64,000 nucleotides of DNA from Mycobacteriales bacterium. GTDB taxonomy: Bacteria; Actinomycetota; Actinomycetes; Mycobacteriales; SCTD01. This document shows positions 1-64,000 of the stretch, one piece after another; the first letter of the stretch is position 1, and every line of letters starts with the position of its first letter. The notes under the pieces were generated by a model. It had not been told where the DNA came from and ran no database searches. It saw only the letters and a list, made by a program, of their open reading frames with translations. A program made the translations under genes and the position numbers. Where the stretch lies: the NCBI GenBank assembly GCA_030697205.1, contig JAUYQP010000030.1, positions 1 through 64,000 of the forward strand. The letters run 5' to 3'.

Positions 1-1549
1 CGGTCGACGGCAGCGAGCCCGGCGCGGGCGCGGGAGCCGGGGCGGGTGCGGGCGGGCGGCCCGGCGGGGTGACGCCCGGGCGCGAGACCCGGCGGGCGTC
101 GATGTCGTAGCGCCAGTTGCGGTCGCCGAGCGACCCGAGCGTGTAGTACGGGTAGAGCCCGAGGTACTCCCCGCGCGAGCGCTCCGACCAGGCCCGGCAC
201 TCCGGCGCAGCGGTCTTCCAGAAGCTCACGAGGTAGCCGGTCTCGTAGAGCCGCACGACGGTGTAGCCGCCGGGGTACTCCTTGACCGCGCCGCCCTCGA
301 AGAACGGCACGGTGCCGGTCGTGCTCGACGTCGACCGGGTGTTGCGGTGGGTGTGGCCGGCGTAGACCGCGGCGACGTTGTCGCGCCCGGCGAGCAGCGC
401 CCGGAAGGCGGCCGCGTCGGCGCTGTCGAGGTCGCTCGCCACCGGCGGCACGGCGTTGACCGCGCCGAAGTCGCTGGCCGGGTGGTGGAACAGCGGGATG
501 GTCGCCTCTCCGCGGGCGAGCTCGGCCTCGAGGAAGTCGAGCTCCCCCTGGCGCAGCACCCCCGTCTCGGTCGCGTCGTTGCTGTCGAGCCCCACGAAGC
601 GGTAGCGCGCCCGGTCGGTGCCGACCGTCACCGCGAAGTGCGTCGAGCCCGGCACGTAGCCGCCCGCGAAGGCGTCACCGAAGCAGTCCTTGGCCTCCGA
701 ACCGCTGCAGCCCTGCCACTCGGCGCCCGCGTGGAAGCGGTCGTGGTTGCCCCGGGTGACGAAGTACGCCGGGGCGTCGCCGGGCGCGACGTGCCCGGCA
801 CCCGCGAGCGCCCCGAAGGTGTCGAGGGTCGCCCGGGCCTCGAGCACCTCGGCCGGCCGTGCCTCCGCGGTGACGTCGCCGTTGGCGAGCAGCAGCGTGC
901 AGCCGCGGGCCCTCGCCTCGGCGACAGCCGCACGGGCCATGAAGCGCCAGTAGGGGTCGTCGGGGTCGGCCGCGAAGCCGGGCGGCAGCCCGCCGGCCTC
1001 GGACGTGACGAGCCCGCTGACCGACTCCCCGAAGTGCAGGTCGTTCAGCCACGCAACCCGCCCGACCTCCCTGCCGGGCGGCGGCACGAGCGTGGTGAAC
1101 GAGGGCGGCGCGGCCAGCGGTGGCTCGGCCCGCGGGAAGCCCTGGTTGGGGATCGTCGTCGGCACGGCCGGGATGCCACCGGACTCGGCGCGCCAGTAGT
1201 ACGTCGTACCCGGCTTGAGTCCTGCGATCTCGACGTAGTGGTACGGCGTGGGCTCGTGGGCACCCACCTCGACCCAGGTCGTCGGGTCGGGGGTGGTTCC
1301 GAGCAGGACCCGGCCCGGGGCGGCGACGGGAGCCGGCCGCCCGAAGGAGTCCGGCGCGGTGACGTCACCGGTGAACCACGTGATGACCGCTTCGGTGTCG
1401 GTGACCGTGACGAGCTCGAGGTGCATCGGCACGGCCGGAGCGGCCGCGGAGGCGCGCTGCGAGAGCAGGACCCCGCCGGCGGGGAAGGTCGCGGCCACCA
1501 GCGCGCCGTAGCGGGCGAGCTGGCGGCGGGTCAGGAGGCTGTCGCACAC
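1..1549 (-). CDS. Secreted purple-acid-phosphatase-like metallophosphoesterase, 3' end cut by window edge
   Basis: The reading frame is open from a GTG at 1549 down to base 1 with no stop, so the C-terminus is missing. The N-terminus has a twin-arginine-like leader (LLTRRQLARYG followed by a hydrophobic Ala/Val stretch), suggesting export. A fibronectin-III/purple-acid-phosphatase-type N-terminal domain follows (TDTEAVITWFTG, then LKPGTTYYWRAE). The calcineurin-like metal motifs come next: NDLHFGE, NGD, RGNHDR and AGHTHRN, which would bind two metal ions and hydrolyse phosphoesters outside the cell. The visible C-terminal end is a Pro/Ala-rich linker, perhaps leading to a wall-associated segment. 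The substrate is not predictable. It is divergent from the small membrane protein at 1642. The start is the only good upstream GTG that keeps the leader and is moderately secure. Confidence 0.85.
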   Translation of the reverse strand, partial: MCDSLLTRRQLARYGALVAATFPAGGVLLSQRASAAAPAVPMHLELVTVTDTEAVITWFTGDVTAPDSFGRPAPVAAPGRVLLGTTPDPTTWVEVGAHEPTPYHYVEIAGLKPGTTYYWRAESGGIPAVPTTIPNQGFPRAEPPLAAPPSFTTLVPPPGREVGRVAWLNDLHFGESVSGLVTSEAGGLPPGFAADPDDPYWRFMARAAVAEARARGCTLLLANGDVTAEARPAEVLEARATLDTFGALAGAGHVAPGDAPAYFVTRGNHDRFHAGAEWQGCSGSEAKDCFGDAFAGGYVPGSTHFAVTVGTDRARYRFVGLDSNDATETGVLRQGELDFLEAELARGEATIPLFHHPASDFGAVNAVPPVASDLDSADAAAFRALLAGRDNVAAVYAGHTHRNTRSTSSTTGTVPFFEGGAVKEYPGGYTVVRLYETGYLVSFWKTAAPECRAWSERSRGEYLGLYPYYTLGSLGDRNWRYDIDARRVSRPGVTPPGRPPAPAPAPAPAPGSLPST

Positions 1550-1641
1550 GCGTCGCAGTCTGCCCGCCCGAGGTGTCTCGTGGGCGGACCCGTCGTAGCC
1601 GGGAGGTGGACGGGCCGCCCGCCCTGGCTAGCCTCTCGCGC

Positions 1642-1905
1642 ATGGACGACGTCGAGCCCTGGGTGATTCTGCTGTCCGTCCTCACCGTGGTCGCGGTCTT
1701 CGCGGCCCTGGCCGCCCTGCAGCTGCGGGCCGTGCGCCGGATGGACGCCCCGGGGGAGGAGGGCCGGCAGGCGCGGCTCCGCTACGCGCGCCGCAGCTAC
1801 GCCGCTGTCGTCGTACCCCTCGTCGAGGATCTGCAGGACCGGGTCGCGGCGCTCGAGCAGGAGGTGGACCGGCTCACCCGGAGCAAGCACTGGCCTGTCG
1901 CCTAG
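1642..1905 (+). CDS. Small single-pass membrane protein with C-terminal coiled coil
   Basis: This 87-residue protein has one predicted membrane helix (WVILLSVLTVVAVFAALAAL, residues about 7-26), followed by a basic segment and a heptad-like C-terminal stretch (LVEDLQDRVAALEQEVDRL). The cytoplasmic coiled coil suggests self-association or a scaffold role, but no family is recognised and no function is assigned. The ATG at 1642 is preferred over longer in-frame starts because a TAGCCT hexamer (1629-1634) lies 7 nt upstream, the arrangement of a leaderless transcript. It stands alone between the phosphoesterase and the cyclic-nucleotide-binding protein. Confidence 0.7.
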   Translation: MDDVEPWVILLSVLTVVAVFAALAALQLRAVRRMDAPGEEGRQARLRYARRSYAAVVVPLVEDLQDRVAALEQEVDRLTRSKHWPVA

Positions 1906-1974
1906 CCGACAGACGGACTGCGCGGTCGGGCAGCAGAGTGCGGGCACACCTCACCGACTGAAGGGCCCCCACCG

Positions 1975-2391
1975 ATGAGCCTGCTCTCCCGCAAGCACTC
2001 CTACGACAAGCTCGCCGAGATCCCGTTCTTCGACGGGTGGACCAAGGACGAGCTCGGGCACGTCGACCGGGTGGCGGAGTGGGTGGGCTACGACCCGCTC
2101 GAGGTCCTCATCAAGCAGGGTTCCGTCGGCTACGAGTTCATCGTCATCCTGGCGGGCGAGGTCGACGTCATCATCGACGGCCAGGTCATCGCCTCGCTCG
2201 GCCCCGGCGACCACGTCGGCGAGATGGCGCTGCTCGACGGCAAGCCGCGCAACGCCAGCGTCGTCGCGAAGACCCCGGTGCGGGCGCTGCTCGTCGCGAG
2301 CCGCGAGTTCCGCGCGCTGGTCGACCAGGTCCCGTCGCTGGACCGCAAGCTGCTCGTCAGCCTCACCCGCCGCCTGCGCGGCGCGGAGTAG
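1975..2391 (+). CDS. Stand-alone cyclic-nucleotide-binding domain protein
   Basis: This 138-residue protein consists of one CRP-type cNMP-binding beta-roll. The phosphate-binding cassette is recognisable at residues 79-95 (GDHVGEMALLDGKPRNASV), with the Gly-Glu pair and the Arg expected to contact the cyclic phosphate. There is no helix-turn-helix, channel or kinase domain, so it is probably a soluble ligand sensor acting through a partner protein, or a structural relative that no longer binds cNMP. Its stop abuts the stop of the convergent crotonase gene at 2392. Neighbours do not indicate a partner. Confidence 0.85.
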   Translation: MSLLSRKHSYDKLAEIPFFDGWTKDELGHVDRVAEWVGYDPLEVLIKQGSVGYEFIVILAGEVDVIIDGQVIASLGPGDHVGEMALLDGKPRNASVVAKTPVRALLVASREFRALVDQVPSLDRKLLVSLTRRLRGAE

Positions 2392-3228
2392 CTACAGCGC
2401 GTCGTCCTCGGGCAGCAGGTCCGGGTAGACCGGCGCCCGGCCCTCGGCCTTGGCGGTGAACGCCTCCGCCATGTCCGAGGGCTGGAACATGCCGGTCTGC
2501 CAGAAGCCGATCTGCTGCAGGCCGTCCTCGACGGAGTGGTCGCGGGCGAAGTTCATCGCGACCTTCGTGCCCCACACCGCGAGCGGGGACTGCGCGGCGA
2601 TCTCGCGCGCGGTGGCCAGGGCCCCCTCGACGAGCGCCTCGTGGTCGGCGAAGACCTGCTGCACGAGCCCGGCCTCGTAGGCGCGCTGCGCCGGCACCCG
2701 CCGGCCGGTGTAGGCCATCTCGCGGGCGAAGCCCTCCGGGACGACCTTGCCGAGGCGCTGCAGGGTGCCGAGGTCGGCGGTCATGCCGAGGTTGGTCTCC
2801 ATGACGCAGAAGAACGCGTCGGCGCTCGCGTAGCGGACGTCGCACGCCGTCACGAGGTCGACCGCGCCGCCGATGACGCCGCCCTGGCAGGCCACGATCA
2901 CGGGCACGCGGGCCTGCTCGAGGGCGCTGAAGGCGTGCTGCAGGTGGCGGACCGTCGACAGCAGCGCGGCGTTGGCCCGCCCTGTCTCGGCGCCGCCGCG
3001 ACCGCGGTCGGCTCCGGTGAAGACAGACAGGTCCATCCCGGCGCTGAAGTGCCGACCGGTGCTCGACAGCACGACGGCCCGGGCCTCCGCCCGTCGCGAC
3101 AGACCGGTGACGATCTCGGGCAGCTCGCGGTAGAAGTCGGCCGTCATCGTGTTGAGCTCGTCCGGGCGGGAGAGCACGACGTGGGCGACGTTGTCGGTGA
3201 TCGTGACGTCGAAGCAGCGGTGGGGCAT
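2392..3228 (-). CDS. Crotonase-family enzyme, probable delta3,5-delta2,4-dienoyl-CoA isomerase
   Basis: A 278-residue enoyl-CoA hydratase/isomerase-superfamily protein with the oxyanion-hole segments FSAGMDLS and CQGGVIGGAVDL. Three acidic residues, D124, E144 and D152, fall exactly at the spacing of the catalytic Asp/Glu/Asp set of the mammalian dienoyl-CoA isomerase ECH1, and the flanking TADLGTLQRLGKVVPEG also matches that branch. It would shift double bonds of dienoyl-CoAs during beta-oxidation of odd-position unsaturated fatty acids. This is more specific than plain 'enoyl-CoA hydratase' but rests on motif recall. The ATG start is followed by a normal N-terminal beta strand. It is divergent from the ABC ATPase. 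Confidence 0.85.
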   Translation of the reverse strand: MPHRCFDVTITDNVAHVVLSRPDELNTMTADFYRELPEIVTGLSRRAEARAVVLSSTGRHFSAGMDLSVFTGADRGRGGAETGRANAALLSTVRHLQHAFSALEQARVPVIVACQGGVIGGAVDLVTACDVRYASADAFFCVMETNLGMTADLGTLQRLGKVVPEGFAREMAYTGRRVPAQRAYEAGLVQQVFADHEALVEGALATAREIAAQSPLAVWGTKVAMNFARDHSVEDGLQQIGFWQTGMFQPSDMAEAFTAKAEGRAPVYPDLLPEDDAL

Positions 3229-3265
3229 CCGTCGATCCTGCCGCAGGGCGGTCTACGGTCGACAG

Positions 3266-4051
3266 GTGGCTGTGCTGACGATGTCCGGGGTCGCCGTTGT
3301 CCGTGAGGGCGCGACGCTGCTCGCCGATGTCGACTGGCGGGTGTCCGAGGGTGAGCGCTGGGTCGTCCTCGGCCCCAACGGTGCCGGCAAGAGCACCCTG
3401 CTGCAGGTCGCGAGCGCCTCGCTGTTCCCGAGCCGCGGCAGCGTCACGCTGCTCGGCGAGCGCTTCGGCGAGGTCGACCTCGGCGAGCTGCGCACCCGGG
3501 TCGGCCTGTCGAGCGCGCTGCTCGCCGACCGTGTCCCCCCGCACGAGCGCGCGGTCGACGTCGTCGTGACCGCCTCCTGGGGGGTCGTCGGGAGGTGGCG
3601 CGAGGCGTACGACGACGCCGACACGTCCCGCGCCGTCGACCTGCTCGGGCGGGTGGGGTTGCGGGCCTTCACCGACCGCCGGTTCGGCTCGCTGTCGGAG
3701 GGTGAGCGCAAGCGGGTGCTGCTGGCCCGCGCGCTGATGGCCGACCCGGAGCTGCTGCTGCTCGACGAGCCGGCTGCCGGGCTCGACCTCGGCGCCCGCG
3801 AGGCGCTGCTGCGGCTGCTCACCCGGCTCGGCTCGGACCCGGGGGCGGCGCCGACCGTGCTCGTCACCCACCACGTCGAGGAGGTCCCCGTCGGGACCAC
3901 CCACGCCCTGCTGCTGTCACGCGGGCGGGTCGTCGCGCAGGGCCCTGTCGGGCAGGTCCTCACCGGCCCGCTGCTGTCGCAGGCGTTCGGGCTGCCGCTC
4001 GTCGTGGAGGCCCGCGACGAGCGCTACACGGCCCGCGCCGTCCTGGCCTGA
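3266..4051 (+). CDS. ABC transporter ATP-binding protein (ModF/iron-type, no adjacent permease)
   Basis: A 261-residue ABC ATPase with Walker A GPNGAGKST (36-44), ABC signature LSEGE (143-147), Walker B LLLLDE (163-168) and the D-loop AAGLD. A His switch follows in VTHHVEEVP. The sequence resembles the cytosolic 'iron-compound/ModF-like' ATPases, which often occur without neighbouring membrane or binding-protein genes; none is present here. Its transported substrate is therefore unknown, and a non-transport role cannot be excluded. The GTG at 3266 is chosen because TACGGT (3254-3259) lies 6 nt upstream, fitting leaderless transcription. A strong hairpin (4067-4099) follows the stop. Confidence 0.85.
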   Translation: MAVLTMSGVAVVREGATLLADVDWRVSEGERWVVLGPNGAGKSTLLQVASASLFPSRGSVTLLGERFGEVDLGELRTRVGLSSALLADRVPPHERAVDVVVTASWGVVGRWREAYDDADTSRAVDLLGRVGLRAFTDRRFGSLSEGERKRVLLARALMADPELLLLDEPAAGLDLGAREALLRLLTRLGSDPGAAPTVLVTHHVEEVPVGTTHALLLSRGRVVAQGPVGQVLTGPLLSQAFGLPLVVEARDERYTARAVLA

Positions 4052-4066
4052 GCCGGGCGGGACGCG

Positions 4067-4099
4067 GACAGCCGCCGTCCCGAGGGGACAGCGGCTGTC
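4067..4099. terminator. Bidirectional intrinsic-terminator-like hairpin
   Basis: Nine-base arms (GACAGCCGC at 4067-4075 and GCGGCTGTC at 4091-4099) continue inward, after one mismatch, with five more pairs around a three-base loop. The hairpin lies between the convergent ABC ATPase and DUF7455-type genes. There is no T-tract, as is common in high-GC actinomycetes. Confidence 0.7.
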
Positions 4100-4123
4100 A
4101 GGGTGAAGCGGGAGAGGCCGGGA

Positions 4124-4336
4124 TCAGGCCGGGATCGTCGCGGTCTCGTCGACCCACTCGACGGCAGCGGCGCGGACCTTGTCCTCGTGCTGCTTGGCGT
4201 GGTGGGCGCAGAACAGCAGGTCACCGGAGGCGAGGACAGCGCGGACGTAGGCCTGGGCACCGCAGCGGTCGCAGCGGTCGGCAGCGGTCAGAGTCGGGGT
4301 CAGGGCAGGGGTCACGGTGCTGGTCACGTCTGTCAC
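4124..4336 (-). CDS. Small zinc-ribbon-like protein, DUF7455 type
   Basis: A 70-residue protein with a Thr/Pro-rich N-terminus, then LTAADRCDRCGAQAYVRAVL and LLFCAHHAKQHEDKVR. The CxxC and CxHH pairs should bind one zinc ion. It belongs to a short conserved actinobacterial family that I recall as DUF7455, whose function is unknown. GTG at 4336 is chosen; GTG at 4327 is equally possible. It is convergent with the ABC ATPase and divergent from the CoA-transferase gene, whose ribosome-binding site lies only about 35 bp beyond this start. Confidence 0.85.
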   Translation of the reverse strand: MTDVTSTVTPALTPTLTAADRCDRCGAQAYVRAVLASGDLLFCAHHAKQHEDKVRAAAVEWVDETATIPA

Positions 4337-4384
4337 AACACCACAATGCTCCGACACGTTCCCCACCGGGGGAGGATGTGCGGT

Positions 4385-5572
4385 GTGTCGCCCAACCGTG
4401 ATGTCCCATCCGTCACTCCTGTCACAGACGGTGCCGCCCGTGCTGCAGGGCCGTTGCACGGCCTGCTCGTGGCCGACTTCAGCCGGGTCCTGGCCGGTCC
4501 GTTCGCGACGATGATGCTGGCCGACCTCGGGGCCCGCGTCGTCAAGGTCGAGCGCCCCGGCACGGGCGACGACTCGCGGACCTACGGCCCCTTCCTCGCG
4601 GGCCGGTCGCTCTACTTCGCGCGGGTCAACCGCGGCAAGGAGTCGGTCGCGCTCGACCTCAAGGACCCGGTCGACCTCGACGTCGCCCGCGGGCTGGTCG
4701 CGGCGGCCGACGTCGTGGTCGAGAACTACCGCCCAGGCGTCATGGACCGGCTCGGCCTGGGTCACGAGGCCGTCGCGGCGGTCAACCCCCGGGTCGTCTA
4801 CTGCTCGATCTCGGGCTTCGGCCACACCGGCCCGTGGTCGCAGCGCCCGGCCTACGACGCGGTCGTGCAGGGCATGAGCGGGATCATGGGCATCACCGGC
4901 CCGCCCGACGGCCCGCCGGTCAAGCCCGGCATCCCGGTCGCGGACCTCTCCGCGGGCCTCTACGCCTTCGGCGCGATCACCAGCGCGCTGCTCGGCACGG
5001 CCCGCACCGGCCGCGGCACCCACCTCGACATCGCGATGTACGACGCGACGGTGAGCCTGCTTGAGGGCGCGGCGCTCTCCTACCTGGCGACCGGGCAGGA
5101 CCCGGGGCGGATCGGCAACGCCCACTTCGCGATCGCGCCGTTCGACACCTTCGCCTGCGCCGACCGCGACATCACGGTCTGTGCGGCCAACGACGCGCAG
5201 TTCGCCGCGCTAGCGGCCGCCCTCGGCGTACCCGCTCTGGCTGTCGACCCTCGCTACGCGACCAATGCGGCCCGCCACGAGCACCGAGCGCCCATGAAGG
5301 CCGCGCTCGAGGCGCGGCTGCGGGAGCACCCGGCGGAGCACTGGCTGGCCGAGCTCGACCTCGTCGGGGTGCCGTGCGGGCCGATCGCCGACGTCGCGGA
5401 GTCGATGTCGTCGGAGCAGGTGAAGGTCCGGCGGATGGTCGTCGACGCGGGCGGCCTGCCGGTGCCCGGCAACCCGGTGAAGGCCTCGGCCTACGACGAC
5501 CCGACCGTGCGTCCCGCAGCGCCGCTGCTCGACGAGCACGGCCCGGCCGTGCGCGCGGAGTTCGGGCCGTGA
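4385..5572 (+). CDS. Class III (CaiB/BaiF-family) CoA-transferase
   Basis: A 395-residue formyl-CoA transferase-type enzyme that moves CoA between carboxylic acids. The N-terminal LLVADFSRVLAGPFATMMLADLGARVVKVE is diagnostic, and the catalytic Asp that forms the acyl anhydride is D158 in RPAYDAVVQGMSG. The GITGPPDGPPVKPG loop and C-terminal LDLVGVPCGPIADV complete the fold. The substrate is unknown, although the window is rich in acyl-CoA enzymes. A GGAGG at 4371-4375 sits directly against an ATG at 4376 but 9 nt from the GTG at 4385, so the GTG is preferred. Its stop overlaps the next gene's GTG by four bases. Confidence 0.9.
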   Translation: MSPNRDVPSVTPVTDGAARAAGPLHGLLVADFSRVLAGPFATMMLADLGARVVKVERPGTGDDSRTYGPFLAGRSLYFARVNRGKESVALDLKDPVDLDVARGLVAAADVVVENYRPGVMDRLGLGHEAVAAVNPRVVYCSISGFGHTGPWSQRPAYDAVVQGMSGIMGITGPPDGPPVKPGIPVADLSAGLYAFGAITSALLGTARTGRGTHLDIAMYDATVSLLEGAALSYLATGQDPGRIGNAHFAIAPFDTFACADRDITVCAANDAQFAALAAALGVPALAVDPRYATNAARHEHRAPMKAALEARLREHPAEHWLAELDLVGVPCGPIADVAESMSSEQVKVRRMVVDAGGLPVPGNPVKASAYDDPTVRPAAPLLDEHGPAVRAEFGP

Positions 5573-6207
5573 CCGGCCAGTCGACGTTGCTGCTCGTGCT
5601 CGACCTGCTGGGCGTCTTCGTCTTCGCGCTGTCGGGCGCGCTGGTGGGGGTGCAGCGCCGCCTCGACGTCTTCGGCGTGCTCGTCCTCGGGGTCGTCGCG
5701 GCGCTGGGCGGTGGGGTCGCCCGCGACCTGCTCATCGGGGTGCCGCCCGCCGCGCTGCGCGACGACCGCTACCTGCTGGCCGCTGTCGTCGGGGGCGTGG
5801 TCGTCTTCTTCGGCAGCCGTCACGTCGAGCGGCTGGCCGGCGCGGTGCGGCTGTTCGACGCGGCGGGGCTCGGGCTGTTCGTCGCGTCGGGCACCTCTAA
5901 GGCGCTCGACGCCGGGCTCGGTGCGGTGCCGGCCGTCGCGGTGGGCTGCCTCACCGGCATCGGCGGCGGGGTGGTCCGCGACGTGCTCGTCGCCGACGTG
6001 CCGCTGGTGCTGCGCCGGGAGGTCTACGCCGTGCCCGCCCTGCTCGGTGCCGCGGTGGTCTGCCTCGCCGACGGGACGGGGGCGCCGGACGGGCCCTCGA
6101 CGGCGGTCGCCGCGGTGCTCGTCTTCGCGCTGCGGATGCTCGCGGTGGCCAGGGACTGGCACGCGCCCGTCGCCCGCCGCCACGGCGACTCGCCCCTCCC
6201 CGGCTGA
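5569..6207 (+). CDS. YicG/UPF0126-family membrane protein with two TRIC-like repeats
   Basis: A 212-residue integral membrane protein with about seven helices. The two glycine-rich repeats characteristic of UPF0126 are visible: FGVLVLGVVAALGGGVARDLLIG near residue 40 and VGCLTGIGGGVVRDVLVADVP near residue 130. Members have been proposed to be trimeric ion channels related to TRIC, or small-metabolite transporters; the physiological substrate is not established. The GTG start overlaps the CoA-transferase stop (GTGA), which predicts translational coupling. An inverted-repeat element at 6200-6267 spans its stop codon and could terminate or stabilise the transcript. Confidence 0.88.
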   Translation: MTGQSTLLLVLDLLGVFVFALSGALVGVQRRLDVFGVLVLGVVAALGGGVARDLLIGVPPAALRDDRYLLAAVVGGVVVFFGSRHVERLAGAVRLFDAAGLGLFVASGTSKALDAGLGAVPAVAVGCLTGIGGGVVRDVLVADVPLVLRREVYAVPALLGAAVVCLADGTGAPDGPSTAVAAVLVFALRMLAVARDWHAPVARRHGDSPLPG

Positions 6208-6267
6208 TCTTCGCCTTCTTGCGGGGCGCCGAGCGTGGCGCATCGCAACGGGGCGAAGATCAGCCGG
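6200..6267. repeat. 68-bp inverted-repeat element with GAGCGT loop
   Basis: Perfect 16-bp outer arms (CCGGCTGATCTTCGCC at 6200-6215, its complement at 6252-6267) continue inward as an imperfect stem of about 31 bp per side, leaving the six-base loop GAGCGT at 6231-6236. It spans the stop of the UPF0126 gene and ends just before the convergent reductase. Both the GATC inside the arm and the GAGCGTG apex recur in the palindromes at 24.1-24.3 kb and 41.9-42.0 kb. It may serve as a bidirectional terminator, but its resemblance to those copies suggests a dispersed element. Confidence 0.75.
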
Positions 6268-6315
6268 GGGGTGGGGGCGGGGGCGACTGGCGTGGCGGGG
6301 GCGGGGCGGGGCGGG

Positions 6316-7428
6316 TCAGCCGAGGAGGCGGACGAGGACGCGCACGCGTCGGGACCGCAGCTGCTCCTCGAGCGTCGTCCGGCCAGACACGAGCCGGACG
6401 AACAGCTCCCACATCCCCGGCAGCCAGCGCATCACGAGGTGCACCGCACCGGGGCGCTTCGTGAAGACCCGCAGTGCGACCCGGCCCGCCATCACCTCCG
6501 GGCCCAGCTGGGCGAGGACGGCAGCGTCGTACGACGTGGGGTCGGTCGCCGCGGCGGTGCCGGCGAGCGCCCCGCTGCGCAGCGCGAAGGAGATGCCCTC
6601 GCGGGTCCACGGCTCGAGCAGGCCCGCGGCGTCGCCGGCGACGAGGACGGCGCCGCGCCGGACGGGGGAGTCGTCGGCGCGGACCCGGGTGAGGTGGCCG
6701 CCGTCGTGCACCGCGGAAGCGAGGTCGAGCCCGAGGGAGGCGACGAAGGACCGGTAGTAGTCGCGGACGGCGTCGCCGTGCTCGCGCGCGCCGATGACGC
6801 CGACGGTGAGGGTGTCGCCCTTGGGGAAGACCCAGCCGTAGGAGCCGGGGACCGGTCCCCAGTCGAGCAGCACGTGGCCGTCCCAGTCGGAGCCGGGCGG
6901 GGTCGGCAGCTCCGCCTCCATGCCGAGGTCGACCTGGTCGCAGACGACCCCGACGTAGGCCGCGGCGCGGCTGCTCGAGCCATCGGCGCCGACGACCGCG
7001 CGCGCCCACACCGGGCCGGTCGAGGTGCCGAGCGTGATGACGCCGTCGGCCTCCGCCAGCGCCCCGACGAGCACCCCGGTGCGGACCGTGGCGCCGGCGG
7101 TCACGGCGGCGTCCACCAGCGCGGCGTCCATCTCGGAGCGCAGCACCATCGGCAGGAACGCCTCGGTGGAGCGGGTGAAGCGGCGCCGGCCGCGGGACGT
7201 GAAGGTGACCCTGCCGACGTGGTCGCGCGACAGCGCCGTGACGTCGACACCGGTGGCGGCGAGCACCTGCTGCGACACCCCGATGAGGCCGCCACCGCAG
7301 CGCTTGTAGCGGGGGAGCGCGGCCCGCTCGAGCAGCAGCGTGCGGGCACCGGCCTCGGCGGCGGCGCGGGCGGCCGCTGCCCCTGCCGGTCCGGAGCCGA
7401 TCACGACGACGTCCCAGACGTCCCTCAC
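6316..7428 (-). CDS. Geranylgeranyl-reductase-family FAD-dependent oxidoreductase
   Basis: A 370-residue flavoprotein starting with the Rossmann FAD motif VVVIGSGPAGAAAARAAAEAG and a glutamate at the end of the second strand (LLLERA). It has the family's PRYKRCGGG segment, where the cysteine is near the flavin, and the second FAD motif VLVAGDAAGLLEPWTREGI. Relatives reduce isoprenoid double bonds in menaquinone, archaeal lipids or carotenoids, or act as halogenases; the PxxKxCGGGL signature favours a geranylgeranyl-reductase-like role. Its GTG start overlaps the stop of the AtuA-like gene (GTGA), so the two are co-translated. That pairing hints at work on a terpenoid or branched acyl substrate. 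Confidence 0.85.
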   Translation of the reverse strand: MRDVWDVVVIGSGPAGAAAARAAAEAGARTLLLERAALPRYKRCGGGLIGVSQQVLAATGVDVTALSRDHVGRVTFTSRGRRRFTRSTEAFLPMVLRSEMDAALVDAAVTAGATVRTGVLVGALAEADGVITLGTSTGPVWARAVVGADGSSSRAAAYVGVVCDQVDLGMEAELPTPPGSDWDGHVLLDWGPVPGSYGWVFPKGDTLTVGVIGAREHGDAVRDYYRSFVASLGLDLASAVHDGGHLTRVRADDSPVRRGAVLVAGDAAGLLEPWTREGISFALRSGALAGTAAATDPTSYDAAVLAQLGPEVMAGRVALRVFTKRPGAVHLVMRWLPGMWELFVRLVSGRTTLEEQLRSRRVRVLVRLLG

Positions 7429-9158
7429 GGGAGGAGGTGCACGGGGACGTCGACGTGACGGGACCGGAGGTACTCCCCGAGCCCCTTGGCCTGCGGGTCG
7501 AACCGGGTTGAGGATGCGACGCCCTCGCCGAGCAGCCCGTGGACCACCACGTTGACGGCGCGCAGGTTCGGCAGCGCGAAGACCTGGACCGCGAGCCCGT
7601 CGGCCTCGGGCAGGAGCACCCGCAGCTGGGCCTCGTCGAGCCAGCCGAGCAGCCAGTCCGCGGCGGCGTCGGTGCGGGCCCAGAGCCCGATGTTGGCGTT
7701 GCCGCCCTTGTCACCGGACCGCGCGCCGACGACTGTCCCGAGCGGCACCCGCCGGGTCGGGCCGCCCGCGGCGACGGGTGCGGGCGCGGGGGAGGAGGTG
7801 GTTGTCGTCGTACGCCCCGGGGTGTGTGCGACCAGCTCGCGGCGGCCGTCGTGGTGGACCACGACGTGCTCGACCAGGGGCGCGTGCGAGGCGGGCACGA
7901 GCAGCGGGACGTAGACGCCGTAGGGCTGCGCGTCGCCGGGCGGGGCGGTGAGCGTGAAGCCGGGGTAGCTGCCGAGCGCGAGCTCGACGGCGGCAGAGGA
8001 GAAGGCCCGGCCGACCGGGTCCGCAGACGGGTCCTTCGCGCTGACCCGCAGCAGCGCGACGGCCTGCTCGTTGGTGGGCGCGTCCTCGCGATCCAGCCGC
8101 ACGAGCCGGTGCTCCAGGACGGCGGGCGCCACCGGGAGGGCATCGCGCAGGCCGGCCATCGCGAGCTCAGCCTTGGCCTCCACGTCGAGGCCGGTGAGGA
8201 CGAGGTCCATCCGGTTGCGGAAACCCCCGAGGGCGTTGACGCAGACCTTCAGCGCACCGGTCGGGGGCTGGCCGCGGACCCCGCTGAGGCGGACCCGGTC
8301 GGGCCCGTCGTCGGTGACCGCGATCGTCGAGAAGTCGGTGACCACGTCGGGTCCGGCGTAGAGGGGGGAGGAGATCTCGTAGAGCAGTTGGGCGGTGACG
8401 GTGCCGACCGTGACGGCCCCGCCGGTGCCGGGGTGCTTGGTGACGACCGCGCTGCCGTCGGCGGCGACCTCCGCGACGGGGAAGCCCATCCGCAGCGGCT
8501 GCGCGACCTCCTCGGTGACGAAGGAGTAGTTGCCGCCGGTGGCCTGGGTGCCGCACTCCAGGACGTGGCCGATGACGACCGCGCCGGCGAGGCGGTCCCA
8601 GTCGTCGCGCGCCCAGCCGAAGTGCGAGGCCGCGGGCCCGACGACCAGCGAGGCGTCGGTGACGCGCCCGGTGACGACGACCTGGGCGCCCGCGTCGAGC
8701 GCTGTCGCGATGCCCCAGGCGCCGAGGTAGGTGTTGGCCGTGAGGGCCTGCCGGCCGTCGAGCGTGACGGCGTCCATCGCCTGCAGGTCGAGCTCCGCGA
8801 GGCGCTCGAGGACGTCGTCGCCCTCGACGTGCGACACGGCCAGAGGTACGCCGAGGCGCTCCGCGAGCGCGCGCACCGCGTCGGCGCACGCGGCCGGGGC
8901 GAGCCCTCCGGCGTTGACGACGACGCGGGTGCCCCGGTCCGCCACGGTGCCGAGGACGCCCTCGAGCTGGCGCAGGAAAGTCGTCGCGTAGCCCTTCGCG
9001 GGGTCCTTGAGGCGCGAGCGCCACAGGATGAGCATGGTCAGCTCCGCCAGGTAGTCACCCGTCACCACATCGACCGGCCCGTCGTTGACCACCTCCGAGA
9101 GCGCGGACAGCCGGTCGCCGTAGAAGCCGGAGCAGTTCGCGATGCGCAAGACGTCCAC
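7425..9158 (-). CDS. AtuA-like (DUF1446) acyclic-terpene-utilisation family protein
   Basis: A 577-residue protein combining the DUF1446/AtuA domain (residues about 1-450; VLRIANCSGFYGDR, TGDYLAELTM, VVVNAGGLAP, VTGRVTDASL, ECGTQATGGNY) with the small AtuA-associated C-terminal domain (RSGDKGGNANIGLWA). In Pseudomonas, the atu locus is needed for growth on citronellol/geraniol. AtuA itself has no settled reaction, and many bacterial homologues occur in acyl-CoA catabolic clusters. The GTG at 9158 is chosen because it opens directly on the conserved VDVLRIANCSGF. It is upstream of, and overlaps, the FAD reductase gene. A longer open frame upstream has non-family sequence. Confidence 0.87.
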   Translation of the reverse strand: MDVLRIANCSGFYGDRLSALSEVVNDGPVDVVTGDYLAELTMLILWRSRLKDPAKGYATTFLRQLEGVLGTVADRGTRVVVNAGGLAPAACADAVRALAERLGVPLAVSHVEGDDVLERLAELDLQAMDAVTLDGRQALTANTYLGAWGIATALDAGAQVVVTGRVTDASLVVGPAASHFGWARDDWDRLAGAVVIGHVLECGTQATGGNYSFVTEEVAQPLRMGFPVAEVAADGSAVVTKHPGTGGAVTVGTVTAQLLYEISSPLYAGPDVVTDFSTIAVTDDGPDRVRLSGVRGQPPTGALKVCVNALGGFRNRMDLVLTGLDVEAKAELAMAGLRDALPVAPAVLEHRLVRLDREDAPTNEQAVALLRVSAKDPSADPVGRAFSSAAVELALGSYPGFTLTAPPGDAQPYGVYVPLLVPASHAPLVEHVVVHHDGRRELVAHTPGRTTTTTSSPAPAPVAAGGPTRRVPLGTVVGARSGDKGGNANIGLWARTDAAADWLLGWLDEAQLRVLLPEADGLAVQVFALPNLRAVNVVVHGLLGEGVASSTRFDPQAKGLGEYLRSRHVDVPVHLLP

Positions 9159-9228
9159 CCCGTGTGGATAGCAGACGAGTGGGTAGGGCAAACGGATCGG
9201 CTGCACCCAGGCGGTCGACGAGACGGAG

Positions 9229-10332
9229 GTGCAGCGCGTGCGGGCTCGTGTCGTCGCGCTGGGCCTGGCTCTCACCGCCTGCGGTGGTGTGGTGACCGCG
9301 ACCCGCGGCCTGCCCGTCACCACCGTCCCCTCGAGCCTCGCCGTCCAGCCTCCGATGGAGGTGGCGGCCGAGGCGCAGGTCGCCCCCTCGGCGGTCCCCC
9401 TCGCCCCCTCGGTGGCTCCGCTGCGGACCCTGCGGACCCCTGACCTCGTCGTCACCGTCGTGCGCCCCTTGACCGCCGCCCAGGCCGCCCGGCTGCGTGC
9501 GATCACCGGGGTCCGAGGCCTCACCGTCGCCGACATCGGCACCGTCCAGCTCGCCGGCCGTGGCGCCCGGGTCCTCGGCGTCGACCCGTCCCAGCTGCGC
9601 CAGTTCACCCCCCGGGAGACCGCGACGTCGGACCCGCTGTGGCAGGCCGTCGCCCGCGGTGAGGTCGTCGCGTCCTACTCCGCGCTGCGCGCCCGCGGGC
9701 TGTCGCTCGGCGGGGAGGTCGGGCTCGCCGGGCGCACCACAGTGCGTGAGCGCATCGGCGGTGTCGCAGCCCTCGGGCTCCCCGGCGTCGACCTCGTGAC
9801 TGACCGCCGCTCGACCCGCGCGCTCGGGGTCGTGCGCGACAGCGCCGTCGTCCTCGACGCCCCCTCCCGACGCGTCACCGGGCTGGTCCGAGACGTGCGC
9901 CGGGTCGTCGGCGCCGACGCCCGCGTCGACGTGCTGCGACCCGAGCCGGTGCGCGCCTCGCGCAGCCGCCCGTCGAGCTACCGCGAGCTCTACCAGCGCT
10001 CCGCGGCGCTCTGCCCGGGCCTGCCGTGGCAGGTCCTCTCCGCGGTCGGAGAGGTCGAGTCCGGCCACGGCCGCAACAACGGACCGTCGTCGGCGGGCGC
10101 CCTCGGACCGATGCAGTTCCTGCCGGCCACCTGGGCGGCGTACGGCGTCGACGGTGACGGTGACCGCCGGGCGGACGTCATGAGCCCCTACGACGCGGTG
10201 CCCGCTGCCGCGCTCTACCTGTGCCGCAACGGTGGCGGTCAGGGGCCTGACGGGCTCTACGACGCGCTGTTCGCCTACAACCACGCCGACTGGTACGTCC
10301 GCAAGGTCCTGGCGACGGCCGAGCGCTACTGA
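9229..10332 (+). CDS. Lipoprotein lytic transglycosylase
   Basis: A 367-residue protein with a short lipoprotein leader ([11 protein letters not shown], lipidated Cys18). A variable region of about 220 residues follows, then a C-terminal lysozyme-like domain (residues about 255-367). The catalytic acid is Glu277 in GEVESGHG, followed by [28 protein letters not shown] and [11 protein letters not shown], typical of the MltB/SLT_2-like branch. It would cleave peptidoglycan glycan strands at the outer face of the membrane, producing 1,6-anhydro ends. A GGAGG precedes the GTG. Its last 7 bp overlap the convergent ABM-like gene. Confidence 0.9.
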
Positions 10333-10613
10333 CCGGCAGGCACCAGGACGCGTGCGTCGGGCTCACCGGCCAGCGCCGGCGAGGCGTCGCGCGAGGCCCA
10401 CACGGCCTCGCGCAGGAAGCCGAGGAAGGCGGTCGCTGCCGCGGCGTCGTCGAAGTCCAGGTCGACAACGACCCACCTCGGGTCGTCGACCGGTTGAGCG
10501 ATGCGCTGGGCTCGCACTCCTGCGCCCTCGCGCGCCCCCTCGAAGCGGTCGAAGGCGGTGCGCCACTCGGCGTACCCGGTGATGGCGTGCTGGATGTGCA
10601 GGGTTGCGGTCAT
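10326..10613 (-). CDS. Small ferredoxin-like alpha/beta-barrel (ABM-like) protein
   Basis: A 95-residue protein beginning [32 protein letters not shown] and ending in a helix with [18 protein letters not shown]. The pattern of strand-helix-strand with 'Y.eW...fd....r...G...' resembles dimeric alpha/beta-barrel monooxygenase or cyclase-like small proteins. No catalytic residue can be assigned, so the function is unknown. TACCGT on the minus strand (10622-10627) lies 8 nt before the ATG, fitting leaderless transcription. It overlaps the transglycosylase by 7 bp at its 3' end and is divergent from the LuxR regulator. Confidence 0.8.
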
Positions 10614-10703
10614 GTCTGGCGACGGTAGGCAGCGGCTCGTGTCGTGACCATCCCAGAAGGGTGGGATCGTCGTCTGCCCTCGCGCAGCCGTAGGGTCCGC
10701 TGC

Positions 10704-11723
10704 GTGCCGCAGCGTGCCGTCGTCCGCGCCGTCGAGCGACTGTGCCGTGACGCGGTGGACGAGCGCGCGCTGCGGGTGGCCGTCCTCGACCTCCTCGTCC
10801 CGGAGCTGCGGCTCGACGCGTGGGCCTGGCTGCTGACCGATCCCGTCACAGCCGTCGGAACCTCGCCGGTGGCGGTGGTGCCGTGGTTCTCCGAACTGCC
10901 TGCGCAGGTGCGCTGGAAGTACCTCTCTCCCGTCAACCGCTGGACAGGCCTGCGGGGTGCCGTCGCGCGCCTGCACGACGCGACCGGGGGCGACCTGGCT
11001 CAGAGCGATGTGTGGCGGGAGGTCCTGCGCAGCCACGGGGTCGTCGATGCAGCCTCGGTCGTGCTGCAGGACAGGTGGGGCACCTGGGGGTTCCTCGAGC
11101 TGTGGCGCTGCGCCCCGACCGCGCCGTTCGACCCACACGACGCGGCTCTGCTGACCGAGGTCGCCCCCGTCCTGACGGCCGCGCTGCGGCGGCTTGTGGC
11201 GACTGCGTTCGACGGACCGACTGACAGCGCGGCCGCGCCCGTGGTGCTCGTCCTCGACGATCAGCTGGACGTCCGGGCGCAGACGCCGCAGACCGAGGCC
11301 CTGCTGCGACGGCTGCTCCCGGTGCCGCCTGGTGCAGCGCCTGTCCCCGCCGTCGCCTACAACGCCGCCGCGCAGCTGCTCGCCCTGGAGGCCGGGGTCG
11401 ACGTCGGGGCGGCCAGCGCACGGCTCGGTGTCGGCGAGGGTCGATGGATCACGGCGCGCGCGACGCGGCTGGGGTCGGACATCGCGGTCGTCCTGTCACC
11501 CGCGACGGGTGCGGAGCGGCTGGAGGTCTTCGTGCGAGCGACCGGCCTGTCGGACCGCGAGGGCGAGCTGGTGGGTCACCTCGTCGAGGGCTGCGACACC
11601 CGGGAGGTGGCTGCGCGCATGGTGCTGTCGGAGCACACCGTCCAGGACCACCTCAAGGCGGTCTTTGACAAGAGCGGTGTCCGTAGCCGCCGCGCGCTCC
11701 TCGCCCGCGCACTGGGGGCGTGA
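10704..11723 (+). CDS. LuxR-family transcriptional regulator with GAF-like N-terminal domain
   Basis: A 339-residue regulator. The C-terminal 65 residues form a LuxR helix-turn-helix ([56 protein letters not shown]). The N-terminal 200 residues, with [11 protein letters not shown] and [22 protein letters not shown], look GAF-like, so a small-molecule signal rather than phosphorylation is likely. Targets are not identifiable. The GTG at 10704 has TAGGGT (10691-10696) 7 nt upstream, the leaderless pattern, and is preferred over the longer in-frame ATG at 10644. It is divergent from the ABM-like gene and convergent with the patatin gene, with a single base between their stops. Confidence 0.87.
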
Positions 11724-11724
11724 C

Positions 11725-12675
11725 TCAGCCCGCGAGCAGCCCGGGCTGAACGGCGAGGCGGGTTCGCGTCGACGCGGTGGCTCGGTGGACCACCTCGTCG
11801 AGGTGGGTTATCCGCATCGGGTTGACGCCCATCACCTCGAGGTCGGCGCGTCCGGGCTGGAGGACCACGACGCGTGAGCCGGCCCGGCGCAGCCGACGCA
11901 CCTCGAGGGCGAGCACCTGGCGGATCGCCATCCGGACGCCCAGGTCGACCGGCGGCCGGCCGACCCGCCGGCGGACAGGGCGGGCGACCGACATCGGGCT
12001 GACGACGACGACCAGGTCGAGCCGGTCGTGGACGAGGACGTCGGCGTTGGAGGGGGAGTGCATCCCGCCGTCGACCCAGGTCTCGCCCCCGAAGCGCACG
12101 GGCGAGAAGTACGCCGGGATCGCGCACGACGCCGCGACCGCTGTGCCGACGTCGACCGGCGGTGCGCCCGGGGTGCCGAGCACGATGCGGCGGGCGTCGC
12201 GGGCCCGCACGACGCACAGCCGCAGGTCCCGGTCGGGCCAGTGGTCGCCGTGCAGGTGGCGCACCCCGCGGGCGATCGGCTCGGTGTCGATGCGGCCGGC
12301 GGGCAGCAGGCTGCTCACCACGGACGCGGGCCGCACCGCCCAGGGGCGACGGGCCGCCGACAGCAGCGCGCCAGGGGCGAGCGGCCTGCGGCTCGCCGCG
12401 ACGGCCTCGATCGGGAGTCGGGAGACCGACGTCTGGCGGGTGGACCGGAGGCGACGGCCCTCGTCGGACAGCGCCTCCCCGAGCAGCTCGGCGGCGAGGT
12501 CGGGAGCGGACAGCCCGCCCGCGAGGCCGGCCGCGACGAGCGAGCCGGCCGAGCTGCCGACGAGCACGTCGGCGTCGCGGGAGTCGAAGCCCTGCTCGTG
12601 GAGTGCGGTGAGCACGCCGAGGTGGAACGCCTGACCGACGAGACCGCCGGCGCCGAGCACGAGTCCGATACGCAC
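11725..12675 (-). CDS. Patatin-like phospholipase/esterase
   Basis: A 316-residue patatin-family serine hydrolase. It has the glycine-rich oxyanion loop GLVLGAGGLVGQAFHLGVL, the nucleophile Ser42 in GSSAG, and the dyad Asp202 in WVDGGMHSP. The family uses a Ser-Asp dyad to cleave acyl esters of phospholipids or other lipids. There is no signal peptide or membrane segment, so it is probably cytosolic or membrane-peripheral. GTG at 12675 opens directly on the beta strand before the oxyanion loop. It lies downstream of, and in the same direction as, the secreted hydrolase gene, with a 35-bp gap. Confidence 0.9.
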   Translation of the reverse strand: MRIGLVLGAGGLVGQAFHLGVLTALHEQGFDSRDADVLVGSSAGSLVAAGLAGGLSAPDLAAELLGEALSDEGRRLRSTRQTSVSRLPIEAVAASRRPLAPGALLSAARRPWAVRPASVVSSLLPAGRIDTEPIARGVRHLHGDHWPDRDLRLCVVRARDARRIVLGTPGAPPVDVGTAVAASCAIPAYFSPVRFGGETWVDGGMHSPSNADVLVHDRLDLVVVVSPMSVARPVRRRVGRPPVDLGVRMAIRQVLALEVRRLRRAGSRVVVLQPGRADLEVMGVNPMRITHLDEVVHRATASTRTRLAVQPGLLAG

Positions 12676-12710
12676 GGCGTGATCATTACCCGTCTTCGGG
12701 CGTTCGACGC

Positions 12711-13811
12711 TCAGCAGGGCAAGGAGGCGTACGGCGACACCGGCACCGTGCCGTCGACGACTCGCTCGCCGCAGGTGACCTTGCCGGTCTCGTAGATCTT
12801 CGCCAGGGCCGCGAAGCCTGCGTTGCCCACGTCGTGGGTCTCGCTCGCCTCGCTGGCATGCCCGGCGAAGGGCGACTGCTGACCGGTGGGGGCGTAGCCG
12901 TCGATCGTCGTGCCCGCCTCGCTGCCGCTCGAGCGCGTCACGAACGCCGTCATGTCGACCGGCACGCCTTCGGCCAGCAGCAGCGCCTGGAGCTGGCGGC
13001 TCTCGTCGTGGGTGACGAGGCCGTCGGCGACGCCGTGGACCATGACGACGCCCTTCACCCCGCTGGCGGCGATGTCGTCGACGCGGTTGACCACGGTGCG
13101 CTCGGCGTAGACGTCGGGCACCTCCTCGAGGCTGCCGCCGAAGGCCTCCTCGATGTCGGCAACGGCGTTGGCGGCGAAGGTGTTGACCAGGGCGAGCTGA
13201 CGCGCCACGAGGTAGGTCTCGGTGACGTTGGCCGCGCCCTCGACGTCGACCCAGTAGTCGAACAGCGGCTTGCCCTTCAGGTCCTTCGGCTGCGCGGCGA
13301 GCACCAGGCCGCTCGTGTTGCCGCCCATGCTCACGCCGTAGATGACGTTGATCCCGGTGGGTGTGCAGACGCGCTCGAAGTGCTGGGCGACGGCGATGCT
13401 GTCCTCGGCGCCCTCCTGGACACGCCAACCCCGGCTGGTGGGGAGCGGCTTGGCCGACAGGTCGTTGCGCTGACCGCGGTAGTCGGGGGTCACGGCGATG
13501 ACGCCGAGCTGCGCCGCGATCCGCGACATGTGGCGGTCCCAGCTGCGCATGGTGTGGCTGTAGCCGTGGTCGAACACGACGATGCCGCGCGGGGTGCCGC
13601 GGGGGACCGCGTAGCGCGCGTCGGCCGGCTGGCCCTTGACCGTGAGACGGAGCGAGCGCACCGCGCCGGGGTCTCCCTTGCAGGGGTCGACGGCGGCGGG
13701 CCGGGCGGGCTTGGGCCCCTGGTGGCCACGGCCCTTCCCTCGGTCGTGGTCCGCGAAGGAAGGGGTCGCCGCGACGACGACGGCGGCGAGGGCGATCGGG
13801 AGCAGGCGCAT
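12711..13811 (-). CDS. Secreted alpha/beta hydrolase (lipase/esterase-like)
   Basis: A 366-residue protein with a signal peptide (MRLLPIALAAVVVAATPSFA, residues 1-20) and a basic His/Lys/Gly linker. The hydrolase fold follows: IVVFDHGYSHTMRSW is the oxyanion-side loop, Ser161 in YGVSMGG is the nucleophile, and GVADGLVTHDESRQL and the later THDVGN are plausible acid and base regions. The substrate is unknown; an ester or peptide-like bond is possible. The ATG at 13811 follows a clear GGAGG, so the longer upstream ATG at 13856 is rejected. It is divergent from the lactate-monooxygenase-like gene. Confidence 0.85.
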   Translation of the reverse strand: MRLLPIALAAVVVAATPSFADHDRGKGRGHQGPKPARPAAVDPCKGDPGAVRSLRLTVKGQPADARYAVPRGTPRGIVVFDHGYSHTMRSWDRHMSRIAAQLGVIAVTPDYRGQRNDLSAKPLPTSRGWRVQEGAEDSIAVAQHFERVCTPTGINVIYGVSMGGNTSGLVLAAQPKDLKGKPLFDYWVDVEGAANVTETYLVARQLALVNTFAANAVADIEEAFGGSLEEVPDVYAERTVVNRVDDIAASGVKGVVMVHGVADGLVTHDESRQLQALLLAEGVPVDMTAFVTRSSGSEAGTTIDGYAPTGQQSPFAGHASEASETHDVGNAGFAALAKIYETGKVTCGERVVDGTVPVSPYASLPC

Positions 13812-13893
13812 GGGGGACCTCCGGGTGAGCACTGGGTTGCCGTGAGGTTTCGCCACGGTGCCGCCGACTCCTGCCGTGCGGTAGGAAGCAGGG

Positions 13894-15069
13894 GTGACCG
13901 ACCAGCCGACCGACCAGCCCAGCGCCTTCGCCGAGTTCCAGAACGAGGTCTACCTCAAGGGCCTGTTCGGCGAGCAGCCGACGCTCCCCTTCGGGTGGCG
14001 CGAGGTCGAGGCCGCGGCCCGTGAGGTGATGACGCCCGAGGCCGTCGGATACGTCTACGGCGGGGCCGGTGGCGAGGAGACGATGCGGGCCAACCGCGAG
14101 GCCTTCGACCGGTGGCGCATCGTGCCGCGGATGCTGCGCGGCATCCCCGCCAAGCGAGACCTCACGACCACGCTGCTCGGCACCCCGATGGCCGCGCCGG
14201 TGCTGCTCGCGCCGGTCGGCGTCCTGTCCATCGTGCACCCCGATGGAGAGCTCGCGGTCGCCCGCGCGGCAGCCTCGCTCGGGCTGACGATGTGCGCCAG
14301 CACCGCGGCGTCGTACCCGATGGAGGAGATCGCGGCGCAGGCCCCTGACGCGCATCGCTGGTACCAGCTCTACTGGCCGGCCGATCGCGACCTTGCCGCG
14401 TCGTTCGTCCTGCGGGCCGAGGCCGCGGGCTACGAGGCGCTCGTGCTGACGCTTGACACCTGGCAGCTGGGCTGGCGGCCGCGCGACCTCGACGCGGCGT
14501 ACCTGCCCTTCCTGCAGTCGATCGGCATCGCCAACTACCTCACCGACCCGGTCTTCCAGCGCGACCTCCCCGAGGGCGACACGGGGGCGGCCGTGCTGAA
14601 GTTCGTCGGGCTCTTCAACAACCCCGCGCTGACCTGGGACGACCTCGCCTGGCTGCGCGCGCAGACGTCGATGCCCGTGGTGCTCAAGGGGGTCCAGCAC
14701 CCCGACGACGTACGCCGGGCGCAGGACGCGGGGGTGCAGGCCGTCGTGTGCAGCAACCACGGGGGGCGGCAGGTCGACGGCGCGGTCGGGTCGCTCGACG
14801 TGCTGCCCGCACTGGTCGAGGCGGCCGGTGACCTGCCGGTGCTCTTCGACAGCGGGGTCCGGTCGGGTGCCGACGTGGTCAAGGCGCTGGCGCTCGGCGC
14901 CGCCGCGGTGCTGCTCGGGCGGCCCTTCGTCCACGGCTTGGCGCTGGCCGGCGAGGAGGGCGTGCGCCACGTGCTGCGGTGCCTGCTGGCCGACCTCGAC
15001 CTGCAGGCGGGCCTGTCGGGTCACGCCGCGCTGGCCGAGCTGTCGAGCTCCTCGCTCGCGCGGACCTAG
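13894..15069 (+). CDS. FMN-dependent alpha-hydroxy-acid oxidase, lactate 2-monooxygenase-like
   Basis: A 391-residue TIM-barrel flavoenzyme of the L-lactate dehydrogenase/oxidase family. The catalytic base is H289 in CSNHGGRQVDG, with Arg292 binding the substrate carboxylate. Other markers are YVYGGAGGEETMRANREAF, LLAPVGVLSIVHPDGE, and LFDSGVRSGADVVKALALGAAAVLLGRPF for FMN phosphate. The length and the acidic loop region around LTDPVFQRDLPEGD resemble mycobacterial lactate 2-monooxygenase, which turns L-lactate and O2 into acetate and CO2, but oxidase or dehydrogenase activity on another hydroxy acid is possible. GTG at 13894. The family usually acts in the cytoplasm. Confidence 0.87.
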   Translation: MTDQPTDQPSAFAEFQNEVYLKGLFGEQPTLPFGWREVEAAAREVMTPEAVGYVYGGAGGEETMRANREAFDRWRIVPRMLRGIPAKRDLTTTLLGTPMAAPVLLAPVGVLSIVHPDGELAVARAAASLGLTMCASTAASYPMEEIAAQAPDAHRWYQLYWPADRDLAASFVLRAEAAGYEALVLTLDTWQLGWRPRDLDAAYLPFLQSIGIANYLTDPVFQRDLPEGDTGAAVLKFVGLFNNPALTWDDLAWLRAQTSMPVVLKGVQHPDDVRRAQDAGVQAVVCSNHGGRQVDGAVGSLDVLPALVEAAGDLPVLFDSGVRSGADVVKALALGAAAVLLGRPFVHGLALAGEEGVRHVLRCLLADLDLQAGLSGHAALAELSSSSLART

Positions 15070-15131
15070 GGCCCTTGTGGCGAGGCCGGGTGACGACGGT
15101 GGTGGACAAGTCGGCGCGGTCGTCGTACTGC

Positions 15132-15199
15132 CCGTGATCGTCAGGTGGTCTGCACGGGACACGCCGGCGAGTTGCGTGCAAACCACCTGATGATCATGG
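15132..15199. repeat. 68-bp inverted-repeat element
   Basis: Two 24-bp arms (15132-15155 and 15176-15199) pair at 21 of 24 positions around a 20-base loop. Two of the mismatches are G-T and would be G-U pairs in RNA. Each arm contains GATC near its outer end. The total span, 68 bp, equals that of the element at 6200-6267. It lies between convergent genes (the flavoenzyme and the SDR), so it may terminate both transcripts. Confidence 0.7.
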
Positions 15200-15213
15200 G
15201 AGCGGCCTCGGGC

Positions 15214-15996
15214 TCAGAGGGTCGGGACGGCGGTGGGGTCGAGGGCACCGGCCGGGGAGCCGTCCTCGGCCTTCGGCCCCGGGATCCCGCGGAAGCGGTA
15301 GACGGTCACGTCGTGCCCGGCCTGCAGCAGCCAGGCCTGCCCGGTCTCGCCGGAGTCGATGATCTCGAGCACCGAGCGGCCGGCCTTGTCGACCGGGATG
15401 ATCGGGACCCCGCTGCCGACGAGGTGCTCCTTGATGTCGGTGATGATCCGCGTCTCGGCGAAGCCCGGGCAGAAGGCGTTGACCCGGATCCCCTCGTGCG
15501 CGAGCGCCTGTCCCATGGCGCGCACCAGCCCGACGACGGCGTGCTTGTTGGCGCCGTAGACCGGGTCGAACGGCACGCCGGTCAGGCCCGCCATCGACGC
15601 GGTCGCGACGATGGAGCCCCCGCCGGCGCGCCGCAGCGCCGGGATCGCGGCGTGCATCCCGAAGACGACCCCGTCGAGGTTGACGCCGTTGGCCTTGCGG
15701 TAGCGCTCGACGTCGAAGTCGTCACCCAGGCCGAAGCCGGTCGAGATCCCGGCGTTGAGGAAGGCGACGTCGAGGCCACCGAGGATGTCCTCCGCGCGGG
15801 CTGTCGTGGCGAGCACCTCGTCGTACGACGACACGTCGGCGTGCAGGAAGTGCTGGCCGAGCTCGTCGGCCACCGCCTGACCGCGCGCGGCGTCGACGTC
15901 GACGAGGACGCAGCTGTCACCGCGCCGGACGAGCTGGCGGGCGACCTCCTCGCCGAAGCCGGAGCCACCACCGGTGATGAGGGCCCGCAGGCTCAC
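15214..15996 (-). CDS. Short-chain dehydrogenase/reductase
   Basis: A 260-residue classical SDR: the NAD(P) motif TGGGSGFG (8-15), NAG at 81-83, and catalytic Ser134, Tyr147 and Lys151 (YGANK). The aspartate at the end of strand two (VLVDVD) favours NAD(H) over NADP(H). It sits last in an operon with two acyl-CoA dehydrogenase subunits, its GTG overlapping the upstream stop by four bases. That makes a 3-hydroxyacyl-CoA or related alcohol the likeliest substrate; this is inference from context. Confidence 0.88.
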   Translation of the reverse strand: MSLRALITGGGSGFGEEVARQLVRRGDSCVLVDVDAARGQAVADELGQHFLHADVSSYDEVLATTARAEDILGGLDVAFLNAGISTGFGLGDDFDVERYRKANGVNLDGVVFGMHAAIPALRRAGGGSIVATASMAGLTGVPFDPVYGANKHAVVGLVRAMGQALAHEGIRVNAFCPGFAETRIITDIKEHLVGSGVPIIPVDKAGRSVLEIIDSGETGQAWLLQAGHDVTVYRFRGIPGPKAEDGSPAGALDPTAVPTL

Positions 15997-17144
15997 GCGA
16001 CGCCCGACGCCATGCCGGCCGACTCGTGGCCCGTCGCACCGTCGTGGGTCGGGTGCGGCCCGTCGACGAGCAGCGCGGCGATGCGCTCGCGGTGCTGGGA
16101 GGCGTCGCCGTAGGCGTACTGCAGGCGCTTGGCGCGCTTGAAGTAGATGTGGCTGTCGTGCTCCCAGGTGTAGCCGATGCCGCCGTGGTACTGGATCATC
16201 GCGCCGACCGCGTCGCCGGCAGTGTCGCTCGCCTTGGACTTCGCGATGGAGACCGCGACCCGTGCGTCGGGGCGCCCGCTGTCGAGCGCGTGCGCGGCGT
16301 AGGTCGCGGCGTGCTCGGCGAAGGTCACGGCGATGTGCAGGTCGGCCAGGTCGTGCTTGATGGCCTGGAAGGACCCGACCGGCTTGCCGAACTGCACGCG
16401 GGTCTTGTCGTACTCCACGGTGTCCATGACGGCCTTGCGGGCGATGCCGACGAGGTCGTTGGCGGTGAGTACCGCGGCCCGGTCGAGCAGCTCCTGCAGC
16501 ACCTCGGGGGAGGAGCCCTCGAGCCGCTCGCCGGATGCACCGTCGAGGACGATCGACGACAGCCGGCTGGTGCGGTCGAGCGTCTCGTGGGCGGTGACGG
16601 TGACGCCGGCCGAGGCAGGGTCGACGAGGTAGAGGCTGCCGTCGGTGGCCGCGACGAGCAGGACGTCGGCGACGCCCGCGTGCTCGACCAGCTCGAGCCG
16701 ACCCGACAGCGTCGCGCCCGCGGTGACAGGCGCGCCGGCCGGCGACGGGGACGAGCCGGGGGAGAGCAGCGCGACGGCCGCCTTCACCTCGCCCGCGGCG
16801 ATGCCGGGCAGGTGGGCCTTCTTCTGCGCGTCGCTGCCGGCCAGGCGCAGGGCCTCGCCGAGCAGGACCGTCGACAGCCACGGACCGGGCACCGTGCCGG
16901 CCCCGAAGGCCCGCGCGATGACGGAGGCGTCGAGCAGGCCGAGGCCGATGCCGTCGTGCTCCTCCGGGACGAGGACGGCGAGCCACCCCTGCTCCCCGAT
17001 CGCCTTCCAGAGGTCCGCGGGCACGCCGTCGGACTCGGGTGCGTCGTACAACGCCCTGACCTGGGCCGGGCCGAAGCGGTCCCGCAGGTAGCTGCGGACA
17101 GCGTCCTGCAGGGCGCGCTGCTCGTCGGTGAGCTGGAACTTCAC
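15993..17144 (-). CDS. Acyl-CoA dehydrogenase, smaller-type FadE subunit
   Basis: A 383-residue acyl-CoA dehydrogenase (MKFQLTDEQRALQDAVRSYLRDRF at the start; KTRVQFGKPVGSFQAIKHDLAD; YHGGIGYTWEHDSHIYFKRAKRL near the end). The central domain is divergent and lacks the usual substrate-loop motifs. This matches one partner of the heteromeric FadE pairs of actinomycetes, where two unlike subunits form an alpha2beta2 enzyme for sterol side chains or other bulky acyl-CoAs. The gene follows the second dehydrogenase by only 7 bp and overlaps the SDR, supporting one operon. Steroid specificity is inferred from family resemblance only; no ring-degradation genes are present. Confidence 0.87.
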   Translation of the reverse strand: MKFQLTDEQRALQDAVRSYLRDRFGPAQVRALYDAPESDGVPADLWKAIGEQGWLAVLVPEEHDGIGLGLLDASVIARAFGAGTVPGPWLSTVLLGEALRLAGSDAQKKAHLPGIAAGEVKAAVALLSPGSSPSPAGAPVTAGATLSGRLELVEHAGVADVLLVAATDGSLYLVDPASAGVTVTAHETLDRTSRLSSIVLDGASGERLEGSSPEVLQELLDRAAVLTANDLVGIARKAVMDTVEYDKTRVQFGKPVGSFQAIKHDLADLHIAVTFAEHAATYAAHALDSGRPDARVAVSIAKSKASDTAGDAVGAMIQYHGGIGYTWEHDSHIYFKRAKRLQYAYGDASQHRERIAALLVDGPHPTHDGATGHESAGMASGVA

Positions 17145-17151
17145 GAGACTC

Positions 17152-18345
17152 CTAGCGGGGGAGGCCGAGCACGCGCTCGGCGACGACGTTGCGCTGGACC
17201 TGCTGGGAACCGCCCCAGATCGTGCAGCTGCGCGACCACATGGCCATGGTCGTCAGCTCCTGCAGGGACAGGTCGGGCTGCGGGTCCGGGACCTGGAAGC
17301 CCTGGCCGAGCACCGCCTCGTAGGCGTCGGACACCCGGCGGAACGTCTCCGACCACATGATCTTGGTCATCGACGCCTCGAAGCCGAGGTCCTTGCCCTG
17401 CTGGGTCTGGGTGAGGACGTGCCACGAGTGGTACTTCAGGCACTCGAGCTCGACCAGCGCCGCGGCGAGCTGCTGGCGCAGGACCGGGTCCTTGGCCGCC
17501 TTGCTGCCGTCGCGGTCGAGCGTGCCGGCCAGCTCGACGACCTGGTCCCACTGGTGCTTGAACTCGGTGTACTGCCCGATCGCGGAGGAGCCGCGCTCGA
17601 ACGACAGCAGCAGCATCGCGGTCGCCCAGCCGTTGCCCTCGCCGCCGAGGATCTCCTCGACGGGGCACAGCGCGTCGGTGAAGAAGACCTCGCCGAACTC
17701 CGCCTCGCCGGTCATCTGCGCGAGCGGGCGCGCCTCGACACCGGGCTGGTGCATGTCGACGAGCAGCATCGAGATGCCCGCGTGGCGCTTGCCGCCCTCG
17801 GGGCTGCTCGTGCGGGCGAGGGTGAAGACCTTGTCGCCGTGCATGGCGTTGGTGGTCCAGATCTTCTGGCCGTTGAGGACGTAGTGGTCGCCCTGCGGCT
17901 CGGCCTTCATCTGCAGCGCCGCGAGGTCGGAGCCTGCGCCCGGCTCGGAGAAGCCCTGGCACCAGATCGTCTCGCAGTGCAGCAGCGGCTTGATGATGTC
18001 GCGCTTCTGCTCGTCGGTGCCGATCGCCATCACGGTCGGGCCGAGGAAGGCCAGGCCGAGCGGGTTGACGGTGCGGGGAGCGTTGGCCTTGGCCATCTCC
18101 TCGTCGTAGATCGCCTTCATCGTCGGCGTGCCGCCGCGACCGCCGAACTCCACCGGCCACTGGATGCCGCAGAAGCCGGCCTTGGCCTTGCCCTGCTCCC
18201 AGGTGCGACGCGTCTCGAACTGCTCGTCGTCGGAGAGGTCGCGCCAGAAGGCGGGCTCGCGCATCTCCTGGGGGAGGTGGGTGTCGAGCCACGAGCGCAG
18301 CTCACGGCGGAAGTCCTCATCCGCCTCGCTGAAGTGCAGGTCCAC
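17152..18345 (-). CDS. Acyl-CoA dehydrogenase, larger-type FadE subunit
   Basis: A 397-residue acyl-CoA dehydrogenase with the FAD/substrate motif WCQGFSEPGAGSDLAALQMKAE and NGQKIWTTNAMHGDKVFTLART, typical of the FadE branch that pairs with a second subunit. The C-terminal SCTIWGGSQQVQRNVVAERVLGLPR has GGS where canonical homotetrameric enzymes carry EGT with the catalytic glutamate, so the base must come from elsewhere, as in other heteromeric FadEs. It heads the operon with the partner FadE and SDR. GTG at 18345 opens on the conserved MDLHFSEADEDFR-type start. A TetR-type site could lie upstream, but none was convincing. Confidence 0.88.
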   Translation of the reverse strand: MDLHFSEADEDFRRELRSWLDTHLPQEMREPAFWRDLSDDEQFETRRTWEQGKAKAGFCGIQWPVEFGGRGGTPTMKAIYDEEMAKANAPRTVNPLGLAFLGPTVMAIGTDEQKRDIIKPLLHCETIWCQGFSEPGAGSDLAALQMKAEPQGDHYVLNGQKIWTTNAMHGDKVFTLARTSSPEGGKRHAGISMLLVDMHQPGVEARPLAQMTGEAEFGEVFFTDALCPVEEILGGEGNGWATAMLLLSFERGSSAIGQYTEFKHQWDQVVELAGTLDRDGSKAAKDPVLRQQLAAALVELECLKYHSWHVLTQTQQGKDLGFEASMTKIMWSETFRRVSDAYEAVLGQGFQVPDPQPDLSLQELTTMAMWSRSCTIWGGSQQVQRNVVAERVLGLPR

Positions 18346-18471
18346 GGGTGTGCGTCCTCTCGGCAGGGAAACCGAACCACGTTCTACTAGAGGGAGTGTG
18401 CCTGGCGCCACACGAGGGGCGTACGCCGGGGTCGTGCCCGCGGCGACGACGTCCTGGGCGAGGATCGGCCC

Positions 18472-19275
18472 GTGACCACACCGGACCGCGACGCCCTGCT
18501 CGACCTCGCCACCGACCTCGCCCGCGAGGCCGGTGCCCTCGCGCTGCGGATGCGCGAGGGCATCGAGGTCGACGAGACGAAGTCCTCGCCGACCGACGTC
18601 GTCACCGCCGCCGACAAGGCGGTCGAGCGGCTGCTCGTGGACGGGATCCGCGCGGCCCGGCCCGACGACGGGCTGCTGGGGGAGGAGGGGGCCGCCACCG
18701 ACGGGACCACCGGGGTGCGGTGGGTCGTCGACCCGATCGACGGCACGGTCAACTACCTCTACGGCATCCCGCAGTGGGCGGTCTCGATCGGCGTCGAGGT
18801 CGCGGGAGTGCGCACGGTCGGTGTCGTCTTCGACCCCGCGAAGGACGAGCTGTGGCAGGCGGTCCTCGGGTCGGGGTCGACCCTCAACGGCCGGTCGCTG
18901 CGGGTCACCGCGTGCACCTCGCTCGACCAGGCCCTCGTCGGGACAGGCTTCGGCTACGACGCCCGCCGCCGCGCCGCGCAGTCCGCGCTGCTGCCGACGC
19001 TGCTGCCCGCGGTCCGCGACATCCGGCGGGCGGGGGCCGGTGCCCTCGACCTCTGCTCGGTCGCCGCGGGGCGGCTCGACGCCTACTACGAGCAGGGGCT
19101 CTCGCCCTGGGACCTCTCGGCCGGGGGACTGGTCGCGACGGAGGCCGGCGCGCTCGTCACGGGCCTGCGGGGGCGGGACGCGGGCTACGACCTGGTCCTC
19201 GCCGCGACCCCCGGGGTGCATGCCGCGCTGCACGACCTGCTGGTCGCTGGCGACGCGGACCGCGCGCCCTTCTGA
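18472..19275 (+). CDS. Inositol-monophosphatase-family phosphatase
   Basis: A 267-residue Mg-dependent sugar or inositol phosphatase. The metal ligands are visible: E71 in LGEEG, D87/D90 in WVVDPIDGTVNY (the family signature), and the C-terminal Asp of SPWDLSAGGLVATEAG. It dephosphorylates inositol-1-phosphate or a related phosphate such as histidinol phosphate, fructose-1,6-bisphosphate or PAP; the family alone does not fix the substrate. It stands alone, divergent from the FadE operon, and is followed by a hairpin at 19288-19320. The GTG start gives the expected N-terminal helix. Confidence 0.88.
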   Translation: MTTPDRDALLDLATDLAREAGALALRMREGIEVDETKSSPTDVVTAADKAVERLLVDGIRAARPDDGLLGEEGAATDGTTGVRWVVDPIDGTVNYLYGIPQWAVSIGVEVAGVRTVGVVFDPAKDELWQAVLGSGSTLNGRSLRVTACTSLDQALVGTGFGYDARRRAAQSALLPTLLPAVRDIRRAGAGALDLCSVAAGRLDAYYEQGLSPWDLSAGGLVATEAGALVTGLRGRDAGYDLVLAATPGVHAALHDLLVAGDADRAPF

Positions 19276-19287
19276 CCTGACCGTCGA

Positions 19288-19320
19288 CCCGACCGAGGCG
19301 GGGGCCCGCAGTTGGTCGGG
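19288..19320 (+). terminator. Terminator-like hairpin after the inositol-phosphatase-family gene
   Basis: Seven-base arms CCCGACC (19288-19294) and GGTCGGG (19314-19320) enclose a second short GCGGG/CCCGC stem. It begins 12 bp after the stop at 19275. No T-tract is present. Confidence 0.5.
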
Positions 19321-19426
19321 GGGATCGCACTTCGGCAGGCTGGGCCGGGGGTATACCGAGACAGAGCACCGCACAGCTGGGTCAGACGACCCGAGGGCGG
19401 CCTTGACCTTGCCCCCAGGGGGACCC

Positions 19427-19648
19427 GTGAGCAGCGCCGAGAGCGACCCGTCCGACCCCACCCATGCCGCGCAGACGCGCGTCACCGAGGCCTACGCCGC
19501 GGCGCGCCGCGGCGTCTACGACCTGCTGCCGAGCGGCGCCATCGCGATGGACCTGCTCAGCAGTGCGCAGCGCGGCATGCTCGTCGAGCTCGAGGCCGCG
19601 GAGCAGCACCTGCTGGTGATGCGGTACGGCATCCCGCATCCCCGCTGA
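19427..19648 (+). CDS. Small hypothetical protein, 73 residues
   Basis: The frame VSSAESDPSDPTHAAQTRVTEAYAAARRGVYDLLPSGAIAMDLLSSAQRGMLVELEAAEQHLLVMRYGIPHPR has a Ser/Asp-rich start and a predicted amphipathic helical C-terminal half. There is no signal peptide, cysteine or recognised domain. An AGGGGGA precedes the GTG, and a TATACC sits about 75 bp upstream (19351-19356). Codon use resembles the neighbours, but homology cannot be tested here, so it is a possible gene with no assigned function. Confidence 0.5.
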   Translation: MSSAESDPSDPTHAAQTRVTEAYAAARRGVYDLLPSGAIAMDLLSSAQRGMLVELEAAEQHLLVMRYGIPHPR

Positions 19649-19651
19649 GGA

Positions 19652-19825
19652 CTACGGCAGCAGGTCGCGCACCACGCTGACGGGGCAGGTCGGGGCCGCG
19701 TAGCCGGGGTTGAAGGGGTCGTAGACCGTCACGCAGGGCTCGGGTGCGGCCATCGCGGCGGGGGCGAGCGCCACCGTCGCGGCCACAGTGGCGAGGGTGA
19801 GGGACAGGACGCGGGTCACGCGCAC
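19652..19825 (-). CDS. Small secreted two-cysteine protein, 57 residues
   Basis: Reading the minus strand from GTG 19825 gives VRVTRVLSLTLATVAATVALAPAAMA, a complete signal peptide with an AMA cleavage site. A mature peptide of about 31 residues follows: APEPCVTVYDPFNPGYAAPTCPVSVVRDLLP. The two cysteines could form a disulfide. A GGAG lies 5 nt before the start; GTG at 19819 is an alternative with poorer spacing. No family is recognised. It is convergent with the 73-residue ORF and divergent from the esterase gene. It would be missed by length-filtered gene callers. Confidence 0.6.
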   Translation of the reverse strand: MRVTRVLSLTLATVAATVALAPAAMAAPEPCVTVYDPFNPGYAAPTCPVSVVRDLLP

Positions 19826-19917
19826 CGGTGCTCCAAGGGGTGAGGGGCTGGTCGTGGCGCGGAAAAGTAGCAGCGCCCGCCGAACGAGGCGTGCACCCTG
19901 CCCGCTACGTTGCGCGG

Positions 19918-20820
19918 ATGAGCCTCGACCCGCTCGTCCAGCGGCTGCTGGACCGGACCGCCGCCTTCGGCCTCGCGCCGTTCGCCGAGGTGGGTGCTGT
20001 GGCGGCCCGCGAGCAGACGGAGCTCGTCGCCGGCATCCGGCGCAGGCGGGCGGTGCTGCCCGAGCTCGCGTCCTACGAGCACGGCACCGTCGCCGGCCGG
20101 CCGGCGGTCACCGCGACCCCGCTCGGTGACGGCCCCTTCCCGGTCGTGCTGCACCTGCACGGCGGCGGCTGGGTCGTCGGCAGCCTCGCCAGCTACGAGG
20201 TCGACATCCGCCGGCTCGCAGCCGACCTCGGCGCGGTCGTCGTGGCGCTCGACTACCGGCTCGCTCCGGAGCACCCGTGGCCGGCGGCGGTCGACGACGC
20301 GTGGGCTGCCCTGCTGGAGCTGACCGCCACCCACGACCGGGTCGCGGTGGCCGGCGACAGTGCGGGCGGCAATCTCGCCGCGGTCTGCGCTCGCCGGGCC
20401 CGTGACGCCGGCATCGCGCTCTCGGGACAGCTCCTCGTCTACCCGGCGACGAGCCAGGCCAGGCACTTCCCGTCGTACGACGAGAACGGTGTCGGCCTGC
20501 TGCTCGACCGCGACACGATGCGTTTCTTCTCCTCCTGCTACCTGCCCCCCGGTGCCGACCGCACCGATCCCGACCTGTCGCCTCTCGAGGCCGATGACGT
20601 CGCGGGCGTGGCGCCGGCGGTGGTGACGGTGGCCTCGCATGACCCGCTGCGCGACGAGGGCCTGGCCTACGCCGAGAGGCTCCGCGACGCGAGTGTCGCC
20701 GTGACGGTCGTCGTCGCGGACGGGCAGGTGCACGGCTACGAGGCGTTCGCCCCGGACATCCCCGGGGCGGAGAGGGCAGTCGTCGCGTCGCGCGACGCGT
20801 TCAGGGGGTTGTTGTCGTGA
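19918..20820 (+). CDS. Alpha/beta hydrolase, hormone-sensitive-lipase-type esterase
   Basis: A 300-residue esterase with the HSL-family oxyanion motif HGGGW (81-85) and nucleophile Ser148 in GDSAGGNLAAV. An Asp in SHDPLRDEG and a His in DGQVHGYEAF complete the triad. The cap is short and there is no signal peptide, so it probably acts on short-chain or cyclic esters in the cytoplasm. TACGTT (19906-19911) lies 6 nt before the ATG at 19918, which argues against longer starts. Its TGA overlaps the GTG of the dienelactone-hydrolase-like gene, so the two hydrolases form one operon. Confidence 0.9.
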   Translation: MSLDPLVQRLLDRTAAFGLAPFAEVGAVAAREQTELVAGIRRRRAVLPELASYEHGTVAGRPAVTATPLGDGPFPVVLHLHGGGWVVGSLASYEVDIRRLAADLGAVVVALDYRLAPEHPWPAAVDDAWAALLELTATHDRVAVAGDSAGGNLAAVCARRARDAGIALSGQLLVYPATSQARHFPSYDENGVGLLLDRDTMRFFSSCYLPPGADRTDPDLSPLEADDVAGVAPAVVTVASHDPLRDEGLAYAERLRDASVAVTVVVADGQVHGYEAFAPDIPGAERAVVASRDAFRGLLS

Positions 20821-21554
20821 CGGAGCTGGCCGGCTGGGACCTCGGGTCCTTCACCGACGGGGGCACCACCTACCCGACCTACCGTCGCGGCAGCGGGCCG
20901 GGCGTCGTCGTCATCCACGAGATCCCCGGGATCACCCCGCTGGTGAAGGGGTTCGCCGAGGAGGTCGTCGACAGCGGCTTCACCGTCGTCATGCCGTCGC
21001 TGACCGGCACGCCGGGTGAGGCGACCACGCTGCTCAACACCCTGTCGTCGCTTCGGACCGTCTGCGTCAGCAGGGAGTTCGCGACGCTGGCCTCGGGGCA
21101 GACCTCGCGGATCGCGGTCTGGCTGCGGGCGCTGGCCAAGCAGCTCCACGGCGAGCTCGGCGGCCCCGGTGTCGGCGCGCTCGGCATGTGCTTCTCCGGC
21201 GGCTTCGCGCTGGCGATGATGGTCGAGGAGCACACCGTCGCTCCGGTGCTCAGCCAGCCGTCGCTGCCCTTCCCCGTCGGCAGGAAGCTGGCGGCCGACG
21301 TCAACCTCTCGCCGGAGGACCTCGCGGCTGTGAAGGCGCGCACCGACTGCCCGGTGCTGGGTCTGCGCTACACCGGCGACAAGGCCGTCGGCACCCGCTT
21401 CGACACCTTGCGCGCCGAGCTCGGCGACCGCTTCCGGGCGGTGGAGTTCGAGGGGCGCAAGCACTCAGTCGTCACGATGCACCGGCAGGACAGCGCGGTC
21501 GAGGCGGTCCTCGCCTTCTTCCACGAGCGGCTCGATCAGAGCACCGAGCGGTAG
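20817..21554 (+). CDS. Dienelactone-hydrolase-family protein
   Basis: A 245-residue alpha/beta hydrolase of the DLH family. The nucleophile elbow reads LGMCFSGGFAL, placing Cys125 where dienelactone hydrolases use cysteine. VVVIHEIPGITP is the oxyanion-side loop with the family's HE pair, and the His of GRKHSVVT near the C-terminus completes the triad. Family members open lactone rings in aromatic catabolism, but many act on other esters, and no ring-cleavage gene is nearby. It is co-translated with the HSL-type esterase (GTGA overlap) and overlaps glgM by 19 bp tail to tail. Confidence 0.87.
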   Translation: MTELAGWDLGSFTDGGTTYPTYRRGSGPGVVVIHEIPGITPLVKGFAEEVVDSGFTVVMPSLTGTPGEATTLLNTLSSLRTVCVSREFATLASGQTSRIAVWLRALAKQLHGELGGPGVGALGMCFSGGFALAMMVEEHTVAPVLSQPSLPFPVGRKLAADVNLSPEDLAAVKARTDCPVLGLRYTGDKAVGTRFDTLRAELGDRFRAVEFEGRKHSVVTMHRQDSAVEAVLAFFHERLDQSTER

Positions 21555-22681
21555 ACCTCCACGGTCTGCTCGGCGATCGCGCGCCACCCGAAGCTCTCGA
21601 CGGCGCGGGCACGGCCGGCGGCACCCATGGCGGCCGCCCGAGAGGGGTCCTCGAGCAACTCCGTCAGGGCGCGGGTCAGGGCCGCCTCGAAGGCTGCGGT
21701 GTCGTCGGCGTCGTAGTGGACGAGCAGCCCGGTGACGCCGTCGTCGACGACCTCGGGGATGCCGCCGACGTCGGAGGCAACGACCGCCGTGCCGCAGGCC
21801 ATCGCCTCGAGGTTGACGATGCCGAGCGGCTCGTAGACCGACGGGCACGCGAAGACGGTCGCGTGCGACAGCAGCTGCGCGACGTCGGCCTTGGGGAGCA
21901 TCTCGCTGAGGAGCACCACGCCGTCGCGGCGCTCACGCAGCGCGGCGACCAGGGCGTCGGTCTCCGCGGCGATCTCCGGGGTGTCCGGGGCCCCGGCGCA
22001 CAGCACCAGCTGGCCGGGCAGGTCCGCGGCCGCGCGCAGCAGGTGCGCGAGCCCCTTCTGCCGGGTGATGCGACCGACGAAGACGGCGTAGGGGACTGCC
22101 GGGTCCACGCCGTGGCGCTCCAGCACGTCAGTCGCCCCGACGGGGGAGTAGGCCACCGGGTCGATGCCGTTGTAGACGACGTGCACCCGGTCCGGGTCGA
22201 GCCGGGGGTAGGCGTCGAGGACGTCGCGACGCATCCCCTGCGACACCGCGATGACGGCGTCCGCCGCGTGCACCGCGACCGACTCGGCCCACGACGACAC
22301 GGCGTAGCCGCCCCCGAGCTGCTCGGCCTTCCACGGCCGGTGCGGCTCGAGCGAGTGCGTCGTCACGACGTGCGGGACGCCGTGCAGCAGCCCACCGAGG
22401 TGGCCCGCCAGGTCGGCGTACCAGGTGTGGCTGTGCAGCACGTCGCAGCCGCCGAGGGCCGCCGCGACCCGCAGGTCGGTCGACAGGACCTGCAGCGCCG
22501 CGTTGGCGCCGTCGAGCCCCGGGTCGCTGCCGTGGGCCGTCGCGTCGGCCCGCGGGCCCCCGAAGCAGTGGACGTCGACGTCGACCAGCGCCCTCAGCTG
22601 GGCGGCCAGGTGCTCGACATGGACCCCCGCTCCGCCGTAGACCTCAGGTGGCCACTCGCGCGTGATCAGACCGACTCGCAT
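21536..22681 (-). CDS. glgM: Alpha-maltose-1-phosphate synthase / glycogen synthase (GlgM type)
   Basis: A 381-residue GT4 glycosyltransferase (actinobacterial GlgA type): MRVGLITREWPPEVYGGAGVHVEHLA, TTHSLEPHRPWKAEQLGGGY, VYNGID, and the donor-site segment ACPSVYEPLGIVNLEAMACGTAVVASDVGGIPEVV. The divergent arrangement with glgC matches the mycobacterial locus, where the enzyme joins ADP-glucose to glucose-1-phosphate to make maltose-1-phosphate for the GlgE route to alpha-glucan. Classical chain elongation is the alternative. TAGCGT on the minus strand (22688-22693) lies 6 nt before the ATG, giving a leaderless start. Confidence 0.88.
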   Translation of the reverse strand: MRVGLITREWPPEVYGGAGVHVEHLAAQLRALVDVDVHCFGGPRADATAHGSDPGLDGANAALQVLSTDLRVAAALGGCDVLHSHTWYADLAGHLGGLLHGVPHVVTTHSLEPHRPWKAEQLGGGYAVSSWAESVAVHAADAVIAVSQGMRRDVLDAYPRLDPDRVHVVYNGIDPVAYSPVGATDVLERHGVDPAVPYAVFVGRITRQKGLAHLLRAAADLPGQLVLCAGAPDTPEIAAETDALVAALRERRDGVVLLSEMLPKADVAQLLSHATVFACPSVYEPLGIVNLEAMACGTAVVASDVGGIPEVVDDGVTGLLVHYDADDTAAFEAALTRALTELLEDPSRAAAMGAAGRARAVESFGWRAIAEQTVEVYRSVL

Positions 22682-22687
22682 GGTTCG

Positions 22688-22697
22688 ACGCTAGTGG
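22688..22697. promoter_or_regulatory. Overlapping divergent -10 elements of glgM and glgC
   Basis: On the minus strand, TAGCGT (22688-22693) is 6 nt from the glgM ATG. On the plus strand, the overlapping TAGTGG (22692-22697), a weaker -10, is 6 nt from the ATG at 22704. The two start codons are only 22 bp apart, so polymerases at the two promoters would exclude each other. No -35 element was convincing. Confidence 0.45.
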
Positions 22698-22703
22698 GAC
22701 AGG

Positions 22704-23954
22704 ATGAGGGTCATGAGATCGACTCCGCGCGTGCTCGGGATCGTCCTCGCCGGTGGGGAGGGCAAGCGCCTTGCGCCCCTCACCGCCGACCGTGCGAAGC
22801 CGGCGGTGCCCTTCGCGGGCATCTACCGGCTCGTCGACTTCGTGCTGTCCAACCTCGTCAACGCCGACTACCTGCGCATCGTCGTGCTGACGCAGTACAA
22901 GTCGCACTCGCTGGACCGGCACATCACGACGACGTGGCGCATGTCGACGCTGCTCGGCAACTACGTCACGCCGGTGCCGGCACAGCAGCGCCTCGGTCCG
23001 CAGTGGTTCGCCGGCTCCGCCGACGCCATCCACCAGAGCCTCAACCTGGTGTACGACGAGAAGCCCGACCACGTGGTCGTGTTCGGGGCGGACCACGTCT
23101 ACCGCATGGACCCGGCGCAGATGGTGGAGCAGCACATCGCCTCGGGGGCGGGCGTCACCGTCGCCGGGATCCGCGTCCCGCGGTCGGAGGCGTCGGGGTT
23201 CGGGGTCATCCAGACCGGGTCGGACGGGCGCACGATCGAGGCGTTCCTCGAGAAGCCGACCGACCCGCCCGGCCTGCCCGACGACCCCAACACGGTCTAC
23301 GCCTCCATGGGCAACTACGTCTTCACGACCGAGGCGCTGCTCGAGGCCGTGAAGATCGATGCCGACGACGTCGGGTCGGTGCACGACATGGGCGGCAACA
23401 TCATCCCGATGCTCACCTCGAAGGGCATGGCGCAGGTCTACGACTTCAGCGACAACGTCGTGCCGGGGGCGACCGAGCGCGACCGCGGCTACTGGCGCGA
23501 CGTCGGGACGCTCGACTCCTACTACGACGCCCACATGGACCTCGTCTCGATCCACCCGGTGTTCAACCTCTACAACCGGCAGTGGCCGATCCTCACCAGC
23601 GCGCCGTCGCTGCCGCCCGCGAAGTTCGTCTTCGAGGAGGCCGGCCGCACCGGCCACGCCGTTGACTCGCTGGTCAGCCAGGGCGTGATCCTGTCCGGGG
23701 GCACCGTGCGCAAGTCGGTCGTCAGCCCGGGGGTGCGGGTGCACTCCGGTGCCGAGGCCAGCGGCAGCGTCCTGCTGCACAACGTCGACATCGGCCGGGG
23801 CGCCCGGGTGCAGCGGGCCATCCTCGACAAGAACGTCGTCGTCGAGCCGGGCGCCAAGGTCGGCTTCGACCCGGAGCACGACCGGGCCCGAGGCCTGAAG
23901 GTCACCGACTCCGGGGTCGCCGTCGCCGGCAAGGGCCTGTTCATCCCCGTGTGA
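22704..23954 (+). CDS. glgC: Glucose-1-phosphate adenylyltransferase
   Basis: A 416-residue ADP-glucose pyrophosphorylase making ADP-glucose from ATP and glucose-1-phosphate. It has the nucleotidyltransferase signature [27 protein letters not shown] and then [62 protein letters not shown] and [14 protein letters not shown]-type segments follow, and a left-handed beta-helix C-terminal domain ends in [16 protein letters not shown]. It supplies substrate to the divergent GlgM. The ATG at 22704 keeps a short leaderless spacing; the ATG at 22713 (MRSTPRVLG) fits homologue N-termini equally well. A repeat-rich gap follows. Confidence 0.93.
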
Positions 23955-23955
23955 C

Positions 23956-24126
23956 GCCCGTGCCCGTGCCCGTGCCCGTGCCCGCAACCTCTCCGCAAAC
24001 TCCGCCTCCGCCTCCGCCTCCGCCACCGCATCCGCCACCGCATCCGCCACCGCATCCGCCACCGCATCCGCCACCGCATCCGCCACCGCATCCGCCACCG
24101 CATCCGCCACCGCATCCGCCTCCGCC
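23956..24126. repeat. GC-rich hexamer and 12-bp tandem repeats
   Basis: Starting 2 bp after glgC, five GCCCGT-type hexamers occupy 23956-23985. Then come four TCCGCC units (24001-24024), eight exact copies of the 12-mer ACCGCATCCGCC (24025-24120) and one more TCCGCC. Read in frame, the block encodes poly-Pro/His on one strand and an Ala-Asp-Ala-Val repeat on the other; neither looks like a real protein. Exact 12-bp copies suggest slippage-driven expansion. Confidence 0.9.
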
Positions 24127-24127
24127 G

Positions 24128-24346
24128 GATGTGGCGATCACGAAGGGGGCCCGAAACATCAGTGATCGCCACATCTGCCGGGGGCGCTGTCTGGGACGCC
24201 CGCGCCAGGCTGGGTTGTGGCGATCACGGTGAGGGGCGTGAGCGTGCGTGATCGCCACATCTGTCGGCGACGCGGTCTGCCGCGCCAGCCCCAGACGTGG
24301 ATCTGGCGATCATGGTGGGGGCGTGAGCGTGCGTGATCGCCACATC
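24128..24346. repeat. Three palindromes repeated with an 86-bp period
   Basis: Three palindromes start at 24128, 24214 and 24300. Each has arms GATGTGGCGATCA (one or two substitutions in copies 2 and 3) and TGATCGCCACATC, spanning 48, 48 and 47 bp. They are separated by diverged 38-bp spacers, so the period is exactly 86 bp. Copies 2 and 3 share the loop core GTGAGCGTGCG; copy 1 has a different loop. The same unit with the same period recurs at 41897-42030. There is no coding sequence; the block lies between glgC and the DUF3105 gene, both on the plus strand. Confidence 0.85.
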
Positions 24347-24439
24347 GTCGAGGGAGGAAGGGCCGGCGGCAGGCGGGGCGCGGCGGAGTCGGGTGGGGAC
24401 GGCCAGCCTGGGCTTACGGGGGCTTCACGCACCGGTACC

Positions 24440-24445
24440 TACGGT
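24440..24445 (+). promoter_or_regulatory. Leaderless -10 element of the DUF3105 gene
   Basis: TACGGT lies 7 nt before the GTG at 24453, the same geometry as other leaderless starts in this window. It marks that GTG, rather than the internal GTG at 24526, as the natural start and so bears on the frameshift in the leader. Confidence 0.55.
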
Positions 24446-24452
24446 CGGGTCC

Positions 24453-25092
24453 GTGCGCACCACCGCGCTGGCTCTCGCTGGCTCTCGCTGCCCTCGCTGC
24501 CCTCGCTGCCCTCGCCGCCCTGGCCGTGACCGGCTGCTCCGCCGACCAGCCCGACCCCTCCGGCATCGAGGGTCTGCAGCTGGTCGAGGTGACGGAGCAG
24601 TCCTCGACCGAGCGGCACACGACCGAGCGGGGTAGCGACTACCTCACGACGCCGCCGGCTGGCGGCCGGCACTGGCCGGCCAACGCCCCCGACGTCGCGC
24701 CTGGCGTGCTCGGCTGGCTGCGCTGCGGGGTCTACACCGCGCCGGTGCCGTCGGAGTTCGCGGTGCACTCCCAGGAGCACGGGGCGGTCTGGCTGACCTA
24801 CCGTCCCGGCGCGACGCCCGCGGACGTCACCACCTTCACGGGGCTCGCCGCACGCGACCCGGCGTACGTCCTGGTGTCGCCCTTCCCCGGCCAACCGGGG
24901 GCGTGGACCGCCTCGACCTGGGGCGCGCAGCTCACCGTCGAGGCTCCCGACGACCCGCGGCTCGCGGAGTTCGTGCGGGTCTACGCCGGCGGTGGCCAGG
25001 GCGGGGAGAAGGGCGCGGACTGCGTGGGCGGGACGCTGCCGGACGTGGCCGAGGCCGCGCTCGCGGCGGCTGAGCGCAAGGCCGCCGGCTGA
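24453..25092 (+). CDS. DUF3105 lipoprotein with an apparent +1 frameshift in the signal peptide
   Basis: The mature part, from GTG 24526 to 25092, reads VTGCSADQPDPSGIEGLQLVEV ... GGRHWPANAPDVAPGVL ... HSQEHGAVWLTYRPG, a DUF3105 extracytoplasmic domain of unknown function. The leader begins at GTG 24453 (VRTTALALA), but an extra G at 24480/24481 in the repeat GCTCTCGCTG-GCTCTCGCTG throws it into another frame. Removing one base, or one 10-bp copy, gives an ideal Ala/Leu lipoprotein signal ending in the lipobox LAVTGC and continuous with DUF3105. The GTG at 24453 has a leaderless -10. This could be a sequencing error, a pseudogene in the making or slippage-based switching. Translation from 24526 alone would make a protein without a signal. 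Confidence 0.7.
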
Positions 25093-25093
25093 C

Positions 25094-26014
25094 TCAGGCG
25101 GGCAGCGGGTGCCGCAGCCGCGCGGTCAACGAGGAGGGGTCGAGCTCGGCGGCGTCGGTGGTCGCGAGCCAGTCCTGCAGGACGGCGGCGAGCCGACCCG
25201 GCTCGGTGAGGTGCGGGAAGTGGCCGCTCTGCTCGAACACCTCGAGACGCGCGGTCGGCACCGACGCGCAGAGCGCGCGGCCGTGCTCGGCCGGGATGAT
25301 CGCGTCCTTGGCTCCCCACACGACGAGCAGCGGGAGGTCGACGGCGAGGTAGAGCCGGTCGCGGGCGTCGACGCGCTGGCCCCGGACGTCGAGCACGGAG
25401 CGGCAGGTGTGGACGAAGGCCTGCCGGGTCGCCGGGTCGCCGAGCGAGGCGAAGCCGACCAGCGCCTCGGCGACACCGGCAGGGACGGTCACCCCGGCCT
25501 TGGCCAGCAGTCGACCGACCGCCGCGCCGGTCGCGCGCACGGGGGAGGAGGCGATGACGGGCAGCACGAGCTCGGAGCCGGGCAGGGTCGCGGCCCGCAG
25601 GAAGGGCGAGACGTCGGGGCCGAGACCGCCGGCGCACACCAGCGCGAGGCGCTCGACGCGCTCCGGGAACTGGTAGGCGAACTGCATCGCGATGCCGCCG
25701 CCGAGGGAGTGGCCGACCAGGGTGACGCGGTCGTGGCCGAGCGCCGCGAGCAGGTCGCGGATGCCGCAGGCGTGGGCGCCGAGGGAGTAGTCGCCGCGCG
25801 GCTTGGCGGACTCGCCGTGGCCGAGCAGGTCGGGTGCGATGACGCGGTGGGTCCGGCCGAGCACCGCCATCACCTGCTCCCACTGCTTCGCGCGGGAGGC
25901 GATGCCGTGGACGAGCACGACGACCGGGCCGCTGTCGCCGGCGGTGGCGTAGCGCACGAGGTTGCCGTGGACGGGCAGCGCGTCGTAGCGGACGGTCGCA
26001 GCGAGGGAGGTCAT
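25094..26014 (-). CDS. Alpha/beta hydrolase fold protein
   Basis: A 306-residue hydrolase with VVVLVHGIASRAKQWEQVM (oxyanion loop), nucleophile Ser in LVGHSLGGGIAMQFA, an acid in VVWGAKDAIIP and the catalytic His in EQSGHFPHLTEP. It resembles meta-cleavage-product hydrolases and haloperoxidase-like esterases; the substrate is unknown. Its ATG lies 7 bp from a 19-bp palindrome (26022-26040), and a matching half-twin sits at 26105-26121 near the divergent MBL/acyl-CoA dehydrogenase/TetR operon. The hydrolase is therefore probably co-regulated with that operon. It has no signal peptide. Confidence 0.88.
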   Translation of the reverse strand: MTSLAATVRYDALPVHGNLVRYATAGDSGPVVVLVHGIASRAKQWEQVMAVLGRTHRVIAPDLLGHGESAKPRGDYSLGAHACGIRDLLAALGHDRVTLVGHSLGGGIAMQFAYQFPERVERLALVCAGGLGPDVSPFLRAATLPGSELVLPVIASSPVRATGAAVGRLLAKAGVTVPAGVAEALVGFASLGDPATRQAFVHTCRSVLDVRGQRVDARDRLYLAVDLPLLVVWGAKDAIIPAEHGRALCASVPTARLEVFEQSGHFPHLTEPGRLAAVLQDWLATTDAAELDPSSLTARLRHPLPA

Positions 26015-26021
26015 GGCTCAA

Positions 26022-26040
26022 GTGTTACCCGCGGTAACAC
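26022..26040. promoter_or_regulatory. TetR-type operator, copy 1
   Basis: GTGTTACCCGCGGTAACAC is a palindrome with 8-bp arms and a three-base centre. It lies just upstream of the hydrolase start and probably overlaps that promoter. The core GTTACC-N3-GGTAAC is repeated at 26105-26121. The TetR regulator encoded at 28519, last in the facing operon, is the likely ligand-responsive repressor (inference). Confidence 0.75.
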
Positions 26041-26104
26041 CGATGCACAACGGGTCGCGGACGTGACGCGCGTCCCGCTTGACAGCAGACCACCGGCACC
26101 CGAC

Positions 26105-26121
26105 TGTTACCGGCGGTAACA
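26105..26121. promoter_or_regulatory. TetR-type operator, copy 2
   Basis: TGTTACCGGCGGTAACA has 7-bp arms and a three-base centre, with the same core as copy 1. It lies 21 bp upstream of the MBL-fold gene's start. Two operators, 83 bp apart centre to centre (about eight helical turns) in a 128-bp divergent promoter region, would allow one repressor to control both directions. Confidence 0.75.
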
Positions 26122-26142
26122 CCCCTGACCCGTGGAGGCTGA

Positions 26143-27255
26143 GTGACCGCGCTCGACGACCGCCCCCCGGTCGCGCTGCCCGCGTTCGCCGACGCCGTCG
26201 GGGTCGGCACGGCGATCGACTCCTTCGCCGGCACCGCGCGAGCCGCCTCCTACGGCGCCCAGCTCCGGCGGGTCCGCGAGGCCGCGGTCGGCTTCCGCAG
26301 CGACTTCGCCGCCACCGGCACCCCCACGAGCGTCAGCACCCACGACCTCGTCACGCTGCCCTACCCGACCCGCTTCGGGCTGTGGCGCGCGGCGCTGACG
26401 CCGTCGCCGTACCTCTCGATCACCAACCGGATGCTGGTCGTGCGCTGGGACGAGGGCGGGCGCACCCGCACGCTGGTCTTCGAGCCGAGCGACCACGAGC
26501 TCGGCGAGGCGACGCCGTTCTTCCGCGACCTCACCGCGAAGACGCCCGGCTTCGTGCAGGACAAGATCGTGACCCGCCACGGCACCGCGCTGACCCACCT
26601 CGCCGCGCTCGGGATCGCACCGGAGGAGGTCGACTACCTCGTCTTCGACCACCTGCACACCCAGGACGTCCGGCGCTGGGTCGGCACGACCCGTCCGCAG
26701 GCCGACCTCGGTGAGGTGAGCGCTGCGTTCCCGAACGCCGTGCTGCTCGTCCAGCGCGAGGAGCTCGACGCGCTCGCCGACCTCGCGCCCCTGCAGCTGC
26801 CGTGGTACCAGCCGGAGACCTACCGCGACCTGCCGCCTGAGTCGGTGCGCGCCCTGGACGGCGACGTGCTGCTCGGGCCGGGGGTCGCGCTGCTCGCCAC
26901 ACCGGGCCACACCCTCGGCAACCAGTCCCTCTTCCTCAACACCGGCACCGGCATCTGGGCGGTCAGCGAGGACGTCATCGCCGTCGAGGCGATGGTGCCG
27001 GAGCACTCGACGATCCCCGGCGTTGCGCGGAGCGCCGCCAAGTGGGGCCGCGAGGCCATCCTCAACGCCAACACGCCCGAGGCGTTGGCCGACCAGTACA
27101 CCTCGATCGTGAAGGAGAAGGCGATCGTCGACAGCTCCGTCGTCGACGGCCGCTTCCCGCAGTTCCTCCCCTCCAGCGAGCTCACCGCGAGCCGATGGTT
27201 CCCGGGCACCACGCCCACGTTCACGCACCGCCAGATCTCACACAGGAGCAGATGA
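26143..27255 (+). CDS. MBL-fold metallohydrolase
   Basis: A 370-residue protein with a metallo-beta-lactamase fold. The metal motif HxHxxD appears as [12 protein letters not shown], a second ligand is the His of [15 protein letters not shown], and an Asp/Glu-rich [17 protein letters not shown] follows. The N-terminal 100 residues are an extra domain. Family members hydrolyse thioesters, lactones or phosphodiesters; here the coupling to an acyl-CoA dehydrogenase suggests a thioesterase-like or lactonase role (inference). It opens an operon with that dehydrogenase (2-bp gap) and a TetR gene. GTG at 26143 follows GGAGG with 4-nt spacing. Confidence 0.8.
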
Positions 27256-27256
27256 C

Positions 27257-28519
27257 ATGCCCGGCTTCACCCTCGAGCTGACCGAGGACCAGCAGACCCT
27301 CCAGAAGTGGCTGCACGAGTTCGCAGAGACCGTCATCCGCCCTGTCGCCGCGGAGTACGACGAGCGGGAGGAGACCCCCTGGCCGGTCATCCAGGAGGCC
27401 GCCCGCGCCGGGATCTACTCCCTCGACTTCTTCGCCTCGATCTGGGGCGACGAGACCGGCATCTCGCTGCCGGTCACGATGGAGGAGCTCTTCTGGGGCG
27501 ACGCCGGCATCGGCCTGTCGATCGTCGGCACGACGCTCGGCCTCGCGGGCATCCTCGCCAACGGCACGCCCGAGCAGCTCGGTGAGTGGGCGCCGCAGTG
27601 CTTCGGCACCCCTGACGACGTCAAGCTCTGCGCGCTGGCGGTCTCCGAGCCCAACGCCGGCTCCGACGTCAGCAGCCTGAAGACGCGCGCGGTCTACGAC
27701 GAGAAGACCGACGAGTGGGTGCTCAACGGCGTCAAGACCTGGATCACCAACGGCGGCATCGCCGACGTCCACGTCGTCGTCGCCTCGGTCGACCCCGAGC
27801 TCAAGGCCCGCGGCCAGGCGTCGTTCGTCGTCGGCCCCGACCAGAAGGCCAAGGGCACGCTGCGGCAGGGCCAGAAGTTCCAGAAGCACGGCATCCGCGC
27901 GTCCCACACCTCCGAGGTCATCCTCGACGACTGCCGGATCCCCGGCAGCCAGCTGCTCGGCTCCAAGGAGAAGCTCGACGCGCGCCTCGCGAAGGCCCGT
28001 GAGCGGGCGGCCGCTGCGGCCCGTGGCGAGTCCGTGGCGACCGCGCGCGAGAAGGGCGGCCAGGCCGCCATGGCGACCTTCGAGGCCTCGCGCCCGTCGG
28101 TCGGCGCGCAGGCCGTCGGCATCGCCCGCGCGGCGTACGAGTACGCGCTGGACTACGCCAAGACCCGCGAGCAGTTCGGCCGGCCGATCATCCAGAACCA
28201 GGGGATCGCCTTCCAGCTGGCCGACATGAAGACCAAGCTCGACGCGTCGCGCCTGCTGGTGTGGCGGGCCGCCTGGATGGGCCGCAACGGCGTGCCGTTC
28301 ACCGCGGGTGAGGGCTCGATGTCGAAGCTGTTCGCGGGCGAGGCCGCTGTGGACATCACCGACAGGGCGATCCAGATCCTGGGCGGCAACGGCTACACCC
28401 GGGAGTACCCCGTGGAGCGCTGGCACCGCGACGCCAAGATCTACACGATCTTCGAGGGGACCAGCGAGATCCAGCGCCTCATCATCAGCCGCGCGATCTC
28501 CGGGATGCAGATCCCGTAG
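27257..28519 (+). CDS. Acyl-CoA dehydrogenase with an inserted charged segment
   Basis: A 420-residue acyl-CoA dehydrogenase: [22 protein letters not shown] for FAD and substrate, [47 protein letters not shown] and the catalytic glutamate in [14 protein letters not shown], so it should be a functional homotetramer. Between [12 protein letters not shown] and [14 protein letters not shown] it carries an extra Ala/Arg/Lys-rich segment of about 30 residues ([25 protein letters not shown]) that ordinary homologues, as I recall them, do not have. It is second in the MBL-ACAD-TetR operon. Its stop shares a base with the TetR start. Confidence 0.9.
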
Positions 28520-29097
28520 TGACCGTCGCCCCGCTGCAGGACCGCACGGCCCGTCGGGAGGAGCTCCTCGACGCGGCCGATGCGGTCGTGCAGCGGGAGG
28601 GGGCCGACGCGTCGATGGCGACGATCGCCGCGGAGGCGGGCATCACCAAGCCCGTCCTCTACCGGCACTTCGGCGACAAGGGCGGGCTCTACGCCGCCCT
28701 CGCCGAGCGCCACACGGCCCGCCTGCTCGTGGACCTGCGCGCCGCGCTGGAGTCCGGGGGCACCCGCGAGGAGCGGGTGCGCCGGACGATCGGCGCCTAC
28801 GTCGCCGCGATCGAGGCCGAGCCGCAGGTCTACCGCTTCCTGGTGCGCTCGACCGAGGTGGCGTCCACCGCGCCGGGCCAGGTGCGCTCCTTCATGGCCG
28901 GGGTCGCGGGGCTGCTTGCCCAGGGCCTTGAGCATGAGACCGGGGGAGGCCCGACGCGCAGCGGCGCCTGGGCGCACGGCATCGTCGGCATGGTCCAGGC
29001 GGCGGGCGACTGGTGGCTCGAGGAGCGGCCCTGCCCGCGCCAGGAGCTGGTCGACGAGCTCGTCGGCCTCCTGCTCGGGGCCTACGCCGTGGCCTGA
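28519..29097 (+). CDS. TetR-family transcriptional regulator of the acyl-CoA operon
   Basis: A 192-residue TetR repressor. The N-terminal helix-turn-helix is clear (RREELLDAADAVVQREGADASMATIAAEAGITKPVLYRHFGDKGGLYAAL, residues about 12-60). The helical C-terminal domain has a TetR_C-like WAHGIVGMVQAAGDWWLEE segment. It is translationally linked to the acyl-CoA dehydrogenase by a one-base stop/start overlap. Its operon begins next to two GTTACC-N3-GGTAAC palindromes, so autoregulation and control of the divergent hydrolase are predicted. An acyl-CoA ligand would suit the gene neighbours but is not shown. Confidence 0.9.
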   Translation: MTVAPLQDRTARREELLDAADAVVQREGADASMATIAAEAGITKPVLYRHFGDKGGLYAALAERHTARLLVDLRAALESGGTREERVRRTIGAYVAAIEAEPQVYRFLVRSTEVASTAPGQVRSFMAGVAGLLAQGLEHETGGGPTRSGAWAHGIVGMVQAAGDWWLEERPCPRQELVDELVGLLLGAYAVA

Positions 29098-29132
29098 CCG
29101 TCCCGGACGCGGCGGTGAGGTTCACTTCTGGT

Positions 29133-29963
29133 GTGTCATCTGGCCCGACGCTGCGCCGGAGCCGCCGCCGTGCACCCCGGTGGACGGCGCGGCGCAGGCT
29201 GCTCGCCGCGCTGCTGCTGTTCGTCGCGGTAGGGGCGGTCGCGCCCCTGGCGGCGGCCCTCGACCCGGTCACGGAGGGCGTCGACACGCGCGTCGTCCTC
29301 GACAGCGGCCGCGCCTACGTCCTGCACGTCCCCCCGGCGCAGCTCGAGCACCCGCGCAGCGGCGACGGCCGGCCGGTCATGGTGGTCGTGCACGGTCTCG
29401 ACTCCAACCCCGATGACGCGGCCAAGACCACCGGGTTCGACGCCCTCTCGGACCGCGACGGCGTGCTCGTGGCCTATCCCGAGGGCGTGCGGGACTCCTA
29501 CAACGCCGGGCTGTGCTGCGGGCCGGCCTCGAGGTCGCGGATCGACGACGTCGCCTTCCTGGCCGAGGTCGTCGCGGACCTACGCCGGCGCGGCGCCGGC
29601 CGGGTGTCGGTCGTCGGCTTCTCCAACGGCGGGATGATGGCCTACCGCTTCGCCTGCGAGCGCCCCGAGCTCGTCGACACCGTCGGGGTCGTCAGCGGCA
29701 CGCTGGAGGTGCCGCGCTGCCGCGGGCCGATCAGGGCGCTGCACTTCCACGGCGACGACGACACCTCCGTGCCCTACCGGGGCCGGGTCTACAGCACCCG
29801 ACTCGAGGCCTTCCTCCGCGACGTGCGCACGATCCCCGCCGCTGCCCCGGGCAGCGACATCACGATCCGGGTCCTGGACCCCTACCCGCACCGCTGGACG
29901 CAGCCGGGCGACCCTGTCGACGCCACCGACGAGCTGTGGCGCTTCGCGGAGATGGACCGCTAG
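29133..29963 (+). CDS. Secreted or anchored PHB-depolymerase-like (LpqC/FaeC type) esterase
   Basis: A 276-residue esterase with a basic N-terminus and one hydrophobic export segment (RRRLLAALLLFVAVGAVAPLAAALDP). The family's VMVVVHGLDSNPDDAAKTTGFDALSDRDGVLVAYPEG loop, nucleophile Ser in VVGFSNGGMMAYRFACE, acid in FHGDDDTSVPYRG and His in PYPHRWTQPGD are all present. It would hydrolyse extracellular esters such as polyhydroxyalkanoate or hydroxycinnamoyl esters. The start is uncertain: GTG at 29133 is used, while GTG at 29115 is also in frame. It follows the TetR gene by 35 bp and may be a separate unit. Confidence 0.82.
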   Translation: MSSGPTLRRSRRRAPRWTARRRLLAALLLFVAVGAVAPLAAALDPVTEGVDTRVVLDSGRAYVLHVPPAQLEHPRSGDGRPVMVVVHGLDSNPDDAAKTTGFDALSDRDGVLVAYPEGVRDSYNAGLCCGPASRSRIDDVAFLAEVVADLRRRGAGRVSVVGFSNGGMMAYRFACERPELVDTVGVVSGTLEVPRCRGPIRALHFHGDDDTSVPYRGRVYSTRLEAFLRDVRTIPAAAPGSDITIRVLDPYPHRWTQPGDPVDATDELWRFAEMDR

Positions 29964-30036
29964 TCCAGAGGTGCGGGTGGTCGACATCACCCTGCGGGAC
30001 ACCCGTCCGGTGCCTCTCGCCGCCCGACACAGGGGC

Positions 30037-30079
30037 TACCCTTCGGCGCTCGTCCAGCAGACCGGCGTCCCGCTGGACG
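30037..30079 (+). promoter_or_regulatory. Possible promoter and 5' hairpin of the DUF4193 gene
   Basis: TACCCT (30037-30042) is a plausible -10 element. Starting a few bases downstream, CGTCCAGC (30051-30058) and GCTGGACG (30072-30079) could form a hairpin near the transcript's 5' end, which would leave an untranslated leader of about 140 nt. No -35 element was seen. The rest of 29964-30188 shows nothing else. Confidence 0.35.
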
Positions 30080-30188
30080 GGTGGGCAGGCCCCTGCGCGG
30101 GCAGGCTGGGCACAAGTTCGACGCCCCGTGCGTTGTCCCGCCGGCAGGACGCTGCCAACCGCACTACGACCAGGAAGGGCCCGAGACC

Positions 30189-30488
30189 ATGGCCACCGAC
30201 TACGACCAGCCCCGACGGTCCGAGGCCGACGACCTCGGTGAGGACTCCCTCGAGGAGCTGAAGGCGCGCCGCGCCGAGGCGCAGGCGAGCAGCGTCGACG
30301 TCGACGAGGCCGACCTGGCCGAGGCCCTCGAGCTGCCCGGCGCCGACCTGTCGGGTGAGGAGCTCACCGTGCGCGTGCTGCCCAAGCAGAGCGACGAGTT
30401 CACCTGCTCGTCGTGCTTCCTGGTCCACCACCGCAGCCAGCTCGCCTCCGACAAGGGCGGCCGCCTGGTCTGCCGCGAGTGCGCCTGA
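30189..30488 (+). CDS. DUF4193 small zinc-ribbon protein
   Basis: A 99-residue actinobacterial protein. The acidic N-terminus (DDLGEDSLEELKARRAEAQ) precedes a C-terminal zinc ribbon with FTCSSCFLVHHRSQLA and GGRLVCRECA, i.e. two CxxC pairs. The family is nearly universal in actinomycetes, its function is unknown, and it usually stands next to DUF3093 and dut. Here those partners begin about 7.4 kb downstream, so the local order has been interrupted. ATG 30189 is chosen because the family starts MATDYD-; the frame upstream is open by chance. Confidence 0.9.
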   Translation: MATDYDQPRRSEADDLGEDSLEELKARRAEAQASSVDVDEADLAEALELPGADLSGEELTVRVLPKQSDEFTCSSCFLVHHRSQLASDKGGRLVCRECA

Positions 30489-30510
30489 CGCAGACGTGGA
30501 GACCGGCGGC

Positions 30511-31287
30511 GTGAGCGACGCGCAGGACCGCACACGGGACCTGCCCGGCGCGCTCGCCCGGCTCACCGACGACAGCACCGGGCAGCAGGACCGTGCGAGG
30601 GCGCTCGTGGCGGTCGCGGGCCTGATCGGCAGCGGAGCGCGCGAGGCGGGGGCGCGCGCGGCCGTCAGCGGGCGCTGGCTCGCCGATCTCGTCGCCGACG
30701 TCGCGCCCCACCTGCCGGTCCGGGACCTGCTGACACTGCGCCAGCACCACGGCGGGCTGTCCGGTGACGCCCTCGCGGAGTCGCTCGTGCGCAGCGCGTC
30801 ACGGGCGACGGCGGCGGTAGGTGCGCTGGGCGGGACCGTGTCTGCCGCCCACCTCGCCGCGCCGCCGACGCTGCTCGCCGCGCCCGCGACGCTCGCGGCC
30901 GAGACCCTCGCGGTGGTCGCCGTCGAGCTCAAGCTCGTCGCGGAGCTCCACGTGGTGTTCGGGCGCGCACCGGTCGGGACGCGGGGCCAGGTGGCGACGG
31001 CGTACCTCTCGTCGTGGTCGGCGAAGAAGGGCCTCGACGTGCGCGGGGGCGCCCCGGGGCTCGCGACGGTGCTCGGCACCGCGGCGCGGCAGCAGCTGCG
31101 GTCCCGGGTTGCCCGCCGACTGGGTCGCAACCTGTCGTCGCTGGCGCCCTTCCTCACCGGCGCGGTCGCGTCGGCGGAGCTCAACAGGCGTGAGACCGTC
31201 AAGCTGGGGGACGCGCTGCGGGCTGACCTGCGACCGGTCGAGCCGGCGCCGGGCGGCCGGGCCAAGGGCCTGCTGCGCCGTCGCTAG
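30511..31287 (+). CDS. Conserved hypothetical protein with a central hydrophobic region
   Basis: A 258-residue protein not recognised with confidence. The N-terminal half is helical (ARALVAVAGLIGSGAREAGARAAV; LLTLRQHHGGLSGDALAESLVRSASRATAAVGAL). A hydrophobic Ala-rich stretch (VSAAHLAAPPTLLAAPATLAAETLAVVAVELKLVAELHVVFGR) could enter a membrane, and a basic C-terminus ends in RAKGLLRRR. The AETLAVVAVELKLVAELH..FG pattern is faintly EcsC-like, which is not enough to assign. GTG 30511 has a GGAG 9 nt upstream. It starts 22 bp after DUF4193 and may be co-transcribed. Confidence 0.7.
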   Translation: MSDAQDRTRDLPGALARLTDDSTGQQDRARALVAVAGLIGSGAREAGARAAVSGRWLADLVADVAPHLPVRDLLTLRQHHGGLSGDALAESLVRSASRATAAVGALGGTVSAAHLAAPPTLLAAPATLAAETLAVVAVELKLVAELHVVFGRAPVGTRGQVATAYLSSWSAKKGLDVRGGAPGLATVLGTAARQQLRSRVARRLGRNLSSLAPFLTGAVASAELNRRETVKLGDALRADLRPVEPAPGGRAKGLLRRR

Positions 31288-31403
31288 GCCGCGGGACTGG
31301 TCACTTCTGACCAGTGCGGATCACCCCGCGGTGTCAGGTGGAGTGCCGGAAACAGCCCGTACCGTCCCTGTGGGGTCCGCACCGGACCTCGGACGGAGGT
31401 GTC

Positions 31404-34211
31404 ATGCCCGCCGCGCTGTCCGCCCCCGCGGACGCCCCCCGCTCCACCGGCCTGCTGCCGGCTGCGCGAGGTGAGGCCGTCGCGATGCTGCTGCGCGCCG
31501 CCGTGCTCATGCTCGCGAGCGTCACTCTGCTGCTCGCCGAGCCCGACACCGCTGCGGAGGAGCGCCGCTTCCTGCTCGCTGGTGCCTGGCACCTCGCGGC
31601 CATGGTGGCCTGCCTGGGGCTCGCTGCGGCACTGGTCAGGGTGCGCAGCGCCGCGCTGTCGTGGCGGGCGACCCTCGTCTTCGCGCTGCTCGACGTGGCC
31701 GCCTACGCGCTCTACAGCGCGCTGTTCCACGACCTGCAGGGCGCGGGGACGACCTACGGCATCTTCGTCCTGCTCATGGCTCCCGTCCGATGGGGGTGGG
31801 CCGGTGCGGCGGCCAGCATCCCGGTCGTCAGCGCGATCGTCGCGGTCTGGCCGCAGCGCGAGCCCGACGGACGCCTGATCGCGCCGCTCACCGCGCTCCT
31901 GCTCTGCGTGGTCTTCGCCTTCCCGGCCGCCGCCATCAGCACCCTCGTGCGGCGGTGGGCCGCGAGGCTGCGCCAGGCGGAGGGGCTGCTCGCGGGAGCC
32001 TTCGCCCATGCCTCGACGGGCATGGCGCTGCTCGACGAGCACGGTGCGCTCCTGCAGGTCAACCACGCCATGGCCCAGCTCCTCGGCGCGGACGAGGCCT
32101 CGTTGCAGGGCACGCCGTTCCTGCGGCACGCGCTGGCCGACGACCGCGCCCGCGTGACAGCGGCGCTCGCGACGCTGTCGCCCAGCCGCCGCGGGACGCG
32201 CGCCGAGGTCCGGTTGCGGGGGGCGGACGGCACGCTGCGCTGGGTGCTGCTCGCGGCGTCGTGGATGGACGGGCAGGCGGGGGTGCCACCCCGGGTCGTC
32301 ATACAGCTCGAGAACGTCACGGAGCGCAAGCGGGTGGAGCAGCGCCTCTCCCACCAGGCCAGTCACGACGAGCTGACCGGGCTGCCCAATCGCACCATGC
32401 TGCGCGAGCAGCTCGACCTGGCGCTGCGTGCCGGCGAGCACGTTGCGGTGCTCTTCATGGACCTCGACCGCTTCAAGGTCGTCAACGACGGGTTGGGTCA
32501 TGCCGCCGGGGACCGGCTGCTCGTGCAGGTGGGGCAGCGCCTCGACGCCACCCTGCGACCAGGGGACCTCGTGGCGAGGCTCGGGGGCGACGAGTTCGTC
32601 ATCATGGCGCGGCGGGTCGAGGGCGAGAGCGACGCGCGGCTGCTCGCCGACCGTGTCCTGGCAGCCCTGCGCTCGCCGATCTCGCTCGGCGACCACCTGG
32701 AGGTGGTCAGCGCCAGCATCGGCATCGCGCTGTCCGGCCCGGACACCACCGGCGACGTGTTGCTTCGGGACGCCGACACCGCGATGTACCAGGCGAAGGG
32801 TGCGGGCGGCGCGCGCGTTGCGGTCTTCGCACCGCAGATGCGCGAGCAGGCCGTCTCCGCCCACGAGCTCGAGGTCGACCTGCGGCACGCCCTCGCGGCC
32901 GGTCGGGTGCGCGTCGTCTACCAGCCCTCGGTCGACCTGGTCACCGGGCGGATCGAGGGCGTGGAGGCGCTGGCCCGGTGGCATGACGACGTGCGTGGCG
33001 ACGTCCCCCCCGGGGAGTTCATCGCCGTCGCCGAGCAGAGCGAGCTGATCGGCGAGATCGGTCGGTTCGTGCTGCGCCAGTCTCTGCAGGACCTCGTGCG
33101 CTGGTCCGGTCGTGGCCTGGCCCACGTGCCGTCGGTCGCGGTCAACGTCTCGGTGCGTCAGCTCACCGACCCGGCGTTCCCGCCGCTCGTGGCCTCCCTG
33201 CTCGACGACACCGGTGTGGACCCCGCGAAGCTCTGCCTCGAGGTCACTGAGACGGCGCTGTCGGGTGACGTGGACCCGGTGGTCGCCGCGCTCGCCGCAC
33301 TGCGCGAGATCGGCGTGAAGCTCTCCATCGACGACTTCGGCACGGGTCACGCGTCGCTGACCTACCTGGCTCGCTTCCCCGTCGATGTCGTGAAGGTGGA
33401 CCGCACCTTCGTGGTCGGCGTGGGTGTCGACGCCGGCAGCGCGGCCATCGTCGGTGGCGTCGTCGCCATGGCCCACACCTTCGGGCTGAGGGTCGTGGCC
33501 GAGGGGCCGGAGACCACCGAGCAGCTCGCGCTGCTGCGCGACCTGGGCTGCGACCAGGCGCAGGGCTTCGCCTACGCCCGGCCGCTCGACATCGACGCGC
33601 TGGTCGACCTGCTCGACAGCTCCGGTGCCCGGATGGTGCCCGCGCCGCGGCGCCCCGAGCCGTCCCCGACCCGCTCGGTCGACGAGTCGCGGCGCTACCG
33701 CCTGCTGCTGGACGGGGCCCGTGACATCACGGCCTGCCTGCAGGTCGACTCGGTGCTCGAGCGGGCCTTCGTCGTCCTGCGCCGGGTCATCGACTTCACC
33801 GGCGGCTCGATCCAGCTCGTCGACGGCGACGTCGTGCGGCTCGCGGCGACCGACCCGCCCGCGACCCCCGAGGCGCTCGGGGCGAGCATCCCGCTCGGCC
33901 AGGGAGTCGGCGGCACCATCGCGCAGACCGGTGAGCCCCGCTACCTGCCTGACATCACGGTCGCCTCCACGGTCACGGCCAAGCGGCGTACGACGGGCAC
34001 CTCGCTCGGCGTGCGCAGCTGGTACGGCGTGCCGCTCGTCGCCGAGGGCCGGGTCATCGGCGTCCTGCAGATCGACTCCACCGAGGTCGACGCCTTCGGT
34101 GAGGACGACCGGCTGCTCGTGCTGTCCTTCGCGCCGCTGGTCGCCGCGGGGGTGCAGAACGCGAGGTCGTTCACGAGGGAGCTCAACGCGCTCCAGGAGC
34201 GCCCCAGATGA
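31404..34211 (+). CDS. Membrane GGDEF-EAL protein with PAS and C-terminal GAF domains
   Basis: A 935-residue cyclic-di-GMP enzyme. Residues about 25-185 contain five or six membrane helices, 195-310 a PAS domain (FAHASTGMALLDEHGALLQVNHAMAQLLG), and 315-480 a GGDEF domain with intact GGDEF (394-398) preceded by the inhibitory RPGD site. The EAL domain follows with EAL (521-523), NVSVRQL, EVTET, DDFGTG, KVDR and VVAEGPET, all apparently intact. Residues about 770-930 are a GAF domain (GGSIQLVDGDVVRLAA; WYGVPLVAEGRVIGVLQIDS). It could both make and degrade c-di-GMP, with GAF or PAS input deciding direction. SD GGAGG precedes the ATG. The GAF after the EAL is unusual. Confidence 0.92.
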   Translation: MPAALSAPADAPRSTGLLPAARGEAVAMLLRAAVLMLASVTLLLAEPDTAAEERRFLLAGAWHLAAMVACLGLAAALVRVRSAALSWRATLVFALLDVAAYALYSALFHDLQGAGTTYGIFVLLMAPVRWGWAGAAASIPVVSAIVAVWPQREPDGRLIAPLTALLLCVVFAFPAAAISTLVRRWAARLRQAEGLLAGAFAHASTGMALLDEHGALLQVNHAMAQLLGADEASLQGTPFLRHALADDRARVTAALATLSPSRRGTRAEVRLRGADGTLRWVLLAASWMDGQAGVPPRVVIQLENVTERKRVEQRLSHQASHDELTGLPNRTMLREQLDLALRAGEHVAVLFMDLDRFKVVNDGLGHAAGDRLLVQVGQRLDATLRPGDLVARLGGDEFVIMARRVEGESDARLLADRVLAALRSPISLGDHLEVVSASIGIALSGPDTTGDVLLRDADTAMYQAKGAGGARVAVFAPQMREQAVSAHELEVDLRHALAAGRVRVVYQPSVDLVTGRIEGVEALARWHDDVRGDVPPGEFIAVAEQSELIGEIGRFVLRQSLQDLVRWSGRGLAHVPSVAVNVSVRQLTDPAFPPLVASLLDDTGVDPAKLCLEVTETALSGDVDPVVAALAALREIGVKLSIDDFGTGHASLTYLARFPVDVVKVDRTFVVGVGVDAGSAAIVGGVVAMAHTFGLRVVAEGPETTEQLALLRDLGCDQAQGFAYARPLDIDALVDLLDSSGARMVPAPRRPEPSPTRSVDESRRYRLLLDGARDITACLQVDSVLERAFVVLRRVIDFTGGSIQLVDGDVVRLAATDPPATPEALGASIPLGQGVGGTIAQTGEPRYLPDITVASTVTAKRRTTGTSLGVRSWYGVPLVAEGRVIGVLQIDSTEVDAFGEDDRLLVLSFAPLVAAGVQNARSFTRELNALQERPR

Positions 34212-34220
34212 GGCCCCCGG

Positions 34221-35438
34221 CTACGCCAGCGAGGTGATGAACCCGCGCACCATCGGGTTGAGCACCTCCGGGTGCTCGAACTGCGGCACGTGGCCGCAGT
34301 CCTCGAGCACGACCGAGCCGGCGTCGGGCAGCGCGTCGGCGACGTGGCGCGCGAACGACGACGGGACCAGCCGGTCGCGGTCGCCCCACACGAACAGCGC
34401 CGGCGGCACCAGCCCGGGCAGTCGGTGCCAGAACCCGGTGCGGCCGTAGGCGTCCTCGAGGTAGATCTGCCGGGCGCACTGGAAGAACGCCACCCGGTGC
34501 GACGGCGAGCGCATGACGCGGCGGAACTCGTCGGCGGCAGCGTCGTACCAGGAGCGGGGCAGCCGGTCGGGGACGCTGAACATGCCGCGGATGCCCTCGA
34601 CGACGAGCCGGTGCGAGACGACGACCGGCAGCCGGGCCAGCTCGGGGGGCATGACGCGCACCAGCGGCACCCACTGGCGCAGTCGCCGGAACGCCGGCGA
34701 GGGTGCGAGCAGGACGACACCGCGCACGCTCTTCGGGTGGGTCAGTCCGGCCTCGAGCGCCAGCCGGCCGCCGAGGGAGTTGCCGACGAGGACCGCGCCA
34801 CGGCTGCGGGTGGCGACCTGGAACTCCTCGAGCCAGGCGGCGAACCACGCCGGGGAGTAGGGGCCGCTCGGGGCGGCGGAGGCGCCGAAGCCGGGGGAGT
34901 CGGGGGCGATGACGCGGTGGTCGTGGGCCAGGTCGGCCAGCGTCGGCAGCATGGAGGCGTTGGTGGCGCCGAGGCCGTGCAGCAGGATCACGGGCGGGGC
35001 GTCGAGAGGACCTGCCTCGAGGTACGACGTGCGCACCCCCATCGCGCTGACCTGCAGGGCACGCGGGAAGCGGTCCGGCCGGTCCGCTGCGTCCCCACCG
35101 GCCTCCCACAGGCCGTCGAGCTGCAACGACAGCGCGAGGTCACCACGGCAGGTCACGCGGCCGTCGAGGAAGGCCTGGACGCCGGACTCCCGGCCCCCAA
35201 CGATGTCGGCCAGCACCCCCGCGGTACCGCTGATGACCAGGGTCGGGTCGGGGCTGCTGCCGCGCCGGACCGACCCACGGCCCTTGTCGAGGGTCACGGT
35301 CCAGACACCGGCGTGACCGGCGTCGAAGACGACCCGCGCGGACCGGCTCGACAGGACGGTGCCGGCCAGACCGCGTCGCAGACGCAGGGAGAGCAGGCTG
35401 TCGAGGTCCGCGCCGTGCGACGCGGCGGCGGCCGTCAC
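34221..35438 (-). CDS. SCP2-like domain fused to an alpha/beta hydrolase
   Basis: A 405-residue fusion. Residues about 15-112 look like a sterol-carrier-protein-2-type fold (SSRSARVVFDAGHAGVWTVTLDKGRGSVRRGSSPDPTLVISG ... GVQAFLDGRVTCRGDLALSLQLDGLW), which holds lipids or acyl chains. Residues about 130-405 form an alpha/beta hydrolase with PPVILLHGLGATNASM, nucleophile Ser220 in VGNSLGG, acid in FVWGDRDRLVP and His in EDCGHVPQFEHPE. A lipid or sterol ester is a reasonable substrate guess. The GTG start is the first in-frame option after TAGCGT on the minus strand (about 22 nt upstream). It is convergent with the GGDEF-EAL gene. Confidence 0.85.
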   Translation of the reverse strand: MTAAAASHGADLDSLLSLRLRRGLAGTVLSSRSARVVFDAGHAGVWTVTLDKGRGSVRRGSSPDPTLVISGTAGVLADIVGGRESGVQAFLDGRVTCRGDLALSLQLDGLWEAGGDAADRPDRFPRALQVSAMGVRTSYLEAGPLDAPPVILLHGLGATNASMLPTLADLAHDHRVIAPDSPGFGASAAPSGPYSPAWFAAWLEEFQVATRSRGAVLVGNSLGGRLALEAGLTHPKSVRGVVLLAPSPAFRRLRQWVPLVRVMPPELARLPVVVSHRLVVEGIRGMFSVPDRLPRSWYDAAADEFRRVMRSPSHRVAFFQCARQIYLEDAYGRTGFWHRLPGLVPPALFVWGDRDRLVPSSFARHVADALPDAGSVVLEDCGHVPQFEHPEVLNPMVRGFITSLA

Positions 35439-35478
35439 CAGTGGGTCACCTGCGCATCACGACGCCACGCTACCCACG

Positions 35479-36096
35479 TCAGAGCACGCGGACCGCCAGC
35501 ACCACGCCGAAGGCCACCAGCCCCAGCCCCGAGGCGATGTCGACCCCGCGCAGCCCCCGGTCGGTGACCCGCCCGCGCACCAGCCGCACGACTCCGGTGA
35601 GGGCGGTGAACCAGATCAGCGTGCCGAGACCGATTCCCAGCAGGAGCAGGCCGGTCCCCGCGGCACCGCGGGTCAGCTCGGCGGTCGTGGTTGCGAGGAA
35701 GACCGCGGTCCAGGCGGCGATCGTCATCGGGTTAGACGCGGTGGCGGCGAGGCTGGTGCGTAGGGCACGGGTGGGAGTCGCGATCTCCGCCGGCAGATCG
35801 CCGGCGAGCAGCGGCCGGCGGACGGTCTGCAGGGCGCGGAGGCCGAGGACCACCAGCACGGCGGAGCCGAGCAGGCCGAGGGTGGTGCGCAGCGCGGCGA
35901 CCTCGAGCAGGCCAGCCGCGCCCGCGCTGCCGGCCGCGGCGTAGGCCACGTCGACGACGGCGGCGCCGAGCCCGATCGCCAGCCCTGCGGAGGTCGCGCC
36001 CCGCAGCACCGTGCGGACCAGGAGCAGCGAGACCGGGCCGACCTGCGCCGCGACGGCGAGGCCGAGGCCGAGGCCGGTCAGCAGTGCGGTGCTCAT
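35479..36096 (-). CDS. LysE/RhtB-family exporter
   Basis: A 205-residue membrane protein with six predicted helices and the family's N-terminal signature GLGLAVAAQVGPVSLLLVRTVLRGATSAGLAIGLGAAVVD plus ASNPMTIAAWTAVF in the middle. LysE-type proteins export amino acids or other small cations. The substrate cannot be deduced, and no LysG-type regulator is adjacent. It precedes the SCP2-hydrolase gene in the same direction with a 40-bp gap. ATG 36096 begins directly at the first helix. Confidence 0.9.
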   Translation of the reverse strand: MSTALLTGLGLGLAVAAQVGPVSLLLVRTVLRGATSAGLAIGLGAAVVDVAYAAAGSAGAAGLLEVAALRTTLGLLGSAVLVVLGLRALQTVRRPLLAGDLPAEIATPTRALRTSLAATASNPMTIAAWTAVFLATTTAELTRGAAGTGLLLLGIGLGTLIWFTALTGVVRLVRGRVTDRGLRGVDIASGLGLVAFGVVLAVRVL

Positions 36097-36174
36097 GCGC
36101 TGATGGTCGTCGGTCGCGCCACCGCTTTCCTCGCGCTGGCCGTGCTGGGTAGATCCGGTGTCAGCCGAGCCGTG

Positions 36175-37536
36175 TCAGCCGAGCGGGGGCCGTCGGTCGG
36201 GGAAGCCCGTCACCCGCTCGACCTGCGCGGCCAGGCCGAGCAGCAGCGCCTCCGAGTCGGGCGGGCCGACCAGCTGGATCGCGAGCGGCACCCCCTCGTG
36301 GGTCGACACCGGGACCGAGAGGGCGGGCTGGCCGGTGACGTTCCAGGGCGGGGTGAAGCCGACGATGCGGGGCGCCTTGACGAGGGTGGCGAGGCCGCGC
36401 AGCGCCCCGACGGCCACCGGTGGGCGGGCGAGCGTCGGCGTGACCAGCACGTCGGCGCCACCGGGCAGTGTCGCGAGCCGGCGCCCGGCCGCGTCGCCGG
36501 CGGCCACTGCCCGACGCAGGGCGCTGTCGCTGACCCGCCGACCGACCGCCGCGACGACCCGGGTGCGGAACTCCGTCGCGGCAGGGTTCGCGAGCGCCGC
36601 GTGGTCGTCGGCCGCCCCGCGCAGGAAGCGGGTCGTGAACGACGTCGGGATCCCCTTGTAGGACGGGTCCGCGGCGACGACCTCGTGGCCGAGGTCGCGC
36701 AGCAGTGCCAGCCCTGTGCGCAGGGCGCGGTGCACCGCCGGGTCGACCGGGGCGGGGGAGGCGGTGCGGGTCGACCAGGCGATCCGCAGCGGGCCGGGCT
36801 CGGTGACCTCCGCCCCGATCGACCCACCGCTCATCACCGACAGGACCAGGGCGTGGTCGGCGACACCGCGGGTCAGGCAACCCATGACGGACAGGCCGTG
36901 CCAGTGGGCGGCGTGGAGGTCGTCCTGCGACCCCATCGGCACCCGGTCGCGCTGCGGTTTGAGGCCGACCAGGCCGCAGCAGGCTGCCGGGATGCGGATC
37001 GAGCCGCCGCCGTCGGACGCCGTCGCGGCCGCCACCATCCCGGCCGCGACCGCAGCGCCGGAGCCACCCGACGAGCCACCAGGGGTGCGCGAGAGGTCCC
37101 ACGGGTTGCGGGTCGAGCCCCACATCTGCGACTCGGTGAACGGCCACAGGGCGAGCTCGGGGAGCTTCGTGACGCCGACGACGACCGCGCCCGCGTCGCG
37201 CAGCCTGCGCACGACCTCGTCGTCGGCCGCAGCCGGCGGCTCGGCCGACCCGGTGCCGTAGGACGGCGGGTGCCCCTCGACCCGCACGCCGTCCTTCACC
37301 GCGACGGGGATGCCGGCCAGCGGGCGGTCGTCGTCGGCCGACAGCGCCGCGGCCTCGGTGCGGGCCCGCTCGCGGAACAGCGTCCGGAAGGCCCCCACGC
37401 GACCGTCGAAGCGGTCGATCCTGGCCAGGCTGATCTCGAGCAGCTCGGTGGCGGTCAGCCGGCCGGTGCGGAGCAGGTCGCGCTGGCCGAGCACTCCGGC
37501 GTAGGCGATGTCGTCAGGGTCCAGGGAGTCGTCCAC
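36175..37536 (-). CDS. Amidase signature-family amidase
   Basis: A 453-residue amidase with the Ser-cisSer-Lys triad: Lys in GIPVAVKDGVRVEG, cis-Ser in SRTPGGSSGGSGAAVAAGM and the nucleophile in ATASDGGGSIRIPAACCGLVGLKPQ. It cleaves amide bonds of small molecules; an AtzF- or GatA-like specificity is not indicated, and there is no gatB or gatC nearby. TAGCGT on the minus strand (37543-37548) lies 6 nt before the GTG at 37536, fitting a leaderless start. The Pro/Ala-poor cytosolic sequence has no signal peptide. Confidence 0.92.
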   Translation of the reverse strand: MDDSLDPDDIAYAGVLGQRDLLRTGRLTATELLEISLARIDRFDGRVGAFRTLFRERARTEAAALSADDDRPLAGIPVAVKDGVRVEGHPPSYGTGSAEPPAAADDEVVRRLRDAGAVVVGVTKLPELALWPFTESQMWGSTRNPWDLSRTPGGSSGGSGAAVAAGMVAAATASDGGGSIRIPAACCGLVGLKPQRDRVPMGSQDDLHAAHWHGLSVMGCLTRGVADHALVLSVMSGGSIGAEVTEPGPLRIAWSTRTASPAPVDPAVHRALRTGLALLRDLGHEVVAADPSYKGIPTSFTTRFLRGAADDHAALANPAATEFRTRVVAAVGRRVSDSALRRAVAAGDAAGRRLATLPGGADVLVTPTLARPPVAVGALRGLATLVKAPRIVGFTPPWNVTGQPALSVPVSTHEGVPLAIQLVGPPDSEALLLGLAAQVERVTGFPDRRPPLG

Positions 37537-37545
37537 GCCGGAACG

Positions 37546-37830
37546 CTAGTTGCCGACCTCTTCGAGGCCGGGCGGCAGGTGCCCGGTCGTGCGACGCCAC
37601 GCCCCGGCCGCACCGCGGGTCGCGACCAGCCGCGCCACGGCGACGGCGACCCCGCTGGCCACCGCCCACTGCAGCGCGTCCGGCCAGGACGTGCCGGGGG
37701 CGGCGGGGTTGCGCGGCGGCTCACCGCCCTTGGTCGCGGCCCACCCCTTGTCGAGCACCGAGCGGCTCGCCTTCGCCGCGACCAGCCCCGAGCCGACTCC
37801 CACGACCTTCCAACCGACCTTCGCGAGCAC
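37546..37830 (-). CDS. DUF4235 small membrane protein
   Basis: A 94-residue protein starting VLAKVGWKVVGVGSGLVAAKASRSVLDKGWAATKGGEPPRNPAAPGTSWPDALQWAVASGVAVAVARLVATRGA, which matches the actinobacterial DUF4235 family: one glycine-rich amphipathic segment, a conserved 'GW...t....P..p' linker and one membrane helix. The function is unknown. GTG 37830 has a GGAGG 5 nt upstream, so the longer in-frame start at 37914 is rejected. It lies directly upstream of the amidase gene, whose leaderless -10 falls within the last bases of this gene. Confidence 0.85.
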   Translation of the reverse strand: MLAKVGWKVVGVGSGLVAAKASRSVLDKGWAATKGGEPPRNPAAPGTSWPDALQWAVASGVAVAVARLVATRGAAGAWRRTTGHLPPGLEEVGN

Positions 37831-37941
37831 GTGACCTCCGGCAGCAGAGCCGTACGCCGGACCCGGCGGGCCCGTCTTGACGGGTGACCTTCCCCGGCGC
37901 GGGCGTCCGGACACCCGGGCGCCGCTCGGCGGGCGTCGCGC

Positions 37942-38409
37942 TCAGGCGCGCGGGGCGTCCTCGGGGGACAGCACCTGCGCGAGCGCCTCCGGTCGGCGCG
38001 TGGACACGACCCAGTAGGGCGTGTCGTCGGCCGGGTCGTCGAGCTCCACGAGGACGGCCGTCTGCAGGAACCCCTTGCGGGCGAGGAACGCCCACGGGTG
38101 GCGCTGCGGACCGGACAGCCGGCGCAGCGACACCGGGTCGAGCGGCACCGCCCGGTCGACGAGCGCGACGGGGACGCGGGCGCCCGGCACGTGCAGCACG
38201 CCCTCGGCGACGCGCACGCGGCCGCGCGAGGCGCGCAGCAGCAGGACCACGGTGAGGACGGCCGCGACGACGTAGGGGAGCCACGACCGCACCCCGTCGG
38301 CGCCGCTGTGCACCACGGCGGCGAGCAGCAGCAGCATCGCGAGCGTCCCCGGCCACCACCACAGCGGGACGCGGAGCCTTTCGTCGTACTCCCTGGTAGT
38401 CCTCGTCAT
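37942..38409 (-). CDS. DUF3093 membrane protein
   Basis: A 155-residue protein starting MTRTTREYDERLRVPLWWWPGTLAML, the hallmark of DUF3093, followed by two membrane helices (GTLAMLLLLAAVVHSG; LPYVVAAVLTVVLLL) and a C-terminal cytoplasmic PH-like region containing HPWAFLARKGFLQTAVLVELDDPADDTPYWVVSTRRPEAL. The function is unknown, but the gene usually sits opposite dut in actinomycetes, as here. Its ATG overlaps the SDR stop by four bases, an additional coupling not usual for this block. Confidence 0.88.
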   Translation of the reverse strand: MTRTTREYDERLRVPLWWWPGTLAMLLLLAAVVHSGADGVRSWLPYVVAAVLTVVLLLRASRGRVRVAEGVLHVPGARVPVALVDRAVPLDPVSLRRLSGPQRHPWAFLARKGFLQTAVLVELDDPADDTPYWVVSTRRPEALAQVLSPEDAPRA

Positions 38410-39287
38410 CGTGGGAGGAAGGGGATCTTGACCGGGAGCTTGCGCATGCCCGAGCCGACGCTCTTGAGGTAGTCGGTGACGACGGTGGGGGCGAAGGTCT
38501 CGGCGAGGATGCCGCCGACCGCGTCGACGCCGACGACGTAGCGGGCGAGCGGCACCGGGTTGGTCAGGGCGAGGCGGACGGTGCGCGCGACCCAGACCGG
38601 GTCGGGCAGCTTGTCGGAGCGGGCACCCAACGCCTCGGCGTGGGCGTAGGCCGCGGCGTAGCGCGAGCTGGTCGGCTCGGGGAAGCCGCCCTCCTTGGCC
38701 GCGGACCAGATGTCGGTGCCGAACATCCCGGGCTCGACGAGCACGACGCGGACGCCGTCCTGCTCGACCTCCATCCGCAGCGCGTCGGACAGCGCCTCGA
38801 GGGCGTGCTTGGAGGCGCAGTACCAGCCCATCAGCGGCGTGGAGAGCCGGCCGGCGACCGAGCTCATGTTGACGATGCGGCCCTCGCCGCGCTCGCGCAT
38901 GGTGGGCAGGACGAGGCGGGCGATGCGCATCGGTGCGAGCACGTTGGTCTCGAGCTGGCGGCGGGCGAGCTCGTCGGTGACGTCCTCGACGGCACCGGAC
39001 TGGGCGTAGCCGGCGTTGTTGACCACGGCCCACGGTCCGCCGTCGGTCATCGTGGCGACCTCGGCGAAGCCGGCCTCGGTGGAGGCGGCGTCATCGACGT
39101 CGAGCACCACCGTGCGGACGTCGAGCTCGCGGTCGGATGCAGCCGACAGCACGACGTCGGTCTTCTCGTCGCTGCGGACGGTGCCGATCACGTCGTAGCC
39201 GGCGCCGGCGAGCTCGAGCACGGTCACGAGGCCGATGCCGCTGTTGGCACCGGTCACCACGACGGACCGCTGGTGGGGGAGGGGCAC
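38406..39287 (-). CDS. Short-chain dehydrogenase/reductase
   Basis: A 293-residue SDR with TGANSGIG at the N-terminus, VVLDVDD, NNAG, the catalytic Ser in NMSSVAG and Tyr-Lys in YCASK. The tail GSGMRKLPVKIPFLPR is basic and hydrophobic and may associate with membranes. The arginine after strand two (GTVRSDEK) favours NADP(H). The substrate is unknown. It is coupled to DUF3093. GTG 39287 follows AAGGAG with 6-nt spacing, and TACCGT (minus strand, 39311-39316) is a plausible -10. It is divergent from dut. Confidence 0.87.
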   Translation of the reverse strand: MPLPHQRSVVVTGANSGIGLVTVLELAGAGYDVIGTVRSDEKTDVVLSAASDRELDVRTVVLDVDDAASTEAGFAEVATMTDGGPWAVVNNAGYAQSGAVEDVTDELARRQLETNVLAPMRIARLVLPTMRERGEGRIVNMSSVAGRLSTPLMGWYCASKHALEALSDALRMEVEQDGVRVVLVEPGMFGTDIWSAAKEGGFPEPTSSRYAAAYAHAEALGARSDKLPDPVWVARTVRLALTNPVPLARYVVGVDAVGGILAETFAPTVVTDYLKSVGSGMRKLPVKIPFLPR

Positions 39288-39341
39288 GAGGACTCCTTGC
39301 GTCGGACCCCACGGTACGTCCGCGCGAGGGCGCTGCGCGGG

Positions 39342-39347
39342 TAGGGT
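39342..39347 (+). promoter_or_regulatory. Probable -10 element for dut
   Basis: TAGGGT at 39342-39347 would give a transcript with a leader of about 36 nt that includes a strong purine-rich ribosome-binding site (GGGAGGGGG) before the dut GTG. The SDR's -10 on the other strand lies about 30 bp away. No clear -35 element is visible. Confidence 0.4.
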
Positions 39348-39389
39348 CTGCACGCCCGTCCGGGCGCGAGCGAGGGAGGGGGTGCGAGC

Positions 39390-39905
39390 GTGGAGCAGCT
39401 GGTCGTGGACCGGGTCAGGGACCTGGTGGTCGAGATCGTGCGGCTGGACCCCGACGTACCCCTGCCGTCCTACGCCCACCCCGGCGACGCGGGCTGCGAC
39501 CTCGTCACCACGGTCGATGTCGAGCTCGGGCCCGGTGAGCGCGCGCTGGTGCCGACCGGCATCGCGGTGGCGCTGCCCGAGGGCTACGCCGGTTTCGTGC
39601 ACCCTCGCAGCGGCCTCGCCGCGCGGCACGGCGTCTCGATCGTCAACGCCCCGGGCACCATCGACGCCGGTTACCGCGGTGAGATCCAGGTCTGCCTGGT
39701 CAACCACGACCCGCACCAGCGGGTGGTGCTGGCCCGCCTCGACCGGGTCGCGCAGCTGGTCGTGCAGCGGGTCGAGCACGTCGCCTGGCGCGAGGCCGAG
39801 ACGCTGTCCGACAGCGTCCGGGGTGCGGGTGGCCACGGCTCCACGGGGCTGGGGCAGGGACAGGGTCGGGCAGAGCAGGACGTCCAGCAGGAGCACAGGG
39901 AGTGA
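39390..39905 (+). CDS. dut: dUTP diphosphatase
   Basis: A 171-residue trimeric dUTPase that hydrolyses dUTP to dUMP and pyrophosphate. All five motifs are visible: [37 protein letters not shown] and [10 protein letters not shown]. The His in motif 5, in place of Phe, also occurs in mycobacterial enzymes. A tail of about 20 residues rich in Gln and Glu extends past motif 5. The GTG overlaps nothing upstream, and its stop overlaps the DUF3710 start by four bases, continuing the conserved dut-DUF3710 order. Confidence 0.95.
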
Positions 39906-40762
39906 GCGTGTTCGGTCGCAAGAAGCAGGTCACCTTCGAGCCGGTCGACCCGGACGACTTCGTCGACGACCTCGACGAGGAGGACCGCGCGTTCGAGGAC
40001 GCCGAGCTGCTCGCCGAGATCGAGCGGCTCGAGCGCGACGAGGCGCGGCAGTCCGTGCCCCGTCCGCAGGGTCCGTGGGACGCCCACGACGCGCCGGAGC
40101 GGCCGGCCGACCAGCCGCTGCTCGACCTCGGCGGCCTGCTCGTGCCGGTGCCGCCGGACTGCGAGGTGCGCGTCGACGTCAGCCCCGAGGGCGAGGTCGT
40201 CGCGGCGACCGTCGTGCGGGGCGAGTCGGCGCTGCAGGTCAACGCCTTCGCCGCTCCCAAGACCGAGGGCATCTGGGGCGAGGTCCGCGCCGAGATCGCT
40301 GAGGCGCTCAGTGGCGGTGGCGGCCGCGCGGAGGTCGCCGACGGGCCCTTCGGTCCCGAGCTGCGTGCCGCGGTCCCGACGGAGGTGCCGGGCCAGGGCG
40401 TCGTGCTCGCCGACGCGCGCTTCCTCGGCGTCGACGGCCCGCGCTGGTTCCTGCGTGGCCTCATCACCGGTCCTGCGGCCACCGACAGCGCCCTCGCTGC
40501 ACCGCTCGAGGGCGCGCTGCGCGACATCGTCGTGGTGCGCGGCAACGACCCGATGGCGGTGCGTGACGCGCTGCCGCTGCGGCTGCCGCGCGACGTCCAG
40601 GACCAGGCCGCCGCTGAGTTGGGCGACGGGCTCGCCGATGACGCGTCGGACGCCTCCTCGGACGCCGGACCGTCGAGTGGCCACGCCGAGCGCATCGACA
40701 GCGACTCGCCCGGCGGGCTCGCGATGCCCGAGCGGGGTCCGGAGATCACCGAGATCCGCTAG
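39902..40762 (+). CDS. DUF3710 conserved protein
   Basis: A 286-residue actinobacterial protein with an acidic N-terminus ([35 protein letters not shown]). It has a conserved core ([58 protein letters not shown] ... [13 protein letters not shown] ... [20 protein letters not shown]) and a low-complexity Asp/Ser C-terminus. The function is unknown. It is translationally coupled to dut (GTGA overlap), an association conserved across actinomycetes. No export signal or membrane helix is present. Confidence 0.92.
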
Positions 40763-40773
40763 CCGCCCTGGCC

Positions 40774-40779
40774 TACGCT
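40774..40779 (+). promoter_or_regulatory. Leaderless -10 element inside the dut-DUF3710-OB-fold run
   Basis: TACGCT lies 7 nt before the GTG at 40787. It suggests that the OB-fold gene has its own promoter in addition to any read-through from dut. Confidence 0.5.
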
Positions 40780-40786
40780 GGGCGAT

Positions 40787-41164
40787 GTGAGCACCAGCCC
40801 CGGTCGTCTGAAGCGCGCCCTCACCCGCCTCACCGCGGACCCCGAGGACCTTGCCGCCGCCGACCTGCAGCAGGACGTCGTGTCCGCGGGCGCGACCTCG
40901 GTGAGCACCTGCCGGGTCGGTCAGCCGGTCTGCGTCGCGGGCACGCTGCGCCAGGTGGTCCTGCGCCCGCGCGCGGGAGTGCCAACGCTCGAGGCCGAGG
41001 TCTACGACGGCTCCGGCACGGTCACGCTCGTCTGGCTGGGCCGCCGCCGCATCGGTGGCATCGAGCCGGGCCGCTCCCTCGTGGCGCGCGGACGGCTCAC
41101 CATGCACGACGGCCGCCCGACGATCTACAACGCCGCCTACGAACTCAAGCCCGCCAGTGCCTGA
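40787..41164 (+). CDS. OB-fold nucleic-acid-binding protein
   Basis: A 125-residue protein with one OB fold (residues about 40-122): VGQPVCVAGTLRQVVLRPRAGVPTLEAEVYDGSGTVTLVWLGRRRIGGIEPGRSLVARGRLTMHDGRPTIYNAAYEL, the family's WLGRR..I.GI..G signature. The N-terminal 35 residues are helical. It probably binds single-stranded nucleic acid. The gene is a constant part of the dut-DUF3710-DUF3159 block. Its last 8 bp overlap the DUF3159 start. Confidence 0.9.
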   Translation: MSTSPGRLKRALTRLTADPEDLAAADLQQDVVSAGATSVSTCRVGQPVCVAGTLRQVVLRPRAGVPTLEAEVYDGSGTVTLVWLGRRRIGGIEPGRSLVARGRLTMHDGRPTIYNAAYELKPASA

Positions 41165-41846
41165 GGACCGCACGGCCCCACCGGCCCCGACGACCAGCAC
41201 CTTCGCTGAGGCCATCGGAGGCACCCGGGGCGTCATCGACAGCGCGCTGCCGGCGACGGCCTTCGTGCTCACCCGGCTCGCCACCGACAGCCTCAACACG
41301 GCGATCGTGGTCGCGCTCGTCGTCGGCGTCGGGCTGCTCGCCTTGCGCACCCGCCGCGGCGAGCCGCTCACCCAGGTGTGGAGCGGCTTCTTCGGTCTGG
41401 TCATCGCGGTGCTCTTCGCCCGCGCGACCGGCACCGGGGAGGGCTTCTTCATCCCCGGGATCATCATGACCGGTCTGACCGGCGTCGGGTTCACTGTCTC
41501 GCTGCTGGTCGGCCGACCGGCCGTCGGACTGGTCCTGGCCGCCTTCGACGAGAAGTACGCCGGTTGGCGGGACCACCCCGGACTGTTCCGCGCCTGCCAG
41601 CTGGCCACTGCCGTCTGGACGGTCACCTTCTTCATCCGCGCGGGAGTCGCTGAAACCGTGCGCCGCGGTGAGGGTGACAACGACGGCCAGTTGTTCCTCG
41701 TCATCAACGTCGTGAAGTACGCCTGCATCGCGGTCGCCGCGGTCGTGTCGGTGGTGCTGGTCCGGCGCTCCGGTTTCACCGCGCCGCAGCCCGCCGTGGA
41801 CGACGACGCCCTTGTCGAACCGGCAGCGGAGCCCGACCCCCACTGA
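41157..41846 (+). CDS. DUF3159 integral membrane protein
   Basis: A 229-residue protein with about five membrane helices (LNTAIVVALVVGVGLLAL; VWSGFFGLVIAVLFARATG; FFIPGIIMTGLTGVGFTVSLLVG; LFRACQLATAVWTVTFFIRAGV; LVINVVKYACIAVAAVVSVVLV). GEGFFIPGI and the FDEKYAGWRDHPGLFRACQLAT loop are DUF3159 signatures. The function is unknown. GTG 41157 lies within the end of the OB-fold gene, predicting coupling. An 86-bp-period palindrome array lies after its stop. Confidence 0.9.
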   Translation: MPEDRTAPPAPTTSTFAEAIGGTRGVIDSALPATAFVLTRLATDSLNTAIVVALVVGVGLLALRTRRGEPLTQVWSGFFGLVIAVLFARATGTGEGFFIPGIIMTGLTGVGFTVSLLVGRPAVGLVLAAFDEKYAGWRDHPGLFRACQLATAVWTVTFFIRAGVAETVRRGEGDNDGQLFLVINVVKYACIAVAAVVSVVLVRRSGFTAPQPAVDDDALVEPAAEPDPH

Positions 41847-41896
41847 CCGGTAGGTGGGCGCACCCCGAACCGCGCGTCCCGACCGGCCCGCCCCGG

Positions 41897-42030
41897 GATG
41901 TGGCGATCATGCGAGCGTGACGGCGCGGGGGTGATCGCCACATCTGCGCCACGGGCCGTCGTCGCTGCGGCCTCGCCCAGGGGATGTGGCGATCATGCGA
42001 GCGTGGCCCCGCGCGGGTGATCGCCACATC
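41897..42030. repeat. Two palindromes of the 86-bp-period family
   Basis: Palindromes at 41897-41944 and 41983-42030 have identical 13-bp arms, GATGTGGCGATCA and TGATCGCCACATC. Both have the loop start TGCGAGCGTG and a start-to-start distance of exactly 86 bp, with a 38-bp spacer. Arms, span and period equal those of the array at 24128-24346. The array lies between the convergent DUF3159 and RCK genes. The remainder of 41847-42095 holds nothing else that I can identify. Confidence 0.87.
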
Positions 42031-42095
42031 CGCGTGAGGCGGCCGGCGGGACGGGTCCCGGAGCCCGCTGAGCGCCCGCGACGGGGGCGCGTCGG

Positions 42096-42761
42096 TCAGC
42101 GCACCTTGCCGCCGAGCAGGCGGTCGAGCTCCTCCTCGACCTCGGACGTCGCGACGAGGAGCAGCTCGTCGCCGCCCTCCATCGCGATGTCCGGACCCGG
42201 CAGGATGACCCGGCCGTCACGCAGGATCGCGACGAGCGCGGAGTCCTGCGGCCAGGGCGTCTCCCCGACCAGCGAGCCGACCAGCGGGGCGTCCTTGGCG
42301 AGGGTGAGCTCGACGAGGTTCGCGCCGCCCTGGCGGAAGGTCAGCAGCCGGACGAGGTCGCCGACCGACACCGCCTCCTCGACCACGGCGGCGAGCAGGC
42401 GCGGGCTCGACACCGAGACGTCGACGCCCCAGGACTCGTTGAACAGCCACTCGTTCTTCGGGTGGTTGACCCGTGCGACGACGCGGTCCACACCGAACTC
42501 CGTCTTGGCGAGCAGCGACACGACCAGGTTGACCTTGTCGTCGCCGGTGGCCGCCACGACGACGTCGCAGGCGTCGAGGCGGGCCTGCACCAGGGTGTCG
42601 AGCTCGCAGGCGTCGGCGAGCAGCCACTCGGCGGCCGGGACGGTGTCGAGCTTCATGGCCCGGGGGTCGCGCTCGACGAGCAGCACCTCGTGACCGTTGC
42701 CGAGCAGCTCGGCGGCGATGGAGCGACCGACGTTGCCGGCCCCGGCGATGGCGACGCGCAT
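42096..42761 (-). CDS. TrkA-family (RCK) potassium-transport regulatory protein, second copy
   Basis: A 221-residue RCK protein: N-terminal Rossmann domain with GAGNVGRSIAAELL and LLVERD, then VVAATGDDKVNLVVSLLAKTEFGVDRVVARVNHPKNEWLF, and a C-terminal RCK_C domain (LAKDAPLVGSLVGETPWPQDSALVAILRDGRVILPGPDIAMEGGDELLLVA). It would bind NAD(H), ATP/ADP or c-di-AMP and gate a K+ transporter. The ATG overlaps the stop of the other RCK gene by four bases, so the two are made together, probably as a hetero-oligomer. The KimA-like permease is divergent. Confidence 0.9.
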   Translation of the reverse strand: MRVAIAGAGNVGRSIAAELLGNGHEVLLVERDPRAMKLDTVPAAEWLLADACELDTLVQARLDACDVVVAATGDDKVNLVVSLLAKTEFGVDRVVARVNHPKNEWLFNESWGVDVSVSSPRLLAAVVEEAVSVGDLVRLLTFRQGGANLVELTLAKDAPLVGSLVGETPWPQDSALVAILRDGRVILPGPDIAMEGGDELLLVATSEVEEELDRLLGGKVR

Positions 42762-43429
42762 CAGTGGTCCCCTGCCATGGGGGCGGCGGCCATGACGGCC
42801 GCGACCCGGTCGATGTCGTCGGTGCGCATCACGGCGTGGAGCAAATCGCCCTCCTGCAGCACGGTGTCGGGGCCGGGCAGCAGGCCGTCGCCGAGCCGGG
42901 TGAGCATCGCGACGCGGGCGCCGCTCGCGGCCTCGGCCGCCGTGACCCGGTGCCCGATCCACTGCGGGGCGAAGGCGATCTCGGCGAGCACGATGGCGCC
43001 GCTGGGGTCGCGCCACTCGGTCGCCGCGCCGGCGGGAAGCAGCCGCCGGATGACCTGGTCGGCGGTCCAGCGCACGGTCGCGACCGTGGGGATGCCGAGC
43101 TTCTGGTAGACCTCGGCGCGGCGCGCGTCGTAGATGCGGGCGACGACGTTGTCGATGCCGAAGGTCTCGCGGGCGACCCGCGCGGCGATGATGTTGGAGT
43201 TGTCGCCCGAGCTCACCGCCGCGAAGGCGTCGGCCCGCTCGATGCCGGCCTCGACGAGGGTGTCGCGGTCGAATCCGACGCCCGTCACGCGGCTGCCGGA
43301 GAAGCTGCTCGACAGCCGGCGGAAGGCGCCCGCGTCGCGGTCGATCACCGCCACCGAGTGGTCGAGCGCCTCGAGGCTCTTGGCCAGCGCGGAGCCGACG
43401 CGTCCGCATCCCATGATCACCACATGCAC
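42761..43429 (-). CDS. TrkA-family (RCK) potassium-transport regulatory protein, first copy
   Basis: A 222-residue RCK protein: MHVVIMGCGRVGSALAKSLEALDHSVAVIDRD, SSGDNSNIIAARVARETFGIDNVVARIYDARRAEVYQKLGIPTVATV, then a C-terminal RCK_C domain (APQWIGHRVTAAEAASGARVAMLTRLGDGLLPGPDTVLQEGDLLHAVM). The Asp after strand two is typical of NAD-binding RCKs. TAGCGT on the minus strand (43438-43443) lies 8 nt before the GTG, giving a leaderless start. It is first in the two-gene RCK operon. Confidence 0.9.
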   Translation of the reverse strand: MHVVIMGCGRVGSALAKSLEALDHSVAVIDRDAGAFRRLSSSFSGSRVTGVGFDRDTLVEAGIERADAFAAVSSGDNSNIIAARVARETFGIDNVVARIYDARRAEVYQKLGIPTVATVRWTADQVIRRLLPAGAATEWRDPSGAIVLAEIAFAPQWIGHRVTAAEAASGARVAMLTRLGDGLLPGPDTVLQEGDLLHAVMRTDDIDRVAAVMAAAPMAGDH

Positions 43430-43437
43430 GGGGAGTG

Positions 43438-43486
43438 ACGCTACACGCGCGGCGCGGGCGGAGCGGGAGCGTCTGCGTCGTACGCT
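43438..43486. promoter_or_regulatory. Divergent leaderless promoters of the RCK pair and the KimA-like permease
   Basis: TAGCGT on the minus strand (43438-43443) lies 8 nt before the RCK start, and TACGCT on the plus strand (43481-43486) lies 8 nt before the permease GTG at 43495. The 65-bp gap therefore holds both -10 elements, with no room for long leaders. No c-di-AMP riboswitch-like structure fits in so short a gap. Confidence 0.5.
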
Positions 43487-43494
43487 CTGCCCTC

Positions 43495-45465
43495 GTGGCC
43501 CGTCCCGGTGATGTCCTCAAGCGCGTCTTCCTCGGCAGGGCGCTCGCCAGCAACCGCCTCGGCGAGACGCTGCTCCCCAAGCGGATCGCGCTGCCGGTCT
43601 TCGCGAGCGACGCGCTGTCGTCGGTGGCCTACGCACCGGACGAGATCTTCCTGACCCTGTCGATCGCGGGCCTCGCGGCGTACTCCTTCTCCTGGAAGGT
43701 CGGCCTCGCGGTCGTCGTCGTGATGCTGACCGTGGTGGCGTCCTACCGGCAGAACGTGCACGCCTACCCGAGCGGCGGCGGCGACTACGAGGTCGCCACG
43801 GTCAACCTCGGCCCGAAGTGGGGGCTGACGGTCGCGGCCGCCCTGCTCGTCGACTACACGCTGACCGTGGCGGTGTCGATCTCGGCAGGGGTGCAGAACG
43901 CCAGTTCCGTCATCCCGTCGGTCGAAGGCCACGAGGTCTCGCTCGCGATGGGGCTGATCGCGTTCCTCACCGCGATCAACCTGCGCGGCATCCGGGAGTC
44001 GGGGGCGGCCTTCGCCATCCCGACGTACGGCTTCATGATCGCCATCATCGGTATGACGGCCTACGGGCTGTTCCAGAAGGCGACCGGTGACCTCGCCCGG
44101 GCCGAGAGCGCGCAGTACACGATCGCCGCCGAGCACGGCTTCACCGAGGGCTTCATGGGGCTCGGGGCGGCGTTCCTGCTGCTGCGGACCTTCTCCTCCG
44201 GCTGCGCCGCGCTGACCGGGGTCGAGGCGATCAGCAACGGCGTCCCGTCGTTCCAGAAGCCGAAGTCGAAGAACGCCGCGACCACGTTGCTGCTGATGGG
44301 CACGATCGCCGTCACCATGCTGATGGGCATCATCAAGCTCGGTGACTGGACAGGCATCCGCTTCGCCGAGAACCCCGAGGAGCAGCTGCTGCTCGACGGC
44401 GTCCCCGTGGGTGCGGGCTTCAGCCAGGAGACCGTGATCGCGCAGCTCGCGCAGACCGTCTACGGCGAGGGAGTCATCGCCTTCGCCACCGTGGCGTTCA
44501 CGGTCGTGATCCTGGTGCTGGCCGCCAACACGGCCTACAACGGCTTCCCCGTCCTCGGCTCGATCCTGGCCCGCGACGGCTTCCTGCCGCGCCAGCTCCA
44601 CACGCGTGGCGACCGGCTCGCCTACAGCAACGGCATCGTGCTGCTGGCAGCGTTCGCCGCACTGCTCGTCGTGGCGTACGACGCGAAGGTCACCTCGCTC
44701 ATCCAGCTCTACATCGTGGGCGTCTTCATCTCGTTCAACCTCAGCCAGGCCGGCATGATCCGGCACTGGAACCGCCACCTGCGGTCCGAGACCGACCCTG
44801 CCGCGCGTGCCCGCATGAAGCGCTCGCGGGCGATCAACTCCTTCGGCCTGGCCATGACGGCGGTCGTGCTCGTCGTCGTCCTCATCACGAAGTTCACCCA
44901 GGGAGCCTGGATCGCGCTCGTCGCGATGGGCGTCCTCTACGTGCTCATGCGCGGGATCAAGGGCCACTACGACCGGGTCCGCACCGAGCTGGCTCCGCCC
45001 GACGAGGTCATGGCGCAGCCGTCCCGCAACCACGCGGTGGTCCTGGTGTCGAAGATCCACGCCCCGACGCTGCGCGCGCTGGCCTACGCCAAGGCGACCC
45101 GACCGCACGACATCACCGCGCTGACCGTGTCGGTCGACAAGGAGGAGTCCGAGCGGCTGCTGGCCGAGTGGGACGCCCGCGGCATCGACATCCCGCTGAC
45201 CATCATCGACTCGCCCTTCCGCGAGGTGACCCGGCCCGTCCTCGACTACGTGCGCAGGATCCGCCTGGACTCGCCGCGCGACGTGGTCAGCGTCTACATC
45301 CCGGAGTACGTCGTCGGGCACTGGTGGGAGCAGCTGCTCCACAACCAGAGCGCCCTGCGGCTCAAGGGTCGGCTGCTCTACCAGCCCGGTGTGATGGTCA
45401 CCTCTGTGCCGTGGCAGCTCGAGTCGTCGGAGCGCCGCAAGGACGACGACCTGGAGCTGCGGTGA
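43495..45465 (+). CDS. KimA-like APC-superfamily potassium importer
   Basis: A 656-residue APC permease with about 12 helices and a C-terminal cytosolic domain (residues about 480-656). It matches Bacillus KimA in diagnostic places: LGRALASNRLGETLLPKRIALPVFASDALSSVAYAPDE, where the Asp and Tyr are K+-site residues in KimA, SYRQNVHAYPSGGGDYEVA, and LVDYTLTVAVSISAGVQNA. KimA is a proton-coupled high-affinity K+ importer inhibited by c-di-AMP binding to its cytosolic domain. The adjacent divergent RCK genes support potassium as substrate, although annotation as an amino-acid permease is common. The GTG start has a leaderless -10. Confidence 0.87.
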   Translation: MARPGDVLKRVFLGRALASNRLGETLLPKRIALPVFASDALSSVAYAPDEIFLTLSIAGLAAYSFSWKVGLAVVVVMLTVVASYRQNVHAYPSGGGDYEVATVNLGPKWGLTVAAALLVDYTLTVAVSISAGVQNASSVIPSVEGHEVSLAMGLIAFLTAINLRGIRESGAAFAIPTYGFMIAIIGMTAYGLFQKATGDLARAESAQYTIAAEHGFTEGFMGLGAAFLLLRTFSSGCAALTGVEAISNGVPSFQKPKSKNAATTLLLMGTIAVTMLMGIIKLGDWTGIRFAENPEEQLLLDGVPVGAGFSQETVIAQLAQTVYGEGVIAFATVAFTVVILVLAANTAYNGFPVLGSILARDGFLPRQLHTRGDRLAYSNGIVLLAAFAALLVVAYDAKVTSLIQLYIVGVFISFNLSQAGMIRHWNRHLRSETDPAARARMKRSRAINSFGLAMTAVVLVVVLITKFTQGAWIALVAMGVLYVLMRGIKGHYDRVRTELAPPDEVMAQPSRNHAVVLVSKIHAPTLRALAYAKATRPHDITALTVSVDKEESERLLAEWDARGIDIPLTIIDSPFREVTRPVLDYVRRIRLDSPRDVVSVYIPEYVVGHWWEQLLHNQSALRLKGRLLYQPGVMVTSVPWQLESSERRKDDDLELR

Positions 45466-45472
45466 CCCGCCC

Positions 45473-46666
45473 GTGATCGTCGAGGTCGGCGCCCCCGCAG
45501 CCGGGGGCTCGTTCGTCGCGCGCGCCGACGACGGCCGGGTGGTCTTCGTCCGGCACGCGCTGCCGGGGGAGCGAGTCCGGGTCGAGATCACCGGTGAGGC
45601 CAAGGCGTTCCTGCGCGCCGACGCCGTCGAGGTCCTCGAGCCCTCACCCGACCGGGTCGAGGCGCCCTGTCCCTTCGCGGGGCCGGGGCGCTGCGGCGGG
45701 TGCGACTACCAGCACGTCACCCTCGCCGCGCAGCGCCGCATCAAGGCGCTGCTCGTCGAGGAGCAGCTGCGGCGGCTCGCCGGCGTGGAGCGCACGGTCG
45801 TGGTCGAGGGGCTGTCAGACGACGCCCTCGGCTGGCGCAGCCGGGTCTCCTTCGCGGCCGACGGGGACGGCCGGCTCGGCCTGCACCGCCACCGCAGCGA
45901 CGAGCTCGTCCTGGTCGACCGCTGCCTCATCGCCGACCCAGCAGTCTCCGAGGCCGTCACGGCGACCTGGCCCGGCGCGGCGTCCGTCGAGGTCGCGGTC
46001 GAGGGCTCGCAGCGGGTCGCGACCGTGCAGGCGCGCGGTCGCACGGGCGTCACCGTGCCCGACCTCGACACCGGCGTCGTCCTCAACGGCAGGCCGGTCG
46101 CCGTCCCTCACGGGCTGCGCCACGAGGTCCTCGGCCGCTCCTTCGAGGTGTCCGCGGGCGGCTTCTGGCAGGTGCACCCGCTCGCCGCGACCGCCCTTGC
46201 ACAGGCCGTCCTCGACGGTCTCGACCCGCAGCCCGGCGAGAGCGTCGCCGACCTCTACGCCGGGGCGGGGCTGTTCGCCGCGCTGCTCGGCGAGCGGGTC
46301 GGTCCGACCGGCTCGGTGACCGCTGTCGAGGGCGACCCCCGGGCCTGCGCCGACGCGTCCCGCAACACCGCCGACCAGCCGTGGGTGCGGATCCGCACGA
46401 CCCCGGTGACGGCCGCCCTGGTGACGGGGCTGCGCGCTGACCTCGTCGTGCTCGACCCGCCGCGGGCCGGCGCCGGTCTCGACGTGACGCGCGCACTGGC
46501 GGCCTCACCCGCCCGCGCGCTGGTCTACGTCGCCTGCGACCCGGCGTCGTTCGCGCGCGACCTCGCGGTGCTGCGCGAGGCAGGGTGGGAGCTCGCGGAC
46601 CTGCGGGCCCTGGACCTCTTCCCCATGACCGAGCACGTGGAGCTCGTGGCGGTCCTGCGGCGCTGA
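45473..46666 (+). CDS. TrmA/RlmD-family RNA (uracil-5-)-methyltransferase
   Basis: A 397-residue class I SAM-dependent RNA methyltransferase. An N-terminal TRAM-like beta barrel (VEVGAPAAGGSFVARADDGRVVFVRHALPGERVRVEI) leads to the iron-sulfur motif CPFAGPGRCGGCDYQH. Next come VADLYAGAGLFAALL for SAM, LDPPRAGAG, catalytic Cys in VYVACDPASFARDL and base Glu in TEHVELVAVL. It would methylate C5 of a uridine in rRNA or tRNA; which one is uncertain. It follows the permease by 7 bp and is convergent with the DAG kinase gene. Confidence 0.9.
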   Translation: MIVEVGAPAAGGSFVARADDGRVVFVRHALPGERVRVEITGEAKAFLRADAVEVLEPSPDRVEAPCPFAGPGRCGGCDYQHVTLAAQRRIKALLVEEQLRRLAGVERTVVVEGLSDDALGWRSRVSFAADGDGRLGLHRHRSDELVLVDRCLIADPAVSEAVTATWPGAASVEVAVEGSQRVATVQARGRTGVTVPDLDTGVVLNGRPVAVPHGLRHEVLGRSFEVSAGGFWQVHPLAATALAQAVLDGLDPQPGESVADLYAGAGLFAALLGERVGPTGSVTAVEGDPRACADASRNTADQPWVRIRTTPVTAALVTGLRADLVVLDPPRAGAGLDVTRALAASPARALVYVACDPASFARDLAVLREAGWELADLRALDLFPMTEHVELVAVLRR

Positions 46667-46670
46667 CGCG

Positions 46671-47537
46671 TCAGCGGGCCGGGAGCAGCACCCGCAGCGC
46701 TCCCGGCCGCACGGTCACCGTGCAGGGCAGCGACGCGACAGGGTCGCCATCGGCGAAGACCCGGAACGGGCGGTCGGCGTCGAGCCGCACCTCCCGGGCG
46801 CGGGTGACCGACACCGACTCCTCGTGGACGTGGGTGCCGGAGAAGACCTTCGGCAGCGACCGCAGGAAGCGCAGGCGCGAGGTCGCCGACGTGGACACGA
46901 CGTCGAGCAGGCCGTCGGTGACCGAGGCATCGGGGGCGAGCTTCATGCCGCCGCCGTAGACACCCGTGTTGGCCACCGCCACGGACCAGCCGCGGACCTC
47001 GAGCGGGGCGCCGTCGACCGTGCACGAGAAGGTCGCGGGTCGCCATGAGGCGACGGTGGCGAGCGAGCCGTAGAGGTAGACCAGCTGACCCAGCGGAAGG
47101 CGGCTGGTGAGGACCCGCTCCTGCACGTCGCTGTCGAAGCCGACCGACGCGATGCCGATGAAGGCGGTGCCGTCGACGTCGCCGAGGTCGATGCGGGTCT
47201 CGACCCCCGTCAGCATCGCCGCGCAGGCAGCGGTGACGTCGCGCGGGATGCCGACGGACCGGGCGAAGTCGTTGCCGCGCCCGCCGGGCAGCACCCCGAG
47301 GACGCCGTCGGCTGCCGCGACCGCGCCGGCGACCCGCCCGACGATGCCGTCGCCGCCCATCGCGACGACGACGCGGTCGTCGGCCACGGCCTCGGCGGCG
47401 AGCGCCTCGGCGTGCTCGAGCGAGCGGGTCGGTGTGACCCGCAGGTCGTGACCGGCCAGTGTGGCCTCGACCGCCGGGAGCAGTCGGGTCGCGCGCCCCC
47501 CGCCCGCGGCCGGGTTGACCACCAGCTGCAGCCGCAT
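46671..47537 (-). CDS. Diacylglycerol-kinase-family lipid kinase
   Basis: A 288-residue DAG-kinase catalytic-domain protein: LVVNPAAGGGRATRLLP, the ATP motif VVAMGGDGIVGRVAGAV and GVLPGGRGNDFARSVGIP, then FIGIASVGFDSDVQERV. It phosphorylates diacylglycerol or another lipid alcohol at the membrane. The mycobacterial homologue in the same gene order (Rv2252, as I recall) has been shown to be a lipid kinase. The second glycine motif has Ile-Val-Gly-Arg where GTxNE is common, so the substrate may differ. Its ATG overlaps the AGPS-like stop by four bases. Confidence 0.9.
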   Translation of the reverse strand: MRLQLVVNPAAGGGRATRLLPAVEATLAGHDLRVTPTRSLEHAEALAAEAVADDRVVVAMGGDGIVGRVAGAVAAADGVLGVLPGGRGNDFARSVGIPRDVTAACAAMLTGVETRIDLGDVDGTAFIGIASVGFDSDVQERVLTSRLPLGQLVYLYGSLATVASWRPATFSCTVDGAPLEVRGWSVAVANTGVYGGGMKLAPDASVTDGLLDVVSTSATSRLRFLRSLPKVFSGTHVHEESVSVTRAREVRLDADRPFRVFADGDPVASLPCTVTVRPGALRVLLPAR

Positions 47538-49165
47538 CACGCCTCCGGGAGGAGCTTGCCGGGGTTGAGCACCCCAGCGGGGTCGAGCACCGCCTTGACC
47601 GCCCGCAGGACCTCGACCCCGAGCGCCCCGACCTCGTCGACGAGGTGCGCCCGGTGGTCGGTGCCGACCGCGTGGTGGTGGGTGATGGTGGCACCTGTGG
47701 CCACGATCGCCGCGCAGGCGTCGTCCTTGGCACGCTGCCACTGCCCGACCGGGTCGGTGTCGGACTGCCGCGCGAGGACCGTGAAGTAGAGCGAGGCGCC
47801 GTGCGGGTAGACGTGGCTGACGTGGCACATGACGACCGGGCCGGGGCCGGTGCCGCTGCCCGACAGGCTGTCGGTGAGAGCCGCGCGCACCGCGTCCCAG
47901 GTCTGCGCAAGCCGCGACCAGGTCGCGGAGGTCTCCAGGGTCTCGACCAGCACACCGGCGTCGAGCAGGTCGTCGCGCAGGTAGGGCCCCTCGAAGCGTC
48001 CGTGGGCCCAGCGCTCACCCACTGACGCACCGACCGCCTGGCCGCCGTGCCGTCGTACGACGCCAAGAGCGGCGCTGCGTCGGCGCGCGACCTCGTCGGC
48101 GGGCCCGTCCCACCCGAGGACCGCGAGGCAGCCCTGGCCGTAGCCGCGGGTCCGCAGGAACAGCCGGCCGGCTCGTCCCTTCAGGCCCCCGGTGCCGGCG
48201 AGCGCGAGCTGGACCCGTGTCTCGTCGGGGTCGGACAGTCGCAGCACGTCGGGGGCCAGGCCGGTCTGCTCGAGCTCGCGCAGGGCGGCGGTCCCCTCGG
48301 CCCAGCTGCGGAAGAAGGCCCCCTCGAAGCGCTGCGTCTCGGGCCGACGGCGGACCTTCAGCTCGACCTCGGTGATGACGCCGAAGGCCCCCTCGGAGCC
48401 CACGACCAGCGCCCGCAGGTCGGGTCCCGCGGCCGACGCCGCGCCGCGGCCGAGCCGGAGCTCGCCCGCGGGGGTCTGCACGACGAGGGACACGACGAGG
48501 TCGTCGAAGCGGCCGTAGCCGCTGGAGGCCTGGCCGGCGCTGCGGGTGGCGGCGTAGCCCCCGATCGAGGCGTGCTCGTAGGACTGCGGGAAGTGGCCGA
48601 GGGTGAGGCCGTGGGCCTGGAGCAGCCGCTCGGCCGCGGGCCCCCGCAGCCCCGGCTGGAAGACCGCGGTCAGGGAGTCCTGGTCGACCGACAGGAGGCG
48701 GTCGAGGCGGCGCAGGTCGAGGGCCACGACGGCGGCGAAGCGGCCGCGCAACGGGCTCACCCCGCCCACCACCGAGGTGCCGCCACCGAAGGGCACGACC
48801 GCGACGGCGTGCTGCGCGCACAGCCGCAGCACCGTCGCGACCTCCTCGGCGGTGCCGGGCAGCACCACCGCGTCCGGAGCCGCGACCTCCCCGCCGGCAC
48901 GCAGCCGCAGCAGGTCGAGGTAGCTCTTGCCCGCGGCGTGCAGCAGCCGGGTCGCGTCGTCGGTGGCCACGTGGGTCGCACCGACCGCGGCCGCGAGCGC
49001 CGCCCGGACGTCGTCGGGGAGCCGGCCCGGGGTGGCGGTGACCGGTGCGGGTGCGGAGGGTCGGCCGGGACCGACCTCCTTGGCCAGCCAGGTGGCGGCG
49101 TGCGCCGGCAGGCCGGTCCTGCGCGCCGGGTCGCCCCAGCCGGTGAGGGTCATGTCCGTCGTCAT
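47537..49165 (-). CDS. FAD-binding oxidase, alkyldihydroxyacetonephosphate-synthase-like
   Basis: A 542-residue VAO/PCMH-type flavoprotein: VVPFGGGTSVVGGVSPLRG for FAD, HFPQSYEHASIGGYAATRSAGQASSGYGRFDD, LVVGSEGAFGVITEVELKV and the C-terminal THHHAVGTDHRAHL, where AGPS enzymes place the catalytic His cluster. Human AGPS forms the ether bond of ether lipids; the bacterial homologues' reaction is mostly untested. Coupling to a lipid kinase, with GlpD nearby, fits glycerol-phosphate lipid metabolism. ATG 49165 is 17 bp from the divergent TetR start, with a probable operator in the gap. Confidence 0.87.
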   Translation of the reverse strand: MTTDMTLTGWGDPARRTGLPAHAATWLAKEVGPGRPSAPAPVTATPGRLPDDVRAALAAAVGATHVATDDATRLLHAAGKSYLDLLRLRAGGEVAAPDAVVLPGTAEEVATVLRLCAQHAVAVVPFGGGTSVVGGVSPLRGRFAAVVALDLRRLDRLLSVDQDSLTAVFQPGLRGPAAERLLQAHGLTLGHFPQSYEHASIGGYAATRSAGQASSGYGRFDDLVVSLVVQTPAGELRLGRGAASAAGPDLRALVVGSEGAFGVITEVELKVRRRPETQRFEGAFFRSWAEGTAALRELEQTGLAPDVLRLSDPDETRVQLALAGTGGLKGRAGRLFLRTRGYGQGCLAVLGWDGPADEVARRRSAALGVVRRHGGQAVGASVGERWAHGRFEGPYLRDDLLDAGVLVETLETSATWSRLAQTWDAVRAALTDSLSGSGTGPGPVVMCHVSHVYPHGASLYFTVLARQSDTDPVGQWQRAKDDACAAIVATGATITHHHAVGTDHRAHLVDEVGALGVEVLRAVKAVLDPAGVLNPGKLLPEA

Positions 49166-49167
49166 GG

Positions 49168-49180
49168 GTTACAGTGTGAC
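49168..49180. promoter_or_regulatory. Candidate TetR operator between the AGPS-like and TetR genes
   Basis: GTTACAGTGTGAC fits the palindrome GTNACA-N-TGTNAC. It lies in the 17-bp gap between the divergent starts and covers the TetR gene's leaderless -10 element TACAGT (49170-49175). Binding by the adjacent TetR would block its own promoter and probably that of the AGPS-like gene. Confidence 0.55.
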
Positions 49181-49182
49181 AC

Positions 49183-49770
49183 ATGACGTCAGACCGTCAC
49201 ACCGACCTGCTGCTCGCTGCGGCCCACGACTGCGTCATGGACGTGGGCCTCAAGCGCACGACGCTGGCCGACGTCGCCCGCCGCGCAGGGGTCAGCAGGA
49301 TGACCGTCTACCGCCAGTGGGGCGACCTGGAGGCGATCGTCAGCGCCCTGCTCACCTCCGAGCTGGTCGCGCTGGTGCAGGAGTGCGGCGCGGCCGTGCA
49401 GGCGCTGCCCACCGCGCGCGAGCGCCTCGTCGAGGCCGGCGTGCGGACCGTCGAGCAGCTCGTCCACCACCCGCTCTACCGCCGGGTCCTCGACCTCGAC
49501 CCGGAGCTGCTGCTGCCGCTCGTCGTCGACCGCTTCGGCTCCACGCAGCGCGCGGTGATCGCGCTGGTGGCGGAGCAGGTGGCGCAGGGCCAGCGCGACG
49601 GCAGCGTCCGCGAGGGCGACCCCGGCCTGCTGGCCACCTGCCTGCTGCTCACCGCGCAGTCGTTCGTCTTCAGCGCCCGCGTCGTCGAGTCCGACCACAA
49701 GGCCGACGCGGTGGGGGCCGAGCTGCGGCTGCTGCTCGACGGCTACCTGCGACCGGGGGCGGCGACATGA
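49183..49770 (+). CDS. TetR-family regulator of the glycerophospholipid cluster
   Basis: A 195-residue TetR protein with HTH segment HDCVMDVGLKRTTLADVARRAGVSRMTVYRQWGDLEAIVSALL (residues about 15-55) and a helical C-terminal domain. It lies between the AGPS-like/DAG-kinase operon and glpD, with its TGA overlapping the glpD ATG by four bases. The same gene set and orientation occur in Mycobacterium (Rv2249c-Rv2252, from memory). Autoregulation through the 49168-49180 palindrome is likely. The ligand is unknown. Confidence 0.9.
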   Translation: MTSDRHTDLLLAAAHDCVMDVGLKRTTLADVARRAGVSRMTVYRQWGDLEAIVSALLTSELVALVQECGAAVQALPTARERLVEAGVRTVEQLVHHPLYRRVLDLDPELLLPLVVDRFGSTQRAVIALVAEQVAQGQRDGSVREGDPGLLATCLLLTAQSFVFSARVVESDHKADAVGAELRLLLDGYLRPGAAT

Positions 49771-51278
49771 TCGGGGGTGCCGGGCGGCTGACCGCGGCGA
49801 CCCGAGCGCAGGCGCTCGACGCGCTGACCTCGGAGGTCGTCGACGTGCTCGTCGTCGGAGGCGGTGTCACCGGCACAGGGATCGCCCTCGACGCCGCCTC
49901 GCGCGGGCTGTCGGTCGCGCTGGTCGAGAAGTCCGACCTCGCTCACGGCACCAGCCGCTGGTCGTCGAAGCTGGTCCACGGCGGGCTGCGCTACCTCGCG
50001 TCCTACGACTGGGACCTCGTGCTCGAGAGCGCCCGCGAGCGTCACGTCCTGCTCACCCGCACCGCCCCGCACCTCGTGCGGCCGCTGCCGATGGTCGTGC
50101 CGCTGTCGGTCGACGTGCCGCGCCGCGACGCGCTGCTCATCGATGTCGGGCAGCGCCTGGCGGAGGGGTTCCGACTGTGGGCCGGGACCAGGCCCCGGCA
50201 CCTGCCCCGACCGAGCCGGATGTCGGTCGAGCAGACCGTGCGGGCGCTGCCGGCGGTCCGCCGGGACGGCCTGCGGGGTGGCCTGTGCAACTGGGACGGC
50301 CAGCTCGAGGACGACGCCCGGCTGGTCGTCGCGCTCGCCCGCACGGCCGCGGCCCACGGAGCCCGGATCGTCACGCGGGCCCGGGCCGAGTCCGTCGACG
50401 GCACGGGGGCCACGGTCGTCGACGAGCTGACCGGGGCCACGCTGCGGATCGCCGCGCGCCACGTCGTCAACGCCACCGGGGTCTGGGCCGACGTGCTCTC
50501 GCCCGGCACCCGGCTCGCGCCGTCCAAGGGCACCCACGTCGTGCTGCCGGCGGCGGTGCTCGGCCATCCCACCGCGGCCATGACCGTGCCGGTGCCGGGC
50601 GAGAGCAACCGCTACGTCTTCGCGCTCCCGCACGGCGACGGCATCGTGCACGTCGGTCTGACCGACGACCCGATCGCGTCGGTCCCCGACGTGCCACGGG
50701 CCGAGGAGCACGAGATCCGCTTCCTGCTGGAGGTCCTGTCCCACGGCCTGGAGGTGCCGCTGTCGCGCAGTGACGTCATCGGCTCCTTCGCCGGGGTGCG
50801 CCCACTGCTCGCCGGCGCTGAGGGGCCGACCGCCGACCTGTCGCGCCGTCACGCCGTGGTGCGCGGCGACCACGGGGCCTGGACCGTGCTGGGCGGCAAG
50901 CTCACGACCTACCGACGGATGGCGCAGGACGCCGTCGACCTGCTCACCGACGCCCCCTGCCGCACCGCCGACCTGCCGCTGCTCGGAGCCGTGGGCAGCG
51001 CGCCCGCGGGGGTCCCGGCCCGGCTGGTGCGTCGCTACGGCGCAGAGGCGGGCGACGTGGCGGCGCTCGCCGGCGCGGACGGGTCGCTGCTGGAGCCGGT
51101 CGCCCCCGGCGTACCCGTCCTGGGGGTGGAGCTGGTCTGGGGCGTCGTGGCCGAGGGAGCGCTCGACGTCGAGGACCTGCTCGAGCGCCGCACCCGGCTC
51201 TCGCTCGTCGACGGCTGGGCAGAGGCAGGTCGTCCGGCGGCAGAGCGCGCCCTGGCGGAGACCGCGGTCAGTCGCTGA
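49767..51278 (+). CDS. glpD: Glycerol-3-phosphate dehydrogenase (FAD-dependent, GlpD type)
   Basis: A 503-residue membrane-peripheral flavoenzyme that oxidises glycerol-3-phosphate to dihydroxyacetone phosphate and passes electrons to quinone. The FAD motif is VLVVGGGVTGTGIALDAASRGLSVALVEKSDLAHGTSRWSSKLVHGGLRYL. Substrate-site segments follow: NATGVWAD, PSKGTHVVLP, and the C-terminal FAGVRPLL and VLGGKLTTYRRMAQDAVD. DHAP is a precursor for AGPS-type ether-lipid chemistry, linking it with the neighbouring flavoprotein. ATG overlaps the TetR stop. The tail overlaps the convergent hypothetical gene by 11 bp. Confidence 0.93.
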   Translation: MIGGAGRLTAATRAQALDALTSEVVDVLVVGGGVTGTGIALDAASRGLSVALVEKSDLAHGTSRWSSKLVHGGLRYLASYDWDLVLESARERHVLLTRTAPHLVRPLPMVVPLSVDVPRRDALLIDVGQRLAEGFRLWAGTRPRHLPRPSRMSVEQTVRALPAVRRDGLRGGLCNWDGQLEDDARLVVALARTAAAHGARIVTRARAESVDGTGATVVDELTGATLRIAARHVVNATGVWADVLSPGTRLAPSKGTHVVLPAAVLGHPTAAMTVPVPGESNRYVFALPHGDGIVHVGLTDDPIASVPDVPRAEEHEIRFLLEVLSHGLEVPLSRSDVIGSFAGVRPLLAGAEGPTADLSRRHAVVRGDHGAWTVLGGKLTTYRRMAQDAVDLLTDAPCRTADLPLLGAVGSAPAGVPARLVRRYGAEAGDVAALAGADGSLLEPVAPGVPVLGVELVWGVVAEGALDVEDLLERRTRLSLVDGWAEAGRPAAERALAETAVSR

Positions 51279-51870
51279 GCGCCGGCACCCGCCAGCGCAG
51301 GAAGGGCACCCGCTCGAGCAGGGCCGTGCCGGCGCGCTGCACGGCGATGGCGTCGCGGGTGACCAGCCAGCTCCACAGGTCGGCGGAGCCGGGCTCGCGA
51401 CGGGCGATGAAGGCGACGCGCCGCTGCGGCCCGCAGGCGACGAGCGCCCACTCCTGCGCCAGTGCGTCGTCGCCGCGCAGCGGCACCGTGGCGGGCTCGG
51501 AGAGGGTGTGCGCTCCCGTCGGGGGGACGGAGCGGGGCATATCCGGACCGAGCAGGACGACGCGGGCGCCGGTGGTGACGAGCTGCTGCATCGAGGCCAG
51601 CAGCTCCGCCGGCACGGCCCCGCGGGTCGGTAGGACGACCAGGGCCATCGCGGTGCCTGGCAGCAGCGCGGAGGTCTCCACGGAGCGGAAGCGCCCGGCG
51701 AGCACCTCGCGGGTCGCCGGCGGGTGGACGTCGTCGGGCACGGCGCGGGCCGCGCGCCCGTAGACCGAGGTGGTCGGGGCGGGGGCACGTGTGGCCGTCT
51801 CCGGCGCCTTCAGTGCCTGCACGGCAGCGCGCAGCGCGGCAGCGTGCTCCTCGACGGTCCCCCCGGACAT
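51268..51870 (-). CDS. Conserved hypothetical protein, 200 residues
   Basis: I do not recognise this protein. It starts with an amphipathic helix (MSGGTVEEHAAALRAAVQALKAPE). It has a Rossmann-like alternation (TAMALVVLPTRGAVPAELLASMQQLVTTGARVVLLGPDMPRSV) and ends with ALAQEWALVACGPQRRVAFIARREPGSADLWSWLVTRDAIAVQRAGTALLERVPFLRW. The FRSVETSALLPGT..ALVVLPTRG pattern is faintly like DICT-type sensory domains, which is not enough to call. A GAGGAG precedes the ATG. It is convergent with glpD (11-bp overlap) and divergent from the small ORF at 51954. Confidence 0.75.
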   Translation of the reverse strand: MSGGTVEEHAAALRAAVQALKAPETATRAPAPTTSVYGRAARAVPDDVHPPATREVLAGRFRSVETSALLPGTAMALVVLPTRGAVPAELLASMQQLVTTGARVVLLGPDMPRSVPPTGAHTLSEPATVPLRGDDALAQEWALVACGPQRRVAFIARREPGSADLWSWLVTRDAIAVQRAGTALLERVPFLRWRVPALSD

Positions 51871-51953
51871 GTCGTCTCCTCGTCTCAGCCGTCACCCAGG
51901 TCAGGGGGGACGGTCACGGTCACGTCATCGACAGGTCGGGCAGACTCCTTGAC

Positions 51954-52334
51954 GTGTCCGGGCGTGATCGTGATCTGGTGCCGCCGGACTGGCCCGTCGA
52001 GGTGCTGCCGCCGCAGGCACCGGACTGGGAGCGGAGCGCGGTGGCCTGGCTGTTCGACCTCTGCCCTCCCGACTACCGCGCCCACGAGGTGCTGCGGGCC
52101 CACCCCGTGGTCCTGGCGCGGTTCGCCGCCGGTCACGTCGCCGCGGCCGTCCAAGCGGCGCGCGACGGGATCGCGACTGCTCGCGCCGACCTGCGCGGCG
52201 TGGTGCCGCCCGACGTGGTCGAGGCCGCGCTCGCGGCCTACGACAGGGAGGGTCGCCGGCTGGTGCGGGCCGGGCGGCAGGTGGCGCTGGTCGACGCGGC
52301 GTTGCGCGGCGAGCGCTGGGTGCCCCGCCTGTAG
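51954..52334 (+). CDS. Conserved hypothetical protein, 126 residues
   Basis: A mostly helical soluble protein: VPPDWPVEVLPPQAPDWERSAVAWLFDLCPPDYRAHEVLRAHPVVLARFAAGHVAAAVQAARDGIATARADLRGVVPPDVVEAALAAYDREGRRLVRAGRQVALVDAALRGERWVPRL. No motif or family is recognised. It seems to be a real gene from its codon pattern and the conserved-looking WLFDLCPPDYR core. GTG 51954 has CAGACT 7 nt upstream, a weak -10; GTG 51978 is another possible start. It lies between divergent 51870 and dxs. Confidence 0.75.
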   Translation: MSGRDRDLVPPDWPVEVLPPQAPDWERSAVAWLFDLCPPDYRAHEVLRAHPVVLARFAAGHVAAAVQAARDGIATARADLRGVVPPDVVEAALAAYDREGRRLVRAGRQVALVDAALRGERWVPRL

Positions 52335-52409
52335 CCGATCCGCACGGCCCCCGTGTGCGAACGCTGTGTGGACCTCGTGTGCCGGCGCGCCGCGTCGGGC
52401 CGCCGCGTC

Positions 52410-52464
52410 TAGGCTCGACCCCATGGAGGACGGCGTGCAGGACCCCACCGGAGCGGACGCATGA
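52410..52464 (+). promoter_or_regulatory. dxs promoter and 13-codon leaderless upstream ORF
   Basis: TAGGCT (52410-52415) lies 7 nt before ATG 52423, which opens a short [16 protein letters not shown], ending in TGA at 52462-52464. That stop overlaps the dxs ATG (ATGA). The geometry predicts a leaderless transcript whose first translated product is this 13-residue peptide, with ribosomes reinitiating at dxs, helped by GGAG at 52450-52453. Confidence 0.55.
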
Positions 52465-54383
52465 GCCTGCTCGAGGGCGTGAGCTCCCCGGCTGACCTCA
52501 AGCGCCTGCCGGCCGACCAGCTGCCGCTGCTCGCGGCGGAGATCCGCGACCTCATGGTCGACGCGGTCTCGCGCACCGGCGGCCACCTCGGCCCGAGCCT
52601 CGGCGTCGTGGAGACCACGCTCGCGCTGCACCGGGTCTTCGACTCGCCGCGCGACAAGGTCCTCTGGGACACGGGGCACCAAGCCTACGTCCACAAGATC
52701 CTCACCGGCCGGGCCGACCGCTTCGACACGCTGCGCCGCCGCGGTGGGCTGTCGGGCTACCCGTCGCGTGCCGAGTCCGAGCACGACCTGGTCGAGAACA
52801 GCCACGCCTCGACCGCGCTGTCCTACGCCGACGGCCTGTCCAAGGCCTACGCGCTGCGGGGTGAGAAGCGCCACGTCGTGGCCGTCGTCGGCGACGGCGC
52901 GCTCACCGGCGGCATGTGCTGGGAGGCGCTCAACAACATCGCGTCGGGGCACCTGCCGGTCGTCATCGTCGTCAACGACAACGGCCGCTCCTACTCACCG
53001 ACCATCGGCGGGCTCGCCGAACACCTCGCGTCGCTGCGGATGACCCCGCAGTACGAGCAGGCCCTCGACGTCGTCAAGACCGTGCTCGCCAAGACACCGC
53101 TGGTCGGCCCGCCGCTCTACGAAGCGCTGCACGGCCTCAAGCGCGGACTCAAGGACCTGCTCCAGCCGCAGGTGCTCTTCGAGGACCTGGGCCTGAAGTA
53201 CGTCGGACCCGTCGACGGTCACGACACCGCCGCGATGGAGTCGGCGCTGCGGCGCGCCAAGGACTTCGGCGGCCCGGTCATCGTGCACGCGGTCACGGTC
53301 AAGGGCTTCGGCTACCAACCGGCCGTCGACGACGAGGCGGACTGCCTGCACGCCGTCGGCCCCGGCACCGACCCGCTCACCGGCAAGGCGCTCGTCGCCG
53401 GCGCGCGGTCGTGGACCAACGTCTTCTCCGAGGAGGTCGTCGCGATCGGGGCCGAGCGCCCCGACGTCGTCGCGCTGACCGCCGCCATGCTCCAGCCGGT
53501 GGGGCTGCACGCCTTCTCGCAGGCCTACCCCGACCGCACCTTCGACGTCGGCATCGCCGAGCAGCACGCGGTCACCTCCGCGGCCGGGCTGGCGATGGGC
53601 GGCATGCACCCGCTGGTCTGCATCTACGCGACCTTCCTCAACCGGGCCTTCGACCAGGCGCTCATGGACGTCGCGCTGCACTCCCTGCCCGTCACCCTGG
53701 TCCTGGACCGCGCCGGCATCACCGGCGACGACGGGGCATCCCACAACGGCATGTGGGACCTCTCGATCCTGCAGGTCGTTCCCGGTCTGCGCATCGCCGC
53801 GCCGCGTGACGGCGCGACCCTGCGCGAGGCGCTGCGCGAGGCCGTCGCGGTCTCTGACGGCCCAACGGCCCTGCGCTTCCCCAAGGGCGCCGTCGGTGAC
53901 GACATCCAGGCGCTGGAGCGCCGGGGCACCGTCGACGTCCTGCGCCAGGCCGCCCCCGCCGGTGACGTCCTGATCGTCGCGGTCGGCGCCACCGCCCGGA
54001 TGGCGCTCGACGTCGCGGACCGCTGCGCCGACCAGGGCATCGGCGTCACCGTGGTCGACCCGCGTTGGGTGGCCCCCGTGCCCCCCGAGCTCGTCGCGCT
54101 GGCCGCCGCGCACCGCCTCGTCGTCACCGTCGAGGACGGCGGCCGGGTCGGCGGCGTCGGCACCCAGGTCGCCCAAGCCCTGTCTGATGCCGGCGTCGAC
54201 GTCCCCACCCGCCAGGTCGGCATCCCGCGGCGCTTCCTCGACCACGGCACCCGGGCGGAGGTGCTCGTCGAGATCGGGCTCACCGCGCAGGACGTCGCAC
54301 GCACCGTCGTCGAGACGATGGCGCGCCTCGAGCCGGAGTCCGCGGAGGTCCGGTCGTCCCTCGACGACGCCGACCAGCGCTGA
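52461..54383 (+). CDS. dxs: 1-deoxy-D-xylulose-5-phosphate synthase
   Basis: A 640-residue thiamine-diphosphate enzyme that condenses pyruvate and glyceraldehyde-3-phosphate, the first step of the MEP isoprenoid pathway. Residues show [34 protein letters not shown], the TPP/Mg motif [17 protein letters not shown]...VNDN, and in the transketolase pyrimidine domain [21 protein letters not shown] and [15 protein letters not shown]. The length is normal. A 13-codon ORF overlaps the start. It is convergent, 1 bp apart, with the following hypothetical gene. Confidence 0.96.
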
Positions 54384-54384
54384 C

Positions 54385-55227
54385 CTACCGGTAGAGCACG
54401 TCCCTCACCCAGGGGGCGTCGGCCGCGGGGTCGCGCAGCACGACGTCAGCGGTGCCGCCCTCGGGCACCAGAGCGAGCTCGTCGGCGGTGATGAGCAGCG
54501 GTCGCGGGAAGCCGCGGTCCTCGACAGGGGTGGCCGCCGCCGCCGCGGCCCCGAAGGCCGGGTCGATGAGGGCCAGACGGGTCCACCCGCGTCGTCGCAT
54601 CGGCACGACGGCGGCCCCGAGCCCGCCCGCGTCGGCAGCGAGGGCGGCGCGCAGCGAGCGCGCGCCGAGCAACGTCACGACGTCGCAGTCCCCGAAGGGC
54701 TTGAGCTGCCCCTTCGCATCGAGCCGCACCCGCTCGGCCGCGAGGCCGCCGAGGTCCTCGAGGATCTGGCGGGCGCGGTCCCACTCGTGGGAGGGGTCGA
54801 GGCCGAGCGCGTCGAGGACCGGCACCGGCAGCAGCACCACGCGGTCCGGGTCGGCCGGGTCGAGGTCCACCGCCCCGAGTCCGAGGTCCAGCGCGTCGCC
54901 GAGCACCCGGTCGCGCACCCAGTCGAGGCCGGGGTGCAGCACGTGCTCCAGGGGCAGGCCGACGGGCCGGAGCCGCTCGCGCACGGCGTCCGCACCCCGG
55001 TCAGCGGCCCAGCGCCGAGCCAGCAGCCAGGCGGCCAGGCGGGTCCTGCCGGTGATGTGCTCCGGGTCGTGCCCTGCGAGCGCGCGACGGCACTCGCCCC
55101 AGGGCACCCACACGGTGGGGGAGCCGGGCAGCGTCACGCCGAGCTTGGCCGGCTCGATGTCGAGGTCGTGCAGGACGCTCACCGCGAGCACGCCGCGGCG
55201 CAGCTCGACGGGGCTGGGTGCCTGCAT
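54385..55227 (-). CDS. Conserved hypothetical protein, 280 residues
   Basis: A soluble protein without a recognised domain. Conserved-looking segments are SPTVWVPWGECRRALAGHDPEHITGRTRLAAWLLARRWA, VGLPLEHVLHPGLDWVRDRVLGDALDLGLGAVDLDPADPDRVVLLPVPVLDALGLDP and LDAKGQLKPFGDCDVVTLLGARSLRAALA. It has no signal peptide, membrane helix or Cys cluster. TAGCGT on the minus strand (55234-55239) lies 6 nt before the ATG, a leaderless start. It is divergent from the two-component system and convergent with dxs. Confidence 0.8.
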   Translation of the reverse strand: MQAPSPVELRRGVLAVSVLHDLDIEPAKLGVTLPGSPTVWVPWGECRRALAGHDPEHITGRTRLAAWLLARRWAADRGADAVRERLRPVGLPLEHVLHPGLDWVRDRVLGDALDLGLGAVDLDPADPDRVVLLPVPVLDALGLDPSHEWDRARQILEDLGGLAAERVRLDAKGQLKPFGDCDVVTLLGARSLRAALAADAGGLGAAVVPMRRRGWTRLALIDPAFGAAAAAATPVEDRGFPRPLLITADELALVPEGGTADVVLRDPAADAPWVRDVLYR

Positions 55228-55317
55228 GCGTTGACGCTACCCGCGAAGCACACACCTGGCACCTGGCAGACGGGTGACTCACGGGGGCTTCACGGCTGCT
55301 CCACTAGCGTCGGTCCC

Positions 55318-55980
55318 GTGCGTGTTCTGGTGGTGGAGGACGAGCAGCCGCTCGCTGACGCGGTCGCCCGGGGGCTGCGTCGCGAGGGGATGGCCGTCGA
55401 CGTCTCCTACGACGGAGACGACGGGCTGGAGAAGGCCCTCATGACGAGGTACGACGTCCTCGTGCTCGACCGGGACCTGCCCTCGAGGTCCGGCGACGAC
55501 CTCCTGCGGGCCCTCGTCGCGGAGGGGGCGCTCACCCGGGTGCTCATGCTCACGGCCGCGACGGGGGTGCGCGACCGGGTCGGAGGGCTCGAGCTCGGCG
55601 CCGACGACTACCTCGGCAAGCCGTTCGCCTTCGAGGAGCTCGTCGCCCGGGTGCGTGCGCTGGGGCGCCGGGCGACCCCGCCCGCACCGCCCGTCCTCAT
55701 CGGTCCGGGCGGGATCGTGGTCGACCCGGCCAAGCGCACCGCGACCCGCGACGGCGTCGACCTCGAGCTGACCCGCAAGGAGCTCGGGGTGCTCGAGGAG
55801 CTGCTGCGCGCCGACGGCGCGGTCGTGTCCAGCGAGGAGCTGCTCGAGCGGGTCTGGGACGAGCACGCCGACCCCTTCACCACCACGGTGCGGGTGACGG
55901 TCATGACCCTGCGCAAGAAGCTCGGGGACCCGCCGGTCATCACCACCGTCGTCGGCTCCGGCTACAAGGTCGGAGCATGA
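55318..55980 (+). CDS. OmpR/PhoB-family response regulator
   Basis: A 220-residue response regulator. The receiver domain has acidic VVEDEQ, phospho-acceptor Asp in LVLDRDLPSRSGDD, Thr in LMLTA and Lys in DDYLGKPF. The C-terminal winged helix ends TTVRVTVMTLRKKLGDPPVITTVVGSGYKVGA. The acceptor segment is DRDLP rather than the usual DxxLP with a hydrophobic residue, and it still places Asp correctly. TAGCGT (55305-55310) lies 7 nt before GTG 55318. Its stop overlaps the histidine-kinase ATG by four bases. Confidence 0.93.
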   Translation: MRVLVVEDEQPLADAVARGLRREGMAVDVSYDGDDGLEKALMTRYDVLVLDRDLPSRSGDDLLRALVAEGALTRVLMLTAATGVRDRVGGLELGADDYLGKPFAFEELVARVRALGRRATPPAPPVLIGPGGIVVDPAKRTATRDGVDLELTRKELGVLEELLRADGAVVSSEELLERVWDEHADPFTTTVRVTVMTLRKKLGDPPVITTVVGSGYKVGA

Positions 55981-57122
55981 CCAGTCGTACGACGCTGCGC
56001 TGGCGGCTGACGATCGTCTACGGCGCGGTGGCCGTCGCGGTCGGGGTTGTGCTGCTGCTGCTCGCGCTGCTGCTCGTGGACCGGGCGCTGTCGGGGGCGA
56101 AGGTCTCGGACCCGCGGCTGATCGTGCCGCTGGCAGACGGCCGTTCGCTGACCCTCGGGCAGTACCAGGACCTCCTGCGCCAGGACACCCTGGAGCGGCT
56201 GTTGCGCCAGGGCCTGCTGCTGCTCGCCCTCATCGGGCTCGCGGGCGTCGGGGTCGCCTACTACCTCGCCGGCCGGGTGCTCACGCCGCTGCAGCAGATC
56301 ACCTCGACCGCCCGCCGGCTGTCGGCCGAGCAGCTCGACGCCCGCATCGGGCTCGGTGGTCCCGACGACGAGCTGAAGGAGCTGGCAGACACCTTCGACG
56401 CGATGCTCGAGCGCCTCGAGAAGGCCTTCGAGGCGCAGCGCCGCTTCGTCGCCGACGCCTCCCACGAGCTGCGCACCCCGCTCGCCGTCATGCGCACGGA
56501 GGTCGACGTGGCGCTGGCCGACCCGGCGGCCACGAAGGCCGACCTGCGGGCCGCGGCGCTCGTGGTCCGCGACGCCACCGAGCGCGCGGACCGGCTGCTC
56601 GAGAGCCTGCTGCTGCTGGCCCGCTCCGACCGGCTGTCGGTCGACGGCCTGCCGGTCACCGAGGTCGTCGACCTGCCGGCCGTGTGCGACGCGGCCCTCG
56701 CCGCGGTCGCGGTCGAGGTCAAGGCGAAGGGCCTGCAGGTCGCGGTGTCCCTCGCCCCCGCGGCGGTCCGCGGCGACGCCGGCCTGCTCGAGCGGCTGGC
56801 GGGCAACCTCGTCGAGAACGCCGTGCGCCACAACCTGCCCGGTGGGTGGGTCCGGGTCGACACCGGCACCGTCGACGGTCGGGCGCGCCTGCAGGTCGCG
56901 AGCACCGGCGCTGACGTGCCGTCGGACCAGGTCGAGGCGCTGTTCGAGCCCTTCCGCCGCCACGGCACGGCCCGCACAGCCCGCCGCGGGGCCGGCCTTG
57001 GCCTCGCCATCGTGCGGGCGGTCGCCACCGTCCACGGAGGCAGCGTGCACGCCGAGGCGCGGCCCGGCGGGGGTCTCGTCGTCACCGCTGACCTGCCCGC
57101 TGCCGCCGATCCTGCCCCCTGA
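55977..57122 (+). CDS. Sensor histidine kinase
   Basis: A 381-residue kinase. Two membrane helices (residues about 10-35 and 75-98) flank a short extracytoplasmic loop of about 40 residues, then HAMP (GRVLTPLQQITSTARRLSAEQLDARI). The HisKA helix has the phospho-His in FVADASHELRTPLAVM, with N box NLVENAVRHN and G box RRGAGLGLAIVRAVATVHGG. It phosphorylates the upstream regulator, to which it is translationally coupled. The small sensor loop suggests detection of an envelope or membrane signal rather than a large ligand. Confidence 0.93.
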   Translation: MTSRTTLRWRLTIVYGAVAVAVGVVLLLLALLLVDRALSGAKVSDPRLIVPLADGRSLTLGQYQDLLRQDTLERLLRQGLLLLALIGLAGVGVAYYLAGRVLTPLQQITSTARRLSAEQLDARIGLGGPDDELKELADTFDAMLERLEKAFEAQRRFVADASHELRTPLAVMRTEVDVALADPAATKADLRAAALVVRDATERADRLLESLLLLARSDRLSVDGLPVTEVVDLPAVCDAALAAVAVEVKAKGLQVAVSLAPAAVRGDAGLLERLAGNLVENAVRHNLPGGWVRVDTGTVDGRARLQVASTGADVPSDQVEALFEPFRRHGTARTARRGAGLGLAIVRAVATVHGGSVHAEARPGGGLVVTADLPAAADPAP

Positions 57123-57354
57123 TCCGCCCCCCTGTTACGGCCCCCCGTAGTCACTCCGGGTCATCTTGCGCACGACTTGGCCGAATCGACTGCGGCCACC
57201 GCGGCGATCGCGAAGAGTCACCGGTGAGGGCGGCGCTCGCGTCGTCCCCGAGTCGGTGGGTGGCTGGTGATCCGAGGGGGGTCGCTGGTCACCCACCCCC
57301 GGACCGTCTGCGCGCTCTGAGGGGGGTGCGCAGCAGGTCACGGGGGGATGAGCG

Positions 57355-57381
57355 GCCGCGGGCCTCGTCGAGGCCCGCGGC
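57355..57381. terminator. Perfect 12-bp hairpin, terminator-like
   Basis: GCCGCGGGCCTC, loop GTC, GAGGCCCGCGGC. It lies in the gap of about 290 bp between the histidine kinase and the VOC gene, just before the latter's promoter, and could end the two-component transcript. Nothing else in 57123-57412 is identifiable. Confidence 0.65.
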
Positions 57382-57412
57382 GCCTCTCACCGCTAGCCCT
57401 AGCATCGGCCGC

Positions 57413-57847
57413 GTGGTGCAGCAGATCGTCACCGTCGTCACGCTCGGGGTCAGCGACGTCGCCCGCAGCCGCGGCTTCTACGCCGATGGCCTCGGTTGGC
57501 CGGTGGTGCTCGACGTACCCGGTGAGGTCTGCTTCCTGCAGGTCGGCCACGGCCTTGTGCTGTCCCTCTACTCCGCGGCCGACCAGGACCGCGACAGCGG
57601 GAGCGGCCCGTCGACGGGTCCGGGCAACGTCGTGCCGGCCTGCAACGTCGGCAGCGACGACGAGGTGCTGGCCCTCACCGAGCGGTTCCGGGACGCGGGC
57701 GCGACCGTCCTCGTCGAGCCCCGGCGGGCGGCCTGGGGCGGCTACTACGCGTTCTGCGCCGACCCGGACGGCATCCGCTGGGAGATCGCCCACAACGCGG
57801 GCCTCGTCACCGCCCCCGACGGGAGGGTGACGATCGGCCCCGCCTAG
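57413..57847 (+). CDS. VOC-superfamily (glyoxalase/bleomycin-resistance-like) protein
   Basis: A 144-residue protein with two beta-alpha-beta-beta-beta halves: IVTVVTLGVSDVARSRGFYADGLGWPVVLDVPGEVCFLQVGHGLVLSLYSAADQ and VGSDDEVLALTERFRDAGATVLVEPRRAAWGGYYAFCADPDGIRWEIAHNAG. The second half carries WGGYYAFCADPDG.RWEI, the usual VOC signature. Metal ligands (H/E) are incomplete, so catalytic or ligand-binding activity is unclear. GTG 57413 has TAGCAT (57400-57405) 7 nt upstream; the much longer in-frame ORF from 57224 is rejected for that reason. Confidence 0.87.
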   Translation: MVQQIVTVVTLGVSDVARSRGFYADGLGWPVVLDVPGEVCFLQVGHGLVLSLYSAADQDRDSGSGPSTGPGNVVPACNVGSDDEVLALTERFRDAGATVLVEPRRAAWGGYYAFCADPDGIRWEIAHNAGLVTAPDGRVTIGPA

Positions 57848-57868
57848 CGGCACTCACCGGGACGCATC

Positions 57869-57897
57869 CTGACGTGGGACCGGGCTCCGGATAGCGT
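57869..57897 (+). promoter_or_regulatory. Arylsulfatase promoter
   Basis: CTGACG (57869-57874), a 17-bp spacer and TAGCGT (57892-57897), 8 nt before the ATG. It is the only place in the window where both -35-like and -10 hexamers with ideal spacing accompany the leaderless pattern. Confidence 0.55.
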
Positions 57898-57905
57898 CCG
57901 CGCCC

Positions 57906-60188
57906 ATGAGCGAGCAGACCGCAGGGGAGCCGTCGGGACCGGTGGTCGGCAGGACGGTGGCGGGCAGTCGGCCGCACTGGCCGGAGCGGCCGCGCCCCCG
58001 GCGTACCCCTGGTGCCACCAACGTCGTGGTCGTGCTCGCCGACGACCTCGGCTTCGCCGACCTCGGCTGCTACGGCTCGGAGATCGCGACGCCGCACCTC
58101 GACCGGTTGGCGGCGGAGGGGCTGCGGTTCACCGGTTTCCACGTCACGCCGATGTGCTCGCCGACCCGCGCCGCGCTGCTCACCGGGCGCGACCCGCACA
58201 GCGTCGGGGTCGGCCACGTCGCGCACTCCGACAGCGGCTTCCCGGGCTACGCGATGGAGCTCGCCGGTGACGTCGCGACCCTCGCGGAGGTGCTGCGCGA
58301 CGCGGGGTGGTCGACGCTCATGGCCGGCAAGTGGCACCTCGCGAAGGACAGCGACTGCGGCGACGCGGGGCCACGCCACTCCTGGCCGTGCCAGCGCGGC
58401 TTCGACCGCTTCTACGGCTTCCTCGACGGCTTCACCAACCTGCACCACCCGCATCGGCTGGTCCGCGACAACAGCCCCGTGGAGGTCGACGCGTACCCCG
58501 AGGGCTACCACCTCACCGACGACCTCACCGACCAGGCGATCGCGATGGTCAAGGCCGCCAAGGCGAGCGACCCGGGCAAGCCCTTCTTCCTCTACCTCGC
58601 CCACGGCGCCGTGCACGCGCCGCTGCACGCCGTCGCCGAGGACATCGCCCGCTACGCCGACCGCTACGGCAGCGGCTGGGACCAGCTGCGCGAGGAGCGC
58701 TTCGCCCGCCAGCGCGAGCTCGGTGTCGTCGAGCCGCACACCCAGCTCGCGCCCCGCAACCCCGAGCGCGGCGACGACGTGCCGCCCTGGGACGACCTCG
58801 CGCCCGAGCTGCAGCGGCTCTACGCCCGCTACATGGCCGTCTACGCCGCGATGGTCGACCGGGTCGACCAGCAGTTCGGCCGGCTCCGCCAGGCCCTGGA
58901 GGACCTGGGGGAGTGGGACGACACGGTCGTGCTGTTCACCTCCGACAACGGCGCCTCGCGCGAGGGCGAGGCCGAGGGCACGACCGCCTACTACCAGCAC
59001 CTGCTGGGGACGACCGACCTCGCCGCGGACCTCGCCCGCTTCGACGAGATCGGCGGGCCGACGACGACGCCGCACTACCCGCGCGGCTGGGCGATGGCCT
59101 CGGGCACCCCGTTCCGGCTCTACAAGATCAACACCCACGCCGGTGGGCACTCGGTCCCGATGGTCCTCAAGGCCCCGGGTGCCCCGGACCCCGGCGGGAT
59201 CCGCCGGCAGTGGCAGCACGTCACCGACGTCCTGCCGACCGTCCTCGAGCTGCTCGGCGTCACCCCACCGCAGGAGCGGGGAGGTACGACGCTCCGGCCT
59301 CCCACCGGGACGTCGTTCGCCCCGGTGATCGCGTCCGCGTCGACGGCGTCGACCCACCCCGAGCAGCTGTTCGAGATGGTCGGCCACCGCGGCTACTACC
59401 GCGACGGCTGGGAGGTCGTCACCCGCCACCGTCCGCTCACCGCCTTCACCGACGACGAGTGGGAGCTCTACGACCTCACCACCGACCCCACCGAGCTGCG
59501 CGACCTCTCGGCCGAGCACCCCGAGCGGCGGCAGGAGCTCATCGACGCGTGGGAGGCGGGGGCGCGGGCCGGGCAGGTCTACCCGCTCGACGAGGGCTCC
59601 GGCGTGAAGTTCCTGCAGCGCCCGGAGCGGTCCGCGGTCTTCTCCGAGCCGGTCCGACTGCTGCCGGGCACGCCGACGCTGGAGCGCTGGCGGTCGCAGC
59701 AGCTCATCGCCAACCGCGCGTTCACCGTCACCGTCGAGGTCGACGAGCCGGGGGAGGGGGTGCTCGTCGCCCACGGCGACCAGGGCGGCGGCTACGTCCT
59801 CTACGTCCTCGACGGTGTGCTGCGGCTGGCCCACAACGACGGTCGCGGCCGGTTGCGGGTCGTCGAGGGCGGCGCTCCCGGTGAGGTCTGCGAGGCCCGC
59901 TTCACCGCGCCCGGCGGCGGGACCTGGTCGGTCGCGCTCGTCGTCGACGGCGAGGAGCGGGGCAGTGCCGACGGCCTGCCGCTGCTCTACCCGATGGCGC
60001 CCTTCGAGGGCATCGACGTCGGCATCGACCGCCGGTCACCGGTGTCGTGGGAGCTGTCCCAGGCGCACGGGCCCTTCCCGTTCAGCGGCCGGCTGCGCGC
60101 CGTCACCTACGAGCCGGGCGCGCACGCCCCCGACTCGCCGGTCGCCATGCTGCCGATGCTGCGCGACCTCGGCGCCCGCTTCGAGTGA
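57906..60188 (+). CDS. Arylsulfatase (formylglycine-dependent sulfatase)
   Basis: A 760-residue sulfatase. Metal ligands are in VVVLADDLGFADLGCYG, and the Cys84 of CSPTRAALLTGRDPH is the formylglycine site. Also visible are AGKWHLA, GFDRFYGF, LYLAHGAVHAP, and SDNGAS for the second metal-ligand group. The C-terminal 170 residues (after LLPGTPTLERW) form a beta-rich domain like those of mycobacterial AtsD-type enzymes. There is no signal peptide, so it is probably cytosolic and scavenges sulfate esters. The formylglycine-generating enzyme is not encoded in the window. A strong terminator follows. Confidence 0.93.
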   Translation: MSEQTAGEPSGPVVGRTVAGSRPHWPERPRPRRTPGATNVVVVLADDLGFADLGCYGSEIATPHLDRLAAEGLRFTGFHVTPMCSPTRAALLTGRDPHSVGVGHVAHSDSGFPGYAMELAGDVATLAEVLRDAGWSTLMAGKWHLAKDSDCGDAGPRHSWPCQRGFDRFYGFLDGFTNLHHPHRLVRDNSPVEVDAYPEGYHLTDDLTDQAIAMVKAAKASDPGKPFFLYLAHGAVHAPLHAVAEDIARYADRYGSGWDQLREERFARQRELGVVEPHTQLAPRNPERGDDVPPWDDLAPELQRLYARYMAVYAAMVDRVDQQFGRLRQALEDLGEWDDTVVLFTSDNGASREGEAEGTTAYYQHLLGTTDLAADLARFDEIGGPTTTPHYPRGWAMASGTPFRLYKINTHAGGHSVPMVLKAPGAPDPGGIRRQWQHVTDVLPTVLELLGVTPPQERGGTTLRPPTGTSFAPVIASASTASTHPEQLFEMVGHRGYYRDGWEVVTRHRPLTAFTDDEWELYDLTTDPTELRDLSAEHPERRQELIDAWEAGARAGQVYPLDEGSGVKFLQRPERSAVFSEPVRLLPGTPTLERWRSQQLIANRAFTVTVEVDEPGEGVLVAHGDQGGGYVLYVLDGVLRLAHNDGRGRLRVVEGGAPGEVCEARFTAPGGGTWSVALVVDGEERGSADGLPLLYPMAPFEGIDVGIDRRSPVSWELSQAHGPFPFSGRLRAVTYEPGAHAPDSPVAMLPMLRDLGARFE

Positions 60189-60210
60189 GCACCGAGTAGG
60201 CAGGCACGCA

Positions 60211-60242
60211 GAAGGGCCCCGGCGCGAACGCCGGGGCCCTTC
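60211..60242. terminator. Bidirectional terminator between the arylsulfatase and csp genes
   Basis: Perfect 14-bp arms (GAAGGGCCCCGGCG / CGCCGGGGCCCTTC) around a CGAA loop, 22 bp after the arylsulfatase stop and 16 bp from the csp stop on the other strand. The left arm ends, and the right arm begins, a GC-rich hairpin stable on both strands. Confidence 0.85.
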
Positions 60243-60257
60243 GGTTGCGCGGTCTGA

Positions 60258-60461
60258 CTAGATCGCGCGGACGTTCTCCGCCTGCGGGCCCTTCTGGCCC
60301 TGGGTGATGTCGAACTCCACGCGCTGGTTCTCGTCGAGCGACTTGTAGCCGTCACCCTGGATAGCGCTGAAGTGGCAGAAGACGTCGGCGCCGCCGCCGT
60401 CCTGGGCGATGAACCCGAAGCCCTTCTCGGCGTTGAACCACTTGACGGTGCCCTGAGCCAT
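60258..60461 (-). CDS. Cold-shock-domain protein
   Basis: A 67-residue CspA-family RNA chaperone: [70 protein letters not shown]1 (KGFGFI) and RNP2 (DVFCHFS) are present; RNP2 has Cys where Val is usual. It binds single-stranded RNA/DNA in the cytoplasm. AGGAG lies 6 nt before the ATG. A leader of at least 40 nt contains a hairpin (60486-60503), as expected for a cold-regulated mRNA, although temperature control cannot be shown from sequence. Confidence 0.95.
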
Positions 60462-60485
60462 GCTGATCTCCTCATACCTGGTGCA

Positions 60486-60503
60486 GCTCCGCGGTCGCGG
60501 AGC
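60486..60503 (-). promoter_or_regulatory. 5'-UTR hairpin of the cold-shock gene
   Basis: GCTCCGCG and its complement form an 8-bp stem around two bases, about 25-40 nt upstream of the csp ATG. Two CCTGGTGC direct repeats (60477-60484 and 60504-60511) flank it. It may shape the leader RNA. The promoter itself could not be placed; the rest of 60504-60683 shows nothing clear. Confidence 0.4.
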
Positions 60504-60683
60504 CTGGTGCCACTAACAGCTAACGCGGCGTCCAGGACGAGCGAGAGTGCAAGCAACTGCGCACAGGCTACCCGTCAGAGGGGCGATCCGTACACAGTCA
60601 ATGCGGCGCGTTGCGATCCGCACGTGATTCGGCCCTCAGCACAGCCGTGAAGGTGGCGCCCGCGCCAGGTGCCGCGAGCCGGG

Positions 60684-61202
60684 TCATCGGACCATCCGGA
60701 GGTACGGCCCTGCGTAAGAGGCAGCCGCTTCGTCCGCAGCCGCCTGCGCGAAACCGAGGCGGCGGAGCAGCCGTAGGGACGCCTCGTTGCCGGGCAGGAC
60801 GTCGGCGGTGAGCCGGGTGACCCCGGGCTGGGCCGCGGCCCAGGTGCACAGCACCGCGACGGCCTCCGTGCCGAGGCCCTGACCGCGGGCCGACGGGGCG
60901 AGCCCGTAGCCGATCTCCACGTCACCGCCGGGTGCCGGCCCGCCGAGCCAGCCGCAGTCACCGACGACCGTCCCGTCCCGCGGGCTCCCGAGCACGACGA
61001 GCCAACCGCCGTCGTCACCGGGAGCGCCGTACTCGGCCAGGGGTCGCAGCGCGTCGGGGGTGTCGGCGTGCGGCCAGTCCGGCGCCGCCGTCAGGGGAGC
61101 GAGCGCGGCGTCGAGGCCCTGGCCGGCCAGCACGGCGTACGCGACGGCGTGGCTGACGGGCACGAGCGAGACCCGCTCGCTGGACAGGACCGGCAGGCTC
61201 AC
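60684..61202 (-). CDS. GNAT-family N-acetyltransferase
   Basis: A 172-residue acetyltransferase of the RimJ/RimL-like branch. Motif A is present as VEIGYGLAPSARGQGLGTEAVAVLCTWAAAQ (acetyl-CoA pyrophosphate loop ARGQGLG), followed by LTADVLPGNEASLRLLRRLGF, the usual motif B with Asn and Ser. The substrate may be a protein N-terminus, an amino acid or an antibiotic; nothing in the neighbours decides this. It lies directly downstream of the RNase D gene (7-bp gap, same direction), so it is probably in the same operon. Confidence 0.9.
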   Translation of the reverse strand: MSLPVLSSERVSLVPVSHAVAYAVLAGQGLDAALAPLTAAPDWPHADTPDALRPLAEYGAPGDDGGWLVVLGSPRDGTVVGDCGWLGGPAPGGDVEIGYGLAPSARGQGLGTEAVAVLCTWAAAQPGVTRLTADVLPGNEASLRLLRRLGFAQAAADEAAASYAGPYLRMVR

Positions 61203-61209
61203 GCCTGCG

Positions 61210-62571
61210 TCACGGCGCCGGGCGCTCGGTGTCGGTGGCGTCGGCGTCGGTGTCGTCGGTGGCAGGGGTGGGACTGGCTGCGGGCGGTGGGAGCAGCGCG
61301 TCGGCGAGCGGGCCGGCGACCAGCGCGACCTGCCAGGCCCGGGCGCCGGAGGCGGTGAGCGCGGCGGCGACCGATGCTGGCGTCACGTCGGCCGGGGGCT
61401 GCCAGGCGAGCCGGCGGACCGCGTCGGGCTGCGCGAGGTTCTCGGCCGGGATGCGGTGCTGCTCGGTCAGGGTGGCGTTGGCGGCGCGGGCGGCGGCGAG
61501 CCGACGGGCGGCGACCGGGTCGCGCTCGGCCCAGCGGTTGGGCGGCGGCGGTCCGTCGCCGGTCGGCACCGGCAGCGGCAGCTCGCTCTCAGGGAGCTGC
61601 GTGGCCGACCGCAGCGCGGCGAACCACGTGTCGACGTGGCGGCGGGTCGAGCGGCCGCCGAAGACGGGGACCTCGAGCAGGTCGGCTGAGGTCGCGGGCG
61701 CCGCGGCGACGGCCGCGACGATCGCCGAGTCGGGCAGCACGCGACCGGGGGCGACGTCGCGGCGGCGGGCCATCGCGTCGCGGACCTCCCACATCGCGCG
61801 CACCCCCGCGAGCTGGCGGCGGCTGCGCAGCTTGTGCATCCCTGACGTGCGGCGCCACGGGTCCTGGCGCGGTCCCGGCGCGGGGGCGCGTCGTACCGCC
61901 TCGAACTCCTCGTGGGCCCAGGCGAGCTTGCCCTGCTCCTCGAGCTCGGCCTCGAGCTCGTCGCGCAGCTCGAGCAGCACCTCGACGTCGAGCGCGGCGT
62001 AGACGAGCCACGACTCGGGCAGCGGGCGCGTCGACCAGTCCGCGGCGCTGTGGCCCTTCTCCAGGCGCAGGCCGAGGACGTTCTCGACCATGGCGCCGAG
62101 GCCGACCCGCTCGAAGCCCGCGATCCGACCGGCGAGCTCGGTGTCGAAGACCCGCGGCGGGACCATCCCAATCTCGTCGAGGCAGGCGAGGTCCTGCGAC
62201 GCGGCGTGCAGGACCCACTCGCAGTCCTGCAGGACGTCGGACAGCGTCGACAGGTCGGGGCAGCCGATCGGGTCGATCAGCGCCGAGCCGCTGCCGGCGC
62301 GACGGAGCTGGACGAGGTAGGCGCGCTGGGAGTAGCGGTAGCCGGACGCGCGCTCAGCGTCGACGGCGACCGGACCGGTGCCGGCTGCGAAGCGGGCGAC
62401 GACCTCGGCGAGGGCCGCGCCGGTCTCGGTGACCGGGGGGACCCCCTCGCGGGGGACGAGCAGGGCGGTGGGCTCGGGGGCGCTCCCGGGGGTGCCATCG
62501 GGAGCACCGGCACCGGAGGGGTCGTCTGAGCCGGTCACCCCCCCTTCGTGACCCGGCAGGGTCGTCGTCAC
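61210..62571 (-). CDS. rnd: Ribonuclease D (DEDDy exonuclease with HRDC domain)
   Basis: A 453-residue 3'-5' exoribonuclease. Catalytic acids appear as D and E in VAVDAERASGYRYSQRAYLVQ, D in VLHAASQDLACL and Tyr/Asp in YAALDVEVLLELR (the DEDDy pattern). A helical HRDC domain follows (about residues 215-300: ASRRQLAGVRAMWEVRDAMARRRDVAPGRVLPD-like), then a second HRDC-like region. It trims tRNA and other RNA 3' ends. The Pro/Ala/Ser-rich N- and C-terminal tails are disordered. TACTCT on the minus strand (62579-62584) lies 7 nt before the GTG. Confidence 0.92.
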   Translation of the reverse strand: MTTTLPGHEGGVTGSDDPSGAGAPDGTPGSAPEPTALLVPREGVPPVTETGAALAEVVARFAAGTGPVAVDAERASGYRYSQRAYLVQLRRAGSGSALIDPIGCPDLSTLSDVLQDCEWVLHAASQDLACLDEIGMVPPRVFDTELAGRIAGFERVGLGAMVENVLGLRLEKGHSAADWSTRPLPESWLVYAALDVEVLLELRDELEAELEEQGKLAWAHEEFEAVRRAPAPGPRQDPWRRTSGMHKLRSRRQLAGVRAMWEVRDAMARRRDVAPGRVLPDSAIVAAVAAAPATSADLLEVPVFGGRSTRRHVDTWFAALRSATQLPESELPLPVPTGDGPPPPNRWAERDPVAARRLAAARAANATLTEQHRIPAENLAQPDAVRRLAWQPPADVTPASVAAALTASGARAWQVALVAGPLADALLPPPAASPTPATDDTDADATDTERPAP

Positions 62572-62661
62572 ACAGGAGAGAGTACGGCGAAACGACGACC
62601 GCCGTGGGCGTTTCGCCCGCGTCGGGGGTGTTGCGGTGGCGCTGCTGCCCGAATGGTCCAG

Positions 62662-63369
62662 TTAGCGGATGACGCCGGCGCGCATCGCGAGCGCGACCAT
62701 CTCGGCGCGGTCGCCGGTGCCGAGCTTGCGGGCGATCCGGGCGAGGTGGGACTTCACGGTCAGCGCGGACAGGCCGAGCTCGTCACCGATCTGCTTGTTG
62801 CTCTGGCCGTCGGCGACGAGGCGCAGGACCTCGACCTCGCGGCCGGAGAGCTCGGAGACGCCGCTGTCGACCGGACCGCCGCGCAGACCGGCAGCGAGCA
62901 GCGAGGCGACCGACGGGTCGGCGTAGACGCCGCCGTCGAGGACCCGGCGCACGCCGTCGGCGACGACGACGGGGGAGGCGGACTTGAGCAGGTAGCCCTG
63001 GGCGCCGGCGACGAAGGCCGCACGCACGCTGTAGGGGTCGTCGGCCGCGGACAGCACGACGAGGCGCTGCCAGCCGGCGGCGCGCAGGTCGGCGAGCAGG
63101 TCGAGGCCGGAGCCGTCGGGCAGGCCGAGGTCGAGCACGCAGAGCTCACGCGGGCCGGAGAGGTTGGCGCGGGCGCGGGCCTCGCCGATCGTGGCGGCCT
63201 CGACGACCTCACGGGCACCCATCATCCGCAGCCGGTTGACCATCGACTCCCGCACGAGCGGGTGGTCGTCGACGACCATGGCGCTGAAGCCGGGCGTCTC
63301 TGTCGCCGTAGCGGAGCTCCCGGCCTGCGCCGGGATGCTCTCGATCGCGCTCTCAAGACCGGCTGCCAC
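62662..63369 (-). CDS. NarL/LuxR-type response regulator
   Basis: A 235-residue regulator. The receiver has the acidic pair in MVVDDHPLVRESMVNRLRMMGA, phospho-acceptor Asp in LCVLDLGLPDGSGLDLL, Ser in VVLSAADDP and Lys in GYLLKSAS. The C-terminal LuxR HTH is VSELSGREVEVLRLVADGQSNKQIGDELGLSALTVKSHLARIARKLGTGDRAEMVALAMRAGVIR. No sensor kinase is adjacent. GTG 63369 has a perfect GGAGG with 5-nt spacing; GTG 63390 and the internal ATG at the receiver start are alternatives. It is divergent from the secreted-protease-like gene, separated by 277 bp with no other recognisable gene. Confidence 0.9.
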   Translation of the reverse strand: MAAGLESAIESIPAQAGSSATATETPGFSAMVVDDHPLVRESMVNRLRMMGAREVVEAATIGEARARANLSGPRELCVLDLGLPDGSGLDLLADLRAAGWQRLVVLSAADDPYSVRAAFVAGAQGYLLKSASPVVVADGVRRVLDGGVYADPSVASLLAAGLRGGPVDSGVSELSGREVEVLRLVADGQSNKQIGDELGLSALTVKSHLARIARKLGTGDRAEMVALAMRAGVIR

Positions 63370-63646
63370 CGCGTCCTCCACCTCAGTCACGTCCTTCCCG
63401 GCGAGCGAACGTGCCGCTCCGGTTCGACAACTGCTTCGGCGCGTGGACGACTGTGCTGTAGCCCGACCGCCGCGCAACCTCGTGGCCCGCTGCTCCGACC
63501 GGCGCAACGCCACGCCCACTGCTCCGTTCGGGCGGTTGTGAGGGCTGGTGCTGAAGTAGCGCTCCGCGCATGCCGACCCCCTCAACACGGCCCACCCCTC
63601 GGGGCTGTCGCGCCCCTGCGCGCCCCTCACCGCACCGGAGGCACCC

Positions 63647-64000
63647 TTGACCCGTACCGGCCGCCCCACCGTCGTCCCCGCGCTCGCCGTGGCGGGCTGC
63701 CTCGCGGCGTCGCTGCAGGTCGTGGCGGTCGGGCCCGCGCTGGCTGCGGTCGTGTCGTACTCGGGCGCGCTGCCCGTGGTCGCGGGCGTCGAGGTCGTCG
63801 ACCGCTTCCCGGCGGTGGGTGCCGCCCTCGTCCGCGGTGACGCCGGCGCCCTCTCGCGGCTGGCCCGCTCGGCCGGGGTGCGGGGGATCTCACCCGACGC
63901 ACCGGTGACGATGGCCGGGTCCAAGGCGGCGACCCGCGACGGCGGTGGTGTCTACGCCAGCGAGGGGCTCGACGGGCAGGCCGGCTCGCCGCACGCCGGA
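63647..64000 (+). CDS. Secreted S8 (subtilase-like) protease, 5' part only
   Basis: The frame is open from TTG 63647 to the right edge (118 codons), with a GGAGG 5 nt before the TTG, so this rare start codon is well supported. It reads LTRTGRPTVVPALAVAGCLAASLQVVAVGPALAA, a signal peptide. The propeptide-like VVSYSGALPVVAGVEVVDRFPAVGAALVRGDAGALSRLARSAGVRGISPDAPVTM follows. That layout (a strand with 'VV..FP.v.A..v......l..L....gV..v.pd..v') is typical of the I9-like inhibitor region of secreted actinomycete subtilases. The catalytic domain would lie outside the window, so the protease call is likely rather than proven. Confidence 0.7.
   Translation, partial: MTRTGRPTVVPALAVAGCLAASLQVVAVGPALAAVVSYSGALPVVAGVEVVDRFPAVGAALVRGDAGALSRLARSAGVRGISPDAPVTMAGSKAATRDGGGVYASEGLDGQAGSPHAG

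What the first reader, a model, noticed from the sequence alone, without database searches (positions are those of the whole stretch)
24453..24530. DUF3105 lipoprotein gene is broken by one base within its repetitive signal peptide
Leaderless -10 TACGGT, start GTG 24453 and a 9-bp-periodic Ala/Leu leader lead to the lipobox LAVTGC only if one G at 24480/24481 (or one copy of a duplicated 10-mer) is removed. As written, the start and the mature domain are in different frames. The mature domain itself is intact. The repeat tract is ideal for slippage, so this may be an on/off switch, a recent mutation or a base-calling error.
Basis: partly seen in the sequence, partly recalled or inferred. Interest (0 to 1): 0.5.

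Follow-up and report, generated by a model that had tools for sequence, protein, structure and literature searches.

The report
Lipoprotein leader broken by repeat slippage
A gene for an exported lipoprotein of unknown function has its start and its body in different reading frames, most likely because a short repeat in its export signal was recently duplicated; this looks like one broken copy, and nothing shows that it is a switch.

Summary
GTG 24453 and the DUF3105 body (lipobox LAVTGC, Cys codon 24535) lie in different frames, and the body's frame has no ATG, GTG or TTG between the stop at 24334 and GTG 24526, inside the lipobox. The start is homologous to those of relatives: in 14 of 14 loci with the same neighbour genes, start, leader and lipobox are in one frame, and in 12 of these 14 a TANNNT box lies 6-7 nt before that start; in the window it is TACGGT with 7 nt. 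The window is the only broken one of 15. The lesion is best described as a perfect 10-bp tandem duplication (run 24466-24490) at the edge of a 9-bp tract (24484-24515). The tract is lineage-specific: exact periodic run 23, against at most 13 in 82 hydrophobic leaders of a genome sample. Slippage of 9-bp units keeps the frame, so the tract is not in itself an on/off switch. The sampled assembly shows little frame noise. Most likely this is a recent loss-of-function allele; an assembly error is second; a selected switch is possible but unsupported, since one genome of the genus and no reads are held. A similar signal-peptide/body split is in print for M. tuberculosis.

The parts
24440..24445 (+). 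-10 box TACGGT of a presumed leaderless promoter
   Evidence: TANNNT 6-7 nt before the start in 12 of 14 syntenic orthologues, TACGGT itself in 6 of 14; background 96 of 22976 ATG/GTG triplets in the sample, both strands
24453..24455 (+). GTG start codon, followed by CGC as in 10 of 14 orthologues; out of frame with the body
24466..24490 (+). perfect period-10 run, 2.5 copies: the likely frame-changing duplication
24484..24515 (+). perfect period-9 run in the Ala/Leu signal-peptide core; frame-neutral unit
   Evidence: with zero mismatches only here in its genome
24520..24537 (+). lipobox L-A-V-T-G-C in the body's frame, Cys codon 24535-24537
24526..25092 (+). open frame of the DUF3105 body; its first ATG/GTG/TTG codon (24526) is the Val codon of the lipobox
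22704..23954 (+). glgC-like nucleotidyltransferase, conserved upstream neighbour
   Evidence: Pfam NTP_transferase and Hexapep_GlmU; synteny, (the name glgC is recalled)
25094..26014 (-). alpha/beta hydrolase, conserved convergent neighbour
   Evidence: Pfam; synteny

Best explanation
The gene encodes a DUF3105 lipoprotein translated from a leaderless mRNA that begins at GTG 24453. Its signal-peptide core expanded by frame-neutral 9-bp units in this lineage. Then one replication slippage between the CGCTG copies 10 bp apart duplicated 10 bp and put the start out of frame with the lipobox and body. Translation from the start now ends after 60 residues without a lipobox, so this allele makes no exported DUF3105 lipoprotein. 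The body is intact because the event is recent. Shown: the frame break, the repeat structure, homology of the start, intact copies in relatives. Inferred: leaderless transcription, slippage as the mechanism, recency, loss of product.
For: Frame break and absence of an in-frame start. 14 of 14 syntenic orthologues have start, leader and lipobox in one frame; 12 of 14 share the TANNNT-N6/7 geometry. Perfect 10-bp duplication with CGCTG at its junctions. Intact body: Pfam 108.7 bits, no stop, GC3 0.946 against a sample mean of 0.949. Little frame noise in the sample: in 111 of 113 same-strand frame changes the upstream frame stops within 40 nt; of the two others one is an ordinary gene end and one looks like another damaged gene.
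Against: One genome only; no reads, no sister strain. The codon score of the body is low for its genome (8th percentile of 370 segments), which may mean longer decay or simply an unusual gene. A one-base insertion instead of a 10-bp duplication gives the same frame and is not excluded. At least one other gene in the sample seems broken too (L067), so the assembly or strain is not free of such lesions.
Confidence: 0.57

Rival explanations
1. Assembly or base-calling error: the living strain has an intact leader and the extra bases arose in sequencing or assembly of a repetitive tract.
For: The lesion lies in the most repetitive leader of the sample and beside the densest cluster of tandem arrays of 464 kb. 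PMC3711429 (passages) expected singleton frameshifts validated by BLASTp to be sequencing errors rather than genuine indels (complete genomes up to 2013).
Against: The tract of about 60 nt is shorter than an ordinary short read (general knowledge; the sequencing method of this genome is unknown); a perfect 10-bp duplication is not a homopolymer-type error; few other frame breaks in the sample.
Confidence: 0.25
2. Reversible phase variation: the 10-bp copy number is gained and lost at useful frequency and switches the lipoprotein on and off.
For: Repeat in the signal-peptide region of a gene for an exported protein, as in Neisseria opa; promoter box and body both intact.
Against: The main unit is 9 bp and frame-neutral; the 10-bp unit has only 2.5 copies; 0 of 14 orthologues have such a tract or a shifted frame; no second frame state has been seen.
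Confidence: 0.08
3. The gene is expressed as written, through an unannotated start in the body's frame (CTG 24478), re-initiation at GTG 24526, or ribosomal frameshifting.
For: The body's frame is open back to 24337, and the coding signal begins in that frame at 24472.
Against: A leader begun at CTG 24478 would have no positive charge before its core, whereas all 14 orthologous leaders have Arg there. GTG 24526 lies inside the lipobox, so its product has no signal. No classical slippery heptamer was seen by eye (no search was run for one).
Confidence: 0.1

Closest known systems
Rv0192A/Rv0192 of Mycobacterium tuberculosis and the fused Mb0198 of M. bovis (PMC1501019, passages read)
   Same: An actinobacterial signal-peptide frame is separated from its body by an indel in a short repeat; another genome has both in one frame.
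   Different: There the repeat is a mononucleotide tract, (G)4 against (G)5, and two genomes show the two states. Here it is a 10-bp duplication beside a 9-bp tract, and only one state is known.
Neisseria opa coding repeats (PMC3960869, passages read)
   Same: Repeat tract in the 5' gene region that encodes the leader peptide; slipped-strand mispairing changes the frame.
   Different: opa uses a 5-bp unit (CTCTT), so most copy-number steps change the frame, and the paper gives about 1e-3 switches per cell per generation. Here the tract unit is 9 bp, one 10-bp step breaks the frame, and no switching has been seen.
Frameshift indels and 'scars' of Mycobacterium tuberculosis (PMC8339072, abstract and passages read)
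   Same: Actinobacterial genes silenced by frameshifting indels and in principle restored by a second one.
   Different: There: 74 unique scars in 48 genes among 5977 isolates. Here: one genome, no restored or alternative allele known.
Singleton frameshifted genes, GeneTack classification (PMC3711429, passages read)
   Same: One broken member among relatives that are intact.
   Different: A tandem repeat lies at the break, a feature that paper requires for phase variation; its further requirement of a cluster of five or more frameshifted members is not met here.

Membership tests
DUF3105 (PF11303) | Match over the curated cut-off | tested here: met
   108.7 bits against 25
Bacterial lipoprotein | Signal peptide and lipobox in frame with a start codon | tested here: not met
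   The lipobox LAVTGC is present but its frame has no ATG/GTG/TTG before it; met in 14 of 14 syntenic orthologues
Leaderless TANNNT gene | -10 box TANNNT 6-7 nt before the start | tested here: met
   TACGGT-N7-GTG
Leaderless TANNNT gene | Transcript begins at the start codon | not testable with these tools
   No expression data
Slipped-strand phase-variable gene | Repeat whose unit is not a multiple of three at the break | tested here: inconclusive
   The 10-bp unit has only 2.5 copies; the long tract has a 9-bp unit
Slipped-strand phase-variable gene | Both frame states seen in related strains or in one culture | not testable with these tools
   One genome held for the genus; no reads
Slipped-strand phase-variable gene | Tract kept at the same place in relatives | tested here: not met
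   Longest exact periodic run 11 or less in 14 of 14 orthologous leaders, 23 in the window

The most novel reading that the evidence does not exclude
A signal-peptide tandem tract in this actinobacterium works as a contingency locus: 9-bp steps tune leader length in frame, while rarer 10-bp steps turn a leaderless lipoprotein gene off and on.
Probability: 0.07. Interest if true: 0.5.

Novelty: new member of a known kind. Interest (0 to 1): 0.18.

Why it matters
As it stands it matters mainly for annotation. A mechanical ORF caller starts this protein at GTG 24526, inside the lipobox, which hides both the lipoprotein nature and the frame break. Comparing -10 box, start and lipobox across syntenic relatives settles such cases. 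If strains proved to differ at this tract, it would be a signal-peptide length-and-frame switch in an actinobacterium.

Tried and rejected
One candidate frame break (L049, 937) proved to be an ordinary protease-like gene with C-terminal repeats whose stop lies at a normal gene junction. The other (L067, about 6136) looks like a real frame change, perhaps with a stop inside the same gene (5594-5596; two genes 6 nt apart would also fit); homology was not tested.

Function of DUF3105: the AlphaFold2 model from 4 sequences was poor (mean pLDDT 44.1), so no fold search was made. The only solved-structure match up to E 1 had E 0.13. No paper in the library holds the word DUF3105.

RNA element in 23900-24600: no Rfam match at gathering score.

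How special are Leu-Ala 9-bp arrays? In the own genome the shorter pattern with up to 3 mismatches had 3 matches (two overlapping ones in this tract) while the reversed control pattern had 6, so loose matches mean nothing; only the zero-mismatch matches are confined to this tract. In the order, a longer pattern (41 nt, up to 2 mismatches) matched in 11 of 298 genomes and the reversed control in 12 of 298 (my count of the rows), so such arrays are rare and not enriched; the window's own tract does not meet that longer pattern. I read one array in each of the 11; the reading of L102 was spoiled because its locus is short. L101 looks like an in-frame lipoprotein leader, so such leaders can be tolerated; most others are not clearly leaders.

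REP-like element: a RAYT-type transposase (PF01797) was sought and not found in the genome.

Literature: seven searches. The last of them gave nothing of use. A signal-peptide frame split by an indel is in print for mycobacteria (PMC1501019); I saw no switch of exactly this 9/10-bp form in those listings, which does not prove absence.

The first script of the frame scan failed on a missing file and was repeated.

Full report
Observation. The window lies on contig C30 of a 4.02-Mb, 59-contig genome. The sequence shows TACGGT 24440-24445, GTG 24453 and an Ala/Leu-rich stretch up to a lipobox whose Cys codon is at 24535. The distance from GTG to the Cys codon is 82 nt, not a multiple of three. 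The GTG frame reads VRTTALALAGSRCPRC... and stops after 60 residues; the frame of lipobox and body reads ...LALAALAALAALAALAVTGCS. In the body's frame the nearest upstream stop is TGA 24334, and between it and GTG 24526 there is no ATG, GTG or TTG, only CTG 24478 and CTG 24520. GTG 24526 is the Val codon of LAVTGC, so a protein begun there has no signal peptide. The body is intact and belongs to DUF3105 (PF11303, 108.7 bits).

Is GTG 24453 really the start? The protein was sought in the genus (only the window's own genome is held), the family (24 genomes, matches in 24) and a draw from the order (61 genomes, matches in 48). From these, 54 loci were read upstream of the match. L037, L040 and the loci were left out (L009 is the same contig as L017), as were matches listed without a locus. 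Three rows (L073, L074, L084) were misread because their loci are cut at a contig end; none shows the neighbour genes. Fifteen of the 54, the window included, have the glgC-like gene and/or the alpha/beta hydrolase beside the gene (tblastn at 45% identity or more; with about 1.5 kb of flank this is a lower bound). In all 14 others a start codon, a hydrophobic leader and a lipobox lie in one frame; the window is the only one of 15 without. In 12 of 14 a TANNNT box lies 6 or 7 nt before that start, and in 6 of 14 it is TACGGT exactly, as in the window; in 10 of 14 the second codon is CGC, as in the window. Where several in-frame starts existed I chose the one with this box, which favours the count; in L016 and L023 no such start has it. 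In the sample 96 of 22976 ATG/GTG triplets on both strands, true starts included, have such a box. The geometry agrees with the -10 motif mapped in M. tuberculosis, where many transcripts are leaderless (PMC3898074, passages). The start assignment is therefore firm, and the frame break is real as sequence.

Anatomy of the lesion. A period-10 run of 25 nt (24466-24490, 2.5 copies, CGCTG at the junctions) overlaps a period-9 run of 32 nt (24484-24515). Cys positions in the 14 orthologous leaders are 14 to 23, so the window's leader is longer than all of them. Those relatives lack the tract: longest exact periodic run at most 11, against 23 here. Within a 464-kb sample of the same genome the longest such run in 82 hydrophobic leaders is 13, and the 9-bp array pattern occurs with zero mismatches only here in the genome (with 3 mismatches allowed the reversed control had more matches, 6 against 3). 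The simplest history is growth of the leader by 9-bp units, which keeps the frame, followed by one 10-bp tandem duplication, which breaks it. A one-base insertion is formally equivalent for the frame. This is inference from the present sequence.

Assembly error? A codon-based frame model trained on 203 long ORFs was run over the window and 20 stretches of 20 kb. It found 113 same-strand frame changes; in 111 the upstream frame stops within 40 nt, as at normal gene junctions. Of the other two, L049 is an ordinary gene end, and L067 looks like a gene with a frame change and perhaps an internal stop. Of 375 coding segments, 5 lack an in-frame start near the onset of the coding signal, the window gene being one; two of the other four (L062, L063) look like genes with unusual or misplaced starts and two look like model noise, judged by eye. 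The sampled assembly is thus not generally noisy, but a local error in this tract remains possible. The mature part has GC3 0.946 (sample mean 0.949) but a codon score at the 8th percentile of 370 segments, which neither proves nor excludes decay.

Switch? In Neisseria opa, 5-bp coding repeats in the leader-peptide region change the frame (PMC3960869, passages). The present tract differs in the key point: its unit is 9 bp. Only the 10-bp step switches, and it is present in 2.5 copies. None of 14 syntenic relatives shows the tract or a shifted frame. By the criteria of PMC3711429 (passages) this is a singleton break with a tandem repeat beside it, which that paper would not class as phase variation without further frameshifted members. 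In actinobacteria, a signal-peptide ORF (Rv0192A) split from its body in M. tuberculosis and fused with it in M. bovis is described in PMC1501019 (passages), and reversible frameshift silencing in PMC8339072 (abstract and passages). So neither the kind of lesion nor its possible reversal is new.

Setting. The 571 bp from 23956 to 24526 hold the densest group of tandem arrays in the 464-kb sample: a 6-bp, a 12-bp (10.3 copies), an 86-bp and the 9-bp array. The 86-bp array contains a palindromic element found as 10 exact copies in this genome, this one included, and in none of 23 other family genomes, most of them fragmented. The region is evidently prone to repeat growth, which fits slippage as the cause.

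Verdict. The reading as a broken, probably recently mutated, gene is favoured; error is second; a selected switch is unsupported. The genome holds two further DUF3105 genes (C15 and C34), so loss of this one may be tolerated; that is inference.

Noticed in passing
window 23956-24526: Densest cluster of tandem arrays in 464 kb of this genome: (GCCCGT)4.8, (CCGCATCCGCCA)10.3, an 86-bp array of 2.2 copies, and the 9-bp leader array.
   Followed up: partly
window 24217-24258 and copies on C13, C15, C49, C59: Palindromic REP-like element GTGGCGATCACG...CGTGATCGCCAC: 10 exact copies in the own genome, three pairs of them 75-86 bp apart, none in 23 other family genomes. No Y1_Tnp (PF01797) transposase was found in the genome, so what spreads it is unknown.
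   Followed up: partly
L067 5173-6449 (G000:C49 about 145173-146449): Gene-like stretch with a TAG in its coding signal (5594-5596) and a frame change near 6136: perhaps a second broken gene in the sample.
   Followed up: partly
L062 16254 and L063 9317: Two coding segments without ATG/GTG/TTG near the onset of the coding signal, one with a Cys-rich N-terminus (CYRHADRETYVRCTRCERPICPEC) that resembles rhomboid-type proteins (label recalled, no call).
   Followed up: no
L049 1-1077 (C30, just past the window; begins before 64001): Subtilisin-like protease (label by eye) with SSWGAS/STWAAS repeats at its C-terminus.
   Followed up: no
L101 1026-1607 (-): In another family of the order, a likely lipoprotein with an in-frame (LAA)n leader made of the same kind of 9-bp repeat, overlapping the end of a gene that looks like a sigma factor (label by eye).
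   Followed up: partly
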